Translations under genes and position numbers: made by a program
Shown here: positions 1 through 50,024 of the stretch, piece after piece
Numbering within the stretch: position 1 is the stretch's first letter
How the letters are laid out: every line of letters starts with the position of its first letter
The notes under the pieces: generated by a model
The model's database searches: none
What the model was told of the DNA's origin: nothing
The model's input: only the letters and a program-made list of their open reading frames with translations
Source: Candidatus Zhuqueibacterota bacterium
GTDB taxonomy: Bacteria; Zhuqueibacterota; Zhuqueibacteria; Residuimicrobiales; Krinioviventaceae
Reading direction: 5' to 3'
Length of the DNA stretch: 50,024 bases
NCBI GenBank assembly: GCA_016929295.1
Contig: JAFGJB010000028.1
Coordinates: 1-50,024 of the forward strand

Positions 1-671
1 TCGACGGCGGTGAGCAGAAAGCTCTGCGTACCGCCGCCGGAAGCGCCGGTGATGGCCGTCCGTTCAGGATCGACGTTGTTGCATGACAGTAAAAAATCGA
101 GCGCCCGGATGCTGTTCCACAACTGCAGTTTTAACGTCTTGGGATGGTGGTGCTCCCAGCCGGCATCGGCCATGTCGCCATACCCCACCATGTCGTAGGC
201 AAAGACAATGGCGCCCATGCGCGCGAGGGTCGCACAGCGTTTTTGCATATCTTCTCGAAAGCGGCCATAATCCTCTCTCTTGCTCCAATGACCGTGCGGG
301 CAGAGCACGCCGGCGAAGGGTCCCTTGCCTGCAAGCGGCTTGTACAGACTGCCGGTCACGTAAATTCCCGGACGACTTTCAAAGGCCACATTGACGACAG
401 AATAGCCATCGCGCAGTCGTTGATTTCGATAGAGAGGTTTGAGCGGAGTTTTGGCAGGCAATGGATTGAGCTCTGCGCCATTCAGGATGGTCAAGCGTAT
501 GCGCTGAGCGCGTTGTTCCCACTCCGCTGCGGTCGAATATGTTTTGGCAAACTCGCTCAACATGGCGGCGCCCTTTTCCTCGCTCCAATGGTTGCCCACG
601 CACAAGAGAGAGTCCTGAGAAAACAGGTGAATCGTCGCCATGAGCACCATGAGAGGGATGCATTTTTTCAT
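1..671 (-). CDS. Secreted alpha/beta-hydrolase, acetyl-xylan-esterase-like (3' part outside window)
   Basis: The frame runs without a stop from an ATG at 671 to the left window edge, giving the first 223 codons. The N-terminus (MKKCIPLMVLMATIHLFSQ) is a typical signal peptide, so the product is probably periplasmic or surface-exposed. Further on, a VLCPHGHW segment is followed by AYDMVGYGD and then GASGGGTQ, a GxSxGG nucleophile elbow whose Ser is the expected catalytic residue. This order resembles the acetyl-xylan esterase/prolyl-oligopeptidase-like hydrolases. The catalytic Asp and His would lie beyond the edge. The start is 4 bp after the udk stop, so it is probably the last visible gene of cdd-udk. 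The fold is likely; the substrate is not knowable here. Confidence 0.8.
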   Translation of the reverse strand, partial: MKKCIPLMVLMATIHLFSQDSLLCVGNHWSEEKGAAMLSEFAKTYSTAAEWEQRAQRIRLTILNGAELNPLPAKTPLKPLYRNQRLRDGYSVVNVAFESRPGIYVTGSLYKPLAGKGPFAGVLCPHGHWSKREDYGRFREDMQKRCATLARMGAIVFAYDMVGYGDMADAGWEHHHPKTLKLQLWNSIRALDFLLSCNNVDPERTAITGASGGGTQSFLLTAV

Positions 672-675
672 CGTC

Positions 676-1296
676 TCACTCCATCATTTTAGCGATGACG
701 CAATCGACATCGTTTTTCATATCACCGATTCCACTGACAACGACATCTGCATAGTCGAGGGTCGGCTGTACAAATTCTATAAACATGGGTCGCACTGTCT
801 GCACATATTGCTGGATGACCGATTCAACCGATCGTCCGCGTTCTCTGATGTCGCGCTGCAATCGACGAATGAAGCAGATATCCAGCGGGGTATCGACATA
901 AACGCGCACATCAAACAACTGTCGGCAGTTTTTGACGGCATAGAGCAGGATGCCGTCCACAATCACCACCTGCGCCGGGCCGGTCTTTACTTTTTCATCT
1001 CTTCGATTATGAACCGAAAAATCGTACAACGGTTGCTCGATCTCGCAGCCGCTTTTCAGAGCACGCAGATGTTGGATGAAGAGGTCGAAATCGAGCGCAT
1101 CGGGATGATCATAATTGATGGTTTGGCGTTCGATGAACGGGATATCCGAGCGGTCTTTATAATAATCATCCAGAGAGAGAATGAGGGCGGAGGGCGTCAG
1201 TGTGCGTTGCAGCAGGCGGGCAAAATGGCTCTTCCCCGATCCCGACGCGCCTGCTACGCCGACCAGTTTGGCAGCCGAGTTGTTTATATCAGCCAT
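676..1296 (-). CDS. udk: Uridine kinase
   Basis: The 206-residue product would phosphorylate uridine and cytidine to UMP and CMP in pyrimidine salvage, in the cytosol. It has a P-loop GASGSGKS at residues 16-23, the early LSLDDYYKD motif typical of uridine kinases, and the downstream NYDHPDALDFD segment that binds the nucleoside. Length fits the family (about 205-215). The ATG at 1296 lies inside the 3' end of cdd (8-bp overlap), so the two salvage genes are probably translationally coupled. Phosphoribulokinase is the main alternative, but length and motifs favour Udk. Confidence 0.93.
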   Translation of the reverse strand: MADINNSAAKLVGVAGASGSGKSHFARLLQRTLTPSALILSLDDYYKDRSDIPFIERQTINYDHPDALDFDLFIQHLRALKSGCEIEQPLYDFSVHNRRDEKVKTGPAQVVIVDGILLYAVKNCRQLFDVRVYVDTPLDICFIRRLQRDIRERGRSVESVIQQYVQTVRPMFIEFVQPTLDYADVVVSGIGDMKNDVDCVIAKMME

Positions 1297-1690
1297 GGAT
1301 CAGGAATCCATCGTCAAAGGCATGCGGAAAAAGGTCGCTCATTTTCATAATGTCGATTTTGCGAGACAGCGATAGAAGGATGACGGTGATATCTCGTGCA
1401 AAATCCCACAGCACCTGCCGGCAGGCGCCGCAGGGTGGACAAAAACGATCGACGGCCGTTGCAATGGCGATGGCGCTGAATTGACGTTCGCCCTCTGAAA
1501 GAGCCTTGAAGAGTGCGACGCGTTCAGCGCACAGGGTCAATCCATATGAACTTGATTCAATATTACAGCCACTGTATATTTTCCCCTGTGTCGTTTCTAT
1601 TGCCGCACCCACGGGAAAATGCGAATAGGGTGCAATGGCGGTCTCGCGCGCCCGGATCGCTGCGTTGACTAGTTCTTCATATTCCATCAT
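1289..1690 (-). CDS. cdd: Cytidine deaminase
   Basis: The 133-residue product would deaminate cytidine and deoxycytidine to uridine and deoxyuridine. The short homotetrameric type is indicated by length and by the zinc site: C54-A-E56, with E56 as proton shuttle, and the P-P-C87-x2-C90 pair. The N-terminal segment YSHFPVGAAI and the GCNIES motif bind the nucleoside. Two adjacent ATG codons (1690 and 1687) could start it. It feeds uridine to the overlapping udk, so the pair is a pyrimidine-salvage unit. It lies just downstream of the ssb terminator and needs its own promoter or read-through. Confidence 0.94.
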   Translation of the reverse strand: MMEYEELVNAAIRARETAIAPYSHFPVGAAIETTQGKIYSGCNIESSSYGLTLCAERVALFKALSEGERQFSAIAIATAVDRFCPPCGACRQVLWDFARDITVILLSLSRKIDIMKMSDLFPHAFDDGFLIHG

Positions 1691-1700
1691 CTGTTTTCTT

Positions 1701-1742
1701 TTAAAAAAAATCCGGAGCCGATGGCCACCGGCTCCGGATTTT
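1701..1742 (-). terminator. Rho-independent terminator after ssb
   Basis: A 10-bp perfect GC-rich stem (1711-1720 pairing with 1729-1738) with an 8-nt loop is followed, reading on the minus strand, by eight T residues (the A-run at 1703-1710). It sits 31 bp past the ssb stop and should end the ssb transcript before cdd. Confidence 0.88.
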
Positions 1743-1773
1743 GAATGGATCGCCTGGCCGGCCGATCCCGCTG

Positions 1774-2214
1774 TTAAAAGGGCAAATCATCTCCCTCTTC
1801 CGGGGTTGGCTCGGCTTGTGCCTGCGGTGGCGGGGGAGTCTCGGTCGGCGAATAGGATCCGGACTCTCCGCGACCTTCCAGCAGCTGCACGTGTTCGGCA
1901 ACAATTTCAGTGGTGTAGCGTTTGGCGCCGCTTTGATCATCCCAGCTTCGCGTTGTCAACTTGCCCTCCACATAGACCCGTGAGCCTTTTTTTGCGTATT
2001 GGGCGATAATTTCTGCCAACTTTCTCCACATCACAACCCGGTTCCATTCTGTGTTGTCAACGCTGGCGCCATCCTGGTTTTTGTAGGATGTATTTGTCGC
2101 GATGCTGAGAGTCAATACCGCCGCACCGGAAGGCGTATACTTGAGCTCCGGATCCTGACCAAGCCTGCCGATGAGAATAACTTTGTTCACTGTTCCTTTA
2201 CTGTCGTAAGCCAT
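1774..2214 (-). CDS. ssb: Single-stranded DNA-binding protein
   Basis: The 146-residue product binds ssDNA during replication, recombination and repair. It opens with an OB-fold of the bacterial SSB type (NKVILIGRLGQDPELKYTP, then WNRVVMWRKLAE and YVEGKLTTR), followed by a Pro/Gln/Glu-rich tail and the acidic tip DDLPF that recruits partner proteins. Length and tip are standard. The ATG at 2214 is preceded by a strong AAGGGGG ribosome-binding site. It is monocistronic: a promoter lies about 45 bp upstream and a terminator directly downstream. Confidence 0.96.
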   Translation of the reverse strand: MAYDSKGTVNKVILIGRLGQDPELKYTPSGAAVLTLSIATNTSYKNQDGASVDNTEWNRVVMWRKLAEIIAQYAKKGSRVYVEGKLTTRSWDDQSGAKRYTTEIVAEHVQLLEGRGESGSYSPTETPPPPQAQAEPTPEEGDDLPF

Positions 2215-2258
2215 GATGTAGCCCCCTTCTCTTAAGTTAGGGTTCGGATTCTTTACGA

Positions 2259-2287
2259 ATCATACCAATTATTCGAGTAAAATTCAA
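2259..2287 (-). promoter_or_regulatory. Sigma70-type promoter of ssb
   Basis: On the minus strand, TTGAAT (2287-2282) and TATGAT (2264-2259) are separated by exactly 17 bp and sit upstream of ssb. A 5-bp inverted repeat, GATTC/GAATC with a 5-nt spacer (2247-2261), overlaps the -10 box and the expected start site. It could be an operator or a chance palindrome. Confidence 0.6.
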
Positions 2288-2375
2288 CAAATTTTTCATT
2301 TGATTGAATTTATAAAGAAGAGACAACGAATCGAAAAAACAACTCGATTTCTTGTGCAGAATTTTAACAGCTCAC

Positions 2376-3014
2376 TCATTCTATTTCCAAAACCGTATTG
2401 ATCTCAAGCGTGGAAATGGCGCCTTGACGCACAACGCGCGCCGGCGATTTGGTGATATCGACGACCGTGGAGGGTATATTATCAACAGAAGGTCCGCCAT
2501 CGATGATCACCTCAAGCTGGTCGCCAAAAAAATTTTCCACTTGTGCAGCTGATGTCGCAGAGGGTTGGCCGCTGATATTGGCACTGGTGGATACAATGGG
2601 GAATCCGGTCTCCTTTATCAGTTCCAGGCAAAGGGCGGAATCCGGTATTCGAATGGCGATCGTTTTTGATTTGCCAAAGGCAAACTCTCTCAGACGCGAC
2701 GACGCTTCGAATACGATAGTCAATGGGCCCGGCCAAAAGTTTTCGATGAGTTTTTCCGCTGCCTCCGGAATGGAAATAACCAGCTCACTCACTTGCACGG
2801 TGTCGCCGGCGATCAGAATCATCGCCTTGCTCCGATCACGATTTTTGAGCTGGTAAATACGCTCCACGGCCGCACCATTTAAAGCATTGCAGCCGATGCC
2901 ATAGATTGTTTCGGTTGGATATCCGATGACGCCGCCTTTGCGCAGAATATCAGCCACGTACTCGATGTCAGAGTGTTCGGGGGCAACCGGATTAATTTCA
3001 ACAATATTGCTCAT
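2376..3014 (-). CDS. Threonylcarbamoyl-AMP synthase (TsaC/Sua5/YrdC family)
   Basis: This 212-residue protein belongs to the YrdC-domain family that makes threonylcarbamoyl-AMP from Thr, bicarbonate and ATP for the t6A37 modification of ANN-decoding tRNAs. Visible family marks are GGVIGYPTETIYGIGCNA near residues 28-45, the KNRDRSKAM segment that binds ATP/carbonate, and FPIVSTSANISGQP. It lacks the extra C-terminal Sua5 domain, so it is the short TsaC/YwlC-like form. I chose the ATG at 3014; an upstream in-frame TTG at 3023 would add three residues. The neighbours are functionally unrelated. Confidence 0.88.
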   Translation of the reverse strand: MSNIVEINPVAPEHSDIEYVADILRKGGVIGYPTETIYGIGCNALNGAAVERIYQLKNRDRSKAMILIAGDTVQVSELVISIPEAAEKLIENFWPGPLTIVFEASSRLREFAFGKSKTIAIRIPDSALCLELIKETGFPIVSTSANISGQPSATSAAQVENFFGDQLEVIIDGGPSVDNIPSTVVDITKSPARVVRQGAISTLEINTVLEIE

Positions 3015-3073
3015 AGCGACCAACTGGACATAAAAAGGAAAAGATATAAAAAAATCGCCAAAATCAAAGTCTT

Positions 3074-4951
3074 TTATCCATCATCCTTGAACTGCATGGT
3101 GTAGAGCTGTTTATAGAGCTGCGACCGCTTGAGCAAGTCGTCGTGTTTCCCGACATCAAGAATTTGCCCTTTCTCCATGACCACGATCTTGTCAGCGTGC
3201 AAAATAGTTGAAAGGCGATGGGCAATGACGAGCACCGTGCGATTCTGCATTAAATTATCAATTGCTTTTTGCACCAGTTTCTCCGATTGTGTGTCGAGCG
3301 CTGATGTGGCTTCATCCAGTATGAGGATGGGTTTGTTCTTCAGGATCGCACGAGCGATGGACAATCGTTGTCGTTGGCCGCCCGAAATGGTGACACCGCG
3401 TTCGCCAATAATGGTGTCCAGGCCTTTCTCCATCCTTTCGATGAACTCCCAGGCGTTGGCATGCCTGGCCGCCTCAATAATCTGCTCGTTGGTAAAGCCA
3501 TCGCCGCCATAGCTGATGTTCATTCGCACGGTATCGTTGAATAATATAGTCTCTTGTGTGACGATGCCAATCTGCTGCCGCAATGAAATCAATTGCATAT
3601 CGCGGATATCGCGGCCATCGATGTAGATGGCGCCGCTCACTACATCATAAAAACGGGGAATCAGATCCACCAGCGTCGATTTTCCGACGCCGCTGTGACC
3701 AACGAACGCCACCATCTCACCCTTATTTATGGTCAGATTGATATTATTCAGGACAGGCGTCTTGCCATCATAGGAAAAATCAACGTTTGCAAACACGATT
3801 GAATCGTCGAATCCTTCGATGGCCGCGGCGCCGTCTTTTTCATACACTTCGGTGGGTGTATCGAGATAATCAAATATGCGCTCGGCGGCCGCCAACCCGG
3901 ATTGCAGCACATTATTCAGGCCGGAAAGTTCCTTCATTGGCTGGAAAAGCAGAAAAAGAAAGACAATGAATTTCATGAAAACCTCGGCGGTCAGTCCATC
4001 GCCACGAAACACCATGTTGCCGCCATACCACAATAGAATGGAAAAAATGAAAACGCCTATGGTCTCGTTCAGCGGCGACGTCAGCTGATCAAGAAGCCTT
4101 GCCCGAAAGGCTTTTCTAAAATAGCCGGTGTTTATTTCTTCAAACTTGGCGGACTCTTTTTCCTCCGCCGTGAATGCCTTGACAATGCGGATGGAAGATA
4201 TTGATTCCTGAAATGCCGTGACCACCATGGATATTTGCTCGAGCACCCGACGGCTTTTTCGTCGCATGCTCTCACCGATCTTGACGATGATCAGACCGCT
4301 CAACGGGATGATGATGAACGTAATCAGTGTTAGCTTCCAACTCAAAATAATCAACACAGCGAGATAGCTGATGATCTGCATCGGCGCGAGGAATATTTTA
4401 ATAAAGCTGCTATCCAATACCGTTTGAATGGCACCGACATCATTAAAAACAACGGACGTGAGCTTTCCCGTATGTTTTTTGTGAAAAAAGGACAGTGGCA
4501 ATCGCAACAATTTTTGCTGCAGATCATCCCGCAAACGTATGACGATTTTAAGCTGGACATAATAAAAAAAGATGTGATGCAGATAGAGTGATATGTTTTT
4601 CAGAAGGAAAGCGAAGAAAATGACAAAACAAATGACTCTGAGCGTGGCGAACTTGCTGTCCCGAATGAGAACCGACTGAATGGCCGAATTCAGTCGGTCA
4701 TAGACTCTTTGCTTTTTCAGCTCATTGCTGAGCCACTCCTGGCGACTTTCACTCTGCCGGACATCGTCCGCCGCCCCGATGTTCATCTGGCGGTTTTCAC
4801 TTTCGGATTTGAACAGTTCGCGGATAAAATCGACAGACACCCAAACAGAGATCGAATTAAACAAGACAAAACAAACCGTAAAAAACAATCCTGCAAGCAC
4901 CGGTTTCCAATGCGGTCTGATATATGAGACAATGCGAAGATACAACTTCAT
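3074..4951 (-). CDS. MsbA-like ABC exporter (fused membrane and ATPase domains)
   Basis: The 625-residue half-transporter has an N-terminal six-helix exporter domain (about 1-350) and an ATPase domain (about 370-610). The ATPase carries Walker A GHSGVGKST (418-426), Q-loop TQET, signature SGGQRQ, Walker B PILILDEATSALD and the switch His in AHRLST. Such proteins act as dimers and flip lipids or drugs; lipid A-core is the likely cargo given the surrounding LPS genes. A charged insert of about 60 residues lies between the first two membrane helices, longer than in enteric MsbA. The ATG at 4951 is preferred because GAGAGG lies about 7 nt upstream; ATGs at 4957 and 4966 are possible. Confidence 0.85.
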   Translation of the reverse strand: MKLYLRIVSYIRPHWKPVLAGLFFTVCFVLFNSISVWVSVDFIRELFKSESENRQMNIGAADDVRQSESRQEWLSNELKKQRVYDRLNSAIQSVLIRDSKFATLRVICFVIFFAFLLKNISLYLHHIFFYYVQLKIVIRLRDDLQQKLLRLPLSFFHKKHTGKLTSVVFNDVGAIQTVLDSSFIKIFLAPMQIISYLAVLIILSWKLTLITFIIIPLSGLIIVKIGESMRRKSRRVLEQISMVVTAFQESISSIRIVKAFTAEEKESAKFEEINTGYFRKAFRARLLDQLTSPLNETIGVFIFSILLWYGGNMVFRGDGLTAEVFMKFIVFLFLLFQPMKELSGLNNVLQSGLAAAERIFDYLDTPTEVYEKDGAAAIEGFDDSIVFANVDFSYDGKTPVLNNINLTINKGEMVAFVGHSGVGKSTLVDLIPRFYDVVSGAIYIDGRDIRDMQLISLRQQIGIVTQETILFNDTVRMNISYGGDGFTNEQIIEAARHANAWEFIERMEKGLDTIIGERGVTISGGQRQRLSIARAILKNKPILILDEATSALDTQSEKLVQKAIDNLMQNRTVLVIAHRLSTILHADKIVVMEKGQILDVGKHDDLLKRSQLYKQLYTMQFKDDG

Positions 4952-4989
4952 CCACATACCTCTCATTTTAAAATAGAGTGGATTAGTGC

Positions 4990-5018
4990 TTGACTATTAT
5001 AGCCACAATCAATAAAAT
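4990..5018 (+). promoter_or_regulatory. Promoter of the plus-strand heptosyltransferase pair
   Basis: TTGACT (4990-4995) and TAAAAT (5013-5018) are 17 bp apart, a near-consensus sigma70 arrangement reading towards the GT9 genes. A minus-strand TATAAT at 5001-4996, inside this element, could serve the divergent msbA-like gene, but I see no matching -35. Confidence 0.6.
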
Positions 5019-5096
5019 CCGTCTGCTTCAAGCTGAAATATAGCGATAAATCGTTCAATTTCGCAAAGTTTAATTTCAATGCACAGGGAAGCTGTT

Positions 5097-6104
5097 TTGA
5101 GAATACGGCGGATTCTCATATCGCGCCTCAGATTCATGGGCGATGTCATATTGACGACGCCGGCGGTGCACGCGTTGAGACAAGCGTATCCCGACGCCAG
5201 AATCACCTATCTTGCCGAGGCGCCGTTCGCAGAGCTCTTGCTGCATCATCCGGATATTGATGATGTGCTGGTCGTGCAGAAAAACAACAGCAAAGCCATG
5301 CGACAGCTCTTCATGAAACTGCTGACCAGCCGGTTCGATATTGCCATCGACCTCTTTTGTAATCCGCGCTCGGCCATCCTGATCTGGTTCAGCGGTGCGC
5401 GCATTCGCATTGGCGGAGAATTTCGCGGCCGACGATTACTGTATAACAGACTCATACCATTTGAAAGCATCCAGCGAAACGCCGTGGACTTTCACCTCAA
5501 TTACTTGTCACCGTTGAACATTGTCTATAATAAAGTAGAACCATTCATCCAGATTACGGATGAAGAAAAAGAGTGGGCCCGCTCCTATTTAAGAAGGCAG
5601 AATTTTGATCTATCCCGACCTATTGTCGGGCTGCACCCGGGCGCCACATGGCCGGCCAAGCAATGGCTGCCGGAGCGCTTCGCCATGCTCGCCGACAGAA
5701 TCGTCCGCGACCTGAACGCCCAGGTGCTTTTCACCATGGGCCCCAATGAGGTGAGTTTGCTGCGATCTGTATTAAAACAGTGCTCATCTGATCTGAAAAT
5801 GCCCGAGCTTCTTTCCCTTCGCCAATTAGCCGCTGTTTTGCACTGCATGGCCGCATTCGTGAGCAATGACTGCGGTCCTCTGCACCTCGCTCCGGCTGTA
5901 GGCACAGCAGTCGTGGGCATATTTGGTCCTGGAACGCCGGAAATCTGGTTCCCCTACAGAGCAGATTTGGGACACCGCCTCGTTTTCCATACCCTTGATT
6001 GCAGTCGCTGCAACCGGGACTTTTGCGAAAAATTGGATTGTATGAAAGCAATCACTGTCGATGATGTTTTCAAGGCAGTGTCAGCAAGTCTCCAGAGAAA
6101 TTGA
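5097..6104 (+). CDS. Glycosyltransferase family 9 (heptosyltransferase-like)
   Basis: A GT9/GT-B-type transferase expected to add a heptose or similar sugar to the LPS inner core at the cytoplasmic face. The N-terminus carries the family motif RFMGDVILTTPAV. Further on, LHPGATWPAKQWL is the sugar-nucleotide loop and FVSNDCGPLHLAPAVGT the C-terminal donor-site motif. A TTG start at 5097 is chosen because AGGGA (5085-5089) lies 7 nt upstream and the conserved strand begins at once. An ATG at 5079 would add six residues and has no clear ribosome site. A short Cys-rich C-terminal stretch (LDCSRCNRDFCEKLDC) is seen in many GT9 proteins. The gene overlaps the next GT9 gene. Confidence 0.87.
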   Translation: MRIRRILISRLRFMGDVILTTPAVHALRQAYPDARITYLAEAPFAELLLHHPDIDDVLVVQKNNSKAMRQLFMKLLTSRFDIAIDLFCNPRSAILIWFSGARIRIGGEFRGRRLLYNRLIPFESIQRNAVDFHLNYLSPLNIVYNKVEPFIQITDEEKEWARSYLRRQNFDLSRPIVGLHPGATWPAKQWLPERFAMLADRIVRDLNAQVLFTMGPNEVSLLRSVLKQCSSDLKMPELLSLRQLAAVLHCMAAFVSNDCGPLHLAPAVGTAVVGIFGPGTPEIWFPYRADLGHRLVFHTLDCSRCNRDFCEKLDCMKAITVDDVFKAVSASLQRN

Positions 6105-7131
6105 CAAACGATTGATAGAGCCGCGCAAAATCCTCATCATTCAGACCGCATTCATCGGCGATGTCGTTCTGACGACGCCACTGATCAGAGAGGTCAAAAA
6201 CCTCTTTCCACTCGCCAGCCTCGATGTGCTTGTCATCCCGCAGACGCAAAATGTGCTGCAGAACAATCCACATCTGCATTCTCTCATCACCTTTGACAAA
6301 CGCGGCGATAAAAAAAGAGCGTTCCGCGACATCGCCCGACAGCTTGCAGAAAGGCGTTATGATCTTTGTCTCATCCCCCACCGTTCTTTCACTTCTGCGC
6401 TTCTCGCCGTCAGCGCGAAAATCCCTCTCCGGATCGGGTTTGCCGGCCGGATTCCGTCTTTATTGTATCACATCCGTGTGCCGTTCGATGTGCAAAAAAA
6501 TCAAATCAATCGATATCTGGACTTGTTGCGCGTCATCAAAGACAAAGAGTACGATTTTCAAACCGAGCTCTATCCATCCCCCCATGACATCGACTGCGCG
6601 CGCACCCAGTGCGCCCGCTTGGATGCGAAACATAAAATAGCCGTTGCTCCCGGCTCGGTGTGGCCGACCAAACGCTGGCCTGAACAGAGATTCACCGCTC
6701 TGGTGCAAAAGCTTGTGCAGCATGACATCGGCATTGTTCTCATCGGCAGCCGTCAAGAGCGAGATTTGTGCGATGCCATCCTTCAGCAGGCCGGCAGTGA
6801 CAAAATCATCAATCTGGCCGGCCAGACGAGGCTACTGGAAGCAGCGGCGGTGATTCAATGCTGTGATTTGCTCATTTGCAATGACAGTGGCGCCATGCAC
6901 TTTGCCAATGCGGTGCGGACTGATGTGTATGCCTTTTTCGGTCCGACGGTGCGGCGTTTTGGATTTGCACCTTTTCGTGCACAGGATGTGGTCTTTGAGG
7001 TGGAGCTGGATTGTCGACCCTGCAGCGCCCACGGCGGGCGAAAATGTCCCCAAAAGCATTTCCGCTGTATGCTCGATATTTCCGCGGATACCGTCTATCA
7101 GCATGTGGCAAAAAGACTGAACGTCCGCTGA
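6061..7131 (+). CDS. Glycosyltransferase family 9 (heptosyltransferase II-like)
   Basis: The second GT9 enzyme of the plus-strand pair has up to 356 residues. It has the N-terminal motif QTAFIGDVVLTTP, the loop VAPGSVWPTKRWP and the donor-site segment LICNDSGAMHFANAV, matching WaaF/RfaF-type ADP-heptose:LPS heptosyltransferases. With the preceding gene it probably completes sequential inner-core heptosylation. The start is uncertain: the ATG at 6061 overlaps the upstream gene by 44 bp and has no clear ribosome site, while an in-frame TTG at 6112 would start just before the conserved strand. Its stop faces the stop of the next minus-strand gene across only 10 bp, with no obvious hairpin terminator. 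Confidence 0.87.
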   Translation: MMFSRQCQQVSREIDKRLIEPRKILIIQTAFIGDVVLTTPLIREVKNLFPLASLDVLVIPQTQNVLQNNPHLHSLITFDKRGDKKRAFRDIARQLAERRYDLCLIPHRSFTSALLAVSAKIPLRIGFAGRIPSLLYHIRVPFDVQKNQINRYLDLLRVIKDKEYDFQTELYPSPHDIDCARTQCARLDAKHKIAVAPGSVWPTKRWPEQRFTALVQKLVQHDIGIVLIGSRQERDLCDAILQQAGSDKIINLAGQTRLLEAAAVIQCCDLLICNDSGAMHFANAVRTDVYAFFGPTVRRFGFAPFRAQDVVFEVELDCRPCSAHGGRKCPQKHFRCMLDISADTVYQHVAKRLNVR

Positions 7132-7141
7132 TGCATGCATG

Positions 7142-9061
7142 CTATTCGGATTCGGGATGCGGCGATGCGAGAACATCGATGTCGCGTTTAGCCAAAGAGA
7201 TTCGCCACAAGCGCGGCAGATGAGAAAATGACACATGATTCAGGAAGAACAGCTGTGGATCGAAGAACCAGCGATAATGATGAGTGTGCAAGACGGCGCT
7301 TATATACGATTCCCAACGGGATTGCTGACCCCTCCACCATGAATTTTTCTCGTTGCGCTTTTTGAATCGCAAAACAGCCTGCAGCAGCGCTCGGGATAGA
7401 ATCTTGGTATCTTTTCTGTTTGCCCCTTCAACAAACCGCAGATAAATTTCATACAAAATCTGCAATGCCTGTTGAAAGTCCCGGACAGATGCGGAAGGAG
7501 TGTTGCCGTTTATGTGGGCAGAAGCGGCTGTTGCAAAGGATATATCTCTCGCAAGAATGGTTTGGAGAGAGCGCTGGACAATCTTGATGTAATAGTGTTC
7601 TCTCTCATCAGGGCAGACGGACTGGGTGACGCTCTCTTGATGCTGACGCCAAAAGGCCACTCTCTGCGGAATGGAAGCGGCTTTGCCCGTCAGGATTATT
7701 TTGGCAAGCAGATCCATATCCTCTCCGTGGATCAGCGTCAGGTCATAGCCCCCGCAGTCGAGCGCCTTGTCGCGACGGTACATGACCGTGGAATGGATGA
7801 GGCAATTGCCCATAGTGAGGCGCCAGCGTATTTCCAGGTCATCAATGGGCACCCTTTTCATTTTTCGCACCGTTCTGCCGCGCGCATCGACAATTCCATA
7901 ATAACCGCCGAGCACAACGACGTCAGGATGAGCGTCAAAATAGGCAACTTGCAGCGCAAACCGTTGCACCTCGCATAGATCGTCCTGATCAAGAATGGCG
8001 ACAAATTCGCCCTTGGCCGCCATCAAGCCGATGTGGCGAGCGTGCGTCACGCCATAATTTTTCTCCAATCGAACAATTCTAAACCGCGGATCCGCCTGCG
8101 CATATTTTTCAAATATCTGAACACTGTCATCTGTCGACGCATCATCGACGACAAGCACCTCAAAATCGGAGTAGGTTTGCGCTATCAGGCTGTCAAATGC
8201 AGCAGCAATGTACTTTTCACCATTATAACACGCCATCAAGACCGTTATGCGGGGGGGAAAGCGAGGTGCTTTCGACGCCTCATGTGCATTTGTCATTTGG
8301 CCGCATCCCCCTTTCTGTTTGAAATAGACAATGACCTTGCTATATTTTACAAACACGTGCAGACAGGAAATGAGCGACGCGACGATTCCGGCGAAACCGT
8401 CCAAAAAACCGAATTTGAAAACATACATTCGCAGAAACGTCCATGTGGCGTGTACAAAGGGTGTCAACAGAGTGACTTTCTTCCCTTGCCGTATAATTTC
8501 CTCCGCAGCGATGTCGGTAAATTTATCCACTGTTTGCAGATGATCGGAAATGCTATCAAATGAGAGGTGAAGCAGATCGCCCTGCAAATCGTGCACCCTT
8601 GACCCATCGACTACAACTTTATCGTGCGGATTCACGCCGCCCCATTTCCCTTTATTTTTATTGAACAGACGAACTTTTTTATCCGGATACCAGATATGGT
8701 TGAGCCATCTGTAAATGTAAAATGTTTTGCGCGACAGTCGATAGGCATCGTATTCATCAAGACTTTCTTTGATTGCCAAAATGGCTTGCTGCAGCTGCGG
8801 CGAGAGGCGCTCGTCACAATCCAAAGACAGCACCCATTCATTACACGCCTTGCTGACGGCGACATTCTTCTGCTGCACATGGCCAAGAAAGGGCTGGATG
8901 AAGAGTTTATCGGTATAATGCGCGGCAATATTGAGCGTGTCATCGGTGCTGTTCGAGTCCACAACAATAATTTCGTCCACAACTGCTGACAGACTTTGCA
9001 GGCACGCTTCTATCTTTTGCTCTTCATTGAACGAGATGATGCAGGCGCTTATTTGGGGCAT
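7142..9061 (-). CDS. Tandem GT2-GT2 glycosyltransferase fusion (WaaE-like plus second GT2)
   Basis: The 639 residues hold two complete GT2 (GT-A fold) domains. Domain 1 (about 1-250) matches the WaaE/KdtX-like LPS-core transferases: ISACIISFNEEQKIEACL, DSNSTDDT and LDCDER. Domain 2 (from about 271) starts with ITVLMACYNGEKYIAAAF, then VVDDASTDDS and the metal-binding LDQDD. A ribosome-site-like AGGGGG lies about 10 nt before an internal ATG at 8296, exactly at the domain junction, so domain 2 might also be made alone. It is the last gene of the minus-strand LPS cluster. The sugars transferred cannot be read from the sequence. Confidence 0.85.
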   Translation of the reverse strand: MPQISACIISFNEEQKIEACLQSLSAVVDEIIVVDSNSTDDTLNIAAHYTDKLFIQPFLGHVQQKNVAVSKACNEWVLSLDCDERLSPQLQQAILAIKESLDEYDAYRLSRKTFYIYRWLNHIWYPDKKVRLFNKNKGKWGGVNPHDKVVVDGSRVHDLQGDLLHLSFDSISDHLQTVDKFTDIAAEEIIRQGKKVTLLTPFVHATWTFLRMYVFKFGFLDGFAGIVASLISCLHVFVKYSKVIVYFKQKGGCGQMTNAHEASKAPRFPPRITVLMACYNGEKYIAAAFDSLIAQTYSDFEVLVVDDASTDDSVQIFEKYAQADPRFRIVRLEKNYGVTHARHIGLMAAKGEFVAILDQDDLCEVQRFALQVAYFDAHPDVVVLGGYYGIVDARGRTVRKMKRVPIDDLEIRWRLTMGNCLIHSTVMYRRDKALDCGGYDLTLIHGEDMDLLAKIILTGKAASIPQRVAFWRQHQESVTQSVCPDEREHYYIKIVQRSLQTILARDISFATAASAHINGNTPSASVRDFQQALQILYEIYLRFVEGANRKDTKILSRALLQAVLRFKKRNEKNSWWRGQQSRWESYISAVLHTHHYRWFFDPQLFFLNHVSFSHLPRLWRISLAKRDIDVLASPHPESE

Positions 9062-9068
9062 ACGATGG

Positions 9069-10115
9069 CTACTCCTTCACCTGAATGCCGAAATTGGCGG
9101 CAATGTCCCTGAAGCGGTTCAACGCATCGGTGGCCGTGAAGCCAAAATGGCGCTCCGGTTCCAGTTTGTACTCCGGATTGTGGAGATGAAAGTGTGTCGG
9201 GACAAAGCCCTGCGCCGACCAGGCGATGATCTCCACCGATCCGAAAAACCCGAGCGTTGGCGTTTTGGTGGCGACGGCGAGATGGTAGAGCCCGCCGTCA
9301 TTACAAAACAGAAATGTCGCACGCCGGAGAAAAGCTGCCGCTTGCCCAAGCGTCAGCTGCGGCAGAATGAGCGCCCGAGTTTTCATCTCTGCGGCCATGG
9401 TCTCGGCATACGATCTCTCGTTCGGTCCCCAGATCAACACCGTGGCCAAATCCGTTCGCTCAGCCACCATGTCCGCAAATTCTGCAAAACGACTTGTCTT
9501 CCACGCTTTATAACGATAGGTGGTGCCGGGCGAATAGATGGCCATTCTTTTGCCAGACAGGCCATTCTCTCTCATCCACGCATCTGCGAACTTGTGTTCC
9601 TGCCCGGATATGTAAAAAAACAGCTGCAGCGGTTCTTCATCTATGCCGAACGGCTTGAGCATATCATATCTTTTTGCCGCATTATATTTCGTCGGCCCAT
9701 ATTCGGCCTTGATATTGGAAAACATGGCGCTCTGTCCGGAGCTATAGCCCAAGCGATAACGCGCGCCGCTGAGCGCGACAATCTGGGATGAGGAGGTTGA
9801 CGCATTCTGGTCAATCACCAAATCGTAGCGACGTTTAAAGACGGTCCAAAAACTGACGAGCCGATCATAAATGTACCACTTGCCGTTGCGCATGTTCACA
9901 GCGACGACGTCATCGAGCGATGGATGTTTATATACCATACGATCGTAGGGTTTCGTGACAAAAAAATCAATCCGGGCTTGAGGGAATCTCCGCCGCAACG
10001 CCGGCAGATAGGCCGACGTCAGCAGAACATCGCCAAAGGGTTTGGGTTGGACAACCAGGATTTTCTCAATTCTTGACAGGTTGACGAGTTTGCCGCGCCA
10101 GTTCAAATACTTCAT
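9069..10115 (-). CDS. Glycosyltransferase family 9
   Basis: The 348-residue GT9 protein has an N-terminal ILVVQPKPFGDVLLTSAYL strand-loop, a central YSPGTTYRYKAWK in place of the usual PGAxWxxKxW loop, and LFCNDGGLYHLAVATKTP as the donor-site motif. The family transfers heptose or similar sugars in LPS-core assembly in the cytosol. It is separated by 7 bp from the downstream GT2 fusion and by 40 bp from the upstream GT2, and is therefore co-transcribed. The altered loop suggests a donor or acceptor different from the plus-strand GT9 pair. Confidence 0.87.
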   Translation of the reverse strand: MKYLNWRGKLVNLSRIEKILVVQPKPFGDVLLTSAYLPALRRRFPQARIDFFVTKPYDRMVYKHPSLDDVVAVNMRNGKWYIYDRLVSFWTVFKRRYDLVIDQNASTSSSQIVALSGARYRLGYSSGQSAMFSNIKAEYGPTKYNAAKRYDMLKPFGIDEEPLQLFFYISGQEHKFADAWMRENGLSGKRMAIYSPGTTYRYKAWKTSRFAEFADMVAERTDLATVLIWGPNERSYAETMAAEMKTRALILPQLTLGQAAAFLRRATFLFCNDGGLYHLAVATKTPTLGFFGSVEIIAWSAQGFVPTHFHLHNPEYKLEPERHFGFTATDALNRFRDIAANFGIQVKE

Positions 10116-10155
10116 TGGTTCACGCTTTGTTTCATTGCGTCATGTGGGTACAGGC

Positions 10156-11004
10156 TCATTTTATCTCCATATAATCCACCGTTTCCTGCTCTCGAGGGTT
10201 GTTGATGCCGTAGGTGCAATAGAAATCCCCTCTCATGATCTGCTTGACTCGCTCACTATAATACTCCAGGTTGACCCGTCTGGTCCCTTCGCGGTGCGGT
10301 TCGTGCCACATGTGCATGGGGTACTCTCTGAAAAATGGATTCTTTCCGGTGATGCCGGCAGCATCCAGGCGACGACCCAAATCATCATCCTCATTACCCC
10401 AACCCTGATAGTTTTCATCAAAACCGTTCACCGTGAAAAAATCCGCACGTGATACGGCGAACAATCCCCCCCTCAGCTTGGGGCCAATATGCCGGACATG
10501 CAGCTTTTTACACAAAACATAAAACAGATCTTTGCGATATTGCCTGCCGATGTCGTTCAACTGCCGCCGGGTGACGAGACCATGATAGTTCCCCGCGCGC
10601 AGCATATCAGGGGTCAGATTTTTTGTCTGCTCTTCATCCAGGCGGATTTCCCAGGAGACCAAAAACCGACGCGGCTGAAAATGATCGACAAAGGTACGGA
10701 TGAATCCGTTTGTGTAAATAATATCCTGATCCAAAAATATTAACCAGTCGCCAGTTGAAGCTCGAACGCCGTTATTGCGAATTTTGGAGAGTCTGAACCC
10801 CTTATTTTCCTGGCGCACGTATTTGATATGGAATGGTAAATCTTTTGCCAATTCTTTCACCAGACCGAGGACGTCTTCAGATGAACCATCATCTGTCACC
10901 ACCAGCTCATCAATCCGGAACGATTGATGCTGCAGGCATAAAAGAGCGCGACCGAGAAAATCCAGACGATTGAATACCGGAATGATCAGAGAGATCGTTT
11001 TCAT
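10156..11004 (-). CDS. Glycosyltransferase family 2 with galactosyltransferase-type C-terminal domain
   Basis: The 282 residues begin with the GT2 motif SLIIPVFNRLDFLGRAL, the nucleotide-binding VTDDGSSED and the metal-binding FLDQD. A C-terminal segment GGLFAVSRADFFTVNGFDENYQGWGNEDDD matches the domain shared with beta-1,4-galactosyltransferase-type and chondroitin-polymerase-type enzymes. It probably adds a hexose or HexNAc to the core or O-chain oligosaccharide. It is followed 40 bp later by a GT9 gene. A 159-bp AT-rich gap upstream separates it from the next GT2 gene, so it may have its own start of transcription. Confidence 0.85.
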   Translation of the reverse strand: MKTISLIIPVFNRLDFLGRALLCLQHQSFRIDELVVTDDGSSEDVLGLVKELAKDLPFHIKYVRQENKGFRLSKIRNNGVRASTGDWLIFLDQDIIYTNGFIRTFVDHFQPRRFLVSWEIRLDEEQTKNLTPDMLRAGNYHGLVTRRQLNDIGRQYRKDLFYVLCKKLHVRHIGPKLRGGLFAVSRADFFTVNGFDENYQGWGNEDDDLGRRLDAAGITGKNPFFREYPMHMWHEPHREGTRRVNLEYYSERVKQIMRGDFYCTYGINNPREQETVDYMEIK

Positions 11005-11163
11005 ACGATTTGCATATCGACAGACGTTTTCATTGTTCAGAGAGCAAGGAACAGATATTTTTCATGATTGACGCATTGGACGGACAATCAGTTGTTCAAT
11101 ATAATATTTACAGCGGACAATACATACATTATTGTTGCGTCAAATTTCTTCGCCGGCATCGCT

Positions 11164-11913
11164 TTAAAAAATGAATTTGACATTTTTTTGAACAAAAGCG
11201 CCAAGGCTGAAAAGCAGACGATCGGTGCGCGAATAGTGCATTTTTTTAATGCGTTCCTTCTCCTCCTCGTGAAGATTTTGATGAGACGGTTTTGTCGAGA
11301 CGCCGCCCTCATGAAACAGCGTCACCAGCGTATCAATGTGGCCATAGCGAAGATGGTTTTTTTCCATGCCGCGCACAAACCACTCAAAATCACCGGCGAT
11401 CTGAAATGACGTATCAAAGGGACCATTGCGCTCAAAAGCCTGACGGGAAAAAAAAGTCGCCGGATGCGGCAGACATTCCATAAACATTGTCAATCGCCTG
11501 CGTTTCATCGGCTTCCACATCCAGCCGGCGCCAGTGACAGGATTGTAGTAAAAAAGATTGCCGTAAAAGACATCGAACTCGTCGTGACCGCTGATGAACG
11601 CGGCGCATTTCGACAAAACATCCTCATGAACGAAATAGTCGCCGGCATTGATAAAGATGATATAATCTCCCGTCGCCGATGCGAGGCCTCTGTTCATAGC
11701 GTCGTAAATGCCGCTATCCGCGCTGCTGTAAACTCGGCAAAGGCCTTTATATTTGTCAACAACATCGAGCGTGCCATCGATCGAGCGCCCATCCATGATA
11801 ATATACTCGACAGAGCTATACGTCTGACTGACGACACTCAGGACAGTTCGTTCAATGACTCGCGCCTCATTCTTGCAGACCGTCACGACAGATATTTTCA
11901 TATCACGACCCAT
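11164..11913 (-). CDS. Glycosyltransferase family 2 (WcaA-like)
   Basis: The 249-residue GT-A enzyme has an N-terminal ISVVTVCKNEARVIERTVLSV, then IIMDGRSIDGT, YDAMNRGLASATGDYIIFINAGD (the DxD equivalent is modified to NAGD, as in many WcaA-type proteins) and HPATFFSR. It presumably extends an LPS or capsule oligosaccharide. The ATG at 11913 has AGGAGG about 9 nt upstream and overlaps the preceding GT9 gene by 11 bp. The alternative ATG at 11901 would remove the overlap. The last residues are basic and hydrophobic (KNVKFIF), suggesting membrane association. Confidence 0.84.
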   Translation of the reverse strand: MGRDMKISVVTVCKNEARVIERTVLSVVSQTYSSVEYIIMDGRSIDGTLDVVDKYKGLCRVYSSADSGIYDAMNRGLASATGDYIIFINAGDYFVHEDVLSKCAAFISGHDEFDVFYGNLFYYNPVTGAGWMWKPMKRRRLTMFMECLPHPATFFSRQAFERNGPFDTSFQIAGDFEWFVRGMEKNHLRYGHIDTLVTLFHEGGVSTKPSHQNLHEEEKERIKKMHYSRTDRLLFSLGAFVQKNVKFIF

Positions 11914-13078
11914 GGCATAGAACCTCCTCGATCGCCCGCTTTACCTTCGCAACGGGGATGGAACTGACATCATAACCGGATGCGTACTGCGCGGCATAAT
12001 CTTCAAAAGCTTTGCTGCCTTTTTTTTTGTCAAGTTCCGGCGGAAAAACAAAGCGCACCTTGAAGCCATAGTTTTCCGGATAATGATTAAAACGAAATGC
12101 ATGAGTGCCGGCCGTCAGACAGACCGTCGGCACATTGAGCAGGACAGCCATATGAATGAGACCCGAATCGTTGCCGACGACGATATGCGCCCTGGCAAGA
12201 ACCGCGGCCGCCTCAAGCAGGGACGTCTGATTGCACAAGTTGACAGCCGGGCACTTGCATCTTTTCATGATGTCGAGAATCCAGCGCTGGTCTCTTTTAC
12301 CCTTACCGAGCAGCCTGATCTCCAGTCCATGTTGAAAATAGAGGTAATCGGCGATCTCAAACAAGCACGGCCAATACTTGAATACGGAACTCGTTCCCGG
12401 CATGACGACGGCATATGCATTGGCGAGCGGGCGATCTTTTCCGAGTCGCGGGAGACTCGGCATCTTGACAGCAACAGGTTGCTGAATGATATTTTCAATG
12501 ATCTCACGATTTCGCTCAAATTCAAATCGAGGAGTATTGTGAACCTTGATCAGTGTGGTGTAAAATGAATCGGTGACAAGTCGTTGACGCTCATTTTGGT
12601 TCATGCAATCGCCATCCACGCCGATTCGCTGCCCAGCGGCAGTTGCCTGCATGAGCATATCGCCGTAGATATCGCGCGAAAAGGTTGGCTGTACGGCGAC
12701 AGAGAAGCCGCGCCGGTAGAGGAGATCGACAACGCGCATGAAATAGTCCCGCCGCTTTTTCAGTCTTTCAACATCAATCCAGATGAAATCATCGACATGA
12801 CCGGCATCCAGATGGTGTGCCAATTCTTTGCAAACGACGTTGGCGCAGAGCGTCAAATGCCAACCCTTGAATCGGGCGCTGTTGCGGATGACGGGCAAAA
12901 AATTACGAAAGAGCACATAATCACCGAGATGATCAAGCCGAAGCAGCAAGCACGTCTGCGGATAGACGGTTCGTTCGCTCTTTTTCATTCTGTGCGACAG
13001 AAACAGGGCTTTTGTATTTGACAACAGACGTCGCTTTTTAAACCGATGCCCCAGCTTTTTATAGTTCGGAACAGACAT
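11903..13078 (-). CDS. Glycosyltransferase family 9 (heptosyltransferase-like)
   Basis: From the ATG at 13078 the product has 391 residues. An N-terminal basic leader of about 40 residues (KKLGHRFKKRRLL) precedes the GT9 core, which starts LLLRLDHLGDYVLFRNFLPV. The loop VVMPGTSSVFKYWP and the donor-site motif VVGNDSGLIHMAVLLNVPT follow. The ATG chosen lies 2 bp after the stop of the upstream gene. The frame stays open for 36 more codons inside that gene, but nothing conserved is there. It is the fourth GT9 gene in 8 kb, which implies a core with several heptose-like residues. Confidence 0.86.
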   Translation of the reverse strand: MSVPNYKKLGHRFKKRRLLSNTKALFLSHRMKKSERTVYPQTCLLLRLDHLGDYVLFRNFLPVIRNSARFKGWHLTLCANVVCKELAHHLDAGHVDDFIWIDVERLKKRRDYFMRVVDLLYRRGFSVAVQPTFSRDIYGDMLMQATAAGQRIGVDGDCMNQNERQRLVTDSFYTTLIKVHNTPRFEFERNREIIENIIQQPVAVKMPSLPRLGKDRPLANAYAVVMPGTSSVFKYWPCLFEIADYLYFQHGLEIRLLGKGKRDQRWILDIMKRCKCPAVNLCNQTSLLEAAAVLARAHIVVGNDSGLIHMAVLLNVPTVCLTAGTHAFRFNHYPENYGFKVRFVFPPELDKKKGSKAFEDYAAQYASGYDVSSIPVAKVKRAIEEVLCHGS

Positions 13079-13080
13079 GT

Positions 13081-14172
13081 TCAAGCGACAACCGCCAGTG
13101 AATCCATGTAATCGGCCAACGCTTTGCGCTTTGTCCTGCGAATAATGTCGCCGAAATGCGGTGCGCTGTTCGCAAGCTTTACGCACCGATCGACGAGCGC
13201 ATCGACCGTCACGTCGTTGACATGTACTCGTTCGCTCACAATAGAATCCGCCATGCGTGCCCGCGAATCATTGCCAATCACCAGCGACGGCTTGCCAAGA
13301 CTGGCCAGCGCATAGGCGGCGTGCAGACGATTGACAATGCCGTACTGTGCACGAGCGTACAATTTGATATAGTCCGCAGGATGCGTTGAATAAAACGTCT
13401 TTGCATCCCGGTCGATAGAACGCGCCAATTCCACCTCTGCCAGACTGTGACAGGCAAAAACAACATCTACCTGGTGACGAATCGCGCTATAGAACCGCAT
13501 AAAAACATGCTTCCACTTTTCCGTATCAATTGTTTGACCAAAAGAATAGTGGCCCGCCAGTTCCATGAAATTGAGGACGACAAATTCGCCGCTTGCAGAT
13601 TCGATATGATACTCATCGACCGCAAAGAGAGACGGGCAGGGCAAGACCGGCGCCGTCGCATTGGCGCGCCGCAAAATCACCTGCGCCAGATCATCGCGAA
13701 GCGTCGTCACTCGAGCGGCGTCAAACAAGCGTTGAATATAGTGCAAGCAACGTTCGCACACCTCGCTGCCTTCAGAGTGATAAGATTGGCACGAGCCACC
13801 GGCGATATTCAGCAAGTGAGCCTTTCTGTTCCTGGCCAGCCGCCTTGTGATGAGAGGCTCATACCATTCATTATCGCAGCAATGCGCCTTCACCTGTTCA
13901 TGACACCAGTAAACCGGAGCGCCGCATTGGATGACGAGATCTGCTTCCAGGATTCGATCGCGCGTGATGCGCACCGGCAGCAGTCGATCGAGTCGGTCGC
14001 ACTTTCTCACCCTCTCGAAACCGTAGCGAGCCGTGATCGGCGCATGTTTGTGTATGTTTTCAAACTGTATGGTCCTCTCCGGCCAGAGCTTTTTCAGCAG
14101 ATATTTTATGCCATCCCGGACAAAATCATCGCCGGGATTGTGTTTCACAGTTGTGATGAGTGCAATGCGCAT
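13081..14172 (-). CDS. Polysaccharide pyruvyl transferase-like protein
   Basis: The 363-residue protein starts MRIALITTVKHNPGDDFVRDGIKYLL, the usual opening of the WcaK/CsaB polysaccharide pyruvyl transferase family (GD near the N-terminus). ADLVIQCGAPVYW and the C-terminal ARAQYGIVNRLHAAYALASLGKPSLVIGND also fit the family, with the conserved NRLHA box. Such enzymes put ketal pyruvate from PEP on a sugar, or are GT-B relatives of unknown activity. A Cys cluster (GGSCQSYHSEG, then CERC at about 139-142) is notable. The ATG at 14172 is 8 bp after the acyltransferase stop; the open frame upstream overlaps that gene and is rejected. Confidence 0.75.
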   Translation of the reverse strand: MRIALITTVKHNPGDDFVRDGIKYLLKKLWPERTIQFENIHKHAPITARYGFERVRKCDRLDRLLPVRITRDRILEADLVIQCGAPVYWCHEQVKAHCCDNEWYEPLITRRLARNRKAHLLNIAGGSCQSYHSEGSEVCERCLHYIQRLFDAARVTTLRDDLAQVILRRANATAPVLPCPSLFAVDEYHIESASGEFVVLNFMELAGHYSFGQTIDTEKWKHVFMRFYSAIRHQVDVVFACHSLAEVELARSIDRDAKTFYSTHPADYIKLYARAQYGIVNRLHAAYALASLGKPSLVIGNDSRARMADSIVSERVHVNDVTVDALVDRCVKLANSAPHFGDIIRRTKRKALADYMDSLAVVA

Positions 14173-14180
14173 GGCAACAG

Positions 14181-15089
14181 TTATGCTTTTATGGACACAT
14201 AATCGCTCGGTGGCGGCGTCTTCCATCTGCGATGCATCCAAAACCAGTGATCCGGCCAGCGTCGAACTTTTTCTTCCAGTTTTGCAGCGTGACGCTGCGT
14301 GACTATTCGAACATTTTCCTCGCTCGTTCCGGACAAATCATCTGTCGGGATTTTTTCGAAAAATGCCTCGTACTTGCCATCCTGGCGTTGGATGCAGGTG
14401 GAAAAAATCAGCTGGGCGCCCGTTTTCAAAGCGAGCAGCGCGGGACCGGCTGCTGTCGCGGACGGGATATTGAAATAATCGACAAAGACACCATCGTTAT
14501 GGGCGTCCTGATCCGCGAGCAGGGCGACAAGCTTGTTCTGGCGCAGCGCCCGCAGGAACTCGCGAACGCCCATGCCGAGCGGCACCGTCTCGATGCCGGC
14601 GCTCTGGCGAAAGGCGTTTATCATCCTGTCCACCAGAATATTTCGTTGCCGCCGAGCGATAACCACCAGCGGGAATCCGGCAGCGACAATAGCGCATGCC
14701 ATCACCTCCCAGTTGCCAAAATGGCCGCTCATCAGCAGCGTTCCCCGGCCCGAACGACAGGAATCGCGCAATACATCCAGGTTATGCATCAATACGCGCT
14801 CGGCAATCTCTTCGGACGACCGAACCGGCGTTCGCAAAAACTCGAAAAAATTACGCCCGAACATGATGTATGTATTGCGCGCGATGGTGCGACGCTGTTT
14901 TTGCGTCAGCGCGGGCATAGCCTTGCCCAAATTGGCCAGGACAACGGCTCTGCGTATGGGTATGCAATGATAAACAACAGCGCCGACGAGCCGGCCGAGC
15001 CTGACCGCGGTCGCGGGAGCTAAAGATTGGACAATACGGGTGACAATCAAGAGGGCTGCATATTCGATTCTATTCTTCCATTCGTTCAT
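14181..15089 (-). CDS. Lipid A biosynthesis acyltransferase (LpxL/HtrB family)
   Basis: The 302-residue inner-membrane enzyme of the LpxL/LpxM family transfers a secondary acyl chain from acyl-ACP to the lipid A precursor. Visible marks are an N-terminal hydrophobic segment (YAALLIVTRIVQSLAPATAVRLG), the catalytic HFGNWE (HX4E motif), VIARRQRN, the LLADQDAH segment and TGAQLIF. It sits amid LPS-core transferases, consistent with late lipid A acylation. The ATG at 15089 is chosen; a GTG at 15092 is immediately upstream in frame. No strong ribosome site is seen. No second LpxL paralogue occurs in the window. Confidence 0.9.
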   Translation of the reverse strand: MNEWKNRIEYAALLIVTRIVQSLAPATAVRLGRLVGAVVYHCIPIRRAVVLANLGKAMPALTQKQRRTIARNTYIMFGRNFFEFLRTPVRSSEEIAERVLMHNLDVLRDSCRSGRGTLLMSGHFGNWEVMACAIVAAGFPLVVIARRQRNILVDRMINAFRQSAGIETVPLGMGVREFLRALRQNKLVALLADQDAHNDGVFVDYFNIPSATAAGPALLALKTGAQLIFSTCIQRQDGKYEAFFEKIPTDDLSGTSEENVRIVTQRHAAKLEEKVRRWPDHWFWMHRRWKTPPPSDYVSIKA

Positions 15090-15118
15090 CACACAAATTT
15101 ACATATTCGGGGATAATT

Positions 15119-16060
15119 TCACAATAAAAGATTATCCTCCTCCTCGTTTCGCTCTGTCTCTTCCGATTCCAGGCGCCAGCGTTCCTCTATCCTTCTATTA
15201 TGAACCTTGCGGAGAATAAACGCCGAGACGAGCAAAATGAAGATAGCGATCCACAGATAATCGTCAAGCTCGAACAGCCATACCCATTTTGATGTCTGTC
15301 GAATATGGTTCTGCCACTCGATCTCAAAATCGGCAAAAGCGCTGCCGGTTGCCGATATGAAACAGGCATCCAGGCTTTGGCCTTGTTTGAGCCCTTTGAT
15401 GATTTGTCTCAGGGCGTCGATGTCATAGGTTCTCAGCAAATAATCGACTGCTGAAAAACTCTGCTGATATGCCAGGTCAGCTTTGATTTGATGATAGTCC
15501 AAAACATAGTCGATCTCGGAGAGCGGGATGATCGAGCCGGTTGCCACCGCTTTGGCGAGCGCGGTCCCCGTCTTCCAGCGCTCCTGACGCGAATAAAAGA
15601 TAGCCAGGCCTTCGTCCAGCCATCGTGGCAACTTTGCCCCCAGATGCTGGTGAATGAGTAAATGAAAAAATTCATGAATCAGCGTCGTTTCAAAAGAATC
15701 ATCCGGATTCCACCGCGGAGATTTTATGACCATTGTATTGATCAACGGATTGGCAAAGGCGCCTGTCCACGCCGGCAGGCGACCGCGCAACGTTTCGTGA
15801 AATGACTTTCTGGTCGGCATGATGTAAACATGAAAAGAGTCGACGCCATTCAATTGCAGATCAAATGATATTTCCTCATATGCCATGAACAAAGGCGTGA
15901 AGGCGGCTCGCGCATAAGCAGAGTCCTGTGCGACAAAGTGAATGGTAAAAGGCTGGCGCGTGAGCATCTGGAATTGAAAATCGAGAGTTGCAGGAGGGCA
16001 AATGCTGTTCGCAGATCCTGAGAGGAGCACAACAATTGTGATGAGATATATACACCGCAT
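15119..16060 (-). CDS. Membrane-anchored gluzincin metallopeptidase (peptidase MA-like family)
   Basis: The 313-residue protein starts with a signal peptide (CIYLITIVVLLSGSANS). It carries a zinc site H129-E130-x2-H133 with a third ligand E150 in WLDEGLAIFYS, typical of the peptidase-MA/gluzincin superfamily. A single C-terminal helix (about 273-291, LWIAIFILLVSAFIL) and a charged acidic tail (ETERNEEEDNLLL) follow, so the catalytic domain should face the periplasm and the tail the cytoplasm. It follows the small four-Cys protein by 17 bp and precedes the LpxL-like gene by 29 bp. The substrate is unknown; the location suggests envelope protein or lipoprotein processing. Confidence 0.75.
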   Translation of the reverse strand: MRCIYLITIVVLLSGSANSICPPATLDFQFQMLTRQPFTIHFVAQDSAYARAAFTPLFMAYEEISFDLQLNGVDSFHVYIMPTRKSFHETLRGRLPAWTGAFANPLINTMVIKSPRWNPDDSFETTLIHEFFHLLIHQHLGAKLPRWLDEGLAIFYSRQERWKTGTALAKAVATGSIIPLSEIDYVLDYHQIKADLAYQQSFSAVDYLLRTYDIDALRQIIKGLKQGQSLDACFISATGSAFADFEIEWQNHIRQTSKWVWLFELDDYLWIAIFILLVSAFILRKVHNRRIEERWRLESEETERNEEEDNLLL

Positions 16061-16077
16061 GCTGGAATTTAAACAAT

Positions 16078-16443
16078 CTACATGCGATACTCAATGCCCA
16101 AATAGTCGGCGATCAAGCCATAGAGTCGGCCAAACTGGTCATCGTATTTTCTTCGCACACATCCGGCATGTTCAGAGATGCACTCGTTGGTCATACATCG
16201 CTGCAGGGGTTCCTTGCAGCCCGTTTCCAATTTATATTGTTCAACAGATTTGAGACGTTTCAGCATATCTGACTGAGAAAAATGCTCACCCCTGATGCGG
16301 ATGCCGATCTCAAGCGCTTTTTCCCAGATAAAATCATAAATCGGCGCAATGTCGTTCACCTCCACGCTGTCGAGCAAGGCGCCGGGTGACTGTCCCATGA
16401 GCAGGTAGCGAAGAAATTGCAGTTGTGTGCCGGGGGAAATCAT
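16078..16443 (-). CDS. Small four-cysteine protein of unknown function
   Basis: I do not recognise this 121-residue protein. It has no signal or membrane segment. The N-terminal half is mostly helical with amphipathic character. The C-terminal half carries four cysteines at 76, 83, 88 and 95 (spacing C-x6-C-x4-C-x6-C), which could bind zinc or an Fe-S cluster. It is the fourth gene of the PATAN/GTPase-like module, starting 6 bp after its neighbour's stop, so it probably works with the receiver proteins. It is not an obvious Roadblock/LC7 protein. Confidence 0.7.
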   Translation of the reverse strand: MISPGTQLQFLRYLLMGQSPGALLDSVEVNDIAPIYDFIWEKALEIGIRIRGEHFSQSDMLKRLKSVEQYKLETGCKEPLQRCMTNECISEHAGCVRRKYDDQFGRLYGLIADYLGIEYRM

Positions 16444-16449
16444 CGTCCT

Positions 16450-16962
16450 TCATTCCAAATGATTGATGAGAGAATCGATCAATATTTTTAAAACATCTTT
16501 GGCATTTGTCTTGTCCGTTGAATCCCATAGCGAGAAATAGAGCTTGGAAGATAGAGAAAAGCCTGATTCGTAGACAGCGCGATCGATATTGATCGGCATA
16601 CCGCCAATATCGCCGACGACAATGCCATGGCTCTCGACGTGACGAGACAATGTATTGAGCAGCTGCTGGACGCTGGTAAAGCCGTTTCCTTCGAACCAGT
16701 CATAAACCAGCACATAGCCTAACATTTTAGGTGCGACAAGATCCCAGGCAAAATCCATGTACTGCTCTTTTTCGCCGATACCATAGAAGAAGAGCTGCAG
16801 CTCATCGGTAATCTTGCTGCGTCCAAAAACAGTGCTGTTATTGGTGATGACCACTTCGTTGCACAGATGGGTGATGAAGCGTTTTTGCAGCGGCAGGGAA
16901 GGGCCTGCGACGACGATTTCACCAATTCGGTGCGTATCTTTTTGTACAGTTAAGAGGGACAT
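16450..16962 (-). CDS. Eroded small-GTPase-like protein without nucleotide-binding motifs
   Basis: The 170-residue protein follows the strand pattern of COG2229/MglA-type small GTPases: IGEIVVAGPS, LQLFFYGIGE, LGYVLVYDW, GIVVGDIGG, KLYFSLWDST and a terminal helix. The diagnostic residues are missing. The G1 loop reads GPSLPLQK (20-27) instead of GxxxxGK[ST], the DxxG of G3 is absent, and the G4 NKxD is replaced by GDIG. It is probably a nucleotide-blind scaffold or binding partner. The ATG at 16962 starts 1 bp after the upstream stop; a TTG at 16974 is also in frame. The homology is my reading of the pattern, not a search. Confidence 0.6.
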   Translation of the reverse strand: MSLLTVQKDTHRIGEIVVAGPSLPLQKRFITHLCNEVVITNNSTVFGRSKITDELQLFFYGIGEKEQYMDFAWDLVAPKMLGYVLVYDWFEGNGFTSVQQLLNTLSRHVESHGIVVGDIGGMPINIDRAVYESGFSLSSKLYFSLWDSTDKTNAKDVLKILIDSLINHLE

Positions 16963-16963
16963 T

Positions 16964-18172
16964 TCATCTGCCAAGTTTTTGTCGGATGAGCAACAGTTCT
17001 GCTTTTGTCAGTTGAATCTTGTTGGCGATCCGACTTTTTGCCACCATTGCGCCATCAACACTTTTTTCATTGTTATTCATTGATAATTGCAGGTCCGAAT
17101 TCTTTTCTGACTTGAGATTTCTCTGGAAAATTGAAAAAATATGCGAGTATGGGCTTTTTGCATTCCGATGAGCGCGGTCCAGAACAGGACGAAACGTCGC
17201 CGCCTTCTGGTTATCGTTTGGCTGACGGGCATCGGTCTTGATCAAAAGCCCTTTTTCCAATAACGATTTGATAACTTTTAATCCATCAAAATCGTCAAAA
17301 TCGCTCACATCAATGGCTTGCAGAATATTTTTCGGCTTGTGAAATTGACTGAGCATGGCGCGCTCCGCGTATGATAAAGCCTGGGCATCCTCGGTGCTCA
17401 CGGTTACGAGACAGGTGTGCAGAGATGGCAGCTCTCCGGTGACGCGGCGCCATTGGTCAATGACTTTAGCGCCTTCGCGAAAAAGAGAGTCGTTATCATC
17501 CTTGAGCGGGCCGGACATGCCGATCTCCTGAAACGTGACATTAAAAGTGCCTTCGATCCAGGTCAGCATGTGCAAATAGGCGCGTTCCACAGAGTCATAG
17601 TCTTCGACGACGGCATTGACAATTTTGCCTTTATTCACATAGATTTGACCATCCTTGTCGCCACGGTTCAGATGAATGATGCCCGACTTTTTTCCCAATT
17701 CCATTGTTTGAATCAGATCAATGAGATTCATTTCCCTCAAGCTCCCCCAAAATCCTCGCTCGACAGCCTTGGGCAACAGAGTTGTCGGTTTGAATTCCTG
17801 CATCAGGTTGATGACTCGTGCGGCAACTTCTTCCGGATAATATGGTTTGGGGACAAAGTCATCAATTTTCATCTCGAGCAGTTCGACTCGTTTTTTATAA
17901 TCCGTTTCCACTATTGTCAATAAAAGTGGAATTCGATGAGTTGAGTACTGATTTTTGACCTGGAGAAAAAAATCTTCGCTCTCTTTCCCCTCTCTCTTGA
18001 TATCAAAAATGATCAGATCGGGCCGATCAGTCAGGCAAAACTGAAAAGCCTCCTGAGCATTTTCAAGCAGAGTGACGTCATAAGCGCTGTCTTTCAAGAG
18101 CTGCGCCAATCTCTCGACATCGGCCGCTGCTTTGTCATAGATCAAAATTCGATGTACCTGCTGTTCATTCAC
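16964..18172 (-). CDS. Receiver-PATAN (DUF4388) signalling protein
   Basis: The 402-residue protein starts with a response-regulator receiver (about 7-122). Phosphoacceptor D57 is present, as are T86 and the switch Lys K109, but there is a single acidic pocket residue (D13). A PATAN/DUF4388 domain (about 141-215) follows, with FWGSLREMNLIDLIQTMELGKKSGIIHL and GQIYVNKGKIVNAVVEDY. A winged-helix-like stretch and a low-complexity C-terminus of about 80 residues complete it. PATAN is an interaction module seen in bacterial signalling with two-component and GTPase partners. Its GTG start overlaps the upstream gene's stop by 4 bp (GTGA), implying translational coupling. No histidine kinase is in the window. 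Confidence 0.85.
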   Translation of the reverse strand: MNEQQVHRILIYDKAAADVERLAQLLKDSAYDVTLLENAQEAFQFCLTDRPDLIIFDIKREGKESEDFFLQVKNQYSTHRIPLLLTIVETDYKKRVELLEMKIDDFVPKPYYPEEVAARVINLMQEFKPTTLLPKAVERGFWGSLREMNLIDLIQTMELGKKSGIIHLNRGDKDGQIYVNKGKIVNAVVEDYDSVERAYLHMLTWIEGTFNVTFQEIGMSGPLKDDNDSLFREGAKVIDQWRRVTGELPSLHTCLVTVSTEDAQALSYAERAMLSQFHKPKNILQAIDVSDFDDFDGLKVIKSLLEKGLLIKTDARQPNDNQKAATFRPVLDRAHRNAKSPYSHIFSIFQRNLKSEKNSDLQLSMNNNEKSVDGAMVAKSRIANKIQLTKAELLLIRQKLGR

Positions 18173-19926
18173 CTGGCAATAATTCTCTCGGAATTCTTTT
18201 CCATAGCAAAGTCATGTTGTCCGTGCAGTTCATTCAACAATGTGAACAAGACACGACGACAGCTATTCTCGTCAATACCGGATATAAATCGCAAGAGGTG
18301 ATTTTCATCCAGGCCCAGATTCTCTCGGACGTGCTGTGACTCGAAATCGCTCTTCCCCCTCTGTTTGGCGATGACGAGAACGGGGCCGGTCAATTGCTGG
18401 CATAATGATTTAAAAAGATAACGATGATAGCTCCAGCTCACCTGATCGAGATCGATTAAAAAGATATAGCCAAGGGCTTTTTCTTTAAAATATTCAAGTA
18501 TCGTTGAAAATTGCTCACTAGGATTCAAGCTCAGGACGTGGAGTTGATCGCCGCCGCGAAAATTCACCGTGCCGTGATAAATGGTCTTTGCGGCAGGCAT
18601 ATTTATTTCCTCGGGCGCGCTGGCCGTGAGCATGGAGATAAAATCCTTATTGTTCTGATTTTCGGTGCTCAACAGGATGACATGTGTTTTATCGTCCGTC
18701 GCGGCGATATTGTCCATTTCTTTTCGAGAACCGGCAAGGACGTCACCATTTTTTCCCCGATAGCTTTTTTGCATGCCGCTCAAATGAGGCTCCCTGTCAT
18801 CTTCCGGCAGCTCGGAACGGTACGCCTTGTGGGGAAAATTGTCGGGGGCAATTTTATCGATCTCGCGATCCGGATCAAAAGGCAGCTGATCGCTTTGTTC
18901 AACGAATGAGTCTTGATCAAATTCGGCAAATTCCTCGTCGGCTTCGCTTTTGAATTGCACCGGTTTTTCAACCGAAAAATCTTTCAATACATGTAAAAAG
19001 CCAAGCTTGTACAGCTTGACAATTCGTTTCAAAGTGACTATTTCATTTTCATGGCTGTCATCAATTATTCTTCCAAGAGATCGTTCACCATCAAAAAGTT
19101 TCATAAACTCTTTGAGCTCCAGGTTCATGTCTTTCTGGGCAATGATCTTTTTGAAATTGGCGGTGGTGATCACAACGGCATCCAGTGAAGGCAGTTGTTT
19201 TAATAATTCATTTCTCAAATCCATTCGTTTGGCTCCTTGCAGTAAAAGCCCCATATTGCTTATCGTAAATTCGTCCTCAACCTGAACTTCAGCGAATACC
19301 ATGGAAAATCGTCCGCGATTCCAGTAGATCATTTTATAAAAGGCATCTTCGGCGCGCAATGATTCTGTCGCAGCGCTCAGGATGCGTCCGCGATTGAAGA
19401 CAATTTGCCCGCTGTGGCCATTTTCGTTATTCAGGCTCAAGATGCCGGTCTTTTTTTCCGATCCCAAAACCTCAATCAGATCAATGACGGGCAAATCTTC
19501 CAGCCGACCGTTGAATTTATTGTCGCTCTCAACTTGCATGTCCCGGCAGGACTCTAGCCGATTCTGCACCATATTGACACGAGCGACAATTTCGCTCACA
19601 TGTACTGGTTTGACGATGAAATCTTTTGCGCCCAGCTTCAGACTTTTGACCCGATTCCAGACATCGCTTTTTATTGAGAGAAATATGACGTGGGTCAAAT
19701 CATTGTTGGAATGTCGCTGTATTTCCTTGAGAAGTTGATAGCCATCAATACTGGGTGCGCTCAGTTCCGCGAGGACAATGTCGAAGGGATGGGTGTTGAG
19801 AAGGGCCAGCGCTTCGTCGTTACTCATAGCGGTGGCAACCATATATGACACTGCCTGGAAGTTCATCTCTAGAACTTTGAGATTTTTGCGATCACCATCG
19901 ACCAGGAGTATTCGTCGCTTATTCAT
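18169..19926 (-). CDS. Pseudo-receiver-PATAN-GTPase-like tripartite signalling protein
   Basis: From the ATG at 19926 the product has 585 residues. It has a receiver-like domain (1-125), a PATAN domain (about 138-213: FNGRLEDLPVIDLIEVLG, GQIVFNRGRILSAA), the typical helical LFDGERSLGRIIDD segment (about 278-312), an acidic linker (about 320-405), and a C-terminal domain with the COG2229-like GTPase strand pattern (about 413-570). The phosphoacceptor is Glu (E54 in DIVLAEL) while K106 is retained, so it cannot be phosphorylated normally and may mimic the active state. The C-terminal domain has lost GxxxxGK[ST], DxxG and NKxD. The upstream in-frame codons to 19995 overlap the terminator and are rejected. 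It heads the module; only about 46 bp separates it from that terminator. Confidence 0.8.
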   Translation of the reverse strand: MNKRRILLVDGDRKNLKVLEMNFQAVSYMVATAMSNDEALALLNTHPFDIVLAELSAPSIDGYQLLKEIQRHSNNDLTHVIFLSIKSDVWNRVKSLKLGAKDFIVKPVHVSEIVARVNMVQNRLESCRDMQVESDNKFNGRLEDLPVIDLIEVLGSEKKTGILSLNNENGHSGQIVFNRGRILSAATESLRAEDAFYKMIYWNRGRFSMVFAEVQVEDEFTISNMGLLLQGAKRMDLRNELLKQLPSLDAVVITTANFKKIIAQKDMNLELKEFMKLFDGERSLGRIIDDSHENEIVTLKRIVKLYKLGFLHVLKDFSVEKPVQFKSEADEEFAEFDQDSFVEQSDQLPFDPDREIDKIAPDNFPHKAYRSELPEDDREPHLSGMQKSYRGKNGDVLAGSRKEMDNIAATDDKTHVILLSTENQNNKDFISMLTASAPEEINMPAAKTIYHGTVNFRGGDQLHVLSLNPSEQFSTILEYFKEKALGYIFLIDLDQVSWSYHRYLFKSLCQQLTGPVLVIAKQRGKSDFESQHVRENLGLDENHLLRFISGIDENSCRRVLFTLLNELHGQHDFAMEKNSERIIAR

Positions 19927-19973
19927 AACAACTAAAACGCAATTGAGTGGGCCTCTCATTTCCAAAAATTTAC

Positions 19974-20003
19974 AAAAAAAAAGCCGGACGTGCATCCGGC
20001 TTT
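19974..20003 (-). terminator. Rho-independent terminator after the anti-sigma-like gene
   Basis: Reading on the minus strand, an AAAGCCGGA/TCCGGCTTT stem (19995-20003 pairing with 19981-19988, 6-nt loop) is followed by nine T residues (the A-run at 19974-19982). It lies 24 bp past the stop of the gene at 20027 and just before the PATAN module. Confidence 0.88.
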
Positions 20004-20026
20004 ATGAAAATATGAGAAATTTGTAT

Positions 20027-20701
20027 TTATAGAGAAGAAATGGACTTGAAAATGCACTCATATCTATTTTCGGATGCCGTTGCTTTTTTCTGCTTTTCTT
20101 TGAAATAGATCACTTTATCGCCAAGGTCTTCGATCTCCATTAGTGGAATCTGGGACACACCTGCTCGACTAAAAACAGCGGTTTTTGATTTGCCGGGCAA
20201 TTGCAGCTCCCAGCCGTCAATATTGTCGCCGTCTTCGTGCCACAAATAAAGGAGCAGTTTATCGCACGCCTTGTCCGTCATCGCGCGAATGGCAATGCTG
20301 TCTTTCGGCAAGGATCTGGGATCGAAATCTGCCAGTTTGCTATCCTTTCCCGCTCCTGTGCCGTTTGCCGTGAACAGAACCTTCGTCTTATAAGGGAGCG
20401 CCGTCGGTTTTTTGTCGGTTTTCAACGGTTCGCAAACGACCAGGCCATACTTTGTTTCTTTATCGCGAATTTTTTTTGCCAGGTCCAGAGCCTTGTTTGT
20501 CACCGGTTTGTTCACTTGCTCATTCAAGTGCTTATAGATGCCTTCCAGCTCCTGGTATTTTTTGCGGCATCTTGCACATTGCTGCAGATGAACTCGCGCT
20601 TTCCGTTTTTCACCCTCGCTCAGGTTCACGTCCAGGCACAACAGTTCTATGAGGTTATCATACGGACAACCTTCCAGCGTCGTTTCTTCTTTTTTCATCA
20701 T
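20027..20701 (-). CDS. Zinc-finger anti-sigma-factor-like protein
   Basis: The 224-residue soluble protein carries a ZAS (anti-sigma zinc finger) signature near its N-terminus: H38-x3-C42-x2-C45, with C12 or C22 as the probable fourth ligand. The surrounding helices (LSEGEKRKARVHLQQCARCRKK) are typical of zf-HC2 anti-sigma factors. No membrane segment follows, so it would be a cytosolic type. The middle and C-terminal parts (about 95-224) are mixed strand-rich and unrecognised. The gene follows the 361-residue gene by 103 bp and ends at a strong terminator, so the two probably form a unit. A partner sigma factor is inferred, not shown. Confidence 0.72.
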   Translation of the reverse strand: MMKKEETTLEGCPYDNLIELLCLDVNLSEGEKRKARVHLQQCARCRKKYQELEGIYKHLNEQVNKPVTNKALDLAKKIRDKETKYGLVVCEPLKTDKKPTALPYKTKVLFTANGTGAGKDSKLADFDPRSLPKDSIAIRAMTDKACDKLLLYLWHEDGDNIDGWELQLPGKSKTAVFSRAGVSQIPLMEIEDLGDKVIYFKEKQKKATASENRYECIFKSISSL

Positions 20702-20804
20702 ACGCAGATATTTTTGCCAAAGTGACTGTTTAGTTTGCTTCGCTGTCTTTCTTTCTTAAAGCTAACCTAACATACTGGCAAAAAATGAATAGTACGGAAA
20801 ATTT

Positions 20805-21890
20805 TTACATTAATTCTTTCAAATGTTTCCGAAATTCCTTTTTTGCCACTTTGGCAAGATACTCGAACACCGACCGCTCATTCTGTCGATATTCCCTCTG
20901 CGTTAAATCAGGCAGGTAGTGTCTCAGGTTACGAAAATAGGAAGAATTATCTTTCTTTTGAATGAGGTCATTCAATACGTCACGTAAGGCTTTGGTATAA
21001 ATATCTGCACGTTCCATGTCCAGCTTCTCTGAACGCAAGTATTGCGAATTTATTTTCTTCCTGACTTTTTCCATCACCACATCGATATAACCTTCGATCT
21101 CTTTTGTCTCCAGTTCATCGAGCGGCGTTGGCATCATTTCATCTGCGGATAATTTGTCCTTGACAGCATTAAATTTTACTCGGCGTATGAGTTTGACGAT
21201 GGTTTCGATGGGTAAAAAGTTTTGGTATTCATCAAATTCGTGCACGGTTTTCAGCAGTTTCCGAATCGAACTCGACACTGAATCGGAGGGGCTGTATATA
21301 TCGATGAAACGGGTATGCAAGAGATCTTCCGGAATGGGAGGTTGTTTCCGTCTAAGATAGTCGGCTATCAGCTCGGCATCAACCGGCTCGTCTTTTTCCA
21401 GCTCCAGTCCGTTTTTATAAAAGACAAATTCCTTGCCCAGGTCGACAAAGCTTTGCAGCTTTTCGGATGTCCGGATGGCCACTTTGATATTTCTGACGAT
21501 CTTGGCGCCCTCGGGATCGCGCTCCCGAAAAATGCGTGACAGCTCTTGCTTTGTCTTGCGAACGACCAATCGCCGCGTCAGGATCAAGACATCTGCATTG
21601 GTGATGTTTTCAAACTCTTCATACTTTGGCTCATAATATTTCACCAGCTGCGGAAATTTCCCGTCCCCATCGCCGCTGAAAAGCTCGGCAATACAATCGA
21701 CGGCGAGATCTGCCAACTCGACATCCGTGTCCACGCGTTCGCCGGAAATTCTCTTGCCGATGATCTCCTGATATTTCAAATAACCGAGAGATATCTTTTG
21801 AGTGAGATTTATGAATTCAACCAACTGAGCCTGGCAATAAGTCCCTGCGCATATATCTCGAACCAATTGTGCTAAACCATTCTTCTCCAT
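20805..21890 (-). CDS. Uncharacterised helical protein, possible sigma-like partner
   Basis: The 361-residue soluble protein is largely helical and very charged. I do not recognise a family. The N-terminal half contains LAVDCIAELFSGDGDGKFPQLVKYY, reminiscent of the core helix of sigma region 2 but too weak to claim. The C-terminus (about 325-361, TQREYRQNERSVFEYLAKVAKKEFRKHL) is basic and amphipathic. Pairing with a downstream ZAS protein is the main reason to consider a divergent sigma-type regulator. The ATG at 21890 is preferred; codons further upstream to 21923 give no conserved extension. An alternative is a nucleic-acid-binding or regulatory protein unrelated to sigma factors. Confidence 0.6.
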   Translation of the reverse strand: MEKNGLAQLVRDICAGTYCQAQLVEFINLTQKISLGYLKYQEIIGKRISGERVDTDVELADLAVDCIAELFSGDGDGKFPQLVKYYEPKYEEFENITNADVLILTRRLVVRKTKQELSRIFRERDPEGAKIVRNIKVAIRTSEKLQSFVDLGKEFVFYKNGLELEKDEPVDAELIADYLRRKQPPIPEDLLHTRFIDIYSPSDSVSSSIRKLLKTVHEFDEYQNFLPIETIVKLIRRVKFNAVKDKLSADEMMPTPLDELETKEIEGYIDVVMEKVRKKINSQYLRSEKLDMERADIYTKALRDVLNDLIQKKDNSSYFRNLRHYLPDLTQREYRQNERSVFEYLAKVAKKEFRKHLKELM

Positions 21891-22169
21891 ATTTCCCGTT
21901 CGACTTGATAATCCAGCTGTCAACTATCCCGCGTATCATTACTTTGAAGGTTCCTCGCCACATTCACCATTGACAGCTATTTTTGCGGGCCATCTGAAAT
22001 GCATTCCACTCAAGGAACTGGGCATTTCTGATATCTGGCTTCAAGCAAAATACATACCATTTTCTCAGAATGAAAATTGAGCTAACTCCTTAATAATCGT
22101 AGGGAAAACCGGAGGGTATTGCTAGAGTGTAACAAAAAGTATGTGCATCATCGAAACAGTGTATCGCCC
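21891..22169. other. Intergenic stretch without a recognised gene
   Basis: The gap between the 361-residue gene and the NtrC-type regulator holds no reading frame with coding character, no RNA gene and no repeat that I can see. The only firm element is the terminator at its lower-strand 5' side (22170-22204). The promoter of the 361-residue gene should lie here, but I cannot pick it. Confidence 0.5.
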
Positions 22170-22204
22170 TAAAACAAAACGGGCGAACCAAGGTCCGCCC
22201 GTTC
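22170..22204 (-). terminator. Rho-independent terminator after the NtrC-family gene
   Basis: On the minus strand an AACGGGCG/CGCCCGTT stem (22196-22203 with 22178-22185; 10-nt loop) is followed by the T-rich run TTTTGTTTTA. It lies about 25 bp past the stop at 22229. Confidence 0.82.
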
Positions 22205-22228
22205 ACCGCAAAACGTGCTGTATAACTC

Positions 22229-23614
22229 TTAGCTGCTTTTAACCATCGGAAGCCCGTATTTTTTTGCCTTGCGATAGATGGTTGCTCTGCCGATGCCTAA
22301 CTGTTTCGCGGTTTTTGAAATATTTCCTTCACATTCCAGGAGAGCTTGACGCAATGCCTGTTCTTCCAATTTCTCAATCCAGCTCGCGAGTGTATTGTCA
22401 GATTCGTAAATTCTTTTTTCACCCAGAGAACGAACGGCCGGCGGCAAGTCCTTTGCGCTGATCTCTGGCCCATTTGCCAAAACAACGGCCCTCTCCATGG
22501 CGTTTTCCAACTCGCGCACATTGCCGGGCCAACTATATGCCATCAGCAGCTCCAAAGAATCCGAAGATATGCCTTTGATCTCCTTCCCCTCTTGCTCATT
22601 GTATTTTTGCAGAAAATGAGCCGCTAACAGGGGTATATCATCTTTGCGCTCGCGCAAGGATGGCAATTTTATCGGAAACACGGAGATTCGATAGTATAAA
22701 TCCTCTCGGAATCCACCATCTTTCATCTCCTCTTCCAGATCTTTATTCGTCGCCGAGATGACGCGAACGTTGACTTTAATCAATTCACTGCCGCCGACGC
22801 GCTCAAATTCTCTTTCCTGCAAAATGCGCAATATCTTGGATTGCGTCGCCGGGGTCATGAGGCCTATTTCATCGAGAAATATGGTGCCGCCATCGGCCTG
22901 CTCAAACTTGCCAATTCGACGACCGGATGCGCCGGTGAACGAGCCCTTCTCATGGCCGAACAATTCGCTCTCGAGCAAAGACTCCGGAAGAGCGGAGCAG
23001 TTCACCGCAACAAATGGCTTGTTGGCGCGGGCCTTGGAGTGATAGTGAATGGCGCGTGCAATTAATTCCTTACCCGTGCCGCTTTCGCCCTGAATTAACA
23101 CCGTAACATTGCTGTCCACCACCTTCTCGACGGCCTTGAAAGCATCCTGCATGACACCACTTTGACCGACAATATTCGTAAATGTGTATTTGTTTTTCAG
23201 CTCGGAGCGAAGCTCACTCACCTCTCTTTGCAGAGAACTGTTGATCAAAGCGTTCTGAACCGTGACTAACAATCTGTCGCGCGCAAAAGGTTTGGTCAAG
23301 AAATCATATGCGCCCAGCTTCATCGAATTCACCGCTCGCTCGATGGTGCCATGCGCCGTCATCATGACGACGGGAATCCGCGGATCTTCTTCCTTGATTC
23401 GCTTCAAAGTCTCTATGCCGTCTATACCCGGCATCTGAATGTCAATCAAACACAGATCAGGTATGTCCTCCTTGATCAACTTGAGGCAGGCTTCTCCGCT
23501 CAGCGCCGTGTTCATATCATATTTTCGCTCTTTGCGCAGACTCGCTTCTATCATTTTGCATATGTTCTTGTCATCATCGACAATCAATATTTGTGGTCTT
23601 TTTTTCTCTTCCAA
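22229..23614 (-). CDS. NtrC-family sigma54-dependent response regulator
   Basis: The 461-residue protein has a receiver domain (about 8-120, acidic pocket DDD, phosphoacceptor D in LCLIDIQMP, switch K in DFLTKP). A sigma54-activating AAA+ domain (about 145-375) follows, with Walker A GESGTGKE, GSFTGA (variant of GAFTGA, contacts sigma54), LDEIG and an R-finger region. A Fis-type helix-turn-helix (about 420-456, NISKTAKQLGIGRATIYRKAKKYGL) ends it. A TTG start with GGAGA about 7 nt upstream is used. No histidine kinase is adjacent, so the partner is unknown. A terminator follows. Confidence 0.94.
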   Translation of the reverse strand: MEEKKRPQILIVDDDKNICKMIEASLRKERKYDMNTALSGEACLKLIKEDIPDLCLIDIQMPGIDGIETLKRIKEEDPRIPVVMMTAHGTIERAVNSMKLGAYDFLTKPFARDRLLVTVQNALINSSLQREVSELRSELKNKYTFTNIVGQSGVMQDAFKAVEKVVDSNVTVLIQGESGTGKELIARAIHYHSKARANKPFVAVNCSALPESLLESELFGHEKGSFTGASGRRIGKFEQADGGTIFLDEIGLMTPATQSKILRILQEREFERVGGSELIKVNVRVISATNKDLEEEMKDGGFREDLYYRISVFPIKLPSLRERKDDIPLLAAHFLQKYNEQEGKEIKGISSDSLELLMAYSWPGNVRELENAMERAVVLANGPEISAKDLPPAVRSLGEKRIYESDNTLASWIEKLEEQALRQALLECEGNISKTAKQLGIGRATIYRKAKKYGLPMVKSS

Positions 23615-23729
23615 GGTCTTGTCTCCAATTAAAACAAGTCTGTATACATTGAAAAAATATTTTACAGTAAGATATTAAGAAATACCAAATTAATACGCAA
23701 GAACTTTTTTGTATAATACTGAGACACTT

Positions 23730-24746
23730 TTATTTTAAAATCTCAAAAAGAGACAGAAATTTTTCTTCATCTGCGGGTTTTAATTCTATTTGGAGCCTGA
23801 ACCAGTGCTCGTCAATGAGATCGAGCGGAAGCTTCACCCAGTCTTTGTCCGTTGTCACGACAATGTCGGCGGACAATTCCTTGACTTTCCTTTGCAGCTT
23901 TAGAATATCGTTTTGTCCAAAACGATAATGATCTTTGAACGCTGTAAATCCCAAAAGGTTCACACCCAATTCCTGCAAAGTGCGTCGAAAGCCTTCCGGA
24001 TGTGCCAGGCCACAAAAAGCGTACGCTCTCTTTCCCCGAACGCTCCGCAGGATCGAGGCGCCCTTTTTATTGACAATATCTCTGACAGTATAATCGGCAA
24101 AAAAAAGCGGCATCGTCACTTTCGCCAATGTTGCGGGCAGTTGTTGGCCGGCGCCGCTGCAGAGAATCGCCTGCGCTCTCCGGATATTTCTTTTTGGCTC
24201 TCTGAGCGGCCCGGCAGGCAGACAAAATCCGTTGCCAAAGGGCTTGCGCAGCCGAAAAGTTAACAGATCAATGTCGCGCTTGATTCTTCGGTGTTGAAAG
24301 GCATCATCGAGAATGATGACGTCCGGCTTGTAGTCGAGGATGGCCTTTTCTGCTGCCCGCAGCCGATTCGAATCGACGACGACGACGGCGTTTCGACACA
24401 TCTGCGCGAGTAAAAACGGCTCATCGCCGGAATCTTCAACCGTACTTTTAATACTGCGGCCGTCGGCAACGACGACCGTATGCCGCGAGCGACGCCCGTA
24501 TCCGCGACTGATTATCGCAACTCTTTTATTCAGCGATAGTAATTGATTGGCAAGATAGTGCACAACGGGAGTCTTGCCGGTGCCGCCGACGGTGATGTTT
24601 CCCACACTGATGACAAAGGCATCGACGGCATAGCTTTTGAGGCAACCGAAATCGTATAATATGTTGCGAACCGTCACAACGATGCAGTATATGAGAGAGA
24701 GCGGCCATAAGAGCAGCACCGGCCATCTATGTTCGAAAAACCTCAT
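23730..24746 (-). CDS. lpxK: Tetraacyldisaccharide 4'-kinase
   Basis: The 338-residue inner-membrane kinase phosphorylates the 4' position of tetraacyldisaccharide-1-P to give lipid IVA. An N-terminal hydrophobic helix (MRFFEHRWPVLLLWPLSLIY) anchors it, and the P-loop GGTGKT is at 54-59. SRGYGRR, DGFLL-type GDEPFLLA and IILDDAFQHRRI are the usual LpxK marks. The ATG at 24746 is preceded by AGGAGG three bases upstream and overlaps the DUF374 gene by 20 bp, so the genes are coupled. The open frame to 24809 is inside the neighbour and rejected. It is the last gene of oxidoreductase-lpxB-DUF374-lpxK. Confidence 0.93.
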   Translation of the reverse strand: MRFFEHRWPVLLLWPLSLIYCIVVTVRNILYDFGCLKSYAVDAFVISVGNITVGGTGKTPVVHYLANQLLSLNKRVAIISRGYGRRSRHTVVVADGRSIKSTVEDSGDEPFLLAQMCRNAVVVVDSNRLRAAEKAILDYKPDVIILDDAFQHRRIKRDIDLLTFRLRKPFGNGFCLPAGPLREPKRNIRRAQAILCSGAGQQLPATLAKVTMPLFFADYTVRDIVNKKGASILRSVRGKRAYAFCGLAHPEGFRRTLQELGVNLLGFTAFKDHYRFGQNDILKLQRKVKELSADIVVTTDKDWVKLPLDLIDEHWFRLQIELKPADEEKFLSLFEILK

Positions 24747-25389
24747 CGGCCTCCTTCTCCAATGCCAGCAATTGCTGCTCGACAAATAGTCGCTGCTCTT
24801 CAAGATCACCGGGCGAGAGCGCGCGGGGAATTTTTATCGGCTCGCCATACAGCACGGTGCATTTTGAAAAAGGCCACCACAATGTAAATCGATCCCAGGA
24901 ATTCAGAACGATCGGTTTGCGGGCGGCAAAGGTGATGGGGAGCAGATTCGCGCCGGACCGCTGCGCTAAAAGGATGGCTCCCATCTTTAACGTTTGTCGC
25001 GGCCCGGTCGGACCATCAGGCAATATCGTGCAGTGCTCGCCATTTTTCAACTGCCGCAGCATATCGCGAAACGCCCTCTGTCCGCCTCGAGTGCTCGACC
25101 CTCGTACGGTTCGATAACCAAGTCGCAAAATCGTTTGAGCGATAATCTCCCCGTCACCATGCTCACTGACCATCGCAGAAATATTTTGCCTGCGGTGCAT
25201 AAAAGTGGGCAACAGCATTTTCCCATGCCACACAATATAGATGAGCCCGCAACTTTCCGCCAGCGCCTGGCGCCAATAATTCACATGCCGGACGCGTATC
25301 CGCGCCGTCTTGCCCAATCCCAACAATAAAAGCCAGGCGAGTTTGATGGCCAAATAATGAAGCAGACGTTTTCGAGTGTCCCTTTGCAT
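24727..25389 (-). CDS. DUF374 lysophospholipid-acyltransferase-like protein
   Basis: The 220-residue protein of the DUF374 family has an N-terminal hydrophobic segment (LLHYLAIKLAWLLLLGLG), IVWHGKMLLP (an HG variant of the acyltransferase H-x4-D motif), VRGSSTRGG, ILPDGPTGPRQ and ANLLPITFAA. DUF374 genes are commonly found in lpx operons and are thought to be lipid A or Kdo-lipid-related acyltransferases; the reaction here is not established. It starts 4 bp after lpxB and overlaps lpxK. Confidence 0.85.
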   Translation of the reverse strand: MQRDTRKRLLHYLAIKLAWLLLLGLGKTARIRVRHVNYWRQALAESCGLIYIVWHGKMLLPTFMHRRQNISAMVSEHGDGEIIAQTILRLGYRTVRGSSTRGGQRAFRDMLRQLKNGEHCTILPDGPTGPRQTLKMGAILLAQRSGANLLPITFAARKPIVLNSWDRFTLWWPFSKCTVLYGEPIKIPRALSPGDLEEQRLFVEQQLLALEKEADEVFRT

Positions 25390-25393
25390 TGAA

Positions 25394-26512
25394 TCAAATC
25401 ATCTCTATGATGAGCCGAGCCGTTTTTTCAGCGGCGCCGCTTTCGCCCAGCCGGTGCTTTACGCCGGCCATCTGAGCCATTTTTTCCCGACGATACTCGA
25501 CATCAAACAGACACCTTTCGAGTTCGGCTGCTATCGATTCAGGGTGAATGGCATCCTGAATGAACTCTTTGGCAATTTCATCTCTGCCGACAATATTGAC
25601 CAGGCCAATGCGAGGAATTTTGATCAGTTTTTTGCCCAGAAAATATGAAAGAGGAGATACGCGATAGAGCAGAACAAATGGAAGCTGAAAACAGGCGGCT
25701 TCAAGCGTGGCCGTGCCGGATGCAACAATAGCAGCGGTTGCATAGGACATTAACTCATAGGTGGCGCCCTTGATGATTTTGATATCCGACAGGGCGACGT
25801 ATTCCTCGATAAGGTCGCGTTGAATGGTGTCCGCCAGGCCGAGGGCAACTTGCAGGTTGGGAAATTTTTGCCGCAGCCGCTGCACCGCGCTCAACATGGA
25901 GGGCAAAAGGTGGGCAATCTCCTGCTTTCGGCTCCCCGGCAGTAATGCTAAAACAGATTTGCCCGCACAAAGGCCGAATTTTTCACAGAACGCTTCGCGT
26001 GACAAATGAATCTTGAGGCCATCGGTCAAAGGGTGGCCGACAAAATGGGCGTCAATGCCAAAAGCGCTGAAAAACTCAACTTCAAAGTCAAAAATGACTG
26101 CCATGCGATCGACGAACGAAGCCATTTTTTTTGCCCGACTCTGATGCCACGCCCATACCTGCGGCGCGATGAAATAAAACACTTTGAAACCCAGCTTTTT
26201 TAATTTTTTCCCCAGCCGCAAATTGAGACCGGGATAGTCGATCAGAACGACAACGGCCGGCTCTCTCTCCACCGCGGCTCTGATGACATCTTTGTAGACC
26301 TTGATAAAAAATGGCAAATGTCTAAAGATTTCGGTAAAGCCGATGTAGGCCAGATCTTGAACATGATAGAGCAACTCCATGTAGCGGGCCATTTGATCCC
26401 CGCCAATGCCGAACAACTCTACATCTGTCTCCCCCTTCAGAGCGCCCGCCAGTCTTGCGCCATGCAGATCTCCGGAAGCTTCTCCGGCAATGATCATTAT
26501 TTTCTTCACCAT
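25394..26512 (-). CDS. lpxB: Lipid-A-disaccharide synthase
   Basis: The 372-residue GT19 enzyme joins UDP-2,3-diacyl-glucosamine and lipid X to form the tetraacyl disaccharide. The signature AGEASGD is at 8-14, GIGGDQM follows, and further on come YFIAPQVWAWHQSR, VGHPL, LLPGSRKQE and ASGTATLEAACFQLPFVLLYRVSPL, all diagnostic of LpxB. Length is standard (about 380). It lies 4 bp from both neighbours, inside the lipid A operon. Confidence 0.96.
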   Translation of the reverse strand: MVKKIMIIAGEASGDLHGARLAGALKGETDVELFGIGGDQMARYMELLYHVQDLAYIGFTEIFRHLPFFIKVYKDVIRAAVEREPAVVVLIDYPGLNLRLGKKLKKLGFKVFYFIAPQVWAWHQSRAKKMASFVDRMAVIFDFEVEFFSAFGIDAHFVGHPLTDGLKIHLSREAFCEKFGLCAGKSVLALLPGSRKQEIAHLLPSMLSAVQRLRQKFPNLQVALGLADTIQRDLIEEYVALSDIKIIKGATYELMSYATAAIVASGTATLEAACFQLPFVLLYRVSPLSYFLGKKLIKIPRIGLVNIVGRDEIAKEFIQDAIHPESIAAELERCLFDVEYRREKMAQMAGVKHRLGESGAAEKTARLIIEMI

Positions 26513-26516
26513 CAGA

Positions 26517-27512
26517 TTAACTCACCCCGCTCTGTACCGCGGCATCGCCAATTTTTTCCCGAATGCGCATCGCGACCGTCAACGCTTTCAGCCCATCTTC
26601 AGCACTGATGACCGGCGGCGTCTTCGAGTCAATGGCATTGAAAAAGCTCTTCCATTCCGCCTCAATCGCATCTTCGTCGGGAACGGGCGGTTTTTCATAG
26701 AGGATATTGCGCTGATATTTTCCTTTATCAATTTGACCCAGATGAATGGCGGCGTCGGACTGATTCGCCCGCTCGGCGAGGCGAAACACTTCCGTGAGTC
26801 TTTGCAGGAAATCAATCGATACATAGGCATCCTGTTGAAAGAGCCGCATTTTGCGCATTTTGCGCTGGGAAATGCGACTGGCCGTCACATTGGCAACGCT
26901 GCCATTGGCAAACTCGATTCGCGCATTGGCTATATCCGCTTCATCGGACACGATGGCGACGCCATTTGCATGAATGGCTGAAACCGGGCTTTTCACCAGG
27001 CTGAGGATAATATCGATGTCATGAATCATCAGATCCAGAATGACGGCCACGTCGGTGCCGCGAGGATCAAAAGGGGCCAGCCGATGCGATTCAATGAAGA
27101 GCGGATGCAAATCAAAGGCATCGAGAGCCCTGATCGCCGGATTGAAACGTTCGATGTGGCCCACCTGCACCGGAATTTTTTTTGCCGCCGCCAGCGCGAC
27201 GATCTCCTCCGCTTCCGCAATGGTGCCGGCAATGGGCTTTTCGACAAACACAGGCTTGCCGCGCCGCAGAGCGTTGCAAACGACCGTCGAATGTTGGCTG
27301 GTCGGGACAGCAACACCCACGATATCAACGGCGTCCAATAATTCATCTTCGGACGAGCAGGCGGCACAATTGAATTTTGTTGCCGCCGCCAGCCGCTGCT
27401 TCTCATCCGTATCGTAGACGCCGACAAGCTCCGCTTCACTCATATGTGAAAGAGCATTGCAATGAAAAGATCCGAGTTTGCCCACACCAACGAGTCCAAC
27501 TTTATGGACCAT
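26517..27512 (-). CDS. Gfo/Idh/MocA-family oxidoreductase in the lipid A operon
   Basis: The 331-residue protein has an N-terminal Rossmann dinucleotide fold (VGLVGVGKLGSFHCNAL) and the Gfo/Idh/MocA signature VEKPIAGT with its Lys near residue 95. It is the first gene of the lpxB-DUF374-lpxK operon. In other bacteria a homologue in this setting, GnnA, oxidises UDP-GlcNAc at C3 for lipid A built on 2,3-diamino-glucose, working with the aminotransferase GnnB. GnnB is not in this window, so that role is a hypothesis. Of three consecutive ATGs (27518, 27515, 27512), the last has the best spacing (7 nt) to GGAGG. Confidence 0.82.
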   Translation of the reverse strand: MVHKVGLVGVGKLGSFHCNALSHMSEAELVGVYDTDEKQRLAAATKFNCAACSSEDELLDAVDIVGVAVPTSQHSTVVCNALRRGKPVFVEKPIAGTIAEAEEIVALAAAKKIPVQVGHIERFNPAIRALDAFDLHPLFIESHRLAPFDPRGTDVAVILDLMIHDIDIILSLVKSPVSAIHANGVAIVSDEADIANARIEFANGSVANVTASRISQRKMRKMRLFQQDAYVSIDFLQRLTEVFRLAERANQSDAAIHLGQIDKGKYQRNILYEKPPVPDEDAIEAEWKSFFNAIDSKTPPVISAEDGLKALTVAMRIREKIGDAAVQSGVS

Positions 27513-27691
27513 CATCATGCCTCCGCAGTTTAATCATTCTTTCTTTGAGCGCAATTTAGCGAATCTGTCGCTAATTATCAAAAAATTAAAGGATTTTATG
27601 AAATAAACAGAGGACGAGTCATCGTTTCATAAAGCGTCCGCAAATGAAATCCCAATGTCTCTGCACCCCTGTAATCGAAAGGACTATGCCG

Positions 27692-28060
27692 ATGGCATCC
27701 AAAGTCGAATCATACCACGACCTCATCGTTTGGCAAAAGAGCCACGCTCTCGCCATCGAATTATTCAGAACCAAATTCAGCAAAAAGGAAAGTGAATCAT
27801 TGGCAACAAAAATCAGAGAAACAGCAGCAGACGTTGCCCAGACCATTGCCATCGGTTTTCATAGACGCGGCAGGAAGCCCAAGCTTTATTATTATAGACT
27901 GTCACTCACGGCCGTTCAGGAATTGGAATATCAGCTGCTCCTCGCCAGTGATCTGGGGCTTTTAAAGAACTATGCCACACTTGAAGAAGAGAGGGAATCC
28001 ATAGAGAGAATGCTCAAACGACTCATTCAATCCAACTCCCCGGCAATGGATCGACAATGA
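27692..28060 (+). CDS. Four-helix-bundle protein (S23/IVP-like family)
   Basis: From the ATG at 27692 the product has 122 residues and belongs to the four-helix-bundle family first seen as 23S-rRNA intervening-sequence proteins. It opens SYHDLIVWQKSHALAIELF, has ETAADVAQTIAIGFHRRGRK in the second helix and LSLTAVQELEYQLLLASDLGLL in the third. Its function is unknown; homologues appear singly near surface-polysaccharide genes. GAAAGGA at 27677-27683 is 8 nt before this ATG, better than the ATG at 27686. It is the only plus-strand gene between two minus-strand operons. No rRNA gene accompanies it. Confidence 0.82.
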   Translation: MASKVESYHDLIVWQKSHALAIELFRTKFSKKESESLATKIRETAADVAQTIAIGFHRRGRKPKLYYYRLSLTAVQELEYQLLLASDLGLLKNYATLEEERESIERMLKRLIQSNSPAMDRQ

Positions 28061-28155
28061 TCGCCCTCGAAAGGCGGTCTTTCTTCATCTGCCCTCTCAT
28101 CCTTGTCACATGAGCCGATAAAAGCCGCGCGCGGCAGAGACAAAAACAATGCCCC

Positions 28156-29871
28156 CTAATTTCTCGTGGCATACCAGCTGGTCTGAACGACGAGCATGAC
28201 AACGGTGGCCAACTGAACGGTGATGAGAGCAATATCGCGCAGCAAATCTTCTGTCTCCAGCCTTTCCGGGACATAGACCGTATCACCCATTTCAACGATC
28301 GTGTTGCTTTTGCTCAGCATCTCGCCGGTGCCGGCTTTTTTCACTCGCACTTTACTTTTCCATGCCCCGACGTTGTAGCCACCCGCCAGTTTGATATAAT
28401 AGCTCGCATCCATGTTCGGCACATAGGGAATCAGACCCGGATTTTTAACATGACCGATGACGTTGACAGCATAGTCTTTGGCAGGAACCACGATCAGATC
28501 CTGGTCGCAGAGCATGACATCATATTTTTCCTCGCCCTTTTCAAAAAGGGCGAGAAAATCTGTAGATACCAGGCCTTTCATTTCTCTCGATCGCTCGCGA
28601 AAATATGCCTTCTCTTTGCGCTCCATTTCTTGAACGGTCATGAAGGCGAGCCGGTCAAAATCGGCGTCCTGGCGATCTTCAAACGGGCGTCGGACAATAT
28701 AGGCCGCATTCAGAGCGGCTTGATCTGTAAAGCCGCCGGCAATATCGATCATTTCAGCCAGATGCGTCGGATCTTTCAACAGAGCATATTCGCCCGGATA
28801 ACGTACTTCGCCCTGAATTTCAATTGTCCTCTTTTTGTGGAAATTCGGCATACGGCGTATGAATACTCGATCATCCGCTCTCAGCGGTGTTGCCAGAATC
28901 TGGCCCACCTGCTCGGCATTTGACCAATCGATCTCGAGGACGATTTCTTGCGTGCGGCTTGAATTGTCGATGAAACGGGCGATGAAAATTCTTGCGGAAT
29001 CCGCATCGATTGAAAATCCGTGCGCCATATCCAGCAGACAGCGGATATCATCGCCATGAACATGCTCAAAGGCGCCCGGAGTACGCACCGCCCCGCTAAT
29101 GGACACTTCGCCGACCTCTTTCTGCACGGTCGGCACGACGATGACGTCGCCGTCAACAAGATAGGGATTGGCATCCAAATCGCCCGCCAGTTCGAACTTG
29201 AGCAGGTCAGCATGGAGGACGGATTTATCACGGCGCCGGACGAAAATGCTCCTCTTCGAGGCGACTTTCTCCTCCAGCTCTTCATATTCTTCCGGCGTCA
29301 ATTCGACATCCGTGTCTTTGTTGGGAAGAATCCGAAGCCTGTCGTTCGGATTCTCCGGCAGCGGAAACGGCGGCGGCTTTACCACAAGTCCACCTGCCAT
29401 GAAAATGGCATCCGACACGCGCGCCAGACCATTGACGCTGACGAGTCCCGGGAAATTGACGGCGCCGCTCACGGTCACCCGAAAAGTCCGCAGCTGTACG
29501 AGAGTGATGCTGATTTGTTCCGAATAGTAGACAGAACGCAATTTTTCTGTCAAGATACTTTTTGCCCTGGCCAGGATCTCTCCCGCAACCATCACGCTTT
29601 CGAGGCCCGGCAAGACGGCGTGGCCCTCGGGAGAAATCATGATCATCTGGCTCTCCTCTTGATCCCCGCCAATGACAATATTGAACACATCGCCTGGACC
29701 CACTCGGTAAACATTTTCGTCGACGGGATGTTCGATCTCCGGCGACTCGGGCAGTTGCAGGGATGCCTTTTTCGACGCATCACGTAAATCTCTCAGAGAA
29801 GATAGAGATGATAGATCCTGAACGTAAGCCGGCAATGCAATGCACAAAAGGAGCACGAGCAGATGGCGCAT
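28156..29871 (-). CDS. SLBB-domain polysaccharide export protein (Wza-like)
   Basis: The 571-residue outer-membrane export channel protein has an N-terminal signal (MRHLLVLLLCIALPAYVQ). It has a Poly_export domain with YRVGPGDVFNIVIGG (about 55-70), several SLBB repeats (VSGAVNFPGLVSVNG, ISGAVRTPGAFEHVHG, IQGEVRYPGEYALL, VIGHVKNPGLIPYV) and a final hydrophobic helix (LLRDIALITVQLATVVMLVVQ). In Wza the last helix forms the octameric outer-membrane pore. The signal shows no clear lipobox, which differs from Wza. It ends a sugar-nucleotide operon. The ATG at 29871 has GGAG 8 nt upstream. Confidence 0.87.
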   Translation of the reverse strand: MRHLLVLLLCIALPAYVQDLSSLSSLRDLRDASKKASLQLPESPEIEHPVDENVYRVGPGDVFNIVIGGDQEESQMIMISPEGHAVLPGLESVMVAGEILARAKSILTEKLRSVYYSEQISITLVQLRTFRVTVSGAVNFPGLVSVNGLARVSDAIFMAGGLVVKPPPFPLPENPNDRLRILPNKDTDVELTPEEYEELEEKVASKRSIFVRRRDKSVLHADLLKFELAGDLDANPYLVDGDVIVVPTVQKEVGEVSISGAVRTPGAFEHVHGDDIRCLLDMAHGFSIDADSARIFIARFIDNSSRTQEIVLEIDWSNAEQVGQILATPLRADDRVFIRRMPNFHKKRTIEIQGEVRYPGEYALLKDPTHLAEMIDIAGGFTDQAALNAAYIVRRPFEDRQDADFDRLAFMTVQEMERKEKAYFRERSREMKGLVSTDFLALFEKGEEKYDVMLCDQDLIVVPAKDYAVNVIGHVKNPGLIPYVPNMDASYYIKLAGGYNVGAWKSKVRVKKAGTGEMLSKSNTIVEMGDTVYVPERLETEDLLRDIALITVQLATVVMLVVQTSWYATRN

Positions 29872-29900
29872 TCTATTCACTCCACAATTGACTCATTTGT

Positions 29901-30986
29901 TTATCGCTGCAAAATATCAATAATTCTTTTTGATGCCAGTCCGTCCCATAATGGAGGAATCTGTGATTTTTCGGCAAATCCGTTCATCGCCCTTTTGTAA
30001 CCCGCAAGGATGTTCTCGGGTTCCATGCCGACCAATTGATTGGTGCCCAGCTCGGAGGTGACCGGCCGCTCGGTGTTCTCCCGCAGCGTCAGACAGGGTA
30101 TTTTCAAAAACGTGGTCTCCTCCTGGATGCCACCCGAATCGGTCACAATCAACTTTGCCTGGCTCATCAGGTTCAGGAAAGAAAGATAGCCCAGCGGCTC
30201 TGTCAGACGGATGTTTGACATTTTTTCCATGTCATCGTCAAGATCGAGAACGGTGAGCATTTTGCGCGTCCGCGGATGAATGGGAAAAATGATGGGCATA
30301 TCGGATTGGATCTCCTGCAAGGCGCAAAAGATTTTTTTCATGTTCTCGCGACTATCCACATTCGACGGTCGGTGCAGCGTCATCAGGGCATAGGCTTGTG
30401 GCGTGAGAGAGAACTGTCGCAGCGTATCGAGCGCAGCCGCTTTTTCCAAATGTTCGGCCAGAGAATCGATCATGCAATTCCCGACAAAAAAGACTCTGTC
30501 GTCGGGGATGCCTTCGTTTTTCAGGTTATCCAGACCGGACTGCTCGGTGACGAACAGATAGTCCGCGATCGAATCCGTCAGGATGCGATTGATTTCTTCC
30601 GGCATGCTGCGATCAAAACTGCGCAAGCCGGCCTCGACATGGGCAACCGGAATACGCAGCTTTACCGCTGCGAGAGACGCGGCGACCGTAGAGTTGACGT
30701 CGCCGACGACGATGATCAGGTCGGGCATTTCCTGTAAAAGAAATTTTTCCACCTTGACCAAAATTGCGGCGGTCTGTTCCGCATGCGTGCCGGAACCCAC
30801 GCCCAGATAAACATCCGGCTGCGGCAATCCCAGTTCGACGAAAAATGTTGACGACATTTTTTCATCGTAATGTTGACCGGTATGCAGCAGGATGGGACGA
30901 AAAAAAGAGCAGGCCTGCATACGACGATGAATGGGCGCCATTTTCATAAAGTTGGGTCTCGCCCCAACGACATTCGCTACTTTCAT
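29901..30986 (-). CDS. wecB: UDP-N-acetylglucosamine 2-epimerase (non-hydrolysing)
   Basis: The 361-residue enzyme reversibly converts UDP-GlcNAc to UDP-ManNAc. It has the N-terminal VVGARPNFMKMAP, LHTGQHYD, VVGDVNSTVAAS and HVEAGLRSFDRSMPEE(I)NR boxes, the MTLHRPSNVD motif and SGGIQEET near the C-terminus, all standard. Length is usual (about 370). Its product feeds the adjacent UDP-sugar dehydrogenase, giving UDP-ManNAc uronic acid. It starts 11 bp after the dehydrogenase stop. Confidence 0.94.
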   Translation of the reverse strand: MKVANVVGARPNFMKMAPIHRRMQACSFFRPILLHTGQHYDEKMSSTFFVELGLPQPDVYLGVGSGTHAEQTAAILVKVEKFLLQEMPDLIIVVGDVNSTVAASLAAVKLRIPVAHVEAGLRSFDRSMPEEINRILTDSIADYLFVTEQSGLDNLKNEGIPDDRVFFVGNCMIDSLAEHLEKAAALDTLRQFSLTPQAYALMTLHRPSNVDSRENMKKIFCALQEIQSDMPIIFPIHPRTRKMLTVLDLDDDMEKMSNIRLTEPLGYLSFLNLMSQAKLIVTDSGGIQEETTFLKIPCLTLRENTERPVTSELGTNQLVGMEPENILAGYKRAMNGFAEKSQIPPLWDGLASKRIIDILQR

Positions 30987-30997
30987 ATCAAGACGTA

Positions 30998-32326
30998 CTA
31001 GAATCGAGTTCCAGCCCCCAATTTGGAAATTTTTTCGTTATTTTTAATATTTCTGGTGAGATTGCGCGTATCGACAACGGCTTTGGCGTGCTCGACAATG
31101 AAATCGGCATTGTAAACCGAATGATTGGTCGCGATGACGACGACATCAGCGGCACGCAGACTCTCAACGGTCAGGTCAACAGATTTGAACAAGGCGCCTG
31201 AAACGCGAACCTGATCGACATAGGGATCGTTGTAGCAAATATTTGCCACTTTGACGCCTCTTTGCAGCAAAAATTCCATGATCTTGAGCGCCGGAGATTC
31301 TCGAGTATCATCGACATCTTTTTTAAATGCAGCGCCCAAAATCATAATTTTGGCATCTTGAAACGGCACGCCGACATGACTCAACGCGCGACGAATTAAA
31401 CCAAGCACATAAAACGGCATATTTTCATTCGTCTCCGCCGCCAGTTCAATGAACTGCGTATGAAAGTCGTATTCACGCGCCTTCCAGGAGAGATAGTAGG
31501 GATCAATTAATATGCAGTGACCGCCAATTCCCGGCCCCGGGAAAAAAGGCATGTAACCATACGGTTTGGTGGAGGCAGCTTCAATAACCTCCCAAATGTC
31601 AATGCCGCCCATGCGGTCGCACAGTCGCGCCATTTCATTGACAAGAGCAATATTGACGCTGCGGAAAATATTCTCGAGCAGCTTTTCCATCTCGGCGACT
31701 TTGGGCGACGAAACCGGAACCACCTGGTTGATAATTTGTTGATTCACCAGACATGCCAGTTCCGTGCATTTTGGCGTGACCCCGCCAACGACGACCGGCG
31801 TTGTCGCCGTGGTGAAAATCTTGTTGCCGGGATCGATTCTTTCCGGAGAAAAGGCAAGAAAATAATCTTCGCCGACCCGCAGACCGCTCTGCTCGAGGAT
31901 GGGCTGCACAATACCTTCGGTGGTATCCGGGAAGGTCGTGCTTTTCAAGATCACCAGCTGGTCTTTGCGTAAGCCCGCTGCGACACCTCTGGATGCTGCT
32001 TCGATATAGCTGACATCGGGCTCCTTGTTCCTGGTGAACGGCGTCGGAACACAAATATAGATGACATCCTGATCGGCAATGTCATCATAGGTTGTTGTCG
32101 CGGATAGATAGTTGCCGGCGACCACTCTTTCCAGCTTGCTGTCTTCGACATCATCAATATAATTCACACCACTATTGATGTTTTTTATTTTCACCCCGTC
32201 TTTGTCTATTCCGAGAACTGAAAATCCTTTGCTCGCGAACTCGACAGCGAGCGGCAGACCCACATATCCCAGACCAATGACGCCAATTTTTGCTGTTTTA
32301 TCCTCTATGCGTTCTTTCAGACCCAT
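30998..32326 (-). CDS. UDP-N-acetylhexosamine dehydrogenase (WecC/WbpA type)
   Basis: The 442-residue NAD-dependent dehydrogenase oxidises UDP-GlcNAc or UDP-ManNAc to the uronic acid. It has the N-terminal KIGVIGLGYVGLPLA (NAD), FSPERIDPGN and the catalytic GPGIGGHCILIDPYYL with the active Cys, then the C-terminal GAAFKKDVDDTRESP. Next to wecB, the UDP-ManNAc type is most likely, but UDP-GlcNAc 6-dehydrogenase of the WbpA type is possible. The ATG at 32326 has an excellent GGAGG site; the open frame to 32422 lies inside rmlB and is rejected. Confidence 0.9.
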   Translation of the reverse strand: MGLKERIEDKTAKIGVIGLGYVGLPLAVEFASKGFSVLGIDKDGVKIKNINSGVNYIDDVEDSKLERVVAGNYLSATTTYDDIADQDVIYICVPTPFTRNKEPDVSYIEAASRGVAAGLRKDQLVILKSTTFPDTTEGIVQPILEQSGLRVGEDYFLAFSPERIDPGNKIFTTATTPVVVGGVTPKCTELACLVNQQIINQVVPVSSPKVAEMEKLLENIFRSVNIALVNEMARLCDRMGGIDIWEVIEAASTKPYGYMPFFPGPGIGGHCILIDPYYLSWKAREYDFHTQFIELAAETNENMPFYVLGLIRRALSHVGVPFQDAKIMILGAAFKKDVDDTRESPALKIMEFLLQRGVKVANICYNDPYVDQVRVSGALFKSVDLTVESLRAADVVVIATNHSVYNADFIVEHAKAVVDTRNLTRNIKNNEKISKLGAGTRF

Positions 32327-32336
32327 TGCGCCTCCG

Positions 32337-33344
32337 TTAAAGTTCTTTATTATAATTTGCTTTGTAAAACTCTCTATATTCACCGCTTTTGAGTTTTCCC
32401 CACCACGACCGGTTGTCGACATACCACTGAATGGTCGAGTTCATTGCTCGCTCAAATTTATGCTCCGGCACCCATCCCAGAGCGGTGATCTTGGCGGTGT
32501 CCACCGAATAGCGGCGATCATGACCCAGTCTATCCTGAATGAAAGTTTTGAGAGTGTGCGGCTTTTTCAGATAGGTCAAGATGAGATCTGTAATCTCTAT
32601 ATTCGTGCGCTCGTTGCCGCCGCCGATATTATAAACCTGCCCGGGTTTGCCATGATAAATGAGAAAATCGACCGCGTCGCAGTGATCCAGGACATAAATC
32701 CAGTCTCGCACATTTTTGCCATCGCCGTAAATTGGCAAACTTTTGTCCTCAAGCGCGTTGGTCACAAAGAGCGGAATGAGCTTTTCAGGATATTGATACG
32801 GGCCAAAATTATTTGAGCAGCGCGTGATGATGACCGGCAGTTGATAAGTGACAAAATAGGAATAGGCGAGACGATCGGCGCCGGCTTTTGATGCGGAGTA
32901 GGGGCTGGAGGGCTCCAGGATATCGGTCTCTTTGAACGAGCCATCAATAATGCTGCCATAGACTTCATCGGTGCTGATCTGGATAAACTTTTCAACGCCG
33001 TGTCGCCGCGCGGCCTCGAGCAGAATGAAAGCGCCGTAGACATCCGTTTTAATGAAAGCGTCGGGAGCGCCGATGGAGCGATCTACGTGGCTTTCGGCGG
33101 CAAAATTGACCACCACATCCGCTTCTTTCACCAGCGGATCAACTACATCCGCCTGACAAATATCACCTCTGACGAATCTATAATTTTTTTTCGTCGCAAC
33201 GTCGTCGAGATTTTCAAGATTGCCGGCATAGGTCAGTTTGTCCAGATTGATGACATAGACGTCATCACCATATTTTTGAAAGAGATAATGGATATAATTG
33301 CTGCCGATAAAGCCGGCGCCGCCCGTCACGAGATATGTTTTCAT
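32337..33344 (-). CDS. rfbB: dTDP-glucose 4,6-dehydratase (RmlB/RfbB)
   Basis: The 335-residue extended SDR enzyme makes dTDP-4-keto-6-deoxy-glucose for rhamnose and related deoxy sugars. It has the N-terminal TGGAGFIGSNYIHY, NFAAESHVDRSI, ISTDEVYGS with the acid residues, the YSASK catalytic motif and RCSNNFGPYQYPEKLIPL. Partner genes for dTDP-glucose synthesis and later steps (rmlA, C, D) are not in the window. It is the first gene of the sugar-nucleotide operon, with a good promoter about 70 bp upstream. Confidence 0.92.
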   Translation of the reverse strand: MKTYLVTGGAGFIGSNYIHYLFQKYGDDVYVINLDKLTYAGNLENLDDVATKKNYRFVRGDICQADVVDPLVKEADVVVNFAAESHVDRSIGAPDAFIKTDVYGAFILLEAARRHGVEKFIQISTDEVYGSIIDGSFKETDILEPSSPYSASKAGADRLAYSYFVTYQLPVIITRCSNNFGPYQYPEKLIPLFVTNALEDKSLPIYGDGKNVRDWIYVLDHCDAVDFLIYHGKPGQVYNIGGGNERTNIEITDLILTYLKKPHTLKTFIQDRLGHDRRYSVDTAKITALGWVPEHKFERAMNSTIQWYVDNRSWWGKLKSGEYREFYKANYNKEL

Positions 33345-33409
33345 GGAATTTCCTATTCTTGTTTTTCTGTCTTTTAAACGCGTTGACAGAACATCCAGGC
33401 AAGTCGAGA

Positions 33410-33438
33410 AATGTACAAAGCCACAGGCAAAAAGTCAA
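33410..33438 (-). promoter_or_regulatory. Promoter of the rfbB-dehydrogenase-wecB-SLBB operon
   Basis: On the minus strand, TTGACT (33438-33433) and TACATT (33415-33410) are 17 bp apart, about 70 bp upstream of rfbB. The element fits sigma70 consensus at nine of twelve positions. Confidence 0.6.
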
Positions 33439-33610
33439 TTTCTTTTATTGTTTAACGGCCTTGCGCAAAATCCTGCTAATCTACATCACATGATGAATTT
33501 TCGCAGACAAATTATAAAGCCAAATTCGATTTTCCCGGCAAATGCCATTGAATCACATCGCAATAATGTTTATATTTGGGCCCCTGTTCAAATGAATCGG
33601 TCACGAGAAG

Positions 33611-35359
33611 ATGAAGACAAACGCGCATATCAGAATATCGTTGGCTCAAATCAATACGACGGTCGGTGATCTCGACGGTAATTATAACAAAATTATGCGG
33701 ATGATAAAAGCAGCTCATAGAGAAAAGTGTCATCTTGTCGCTTTTCCGGAATTGACAATTACCGGCTATCCTCCCGAGGATCTTGTCCTGCGCAAGAGAT
33801 TCATTCAAGATCAGAAAAAGATACTGGACAACATAACGCACCGTGTCGAGGATATCACCTGCATCATCGGCTTTGTCGATGACATGGACGGAATTCTCTA
33901 CAACAGCGCCGCAATTCTGCAAAATGGCGCGATCAAGGCGGTTTACCACAAGATTCAGCTGCCGAATTACAGTGTGTTCGATGAGGAACGCTACTTTGAA
34001 GCGGGAGAGAGACCGCTGGTCATTTCACTCAACCATATTTTGATCGGCATCAGCATTTGTGAGGATATCTGGATTCCGGACGCTGTCACCGAGGCGCAGG
34101 CCTTTCAGGGAGGGGCTGAAATAGTGCTCAATATTTCAGCGTCACCTTTTGCGGTTGGCAAAGGCGACCAACGAATCAACCTCATGCGGCAAAAAGCCCA
34201 AAAAACGGCCGCGATTGTGGCGTATAACAATCTCGTCGGCGGACAAGACGAGCTGGTCTTTGACGGGCAGAGCCTGATCGTCGGACCTGACGGCGATATC
34301 TGGCGCACGGGCGCTGCTTTTGCTGAAGAATTGATCATTCAAGATCTGAACGTAGAGTCTGTGCGGCAACGCCGCCGTGGCATCGATTTTTTCAATGCGA
34401 CCAGGAAGGCGCCGTCTTTGTCCTGCGACATCGTCGTCCTTGACCAGGAGGAGATTGGCGCGGGCGCGGTGCAAAAAATTGTGCAGCCGTCACAACGGAC
34501 GATTGAAGAAGACATTTACAAGGCGATCATCCTGGGATTGCGCGATTATGTTCATAAAAACAGCTTTGAACAAGTCGTTTTCGGCCTCAGCGGCGGCATC
34601 GACTCCGCCCTGGTGGCCACTTTGGCAGCCGATGCGCTGCGACCACAGAATGTCAACTGCATCACCATGCCCTCAATTTACAGCAGCCGTGGCAGCGTCG
34701 ATGATTCGCTAGAGCTCGCGGAGAATCTGGGCATCAACCTGTTGGAATTGAGCATTGTAGATATTTATGATCGATATCTTGAACTCTTGCGCGACCTATT
34801 TGCCGACCGCCAACCGGATGTGAGCGAAGAAAATCTGCAAGCGCGCATCCGTGGCACTATCGTCATGGCATTGTCCAATAAATTTGGCTGGCTTCCGCTG
34901 GCAACCGGGAACAAGAGTGAAGTGAGCGTCGGTTATTGTACACTTTATGGCGATATGGTCGGAGGCTTTGCGCCATTGAAAGATGTCACCAAGACGATGG
35001 TTTACAGACTCGTCGATTATCGCAATGACACATCCGCAAGTGCTCCGATTCCCCGGAGCATCATCGAAAAAGCGCCATCAGCCGAACTGCGTCCTGGGCA
35101 GAGAGATCAGGACAGCCTGCCGCCGTATGATGAGCTGGACACTATACTCGAGCTCTATATCGAAAAGATGCAGGGGATCGACCGCATCATTGCCCAGGGG
35201 CACGCTCCCGAGACCGTAGAGCGCGTCGCCCAGCTGGTCGATTCAAGCGAATACAAACGGCGTCAAGCGGCGCCCGGCATCAAAATTACCCAGGTGGCAT
35301 TTGGCAAGGACAGACGTATGCCGATCACAAATCACTACAAAGGGATAAAAAAGACTTGA
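33611..35359 (+). CDS. nadE: Glutamine-dependent NAD+ synthetase
   Basis: The 582-residue two-domain enzyme amidates nicotinate adenine dinucleotide to NAD+ using glutamine. The N-terminal nitrilase-type glutaminase has the triad E47 (AFPELTITGYPPEDL), K114 (HKIQLPN) and C150 (SICEDIW). The C-terminal synthetase has the PP-loop SGGIDS at 327-332, then the ATP/NaAD-binding TGNKSEVSVGYCTLYGDMVGG and a C-terminal KR-rich segment. It reads alone on the plus strand, divergent from rfbB, and ends at a hairpin terminator. The close-set ATG at 33611 follows a purine-rich ACGAGAAG. Confidence 0.95.
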   Translation: MKTNAHIRISLAQINTTVGDLDGNYNKIMRMIKAAHREKCHLVAFPELTITGYPPEDLVLRKRFIQDQKKILDNITHRVEDITCIIGFVDDMDGILYNSAAILQNGAIKAVYHKIQLPNYSVFDEERYFEAGERPLVISLNHILIGISICEDIWIPDAVTEAQAFQGGAEIVLNISASPFAVGKGDQRINLMRQKAQKTAAIVAYNNLVGGQDELVFDGQSLIVGPDGDIWRTGAAFAEELIIQDLNVESVRQRRRGIDFFNATRKAPSLSCDIVVLDQEEIGAGAVQKIVQPSQRTIEEDIYKAIILGLRDYVHKNSFEQVVFGLSGGIDSALVATLAADALRPQNVNCITMPSIYSSRGSVDDSLELAENLGINLLELSIVDIYDRYLELLRDLFADRQPDVSEENLQARIRGTIVMALSNKFGWLPLATGNKSEVSVGYCTLYGDMVGGFAPLKDVTKTMVYRLVDYRNDTSASAPIPRSIIEKAPSAELRPGQRDQDSLPPYDELDTILELYIEKMQGIDRIIAQGHAPETVERVAQLVDSSEYKRRQAAPGIKITQVAFGKDRRMPITNHYKGIKKT

Positions 35360-35430
35360 CTTTTTGAATTTGAATCATTATAATCAATCAGCCTTTACAA
35401 GGCTAATCTGATTTTACCCTTCCAAACATG

Positions 35431-35475
35431 AAAAGCTGAAATTTCACAAGCCCGCCGGAAATTTCAGCTTTCTCT
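35431..35475 (+). terminator. Terminator between nadE and the convergent GT2 gene
   Basis: A 13-bp perfect stem AAAGCTGAAATTT/AAATTTCAGCTTT (35432-35444 with 35459-35471) with a 14-nt loop is followed by TCTCTTTTT on the plus strand. Because the first arm is preceded by AAAA, it can also act weakly for the convergent GT2 gene on the minus strand. Confidence 0.78.
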
Positions 35476-35477
35476 TT

Positions 35478-36386
35478 TTATGCCAGAGCCGGCGACTGTC
35501 CAAGCGCGACGCGGCGCCCTTTTACAAAACCGTCGGTATAATGCAGCAGAATAAAAAATAACATCGGCGACAAGAAAACAAACTTGATGAAATCGGGTGC
35601 ACTGTATCTCAAAAGCCGATGGCCAATGGCGAGAAGGCGCACCAAAGGCAATAAGGGCAGCAGGGCGGGATACTTGACAAACATAACGCCCTTGAGTTTA
35701 TATTTATGGCGATTGATCGCTGCACCATAGCCTAATTCGCGTTGATTTTTTATAATTTTTTTCAGGCTCGTCCGGTTCCGATGCCAGATCACCGCAGTGG
35801 GTTGATAGAACAGTTCAACTCCCTTTTCCTTCACTCGCCGACAATAGAGGCTGTCACTCCCCTTCACCTGATCGATGAAAAGACCATGCTTTTCAAACAC
35901 CTCCTTCTCAATTGAAAGGTTGCAGGTTCCAAAGTGAGTATTGTCAGTTGTTTCGTGAGATTTGACGAACTCGCTGAATTCAAGCAGATAGTCCATTGTC
36001 CCGGTGAGGCTCCATGGCGTCCCGTTTCGAACAGCACCGCCGACAGCCCGAAAGCCGCGGCGATGCGAGTTCACCAATTCCTGCAGCCAGTCTTCCCTGA
36101 CGATACAATCCGTGTCAGTGAACGCCAGATAGTCCCCGCGCGCCACACGAATGGCTTTGTTGCGGGCTGTGCCGGGGAATGCTCTTTCGTTCAATTCAAT
36201 GACTTTGACAGATGTGTAACGCTGCCGAATGAGCTCCGCCGTGTCATCTCCTGTCGATTCAACGACGATCACTTCGTAGGCAAAATCTGTTTTTTGCCGC
36301 AAAACCGAATCGAGAGCATCAAAAATGACGTGCTTTTGGTTGTATGACGGGATGATCACCGTCGCCAATATGGAATTCTCTTGCAT
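35478..36386 (-). CDS. Glycosyltransferase family 2 with C-terminal membrane helices
   Basis: The 302-residue protein has the GT2 motifs ATVIIPSYNQKHVIFDAL, VVESTGDDTAE and the metal-binding FTDTDCIV, followed by GGAVRNGTP and GTCNLSIEK. About 50 residues at the C-terminus are hydrophobic (YPALLPLLPLVRLLAIGH and FVFLSPMLFFILLHY), predicting one or two membrane segments, so it likely acts on a lipid-linked substrate at the inner membrane. It stands alone, not in the LPS cluster. Confidence 0.83.
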   Translation of the reverse strand: MQENSILATVIIPSYNQKHVIFDALDSVLRQKTDFAYEVIVVESTGDDTAELIRQRYTSVKVIELNERAFPGTARNKAIRVARGDYLAFTDTDCIVREDWLQELVNSHRRGFRAVGGAVRNGTPWSLTGTMDYLLEFSEFVKSHETTDNTHFGTCNLSIEKEVFEKHGLFIDQVKGSDSLYCRRVKEKGVELFYQPTAVIWHRNRTSLKKIIKNQRELGYGAAINRHKYKLKGVMFVKYPALLPLLPLVRLLAIGHRLLRYSAPDFIKFVFLSPMLFFILLHYTDGFVKGRRVALGQSPALA

Positions 36387-36535
36387 ATCTCTTCCGTGAT
36401 AATTTTTTCTACTAACTTACAATCCAACTGGCGATTGTGCGAAATAATAGATACGCAGGCAAAAAAAATGCAACGAAAATTTGCGCGCAGCATAAAAGGA
36501 CGAACGAGGTTAACCCCTTTTTGTCTTCAACCACG

Positions 36536-36608
<73 letters not shown>

Positions 36609-36648
36609 AAAGTACCAAGGCGTATCAGCGGCCTTTTCGACTTGAATG

Positions 36649-36722
36649 TGAGGGCGCCGGGAATCGAACCCAGGACCGACGGCTTAAAAGGCCGCTGCTC
36701 TACCTAGCTGAGCTACGCCCTC
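36649..36722 (-). tRNA. tRNA-Lys (anticodon UUU)
   Basis: The 74-nt cloverleaf has acceptor arms GAGGGCG/CGCCCTC, D-arm AGCTCAGCTAGGTAGAGC, anticodon loop CTTTTAA (TTT at 34-36), T-arm GTTCGATTC and discriminator A. CCA is not encoded. Together the pair reads both Lys codons. Confidence 0.95.
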
Positions 36723-36735
36723 AGGCATAAATGTA

Positions 36736-36764
36736 AATTTATTTATATAAATATTTAAATGCAA
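36736..36764 (-). promoter_or_regulatory. Possible promoter of the tRNA-Lys pair
   Basis: On the minus strand, TTGCAT (36764-36759) and TAAATT (36741-36736) are 17 bp apart within a very AT-rich stretch. The predicted start site falls a few bases before the UUU tRNA. This is moderate evidence only. Confidence 0.35.
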
Positions 36765-36773
36765 TCGAAAATT

Positions 36774-37388
36774 TCAAAAAAGAGGCTTTTCTCCTCTTGC
36801 ATCCTGCAGCTTTTTCCATAAAAATCCGGCACTGATTGCTTTTAAAATCATCGACGGAAGGAAAATCACCACTCCCGAATAGATCGTCCCCCAGAATGAA
36901 ACATCTCTCTGCAAGAGAATCACAAAGCTCAAATATAACCAGATCGCTCCGCCACATAAAACCATCAGCATGCCGATCGACACGAAAATGACAGCCTTCC
37001 TCAGCGTGATGCTGCCGGCGCGCGATTTCAGCAGAGAGATGATCAGTGCGGAGAGCGGCAAAAGCAGCAGATAGCCGAAAGTCGGCTGCATGATATAGCC
37101 CAAACCGCCACCGTAGGCGAAGACGGGAAGTCCCATCAAGCCAATTGACAAATAAGCCGCCTGACTCAACGCCGCCCAGCGAGGCGGCAGCATCAAACCT
37201 GCCAGAGCAGTGAAAAATGTTTGCAATGTAAAAGGGACGGGGTAAAACGGTATCTTGACAAAAGCCCCGGCAGCGGTGAGAGCTGTCAACAGCGCAGACG
37301 TCAATAAAAGCCTGATGTCTATTTCATTCTGAGAGCTCACGCGATTTATTTGACCTTGCTTTTCTGATGACCCTTTGGTAATTTTCAT
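36774..37388 (-). CDS. bioY: BioY-family biotin transporter (S component)
   Basis: The 204-residue polytopic membrane protein is the substrate-binding S component that imports biotin, alone or with an ECF module (none visible here). Family marks are AGAFVKIPFYPVPFTLQTFFTALAGLMLPPRWA, YLSIGLMGLPVFAYGGGLGYIMQPTFGYLLLLPL and about six hydrophobic helices. An N-terminal charged leader of about 25 residues precedes the first helix. The ATG at 37388 is 3 bp from the start of the divergent patatin gene; an ATG at 37397 and a GTG at 37340 are alternatives. No biotin-repressor site is evident. Confidence 0.88.
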   Translation of the reverse strand: MKITKGSSEKQGQINRVSSQNEIDIRLLLTSALLTALTAAGAFVKIPFYPVPFTLQTFFTALAGLMLPPRWAALSQAAYLSIGLMGLPVFAYGGGLGYIMQPTFGYLLLLPLSALIISLLKSRAGSITLRKAVIFVSIGMLMVLCGGAIWLYLSFVILLQRDVSFWGTIYSGVVIFLPSMILKAISAGFLWKKLQDARGEKPLF

Positions 37389-37391
37389 GTT

Positions 37392-40085
37392 ATGCATAAT
37401 ATTCAATCACAACGGCATAAAATAAAACAATATTTCAGAAAACGCATTCGCTATTTTCATCCGCTTCTTTCTTTTCTGTTGCTGTGGCGTTTGTCAGTTC
37501 ATGCTGAAATGGTGGATGGCGACATCATCAAGGAATTTCACCTCGATTTTCCTCAAGACGACGCGCCCATGCAAATGATAGCTCATAAAAACCTGTCACA
37601 TCCGAAAATCGGTCTGGCATTGAGCGGCGGCGGCATTCGCGGTGTGGCGCAAGTGGGAGTGCTGAAAGTTCTGCAAGAGAAGAATATCCCCATCGACCTG
37701 ATCGTCGGCACCAGCATCGGCGGCGTCATCGGCGCGTTATATGCCTCCGGCTATTCGGCGGATGAAATCATCGAGCTGGCGAGAATGACGGATTGGGGAT
37801 CCGTATTGTCGGACGCACCTCAACGATCATCACTTTTTTTAGGTGAAAAACAAAAACGCGGGCGCGCCTTGCTGCAGTTCAGGATGGACCATTTCAAACC
37901 AATTGTGCCGGAAGCCTATAGTCCCGGCCAAAAACTGCACACAACCTTTACAGAACTGATACTGAATGCCTGTTGCCACTCGTCTGATTTTAGCCGCTTG
38001 GAAATCCCGCTGAAAATTGTTGCCACAGACATAAAATCCGGAGCAAAGGTCATCCTGGATCACGGAGATCTCGCACAGGCCATGCGGGCGACCGTTGGCA
38101 TTCCACTTCTTTTCAGTCCGGTCGAATATGATGCTTTTACTCTCATTGACGGCGGTGTGACGGACAATCTTCCCGTAATGGAAACAAGGGCAGCGGGCGT
38201 CGACATTGTCATCGCTGTTGATACAACCTCGCCGCTGCGATCTGCCGGCCGTTTGAACGCCCCCTGGGAAATTGCTGATCAGATCACGACGATCATGCAA
38301 CAGGAAAATAACACCAATCAGCTCGCGGCCGCAGATTTTGCCATCACATTTAACGATCTGGATATTGTGTCGACGGATGTTGCGTCGCTGGATTTTTTAT
38401 ATAATGAAGGCATTCGTCGCACCGAATTGCAGCTCGCGCAGATTGTCGATGCCATTGGGCGCCGGCAAAATCAGCAGGTAGTCGATGAGGCTTTTCGCAT
38501 TGATCGCATCGTCGTGCACGGTGCTGAGGAGCAGTATGTTTCTTCCTTTGTCAATTTCGACAGAAAAGATTTTTCGACAGCCGCCATCCATGATCTCTTG
38601 AGGTCGATCTATGCTGCAGGGGATATCGAAAACATTTCAGCAAAAATCATCAAAACGAACGTGCTCACTCTTGAACTTGATATCACCTTCAATCCACTGC
38701 TGAAATCGATGTTCTTTTACGGTAATTCGCAGTTTCCGACGGACTCTCTGGCGCAACATTTTTCCGCTCTCCTTGAAAAGCCGCTCAATCCTCGCAGGAT
38801 GAATTCGGCGATGAAGGAGGTGATCAAGATGTACAGGCGCCGGGGTTTGTCGTTAGCCAGGATCGATAGAATCAGTTACAATCATCACGATCAATCCGCT
38901 CATGTTTTCGTCTTTGAGGGTCTCGTCAGGGAGATACGTGTGAGCGGTTTGCGCAAGACGCAAGAATTCGTCATTGCGCGCGAATTTGAGATGAAAGAAG
39001 GTGAGCTCTTCAGGCTCAAGCGCGCTCAGGACGGCATGAGCAATATTCTTGCGACGGATCTCTTCAGCGCCGTCAATCTGAGCATCGAGCGTCAATCGAT
39101 CCATCACAATCTCCATTTGCACTTTGTCGAAAAGCCGTCGCATGTCGTGCGCCTGGGGACGCGTTACGATGCTGAACGAACGGCAAAAATTTTTATGGAA
39201 TATGCGGATGAAAACATTCTGGGAACGGGTAATGACTTGACCTTTCATCTGCAATACGGCGGTCGTGATTTCAAAGCCTACATCGCTCATCGCGCGGACC
39301 GACTTTTTAAAAGCTATCTGACGAGTCGATTTGACGTGCATCGATTTGAAACCGCTCATTATGCTTACACGGATCTGAATCTGTCCGGCGAATATATACG
39401 TCATGCCACTGGCCTCAATATCGATTTGGGCCAGCAAATGAGTCGTTTTGGCACCCTGTCAGGACATTTACGATTCGAGGAGATCAATCTCAACGCTGTC
39501 TCCGGCTACGGCTTTGATACGGGAAGTCTGAATATCAACACTTTCGGCATGAAAACAGTCATTGACACGAGGGACAATGTGCCATTTCCGACAACCGGCA
39601 AGCATCACATCTTTTTTTACGAAATCTCATCCGGACTTGTCCTTGGTGCTGACGCATCATTTTTCAAAGTGATGAATCAACTGGCAACCTGGACCACCTA
39701 CGGCGGCCGCCACACAATTTGTCCAAAGCTGATCTGGGGGACCTCGGATGCCACGACGCCGTATTCGGAACAGTTTCGCCTGGGTGGTCAGGATTCATTT
39801 CATGGCTTGCGGGAAGGACAGCTATGGGGAAAACACATGATCCTCACCAGTCTGGAGTATCGATTGCTGCTGCCCAGATTTTGGTCATTTAACACCTACG
39901 TCTCGGCACGTTTCGATCTGGGCGCCATGTGGAAAAAGATGGAAGAAATAAAAGTGACTGACTTCATCGGCGGGTATGGGGCTACTCTCGGAATAAAAAC
40001 GCCGGCCGGTCCGTTCTCGTTCGCCTACGGCGAGACGACGAGAGGGCAGCGACAATTCTATTTTTCGGCCGGTTTCGATTTTTAG
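37392..40085 (+). CDS. Patatin-POTRA-beta-barrel outer-membrane protein (PlpD-like, type Vd)
   Basis: The 897 residues fall into three parts. An N-terminal signal (about 20-38) leads to a patatin phospholipase domain (about 70-340) with oxyanion hole SGGGIRG (78-84), nucleophile S108 in GTSIGG and D253 in DGGVTDNLP, a complete Ser-Asp dyad. POTRA-like repeats follow (about 380-590). A Bam/D15-type beta-barrel (about 600-897) ends in an aromatic F (AGFDF), a typical sorting signal. PlpD-type proteins export their own phospholipase domain to the surface. The ATG at 37392 leaves just 3 bp to bioY, so the promoters must overlap coding sequence. Confidence 0.87.
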   Translation: MHNIQSQRHKIKQYFRKRIRYFHPLLSFLLLWRLSVHAEMVDGDIIKEFHLDFPQDDAPMQMIAHKNLSHPKIGLALSGGGIRGVAQVGVLKVLQEKNIPIDLIVGTSIGGVIGALYASGYSADEIIELARMTDWGSVLSDAPQRSSLFLGEKQKRGRALLQFRMDHFKPIVPEAYSPGQKLHTTFTELILNACCHSSDFSRLEIPLKIVATDIKSGAKVILDHGDLAQAMRATVGIPLLFSPVEYDAFTLIDGGVTDNLPVMETRAAGVDIVIAVDTTSPLRSAGRLNAPWEIADQITTIMQQENNTNQLAAADFAITFNDLDIVSTDVASLDFLYNEGIRRTELQLAQIVDAIGRRQNQQVVDEAFRIDRIVVHGAEEQYVSSFVNFDRKDFSTAAIHDLLRSIYAAGDIENISAKIIKTNVLTLELDITFNPLLKSMFFYGNSQFPTDSLAQHFSALLEKPLNPRRMNSAMKEVIKMYRRRGLSLARIDRISYNHHDQSAHVFVFEGLVREIRVSGLRKTQEFVIAREFEMKEGELFRLKRAQDGMSNILATDLFSAVNLSIERQSIHHNLHLHFVEKPSHVVRLGTRYDAERTAKIFMEYADENILGTGNDLTFHLQYGGRDFKAYIAHRADRLFKSYLTSRFDVHRFETAHYAYTDLNLSGEYIRHATGLNIDLGQQMSRFGTLSGHLRFEEINLNAVSGYGFDTGSLNINTFGMKTVIDTRDNVPFPTTGKHHIFFYEISSGLVLGADASFFKVMNQLATWTTYGGRHTICPKLIWGTSDATTPYSEQFRLGGQDSFHGLREGQLWGKHMILTSLEYRLLLPRFWSFNTYVSARFDLGAMWKKMEEIKVTDFIGGYGATLGIKTPAGPFSFAYGETTRGQRQFYFSAGFDF

Positions 40086-40097
40086 CTTTAGGCCCTA

Positions 40098-42518
40098 TCA
40101 GACAAATGATTCCTGCGGCTTTACGTGAACCGAGGCGACCTCATCGCGCTGCGGAATGGCGACCACCACCATACCCTGGGTGGCGCGCCCGGCAATTTTA
40201 ACCGACCTGGCCCGCACGCGTTTAACCTTGCCTTTTTTGGTAATAAAGAGTATTTGATCCTTATCCTCGACTTCCAGCAGTCCGACCAGCTCCCCCACTT
40301 TTTCCGACAGCTTGTAGGTGATGATGCCTTTGCCGCCTCGCTTGATGACGCCATATTCTGACAAGTCGCTTCTCTTGCCAAAACCGAGACTGGTGACCGT
40401 GAAGATTGTCGATTTTTTCTTCATCAGTGGCGCCATTGACACCACTCGATCGCCTGCGACAAGGGTGACACCGCGCACGCCACCGGCTGACAATCCCATA
40501 TCGCGCACATCCTGCTCGGAAAAACGAATCGCCATGCCGCGCGCTGTCGCGATGATCACCTGACGATTGCCATCCGTCAGCAAGGCGCTCACGACCTCAT
40601 CAGCGCCCTTCAGCGATATGACCTCGATCCCGCCTTCCTTCGTTCTGGACAGACTGGATAGCAAAATGCGTTTCACCTGGCCGTCGCGAGTACAGAACAT
40701 GACGTATTGGCTGTCGTCAAATTTTACAGGGATCATGTTGATGATGGTCTCATCATTTTTCAGCTCAATCAGGCGAGGAAGCGGAGCACCATCTGCTTCA
40801 CCGTTGGCAGCGGGCACAAAGCTTGTGCGCAACGGATGACAGGTTCCCTTGTTGGTGAAAAATAACAGGAATTGACCGTTCGTTGACAGGGACGAAAACA
40901 ATGCAAAATCTCTGCTGCTGGCGGCTCTGACGCCCGATTTGTCATTCTCATAATCGGCGCGTGAAAAACGTCTGATCACATTGTCATGTGACAGCGTCAC
41001 CACGCATTCTTCTTCCTGCATCAATTCTTTAAGGCTGCTGCTTTTGACATTTTTGCCGATGATCTGCGTTCGGCGCGGATCTGCATATTTCTCCTTCAAT
41101 TCGAGCAGCTCTTGTTTCACGACCTGCATGCGCAGCGCCTTGCTGCCGAGAATAGCCTTGTACTGCTCGATGAGTTTGATGAGATCGCGATATTCCTGCT
41201 CAATTTTTTTGCGCTCCAGGCCGGTCAGGCGCTGCAGGCGCATATCGAGAATCGCCTGCGCCTGGCTCTCGGAGAGCTTGAAGCGTTTCATAAGGTTGGC
41301 GCGAGCCGTATCAACTGTGCGGGATTTTTTTATGATGGCTATGACTTCATCAATATTGTCCAGCGCAATGATATAGCCTTCCAAAATGTGGGCGCGTTTT
41401 TCCGCTTTTTCGAGTTCGAACTTTGTCCGACGCAGGACGACGTCGTGCCGGAATGTGAGGAATTCGAGCAGGACATCTTTCATGCAAAGGATTTTAGGCT
41501 GACCGTCAACCAGGGCGAGCATGATGACGCCAAAAGTCGTGGACATTTGTGTATGCTGATAAAGCTCTTTGAGCACCTTTTCGGCAGATATGTCTTTTCG
41601 CAGTTCGAATATGATGCGCATGCCCTCGCGATCCGATTCATCCCGGACTTCCGAGATCCCATCCAGTTTTTTCTCGCGCACCAGCGCCGCCACCTTTTCC
41701 TGCAGCGTCGCCTTGTTGACCTGATAGGGAATCTCGGTCACAACGATTCGCTCTCTGCCACCCCGGATCTCCTCGAAATGAGCTTTGGCGCGGACGGTGA
41801 TTTTGCCGCGACCGGTTTCGAAATATTCTTTGATGCCGTCTTCATCCATAATCATGGCGCCGGTGGGAAAATCTGGACCGAGTATGTATTTGCGCAGCGA
41901 TTCCGGCTTGAGCGACGGACGCACAATCAAGGCCACCAGTGCATCAACGACCTCGCCGAGATTATGGGGCGGGATATTGGTCGCCATGCCAACGGCGATG
42001 CCGGCGGCGCCATTCACCAGCAACGTTGGCAGCAGAGAGGGCAGCACGGACGGTTCCTTGAGCGATTCATCAAAATTGGGCACAAAATCGACAGTGTCTT
42101 TATCGATGTCGCGTAATACTTCCTCTGCTATTGCCTCCAGGCGCGCCTCTGTATAACGCATGGCAGCAGCAGAGTCGCCATCGACGGAACCAAAATTACC
42201 CTGGCCGTCGACCAGAGGGTAGCGCAGAGAAAAGTTCTGCACCATGCGAACCATGGTATCGTAAACCGCCGTGTCTCCGTGCGGATGATATTTGCCCAGC
42301 ACTTCACCGACGATCCTGGCGCTTTTTTTATAAGCCTGATTGGGTCGTAATCCCAATTCGAGCATGCCGAAAAGCACTCGTCGATGCACAGGCTTGAGGC
42401 CATCTCGCACATCAGGAAGGGCTCGGGCGACGATCACCGACATCGAATAGTCGATGTAGGAATTTTTCATCTCCTCTTCGATGAGCACAGGAATAATTCT
42501 GCCATTGCCATTTGTCAT
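40098..42518 (-). CDS. gyrA: DNA gyrase subunit A
   Basis: The 806-residue subunit breaks and rejoins DNA in the gyrase A2B2 complex. The active Tyr Y122 (MRYTEARLE) and quinolone-pocket [18 protein letters not shown] are plain; position 83 is Thr, where E. coli has Ser. The C-terminal wrapping domain holds the GyrA-box RGGKG, showing this is gyrase rather than topoisomerase IV. It is 21 bp after gyrB in the origin block, and convergent with the patatin gene. Confidence 0.97.
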
Positions 42519-42539
42519 CTATAGTAAACCTTTCAACAT

Positions 42540-44757
<2,218 letters not shown>

Positions 44758-44759
44758 GA

Positions 44760-45863
44760 TCAAACTCGATTTATTTTGCCATTTTCGACCATAAAAGTTG
44801 TCTGGTCACCGAGAGAACCCGCATTCAACATCCCGGCATAGTCCAGCGACGTGCCGGTGATGAATATTTGGCTGGCGCGATCGAAAAGACCAAGCGCCTG
44901 CAGACTTCGCTGGTTATCCAATTCTGCGTAGAGATCGTCCAGCAAGAGTATCGGGCGATTTTCGGTTCGTTTGTAGAGAACCTGAGCCTCTGCAGCTTTC
45001 AAACTGACGAGGGCGCTTTTGTGTTCGCCGCGCGAGCCAAATTTTCTCAGCTCGTTATCACTGATGTAAAATAAAAACTCGTCGCGGTGCGGTCCGACAA
45101 CTGTCTTGCCCTGTCTCCTTTCGACAGAGGCGGCGCGTTTCAGAGCCGCCTGCAAATGATCTGCCACATGCTCACGGTGCTGAAATTTGACACTGGGATG
45201 ATAGGCAATCCGGAACGTCCATCGTTTGCTGGTCATTGCCGAATAAAAATCTGCCAGATAACCATTCAACTCATCGACCATGACCGAGCGCGACACCATC
45301 AATCGCGCGCCCGACTGGACGAGCTGCTCATCCCACACATCAAGCGTGCTGTTTTCAGCCGCGCCTGCCAGAATTGCGTTACGCTGTTTCAATACCTGGT
45401 CATACTGTTTCAGATCATCCAGGTACCGGCTCGAGCTTTGCGATAATAGTACATTAAAAAAGCGACGACGCTGAGCAGGCGGGCCGCTGGTGATTTCATA
45501 ATCGTCCGCCGATAAGACGATGATCGGGAAAAGCCCGATGAGCCTGGAAAACTGCGTGAGTCGTTTGCCATCGATCTTGATTTGCTTGCCGTGTGTCACG
45601 TCATATGTAATGCCAACGTGATGAGAAATACGCTCATCTAAAAATTCACCTTCGATCAGATAGTACTCTTGCGAAAATGGGACCAAATCAATCTCGTCGC
45701 GAGTCCGGAAGCTTCTGGCTAAACAAAGGAGATAGATGGCTTCGATGAGATTCGTCTTTCCCTGGGCATTATCCCCGAAAATGTAATTTCGATGCGGGCT
45801 ATATTCAACTGTTGCCGGCTGTAAATTTCTAAACTTTTGAATCTCCAAACGATTGAGGAACAT
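44760..45863 (-). CDS. recF: DNA replication/repair protein RecF
   Basis: The 367-residue SMC-like ATPase acts in recombinational repair and restart at ssDNA gaps. Walker A GDNAQGKTN is at about 30-38, LIEAIYLL follows, and the signature and Walker B LLLDDLYAELD lie near the C-terminus. Length is standard. It lies 24 bp after dnaN in the origin operon. Confidence 0.96.
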   Translation of the reverse strand: MFLNRLEIQKFRNLQPATVEYSPHRNYIFGDNAQGKTNLIEAIYLLCLARSFRTRDEIDLVPFSQEYYLIEGEFLDERISHHVGITYDVTHGKQIKIDGKRLTQFSRLIGLFPIIVLSADDYEITSGPPAQRRRFFNVLLSQSSSRYLDDLKQYDQVLKQRNAILAGAAENSTLDVWDEQLVQSGARLMVSRSVMVDELNGYLADFYSAMTSKRWTFRIAYHPSVKFQHREHVADHLQAALKRAASVERRQGKTVVGPHRDEFLFYISDNELRKFGSRGEHKSALVSLKAAEAQVLYKRTENRPILLLDDLYAELDNQRSLQALGLFDRASQIFITGTSLDYAGMLNAGSLGDQTTFMVENGKINRV

Positions 45864-45887
45864 GATCTGCTTTCGACGGCGCGTCTT

Positions 45888-47027
45888 TTAATCGTTTCGA
45901 GGTTCTTCCTCACTAATACGAATGGGCATCAGCAACATTGTTATTTCTTCACGATCCGGTTGCTCGGCCGGACGAATGATGGCCGCGCTGCCGCTGTCCT
46001 TGAGATCAAAGATGACCTCTTCGGTATCAATGTGACGCAGAATGTCGAGCAAATAGGTCGAGTTGTAGCCGATCTGCAGCCACTCGTTCGAGAAGGTCCC
46101 GGGAATGGATTCCTTGGCTTCGGCGCCAAATTCAATATCTTCAGAATGAATAGTTATCTCCTCCGGCGACAGCACCAGCCTCACCTGGTTTGTCAAGGAG
46201 CTCGAAAAAATGGAGACTCGCCGCAGCGTCGAGATCAACAATTCCCGATTCACACGCAGCGTTTTATCATTATTGTCCGGTAATACGCGTTCATAGTTCG
46301 GATAGGTTCCGCTGACAAGCTTGGAATAGATGACCGCTTTTTCGAGGCGGAAGACCACGTGATCCTCACCGATTTGAATATTCACCTGATCGGCGTTTTC
46401 AATATTTCGCAGCATCAAATAAAGTGCTTTGGTCGGAACGATCATCTTCACCCGCTGTTCAACCGCCTGGGCGCGAAAATCTTTATAGACGACCTTTGCC
46501 AGGCGGTGGCCATCGGTGCCGACGAAAATCAGGTTGGCATCGATCAGCTCCACATTGATGCCGGTGAGAGCCGGACGAAGTTCATCATTTGACACCGCAA
46601 AGATTGTTTTATTTGTCATCTCGGCCAGCTGCGCGCTGTCGATCCAGAAATTGTGCTCGCTCTCTTCAACTGTGATATTCGGAAAATCTTCGCGCGGTTG
46701 TGTGGCGATCTTGTATTCACCTTTTTCTGTCTTTAGCACCAGTCTGTCGTCTGTATCAGAGATGATATGAATGGGAACATCAGGAAGCTCGCGCACAATC
46801 TCGACGAGTAATTTAGCCGGCACCGCGACGGCGCCCTGGTCTGTGCTGTCAACGTTCAGCGAATGGGTGACGGATATCTCCAGATCCGTGCCGGTCAAGC
46901 GAAGCTGACCCTCCTGCAACTCCATGAGGATGCATGTCAATATCGATATCGTGGTTTTTTGCGGGACAACACCGACAACTTTATGAAGGGCTTCATAAAG
47001 CTCTGATTTGGAGATGGTGAAATTCAT
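45888..47027 (-). CDS. dnaN: DNA polymerase III beta sliding clamp
   Basis: The 379-residue processivity clamp forms a dimeric ring around DNA. Three repeated clamp domains are visible; the opening KSELYEALHKVVGVVPQKTTISIL, the central DELRPALTGINVELIDANLIFVGTDGHRLA and the end ITMLLMPIRI are typical. It has a good AGGAGG ribosome site before ATG 47027 and its own probable promoter in the 128-bp gap to dnaA. Confidence 0.96.
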   Translation of the reverse strand: MNFTISKSELYEALHKVVGVVPQKTTISILTCILMELQEGQLRLTGTDLEISVTHSLNVDSTDQGAVAVPAKLLVEIVRELPDVPIHIISDTDDRLVLKTEKGEYKIATQPREDFPNITVEESEHNFWIDSAQLAEMTNKTIFAVSNDELRPALTGINVELIDANLIFVGTDGHRLAKVVYKDFRAQAVEQRVKMIVPTKALYLMLRNIENADQVNIQIGEDHVVFRLEKAVIYSKLVSGTYPNYERVLPDNNDKTLRVNRELLISTLRRVSIFSSSLTNQVRLVLSPEEITIHSEDIEFGAEAKESIPGTFSNEWLQIGYNSTYLLDILRHIDTEEVIFDLKDSGSAAIIRPAEQPDREEITMLLMPIRISEEEPRND

Positions 47028-47077
47028 GCAAGCCTCCTAACTTTAAGCCAATTTCTGATAGATCAAGTTAGGTAAAT

Positions 47078-47086
47078 ATTATACCA
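47078..47086 (-). promoter_or_regulatory. Extended -10 promoter of dnaN
   Basis: Reading on the minus strand, TGG immediately precedes TATAAT (TGnTATAAT, 47086-47078), about 50 bp before the dnaN ATG. No good -35 is present, as is usual for extended -10 promoters. Confidence 0.5.
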
Positions 47087-47155
47087 TTTTCAAGTTTTTT
47101 TAAAGTCGAATTGGATTAAAAATAACCAGTTGCGGATGATCCCTGTTCGGGACTT

Positions 47156-48496
47156 TCAGAGCTGGGCGATTTCTATCTTGTTTTTGATTGCCTCCACCTG
47201 TTCGCGGAGCTGGTTTTTCTCCATCATGTGCTCGACAACGGCTATGGCATGAATGACCGTGGTATGATCACGTCCGCCGAAATGCAATCCGATTGTTTTG
47301 AGAGAGCTGTCGGTCAATCTTTTACACAAATACATGGCGAGCTGGCGCGCCTGAGCAATTTCTTTTTTCCTGGTTTTTGCGCGCATCATGTCATCCGGAA
47401 TGCCGAAATAGTCGGCCGTGGTTTTTTGGATGAACTCGATGCTGATGGCTCTCATCTGCGGCAAACAGACATCCTTGAGCAGTCGCTTGGCTAAATCGAG
47501 CGTGATGTCCACACCTTTCAGAGAAGAGTAAGCCAGGAGCCGGATGAGGGCGCCTTCCAGCTCGCGGATGTTCGAGGTGATGTTCGTGGCGATGAACTGG
47601 AAAATTTCACCCGGCAACTCGAGGCCGTTTTCCTCGGCTTTTTTCTGCAAAATCGCCTGGCGCGTTTCCAAATCCGGCAACTGGATATCGACAACCAATC
47701 CCCATTGAAAGCGGGAGATCAGTCTCTCCTCGATGCCGTTCAACTCTTTTGGCGGTCGATCCGAAGAGAGAACAATCTGTTTTCCTTTGTTGTGCAATGC
47801 GTTAAAAGTATGAAAAAATTCGTCCTGCGTCCTCTCTTTGTTGCTGAAAAATTGAATATCATCAACAACCAGTAGATCGGCATTGCGATAATAGCTGCTG
47901 AACTCGGTGGTTTTGTTCTTCTGAATGGAATCGATAAAATCCATGGTGAATCGCTCGCTGTCAACATACAGGACGCGATTGACCACGCCGTTCTGTATCG
48001 CCAGATTGCCGATCGCCTGAATGAGATGGGTCTTGCCCAATCCGACGCCGCCATAAACCAACAACGGATTAAAGGTCGTGCCGCCCGGAGATTTCGCCAC
48101 CGTCATGGACGCGGCCTTGGCAAATTTATTGCAATCTCCCTCGACAAAGCTGTCAAAGGTGAAGCGTTCATTAATATTCGATTGAACTTTGGCTTTCGGG
48201 GATACTTTCTTCATTGATGGCAGCTGCATGGATTGAATGGATGAATCTATGATGACCGAGTACAGCAATTTGGCGGCTGGTCCGAGCACTTTAGTGATGG
48301 CGCTATTCAAGACGACGCTGTAATGACCTTCCAGCCATTCATAAAAAAATTGACTGGGGACCTGAATGGTCAAAGTGGCGCCTTCCAATTTTGCCGGTTT
48401 GATGGGCTTGAACCATGTGGCGAAGCTGTTGCCATTCACTTCTTTTTTAATATTTTCCAGGATACCCGACCACAGTTGATCAATCTGTCGACTCAT
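47156..48496 (-). CDS. dnaA: Chromosomal replication initiator DnaA
   Basis: The 446-residue initiator binds DnaA boxes and melts oriC. The N-terminal partner domain starts SRQIDQLWSGILENIKKEV, then the AAA+ domain with Walker A GGVGLGKTH and Walker B LLVVDDIQF, the arginine finger region, and a C-terminal helix-turn-helix with GGRDHTTVIHA. The ATG at 48496 has GAGG 6 nt upstream; an ATG at 48508 adds four residues. It reads away from the origin. Confidence 0.96.
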   Translation of the reverse strand: MSRQIDQLWSGILENIKKEVNGNSFATWFKPIKPAKLEGATLTIQVPSQFFYEWLEGHYSVVLNSAITKVLGPAAKLLYSVIIDSSIQSMQLPSMKKVSPKAKVQSNINERFTFDSFVEGDCNKFAKAASMTVAKSPGGTTFNPLLVYGGVGLGKTHLIQAIGNLAIQNGVVNRVLYVDSERFTMDFIDSIQKNKTTEFSSYYRNADLLVVDDIQFFSNKERTQDEFFHTFNALHNKGKQIVLSSDRPPKELNGIEERLISRFQWGLVVDIQLPDLETRQAILQKKAEENGLELPGEIFQFIATNITSNIRELEGALIRLLAYSSLKGVDITLDLAKRLLKDVCLPQMRAISIEFIQKTTADYFGIPDDMMRAKTRKKEIAQARQLAMYLCKRLTDSSLKTIGLHFGGRDHTTVIHAIAVVEHMMEKNQLREQVEAIKNKIEIAQL

Positions 48497-48549
48497 TACC
48501 TTCCTCATTCTTTCACTGCGCTTGTGTCAAAGCCGCTTTAAACCAAATA

Positions 48550-48558
48550 ATTTTAACA
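48550..48558 (-). promoter_or_regulatory. Possible extended -10 promoter of dnaA
   Basis: On the minus strand, TGT before TAAAAT (48558-48550) gives a TGnTAAAAT element about 55 bp upstream of dnaA. A TTGATA lies 15 bp upstream, closer than usual. Weak evidence. Confidence 0.35.
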
Positions 48559-48625
48559 GCTTTAATATACTATCAACATCTTGTATACCTGCTTCGAGAA
48601 TCACTAAAAATAGAGAAATTTCAAG

Positions 48626-48815
48626 TTATCCACAAAATATCATACTTTTCCACATAAACAACATCCCTCGTCGAGAAAAGACAAGTAATTATTTTTTAAA
48701 AAATTAGAGCAAATTAATTATTCGAGTTATCCACAGCAAATATTTCAACACGAAAAATAGCTGTTTTTTCTCGGCAGAGTTTATGGGGTTATCCACAAGT
48801 TCCTATTTATCCACT
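48626..48815. other. oriC: oriC-type replication origin with DnaA boxes
   Basis: Three perfect DnaA boxes TTATCCACA lie on the plus strand at 48626-48634, 48727-48735 and 48789-48797. Near-matches TTATCCACT (48807-48815) and TTTTCCACA (48646-48654) share the same orientation. Between boxes one and two lies a very AT-rich stretch (48681-48725, TAATTATTTTTTAAAAAATTAG), a candidate unwinding element. The dnaA gene flanks it. The whole gap 48509-49041 contains no gene; 48816-49041 shows only one 12-bp palindrome (48968-48979). Confidence 0.87.
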
Positions 48816-49041
48816 CTGCTACTTAAATTTAGCAAAGAAGAATGTAATAGCAAGATGAAATATGAAAAAAATGAAAATATTCCAGCTTTTTGCCGGCACG
48901 CAAAAAGAGATTTTTATTTCTTGCATTCGTTTTCTGTTGTTAATATATTTGCTGCAGTTGTCACCAGATGTCATGACATGGCTGTTCATCCATTCACCTT
49001 CCGGCGAGCATCCCCGGTGATATTTTGAAAAGGGCTTATTC

Positions 49042-50024
49042 ATGGTCATAAAAAGTGTCTATGTGCGAGCGTTCAAGTCGATCTATGAGATGACATTGAA
49101 CATGAATCAAAAAATAAACGTCATGATCGGCGCCAATGAGAGCGGCAAAACAAACGTCCTCAAGGCAATAGAGGCGTTTCGTCCTGATGTGCCATTTGAT
49201 AACAGCCTCACCTGTCAATACTCCAACAACTACTATATGGGAAAATGCCCGGAAATTGCCATCGAATTTTCCGGCATCACCAAAGAGAACCGGCAAAAAC
49301 TGGTGCACATCTCGGACGTATTCAAAGATGTGGAAAGTTTTCAAATCCGCCGCGATGCGCCGGAGCTCACCGATTATCATTTGGTCATCGGCGATCGAGA
49401 AATTGAAAACATCAACATGAATCAGCTGCTGAAAATATTGCCCAAAATCATTTACTTTAGCAATATCCCATTGCTGAAAAATAAAGTGGACTATGACAGC
49501 CTGATCTCTAACAGCTCGGCATTTTTAACCGAAAAGAATCTTTTGAAAATCGGCGGCATTGAAGACTATGAGCTGCTTTTCGAGGACAGCTCGCGCGGGC
49601 GGCGCGCAGCAGAGGAGGCCAGCCGGATCATCAGCGAACAGATTCGTCGCGTCTGGTCGCAGGAGGACACGATTGAAATCAAACTCAATGTCAACGGACG
49701 CGTGCTCTACATCGACTTTGCCGACGCAACGACTGTCCTCGATACGCCCGAATCGCGCAGCCTGGGCTTTCGCTGGTATCTTTCTTTCTATGTGAACTTT
49801 ATTTCACAGACCTTCGAAGGACGATCGAACGAATATATCTTTCTCATCGATGAACCGGGCATCCACCTGCATCCGGCCGGACAAAAAGATCTGATTCATG
49901 TCCTCGAAGATCTGTCGATCAAAAACCAGCTCATATATACAACGCACTCCCCTTTTCTCATTGACCGAAATCATCCGGACCGCGTCTTCCTCATCGAAAA
50001 AGACAAGACCGGCACCAAAGTCGA
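49042..50024 (+). CDS. OLD-like AAA ATPase (5' part; 3' end outside window)
   Basis: The frame is open from ATG 49042 to the right edge, 327 codons. Walker A GANESGKTN lies at 30-38 after VYVRAFKSIYEM, the common start of RecF/OLD-like ATPases. Further on, YIFLIDEPGIHLHP is Walker B with the D-loop and YTTHSPFLID the switch region. Proteins of this type are seen as OLD nucleases (with a C-terminal TOPRIM domain), as retron or Gabija-type defence ATPases, or as unlinked AAA proteins. Which one depends on the part beyond the edge. GAAAAGGG lies 7 nt upstream. Confidence 0.82.
   Translation, partial: MVIKSVYVRAFKSIYEMTLNMNQKINVMIGANESGKTNVLKAIEAFRPDVPFDNSLTCQYSNNYYMGKCPEIAIEFSGITKENRQKLVHISDVFKDVESFQIRRDAPELTDYHLVIGDREIENINMNQLLKILPKIIYFSNIPLLKNKVDYDSLISNSSAFLTEKNLLKIGGIEDYELLFEDSSRGRRAAEEASRIISEQIRRVWSQEDTIEIKLNVNGRVLYIDFADATTVLDTPESRSLGFRWYLSFYVNFISQTFEGRSNEYIFLIDEPGIHLHPAGQKDLIHVLEDLSIKNQLIYTTHSPFLIDRNHPDRVFLIEKDKTGTKV

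Follow-up and report, generated by a model that had tools for sequence, protein, structure and literature searches.

A conserved receiver-PATAN and GTPase-like gene module that may form a locked signalling scaffold

Four genes on the minus strand, here called P1 to P4, form a conserved module in which receiver-PATAN (DUF4388) proteins are combined with small-GTPase-like domains. The module lies in a stretch of 50,024 nucleotides, the whole of which is referred to as the window. The genes have been kept together by selection despite near-total loss of their phosphate and GTP parts, suggesting a permanent structural complex and no switch. We give about an even chance to the reading that the module is a 'locked' pseudo-receiver/pseudo-GTPase scaffold derived from a REC-PATAN/small-GTPase signalling module. 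The observation of four close-packed genes, made in an earlier note from the sequence, is confirmed, as all four open reading frames are present, and within the searchable literature the module is uncharacterised as claimed there; the interpretation that the note attached to it, a scaffold complex rather than a GTP switch, is supported in part. The host genome belongs to candidate division KSB1 (Calditrichota), an uncultured bacterial group.

Table 1. The module and its surroundings, with positions given in the window.
Feature	Position	Strand	Length	Evidence or remark
Lipid A biosynthesis acyltransferase (LpxL type)	14181-15092	minus		Pfam 1.1e-53, conserved position
Membrane-anchored Peptidase_MA_2 family metalloprotease	15119-16060	minus		Pfam 2.6e-20
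P4, all-helical, four-cysteine protein	16078-16443	minus	121 aa	
P3, free-standing G-like protein without nucleotide motifs	16450-16962	minus	170 aa	
P2, REC-PATAN	16964-18172	minus	402 aa	GTG start
P2 PATAN/DUF4388	17447-17746	minus		Pfam DUF4388 1.2e-16
P1, REC-PATAN (DUF4388)-linker-G-like	18169-19926	minus	585 aa	
P1 C-terminal G-like domain	18202-18621	minus		P-loop position = LLSTENQNNKDF
P1 PATAN/DUF4388	19216-19509	minus		Pfam 2.4e-16
P1 receiver	19576-19911	minus		Pfam Response_reg 1.1e-21
Terminator-like hairpin and T run just upstream of P1	19980-20003	minus		sequence
zf-HC2/anti-sigma-like protein, conserved neighbour	20027-20701	minus		weak match
P6, strongly conserved, no known family (KTKQELSRIFRERDPEGAK)	20805-21923	minus		
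NtrC-type sigma-54 activator, conserved neighbour	22229-23614	minus		
LpxK	23730-24809	minus		Pfam, conserved position
DUF374	24727-25389	minus		Pfam, conserved position
LpxB	25394-26512	minus		Pfam, conserved position

P1 and P2 overlap by 4 bp (GTGA), and the following two gaps measure 1 and 6 bp. Comparison of open reading frames shows that P1 homologues begin at the same MxxRxILxVD, in agreement with the start given for P1. The hairpin divides the unit from the upstream gene, suggesting that P1-P4 start a separate transcription unit.

P1 and P2 each combine a receiver with a PATAN domain in one protein. The Pfam matches are above the cut-off, including that of the P2 receiver to Response_reg (1.4e-10), and the two proteins are paralogous across the REC-PATAN region (BLASTP E 1e-24). 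The P1 receiver had been called a pseudo-receiver, and indeed Glu54 (codon 19767-19765) replaces the phospho-accepting aspartate. Among 50 relatives this position is Glu in 44 and Asp in 5, and the relatives with Glu keep the conserved acidic residues and the Lys. With a receiver fold and a replaced phospho-Asp, P1 falls among the aspartate-less receivers, which it resembles in the change from Asp to Glu and in the kept acidic residue and Lys; Glu at this position can confer phosphate-independent activity (PMC4395418). In contrast to these receivers, that of P1 is joined to a PATAN and a pseudo-G domain and is fixed over a class. The full phosphorylatable set of Asp, Thr/Ser, Lys and acidic pair is absent from both P1 and P2.

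The AF2 model of P3 (pLDDT 81.7, pTM 0.81) has the Ras/Rab small-GTPase fold, with a VIA Z of about 16 and an rmsd of about 3.3 over about 155 residues, and a Foldseek E of about 1e-8 against Rab/Ras. This is further supported by the match of the P3 profile to Rab3 (E 3.6e-4), while the best hit of a single-sequence PDB search was Sec4 with an E of 0.08. A profile comparison with hhalign (99%, E 2.6e-18) shows the C-terminal domain of P1 to be a homologue of P3, and the family profile of this domain matches SRPRB/Rab/SAR1 at about 2e-4. P3 and P4 have no family in Pfam or NCBIfam. The G1 P-loop GxxxxGK[ST] is absent in the window, where the P1 C-domain reads LLSTENQNNKDF and P3 reads AGPSLPLQKRF. 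P3 also lacks G3 (DxxG/TPGQ) and G4 ([NT]KxD), with YGIGEK and VVGDIGG in their places in an alignment by eye, and the P1 C-domain as read in the window likewise has neither. The residues that are conserved in P3 (E15, Y60, G61, K79, L81, G82 and W89) differ from the G motifs. Thus fold, homology and motif absence bear out the earlier view of both C-terminal domains as GTPase-like but devoid of nucleotide motifs. The degenerate motifs, which are no proof, suggest that P3 and the P1 C-domain do not bind GTP.

Relatives of P3 were found in 54 of 62 relatives of the same class, and the P1-P2-P3 order is kept throughout the class and also in a second class of the phylum, so that the gene order is conserved outside the window genome. 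Both checks by which the earlier note could have failed, on GTPase fold and on gene order, thus turned out in its favour. All four genes are under strong purifying selection, with dN/dS (omega) between 0.05 and 0.15 (P1 0.092, P2 0.080, P3 0.054 and P4 0.150 for the window against its nearest relative). Based on these data the module is not due to chance. The module searches covered the phylum, and the genome-wide scan, being anchored on P6, covers P6-bearing modules.

At the P1 phospho position Asp is present in only five sequences, all from the other class, and these five also retain a P-loop-like motif (GxxxSGK in four, GxxxSGR in one). One change suffices for the Asp/Glu difference in the P1 tree (support 99/99), and the losses of phospho site and P-loop represent a single phylogenetic contrast with no independent repeats. 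Families f6 and f7 have Glu together with a degraded GxxxxG[RW], which from the sequences looks like an intermediate state. A P1-P2 fusion at locus L102 is likely an assembly or deletion artefact (GLSEFVRTLC is repeated) and was omitted from the tree. As the other class keeps both Asp and a P-loop-like motif, switchable and locked forms can be compared directly. The comparison allows tests of how PATAN and MglA-like domains function without switching, and of whether PATAN proteins also act outside type IV pili. To our knowledge, few prokaryotic pseudo-GTPases have been described.

P1 (REC-PATAN-G) and the split pair of P2 and P3 seem to represent the same architecture twice. In a locked scaffold P1 would pair with P2 and P3, PATAN-to-PATAN and G-to-G, in a permanent assembly, and the ancestral phosphorylation and nucleotide switches would have disappeared along the branch to this class. 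We infer both the complex of the P1-P4 products and its scaffold role. Septin pseudoGTPases retain an assembly interface without turnover (PMC10731463), and in septins and p190RhoGAP the G fold serves as an interaction surface after GTP handling is lost. This likeness is an analogy only: these proteins are eukaryotic, have no receiver or PATAN and are not homologous to the module.

Such a scaffold would hold other proteins or bring them into position, most likely envelope (lipid A/LPS) factors whose genes surround the module. In almost every member of the class the module is followed by the metalloprotease. At least 22 genomes have LpxL directly after the latter, and in many LpxB-DUF374-LpxK lie ahead of NtrC. 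The wider setting, which the earlier note did not mention, is a conserved block of lipid A/LPS genes that also includes NtrC, two genes of unknown family and the metalloprotease, and the module may have a role in the cell envelope. In the other class, however, this context is missing, SpoIID and tig-clpP-clpX-lon surrounding the module instead, and in families f10 and f11 it is partly missing, so that the association may be plain synteny. A further reading is a class-wide 'double pseudo' complex that gave up the phosphorylation and GTP switches jointly and now serves as a constitutive outer-membrane/LPS scaffold; we regard it as possible, though doubtful. The ancestral type of system is tied to motility and polarity elsewhere, and some hosts would have no type IV pilus.

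A counterpoint to the locked scaffold comes from the window P2, which, judged by its D57, T86 and K109, might be phosphorylated. A distant histidine kinase could then, by phosphorylating the P2 receiver, alter the conformation of the pseudo-GTPase assembly, with P1 as a locked partner, and about 30 HATPase_c domains are found elsewhere in the genome. Such a conditional switch is nevertheless unlikely. P2 has one residue of the acidic pair alone (D13, K14), Glu occupies its phospho position in 34 of 46 relatives, and apart from the HATPase_c of GyrB the contig of the module has no histidine kinase ATPase domain.

The earlier note had found no kinase, MglB or Roadblock gene near the module. This holds locally, with no MglB/Roadblock within four genes, but a different contig (C191) does carry a canonical MglA-MglB pair, in which mglA (GPGLGGKTT, TIPGQ, NKRD) adjoins the sole Roadblock gene of the genome. 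MglA is present in 76 of 79 relatives, and PATAN genes sometimes adjoin mglA of Groups 1 and 5 or mglB in other bacteria, the co-occurrence of PATAN domains and MglA GTPases being already known (PMC4316618). The pseudo-G domains could accordingly act as decoys or regulators of the genuine MglA-MglB switch by binding to MglB or to MglA effectors. We consider this quite improbable, as the module, unlike the near-universal MglA, is not found throughout the phylum, and the mglA-mglB pair is not close to it. Moreover, hhalign detected no similarity between the P3 family and the one MglA sequence compared with it, leaving direct MglA descent of the family unsupported. P3 has the same small-GTPase fold as the MglA family (PMC4316618); unlike MglA, the module has no P-loop, TPGQ/DxxG, [NT]KxD or nearby MglB, and the window gives no Pfam GTPase match. 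Similarly, actinobacterial conservons (CvnA-D) are multi-gene signalling units with small-GTPase-fold and unknown-function proteins, but in place of the CvnA-type kinase and CvnB Roadblock the module has REC-PATAN proteins, and its G domain is motif-less.

P3 and the P1 C-domain might still hold a nucleotide or another small ligand in a remodelled pocket, consistent with the intact fold of the P3 model and with GxxxxG[KR] being kept in some relatives. Against this, no G1, G3 or G4 residue is left in the window and P3 conserves other positions, which makes such non-canonical binding decidedly improbable.

The classical role of PATAN would be to control the motors of type IV pili (PilB), given that Synechocystis PATAN regulators target PilB1 (PMC7690835) and that T2SSE ATPases are present in most relatives. 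However, no T2SSE (PilB/PilT-type) ATPase was matched in the window genome, a draft that is 96% complete (controls 14/14 positive), or in the module-bearing genomes G001, G004 and G043, with the genes still under purifying selection. A type IV pilus target is therefore very improbable for the module and is largely refuted for this genome; the locked scaffold would not drive type IV pili. The REC and PATAN architecture is common to the regulators PatA, PixG, PixE and LsiR (DUF4388, PF14332), from which P1 differs by its Glu phospho site and C-terminal G-like domain, and its genome by the missing PilB homologue. That the module is the degenerating, functionless relic of an earlier switch, as the lost REC and G domain motifs might suggest, has a practically negligible probability and is refuted by the selection on its genes and by four close-set open reading frames intact over the class.

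The fourth gene had been counted as part of the module. It does encode a four-cysteine protein in the window, but its membership is optional: in the f9-f11 clade the gene adjoins RNase Y outside the module, and the cysteines, retained in 28 of 34 relatives, are lost in 6. The departure of P4 in f9-f11 is a further counterpoint to the locked scaffold. P4 has no PDB sequence match; in fold searches Foldseek gave nothing below 1 and the best VIA Z was 5.1, which is uninformative for a helical protein. A TRAPP/V4R or YlbF/YmcA type is unsupported by Pfam. The AF2 model is all-helical (pLDDT 84.8), and in the locked scaffold P4 would be an accessory helical subunit, metal- or redox-capable, with C76, C83, C88 and C95 (CX6CX4CX6C) as a candidate metal-binding motif.

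Translation of the open reading frames bore out the four minus-strand gene models and intergenic spacings of the earlier note and confirmed its observation of a four-gene module. P1 and P2 are the only PATAN proteins in the genome (4.34 Mb, 96% complete), and P3 and P4 match no family in Pfam or NCBIfam; the closest records bearing names are candidate division KSB1/Calditrichota MAGs. A hairpin resembling a terminator, with its T run, lies just upstream, so P1-P4 probably start their own transcription unit. Comparison of the window with its nearest relative gives omega values of 0.092 (P1), 0.080 (P2), 0.054 (P3) and 0.150 (P4) with synonymous sites diverged (dS about 1), which make the genes very likely functional.

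Features of the module and of related loci
Feature	Position or locus	Length	Description
P1	18169-19926	585 aa	receiver + PATAN/DUF4388
P2	16964-18172	402 aa	receiver + PATAN/DUF4388
P3	16450-16962	170 aa	free-standing G-like
P4	16078-16443	121 aa	helical, four-cysteine
Hairpin with T run	20003-19980		terminator-like, directly upstream of P1
Metalloprotease	15119-16060		membrane-anchored Peptidase_MA_2
P6	20805-21923	372 aa	conserved upstream neighbour
MglB (Roadblock)-MglA pair	L150 7252-8348 = G000:C191:20252-21348		canonical
P1-P2 fusion	L102 2838-5177		apparent
Cystathionine beta-synthase-type and gamma-lyase-type genes	L118 15624-18163, L120, L131, L137		PLP-dependent; between P3 and metalloprotease, clade without P4 in module
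P4-family four-cysteine genes	L188, L189, L190, L191, L192		beside RNase Y, f9-f11 clade

P3 has relatives in 54 of 62 same-class genomes and in four genomes from other classes of the phylum, and P4 in 53 of the 62. Within the class, gene order is strongly conserved as NtrC - P6 - zf-like - P1 - P2 - P3 - (P4) - Peptidase_MA, judged on 40 fetched regions plus 46 loci of a named genome collection. A second class carries the P1-P2-P3-P4 core without these neighbours; conservation of gene order in related genomes, proposed earlier as a check, thus holds. Its neighbours there are SpoIID (Pfam) and genes resembling tig-clpP-clpX-lon, the latter named by eye from sequence.

The proposed GTPase folds are likewise upheld. 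P3 was modelled with AlphaFold2 from the window sequence and 22 relatives (pLDDT 81.7, pTM 0.81); the model retrieves exclusively Rab GTPases in the top Foldseek rows (E about 1e-8, TM 0.61-0.74) and Rab and Ras at Z about 16 in VIA, and the P3 family profile matches Rab3 by sequence only (E 3.6e-4). A profile of the C-terminal domain of P1 matches SRP receptor beta, Rab12 and SAR1 (about 2e-4 to 4e-4), and the family of this domain is homologous to that of P3 (hhalign probability 99%, E 2.6e-18). Since P1 and P2 are also paralogues over REC-PATAN (BLASTP E 1e-24), P2 plus P3 resemble a P1 copy divided between two genes.

P3 lacks nucleotide motifs, with AGPSLPLQKRF at the P-loop position, VVGDIGG near G4 and YGIGEK at G3, where other prokaryotic MglA groups, in contrast, keep motifs such as GTPGQ or TVPGQ (PMC4316618). 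In P1 the P-loop position reads LLSTENQNNKDF. Among 50 aligned P1 proteins, 44 carry Glu at the phospho-acceptor position of the receiver, five carry Asp and one carries Ala. All five Asp rows belong to the other class (families f15, f17 and f20), are set apart from the rest by a branch with support 99/99 and carry GxxxSGK (four) or GxxxSGR (one); families f6 and f7 combine Glu with a degraded GxxxxG[RW] and look intermediate. As the two losses represent a single evolutionary contrast, the alignment shows an association, not a cause: the loss of both predicted switches falls on one side of this branch. A sixth genome of the other class (L102; Asp, GTVGSGKSE) was left out because its ORF looks broken; its apparent P1-P2 fusion, with internal repeat GLSEFVRTLCGLSEFVRTLCGL and truncated G domain, is probably an assembly or deletion artefact. 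An Asp-to-Glu swap can give phosphate-independent activity, often insufficiently alone (PMC4395418). The P2 receiver has Glu in 34 of 46 proteins; Asp57 is present in the window and its closest kin, so residual phosphorylation input may enter via P2. The sole HATPase_c domain on the contig is GyrB.

While Synechocystis PATAN regulators target the type IV pilus motor PilB1 (PMC7690835), such a target is unlikely here, as no T2SSE-family ATPase was found in the window genome (14/14 controls positive) or in three further module-bearing genomes (G001, G004, G043). A single canonical MglA (GPGLGGKTT, TIPGQ, NKRD) with adjoining Roadblock protein lies on another contig, coexisting with no detectable PilB/PilT/T2SSE ATPase; MglA is nearly universal (76/79 relatives). 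A scaffold of non-switching domains, the earlier reading, is the explanation of the module with the best support, at roughly even odds. The domains would no longer switch and would together build a putative, predicted nucleotide-free complex with a putative envelope role. PATAN/MglA-type modules are already known; the double pseudo-switch form is new.

The envelope role is suggested by the surrounding lipid A/LPS block: LpxB, DUF374 and LpxK upstream of NtrC, and lipid A acyltransferase and heptosyltransferase-type genes downstream of the metalloprotease, the acyltransferase following immediately in at least 22 genomes. The metalloprotease itself follows the module throughout the class. P6, with a nearly invariant stretch KTKQELSRIFRERDPEGAK, matches no Pfam or NCBIfam family and usually neighbours a zf-HC2/anti-sigma-like gene and NtrC; the phylum also has paralogous NtrC-P6-zf sets that lack PATAN.

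The P4 model is all-helical (pLDDT 84.8), PDB searches found no relative, and CX6CX4CX6C (C76, C83, C88, C95) is conserved in 28 of 34 relatives. P4 is an accessory member, because in the f9-f11 clade it lies outside the module, directly adjoining RNase Y in 5/5 genomes looked at. There it is possibly a metal- or redox-linked RNase Y partner; a tie between P4 and RNA turnover, as reported for Bacillus Fe-S Ric proteins (PMC6751060), would be a lead only. Its former place is occupied by the cystathionine-type genes, named by eye from sequence.
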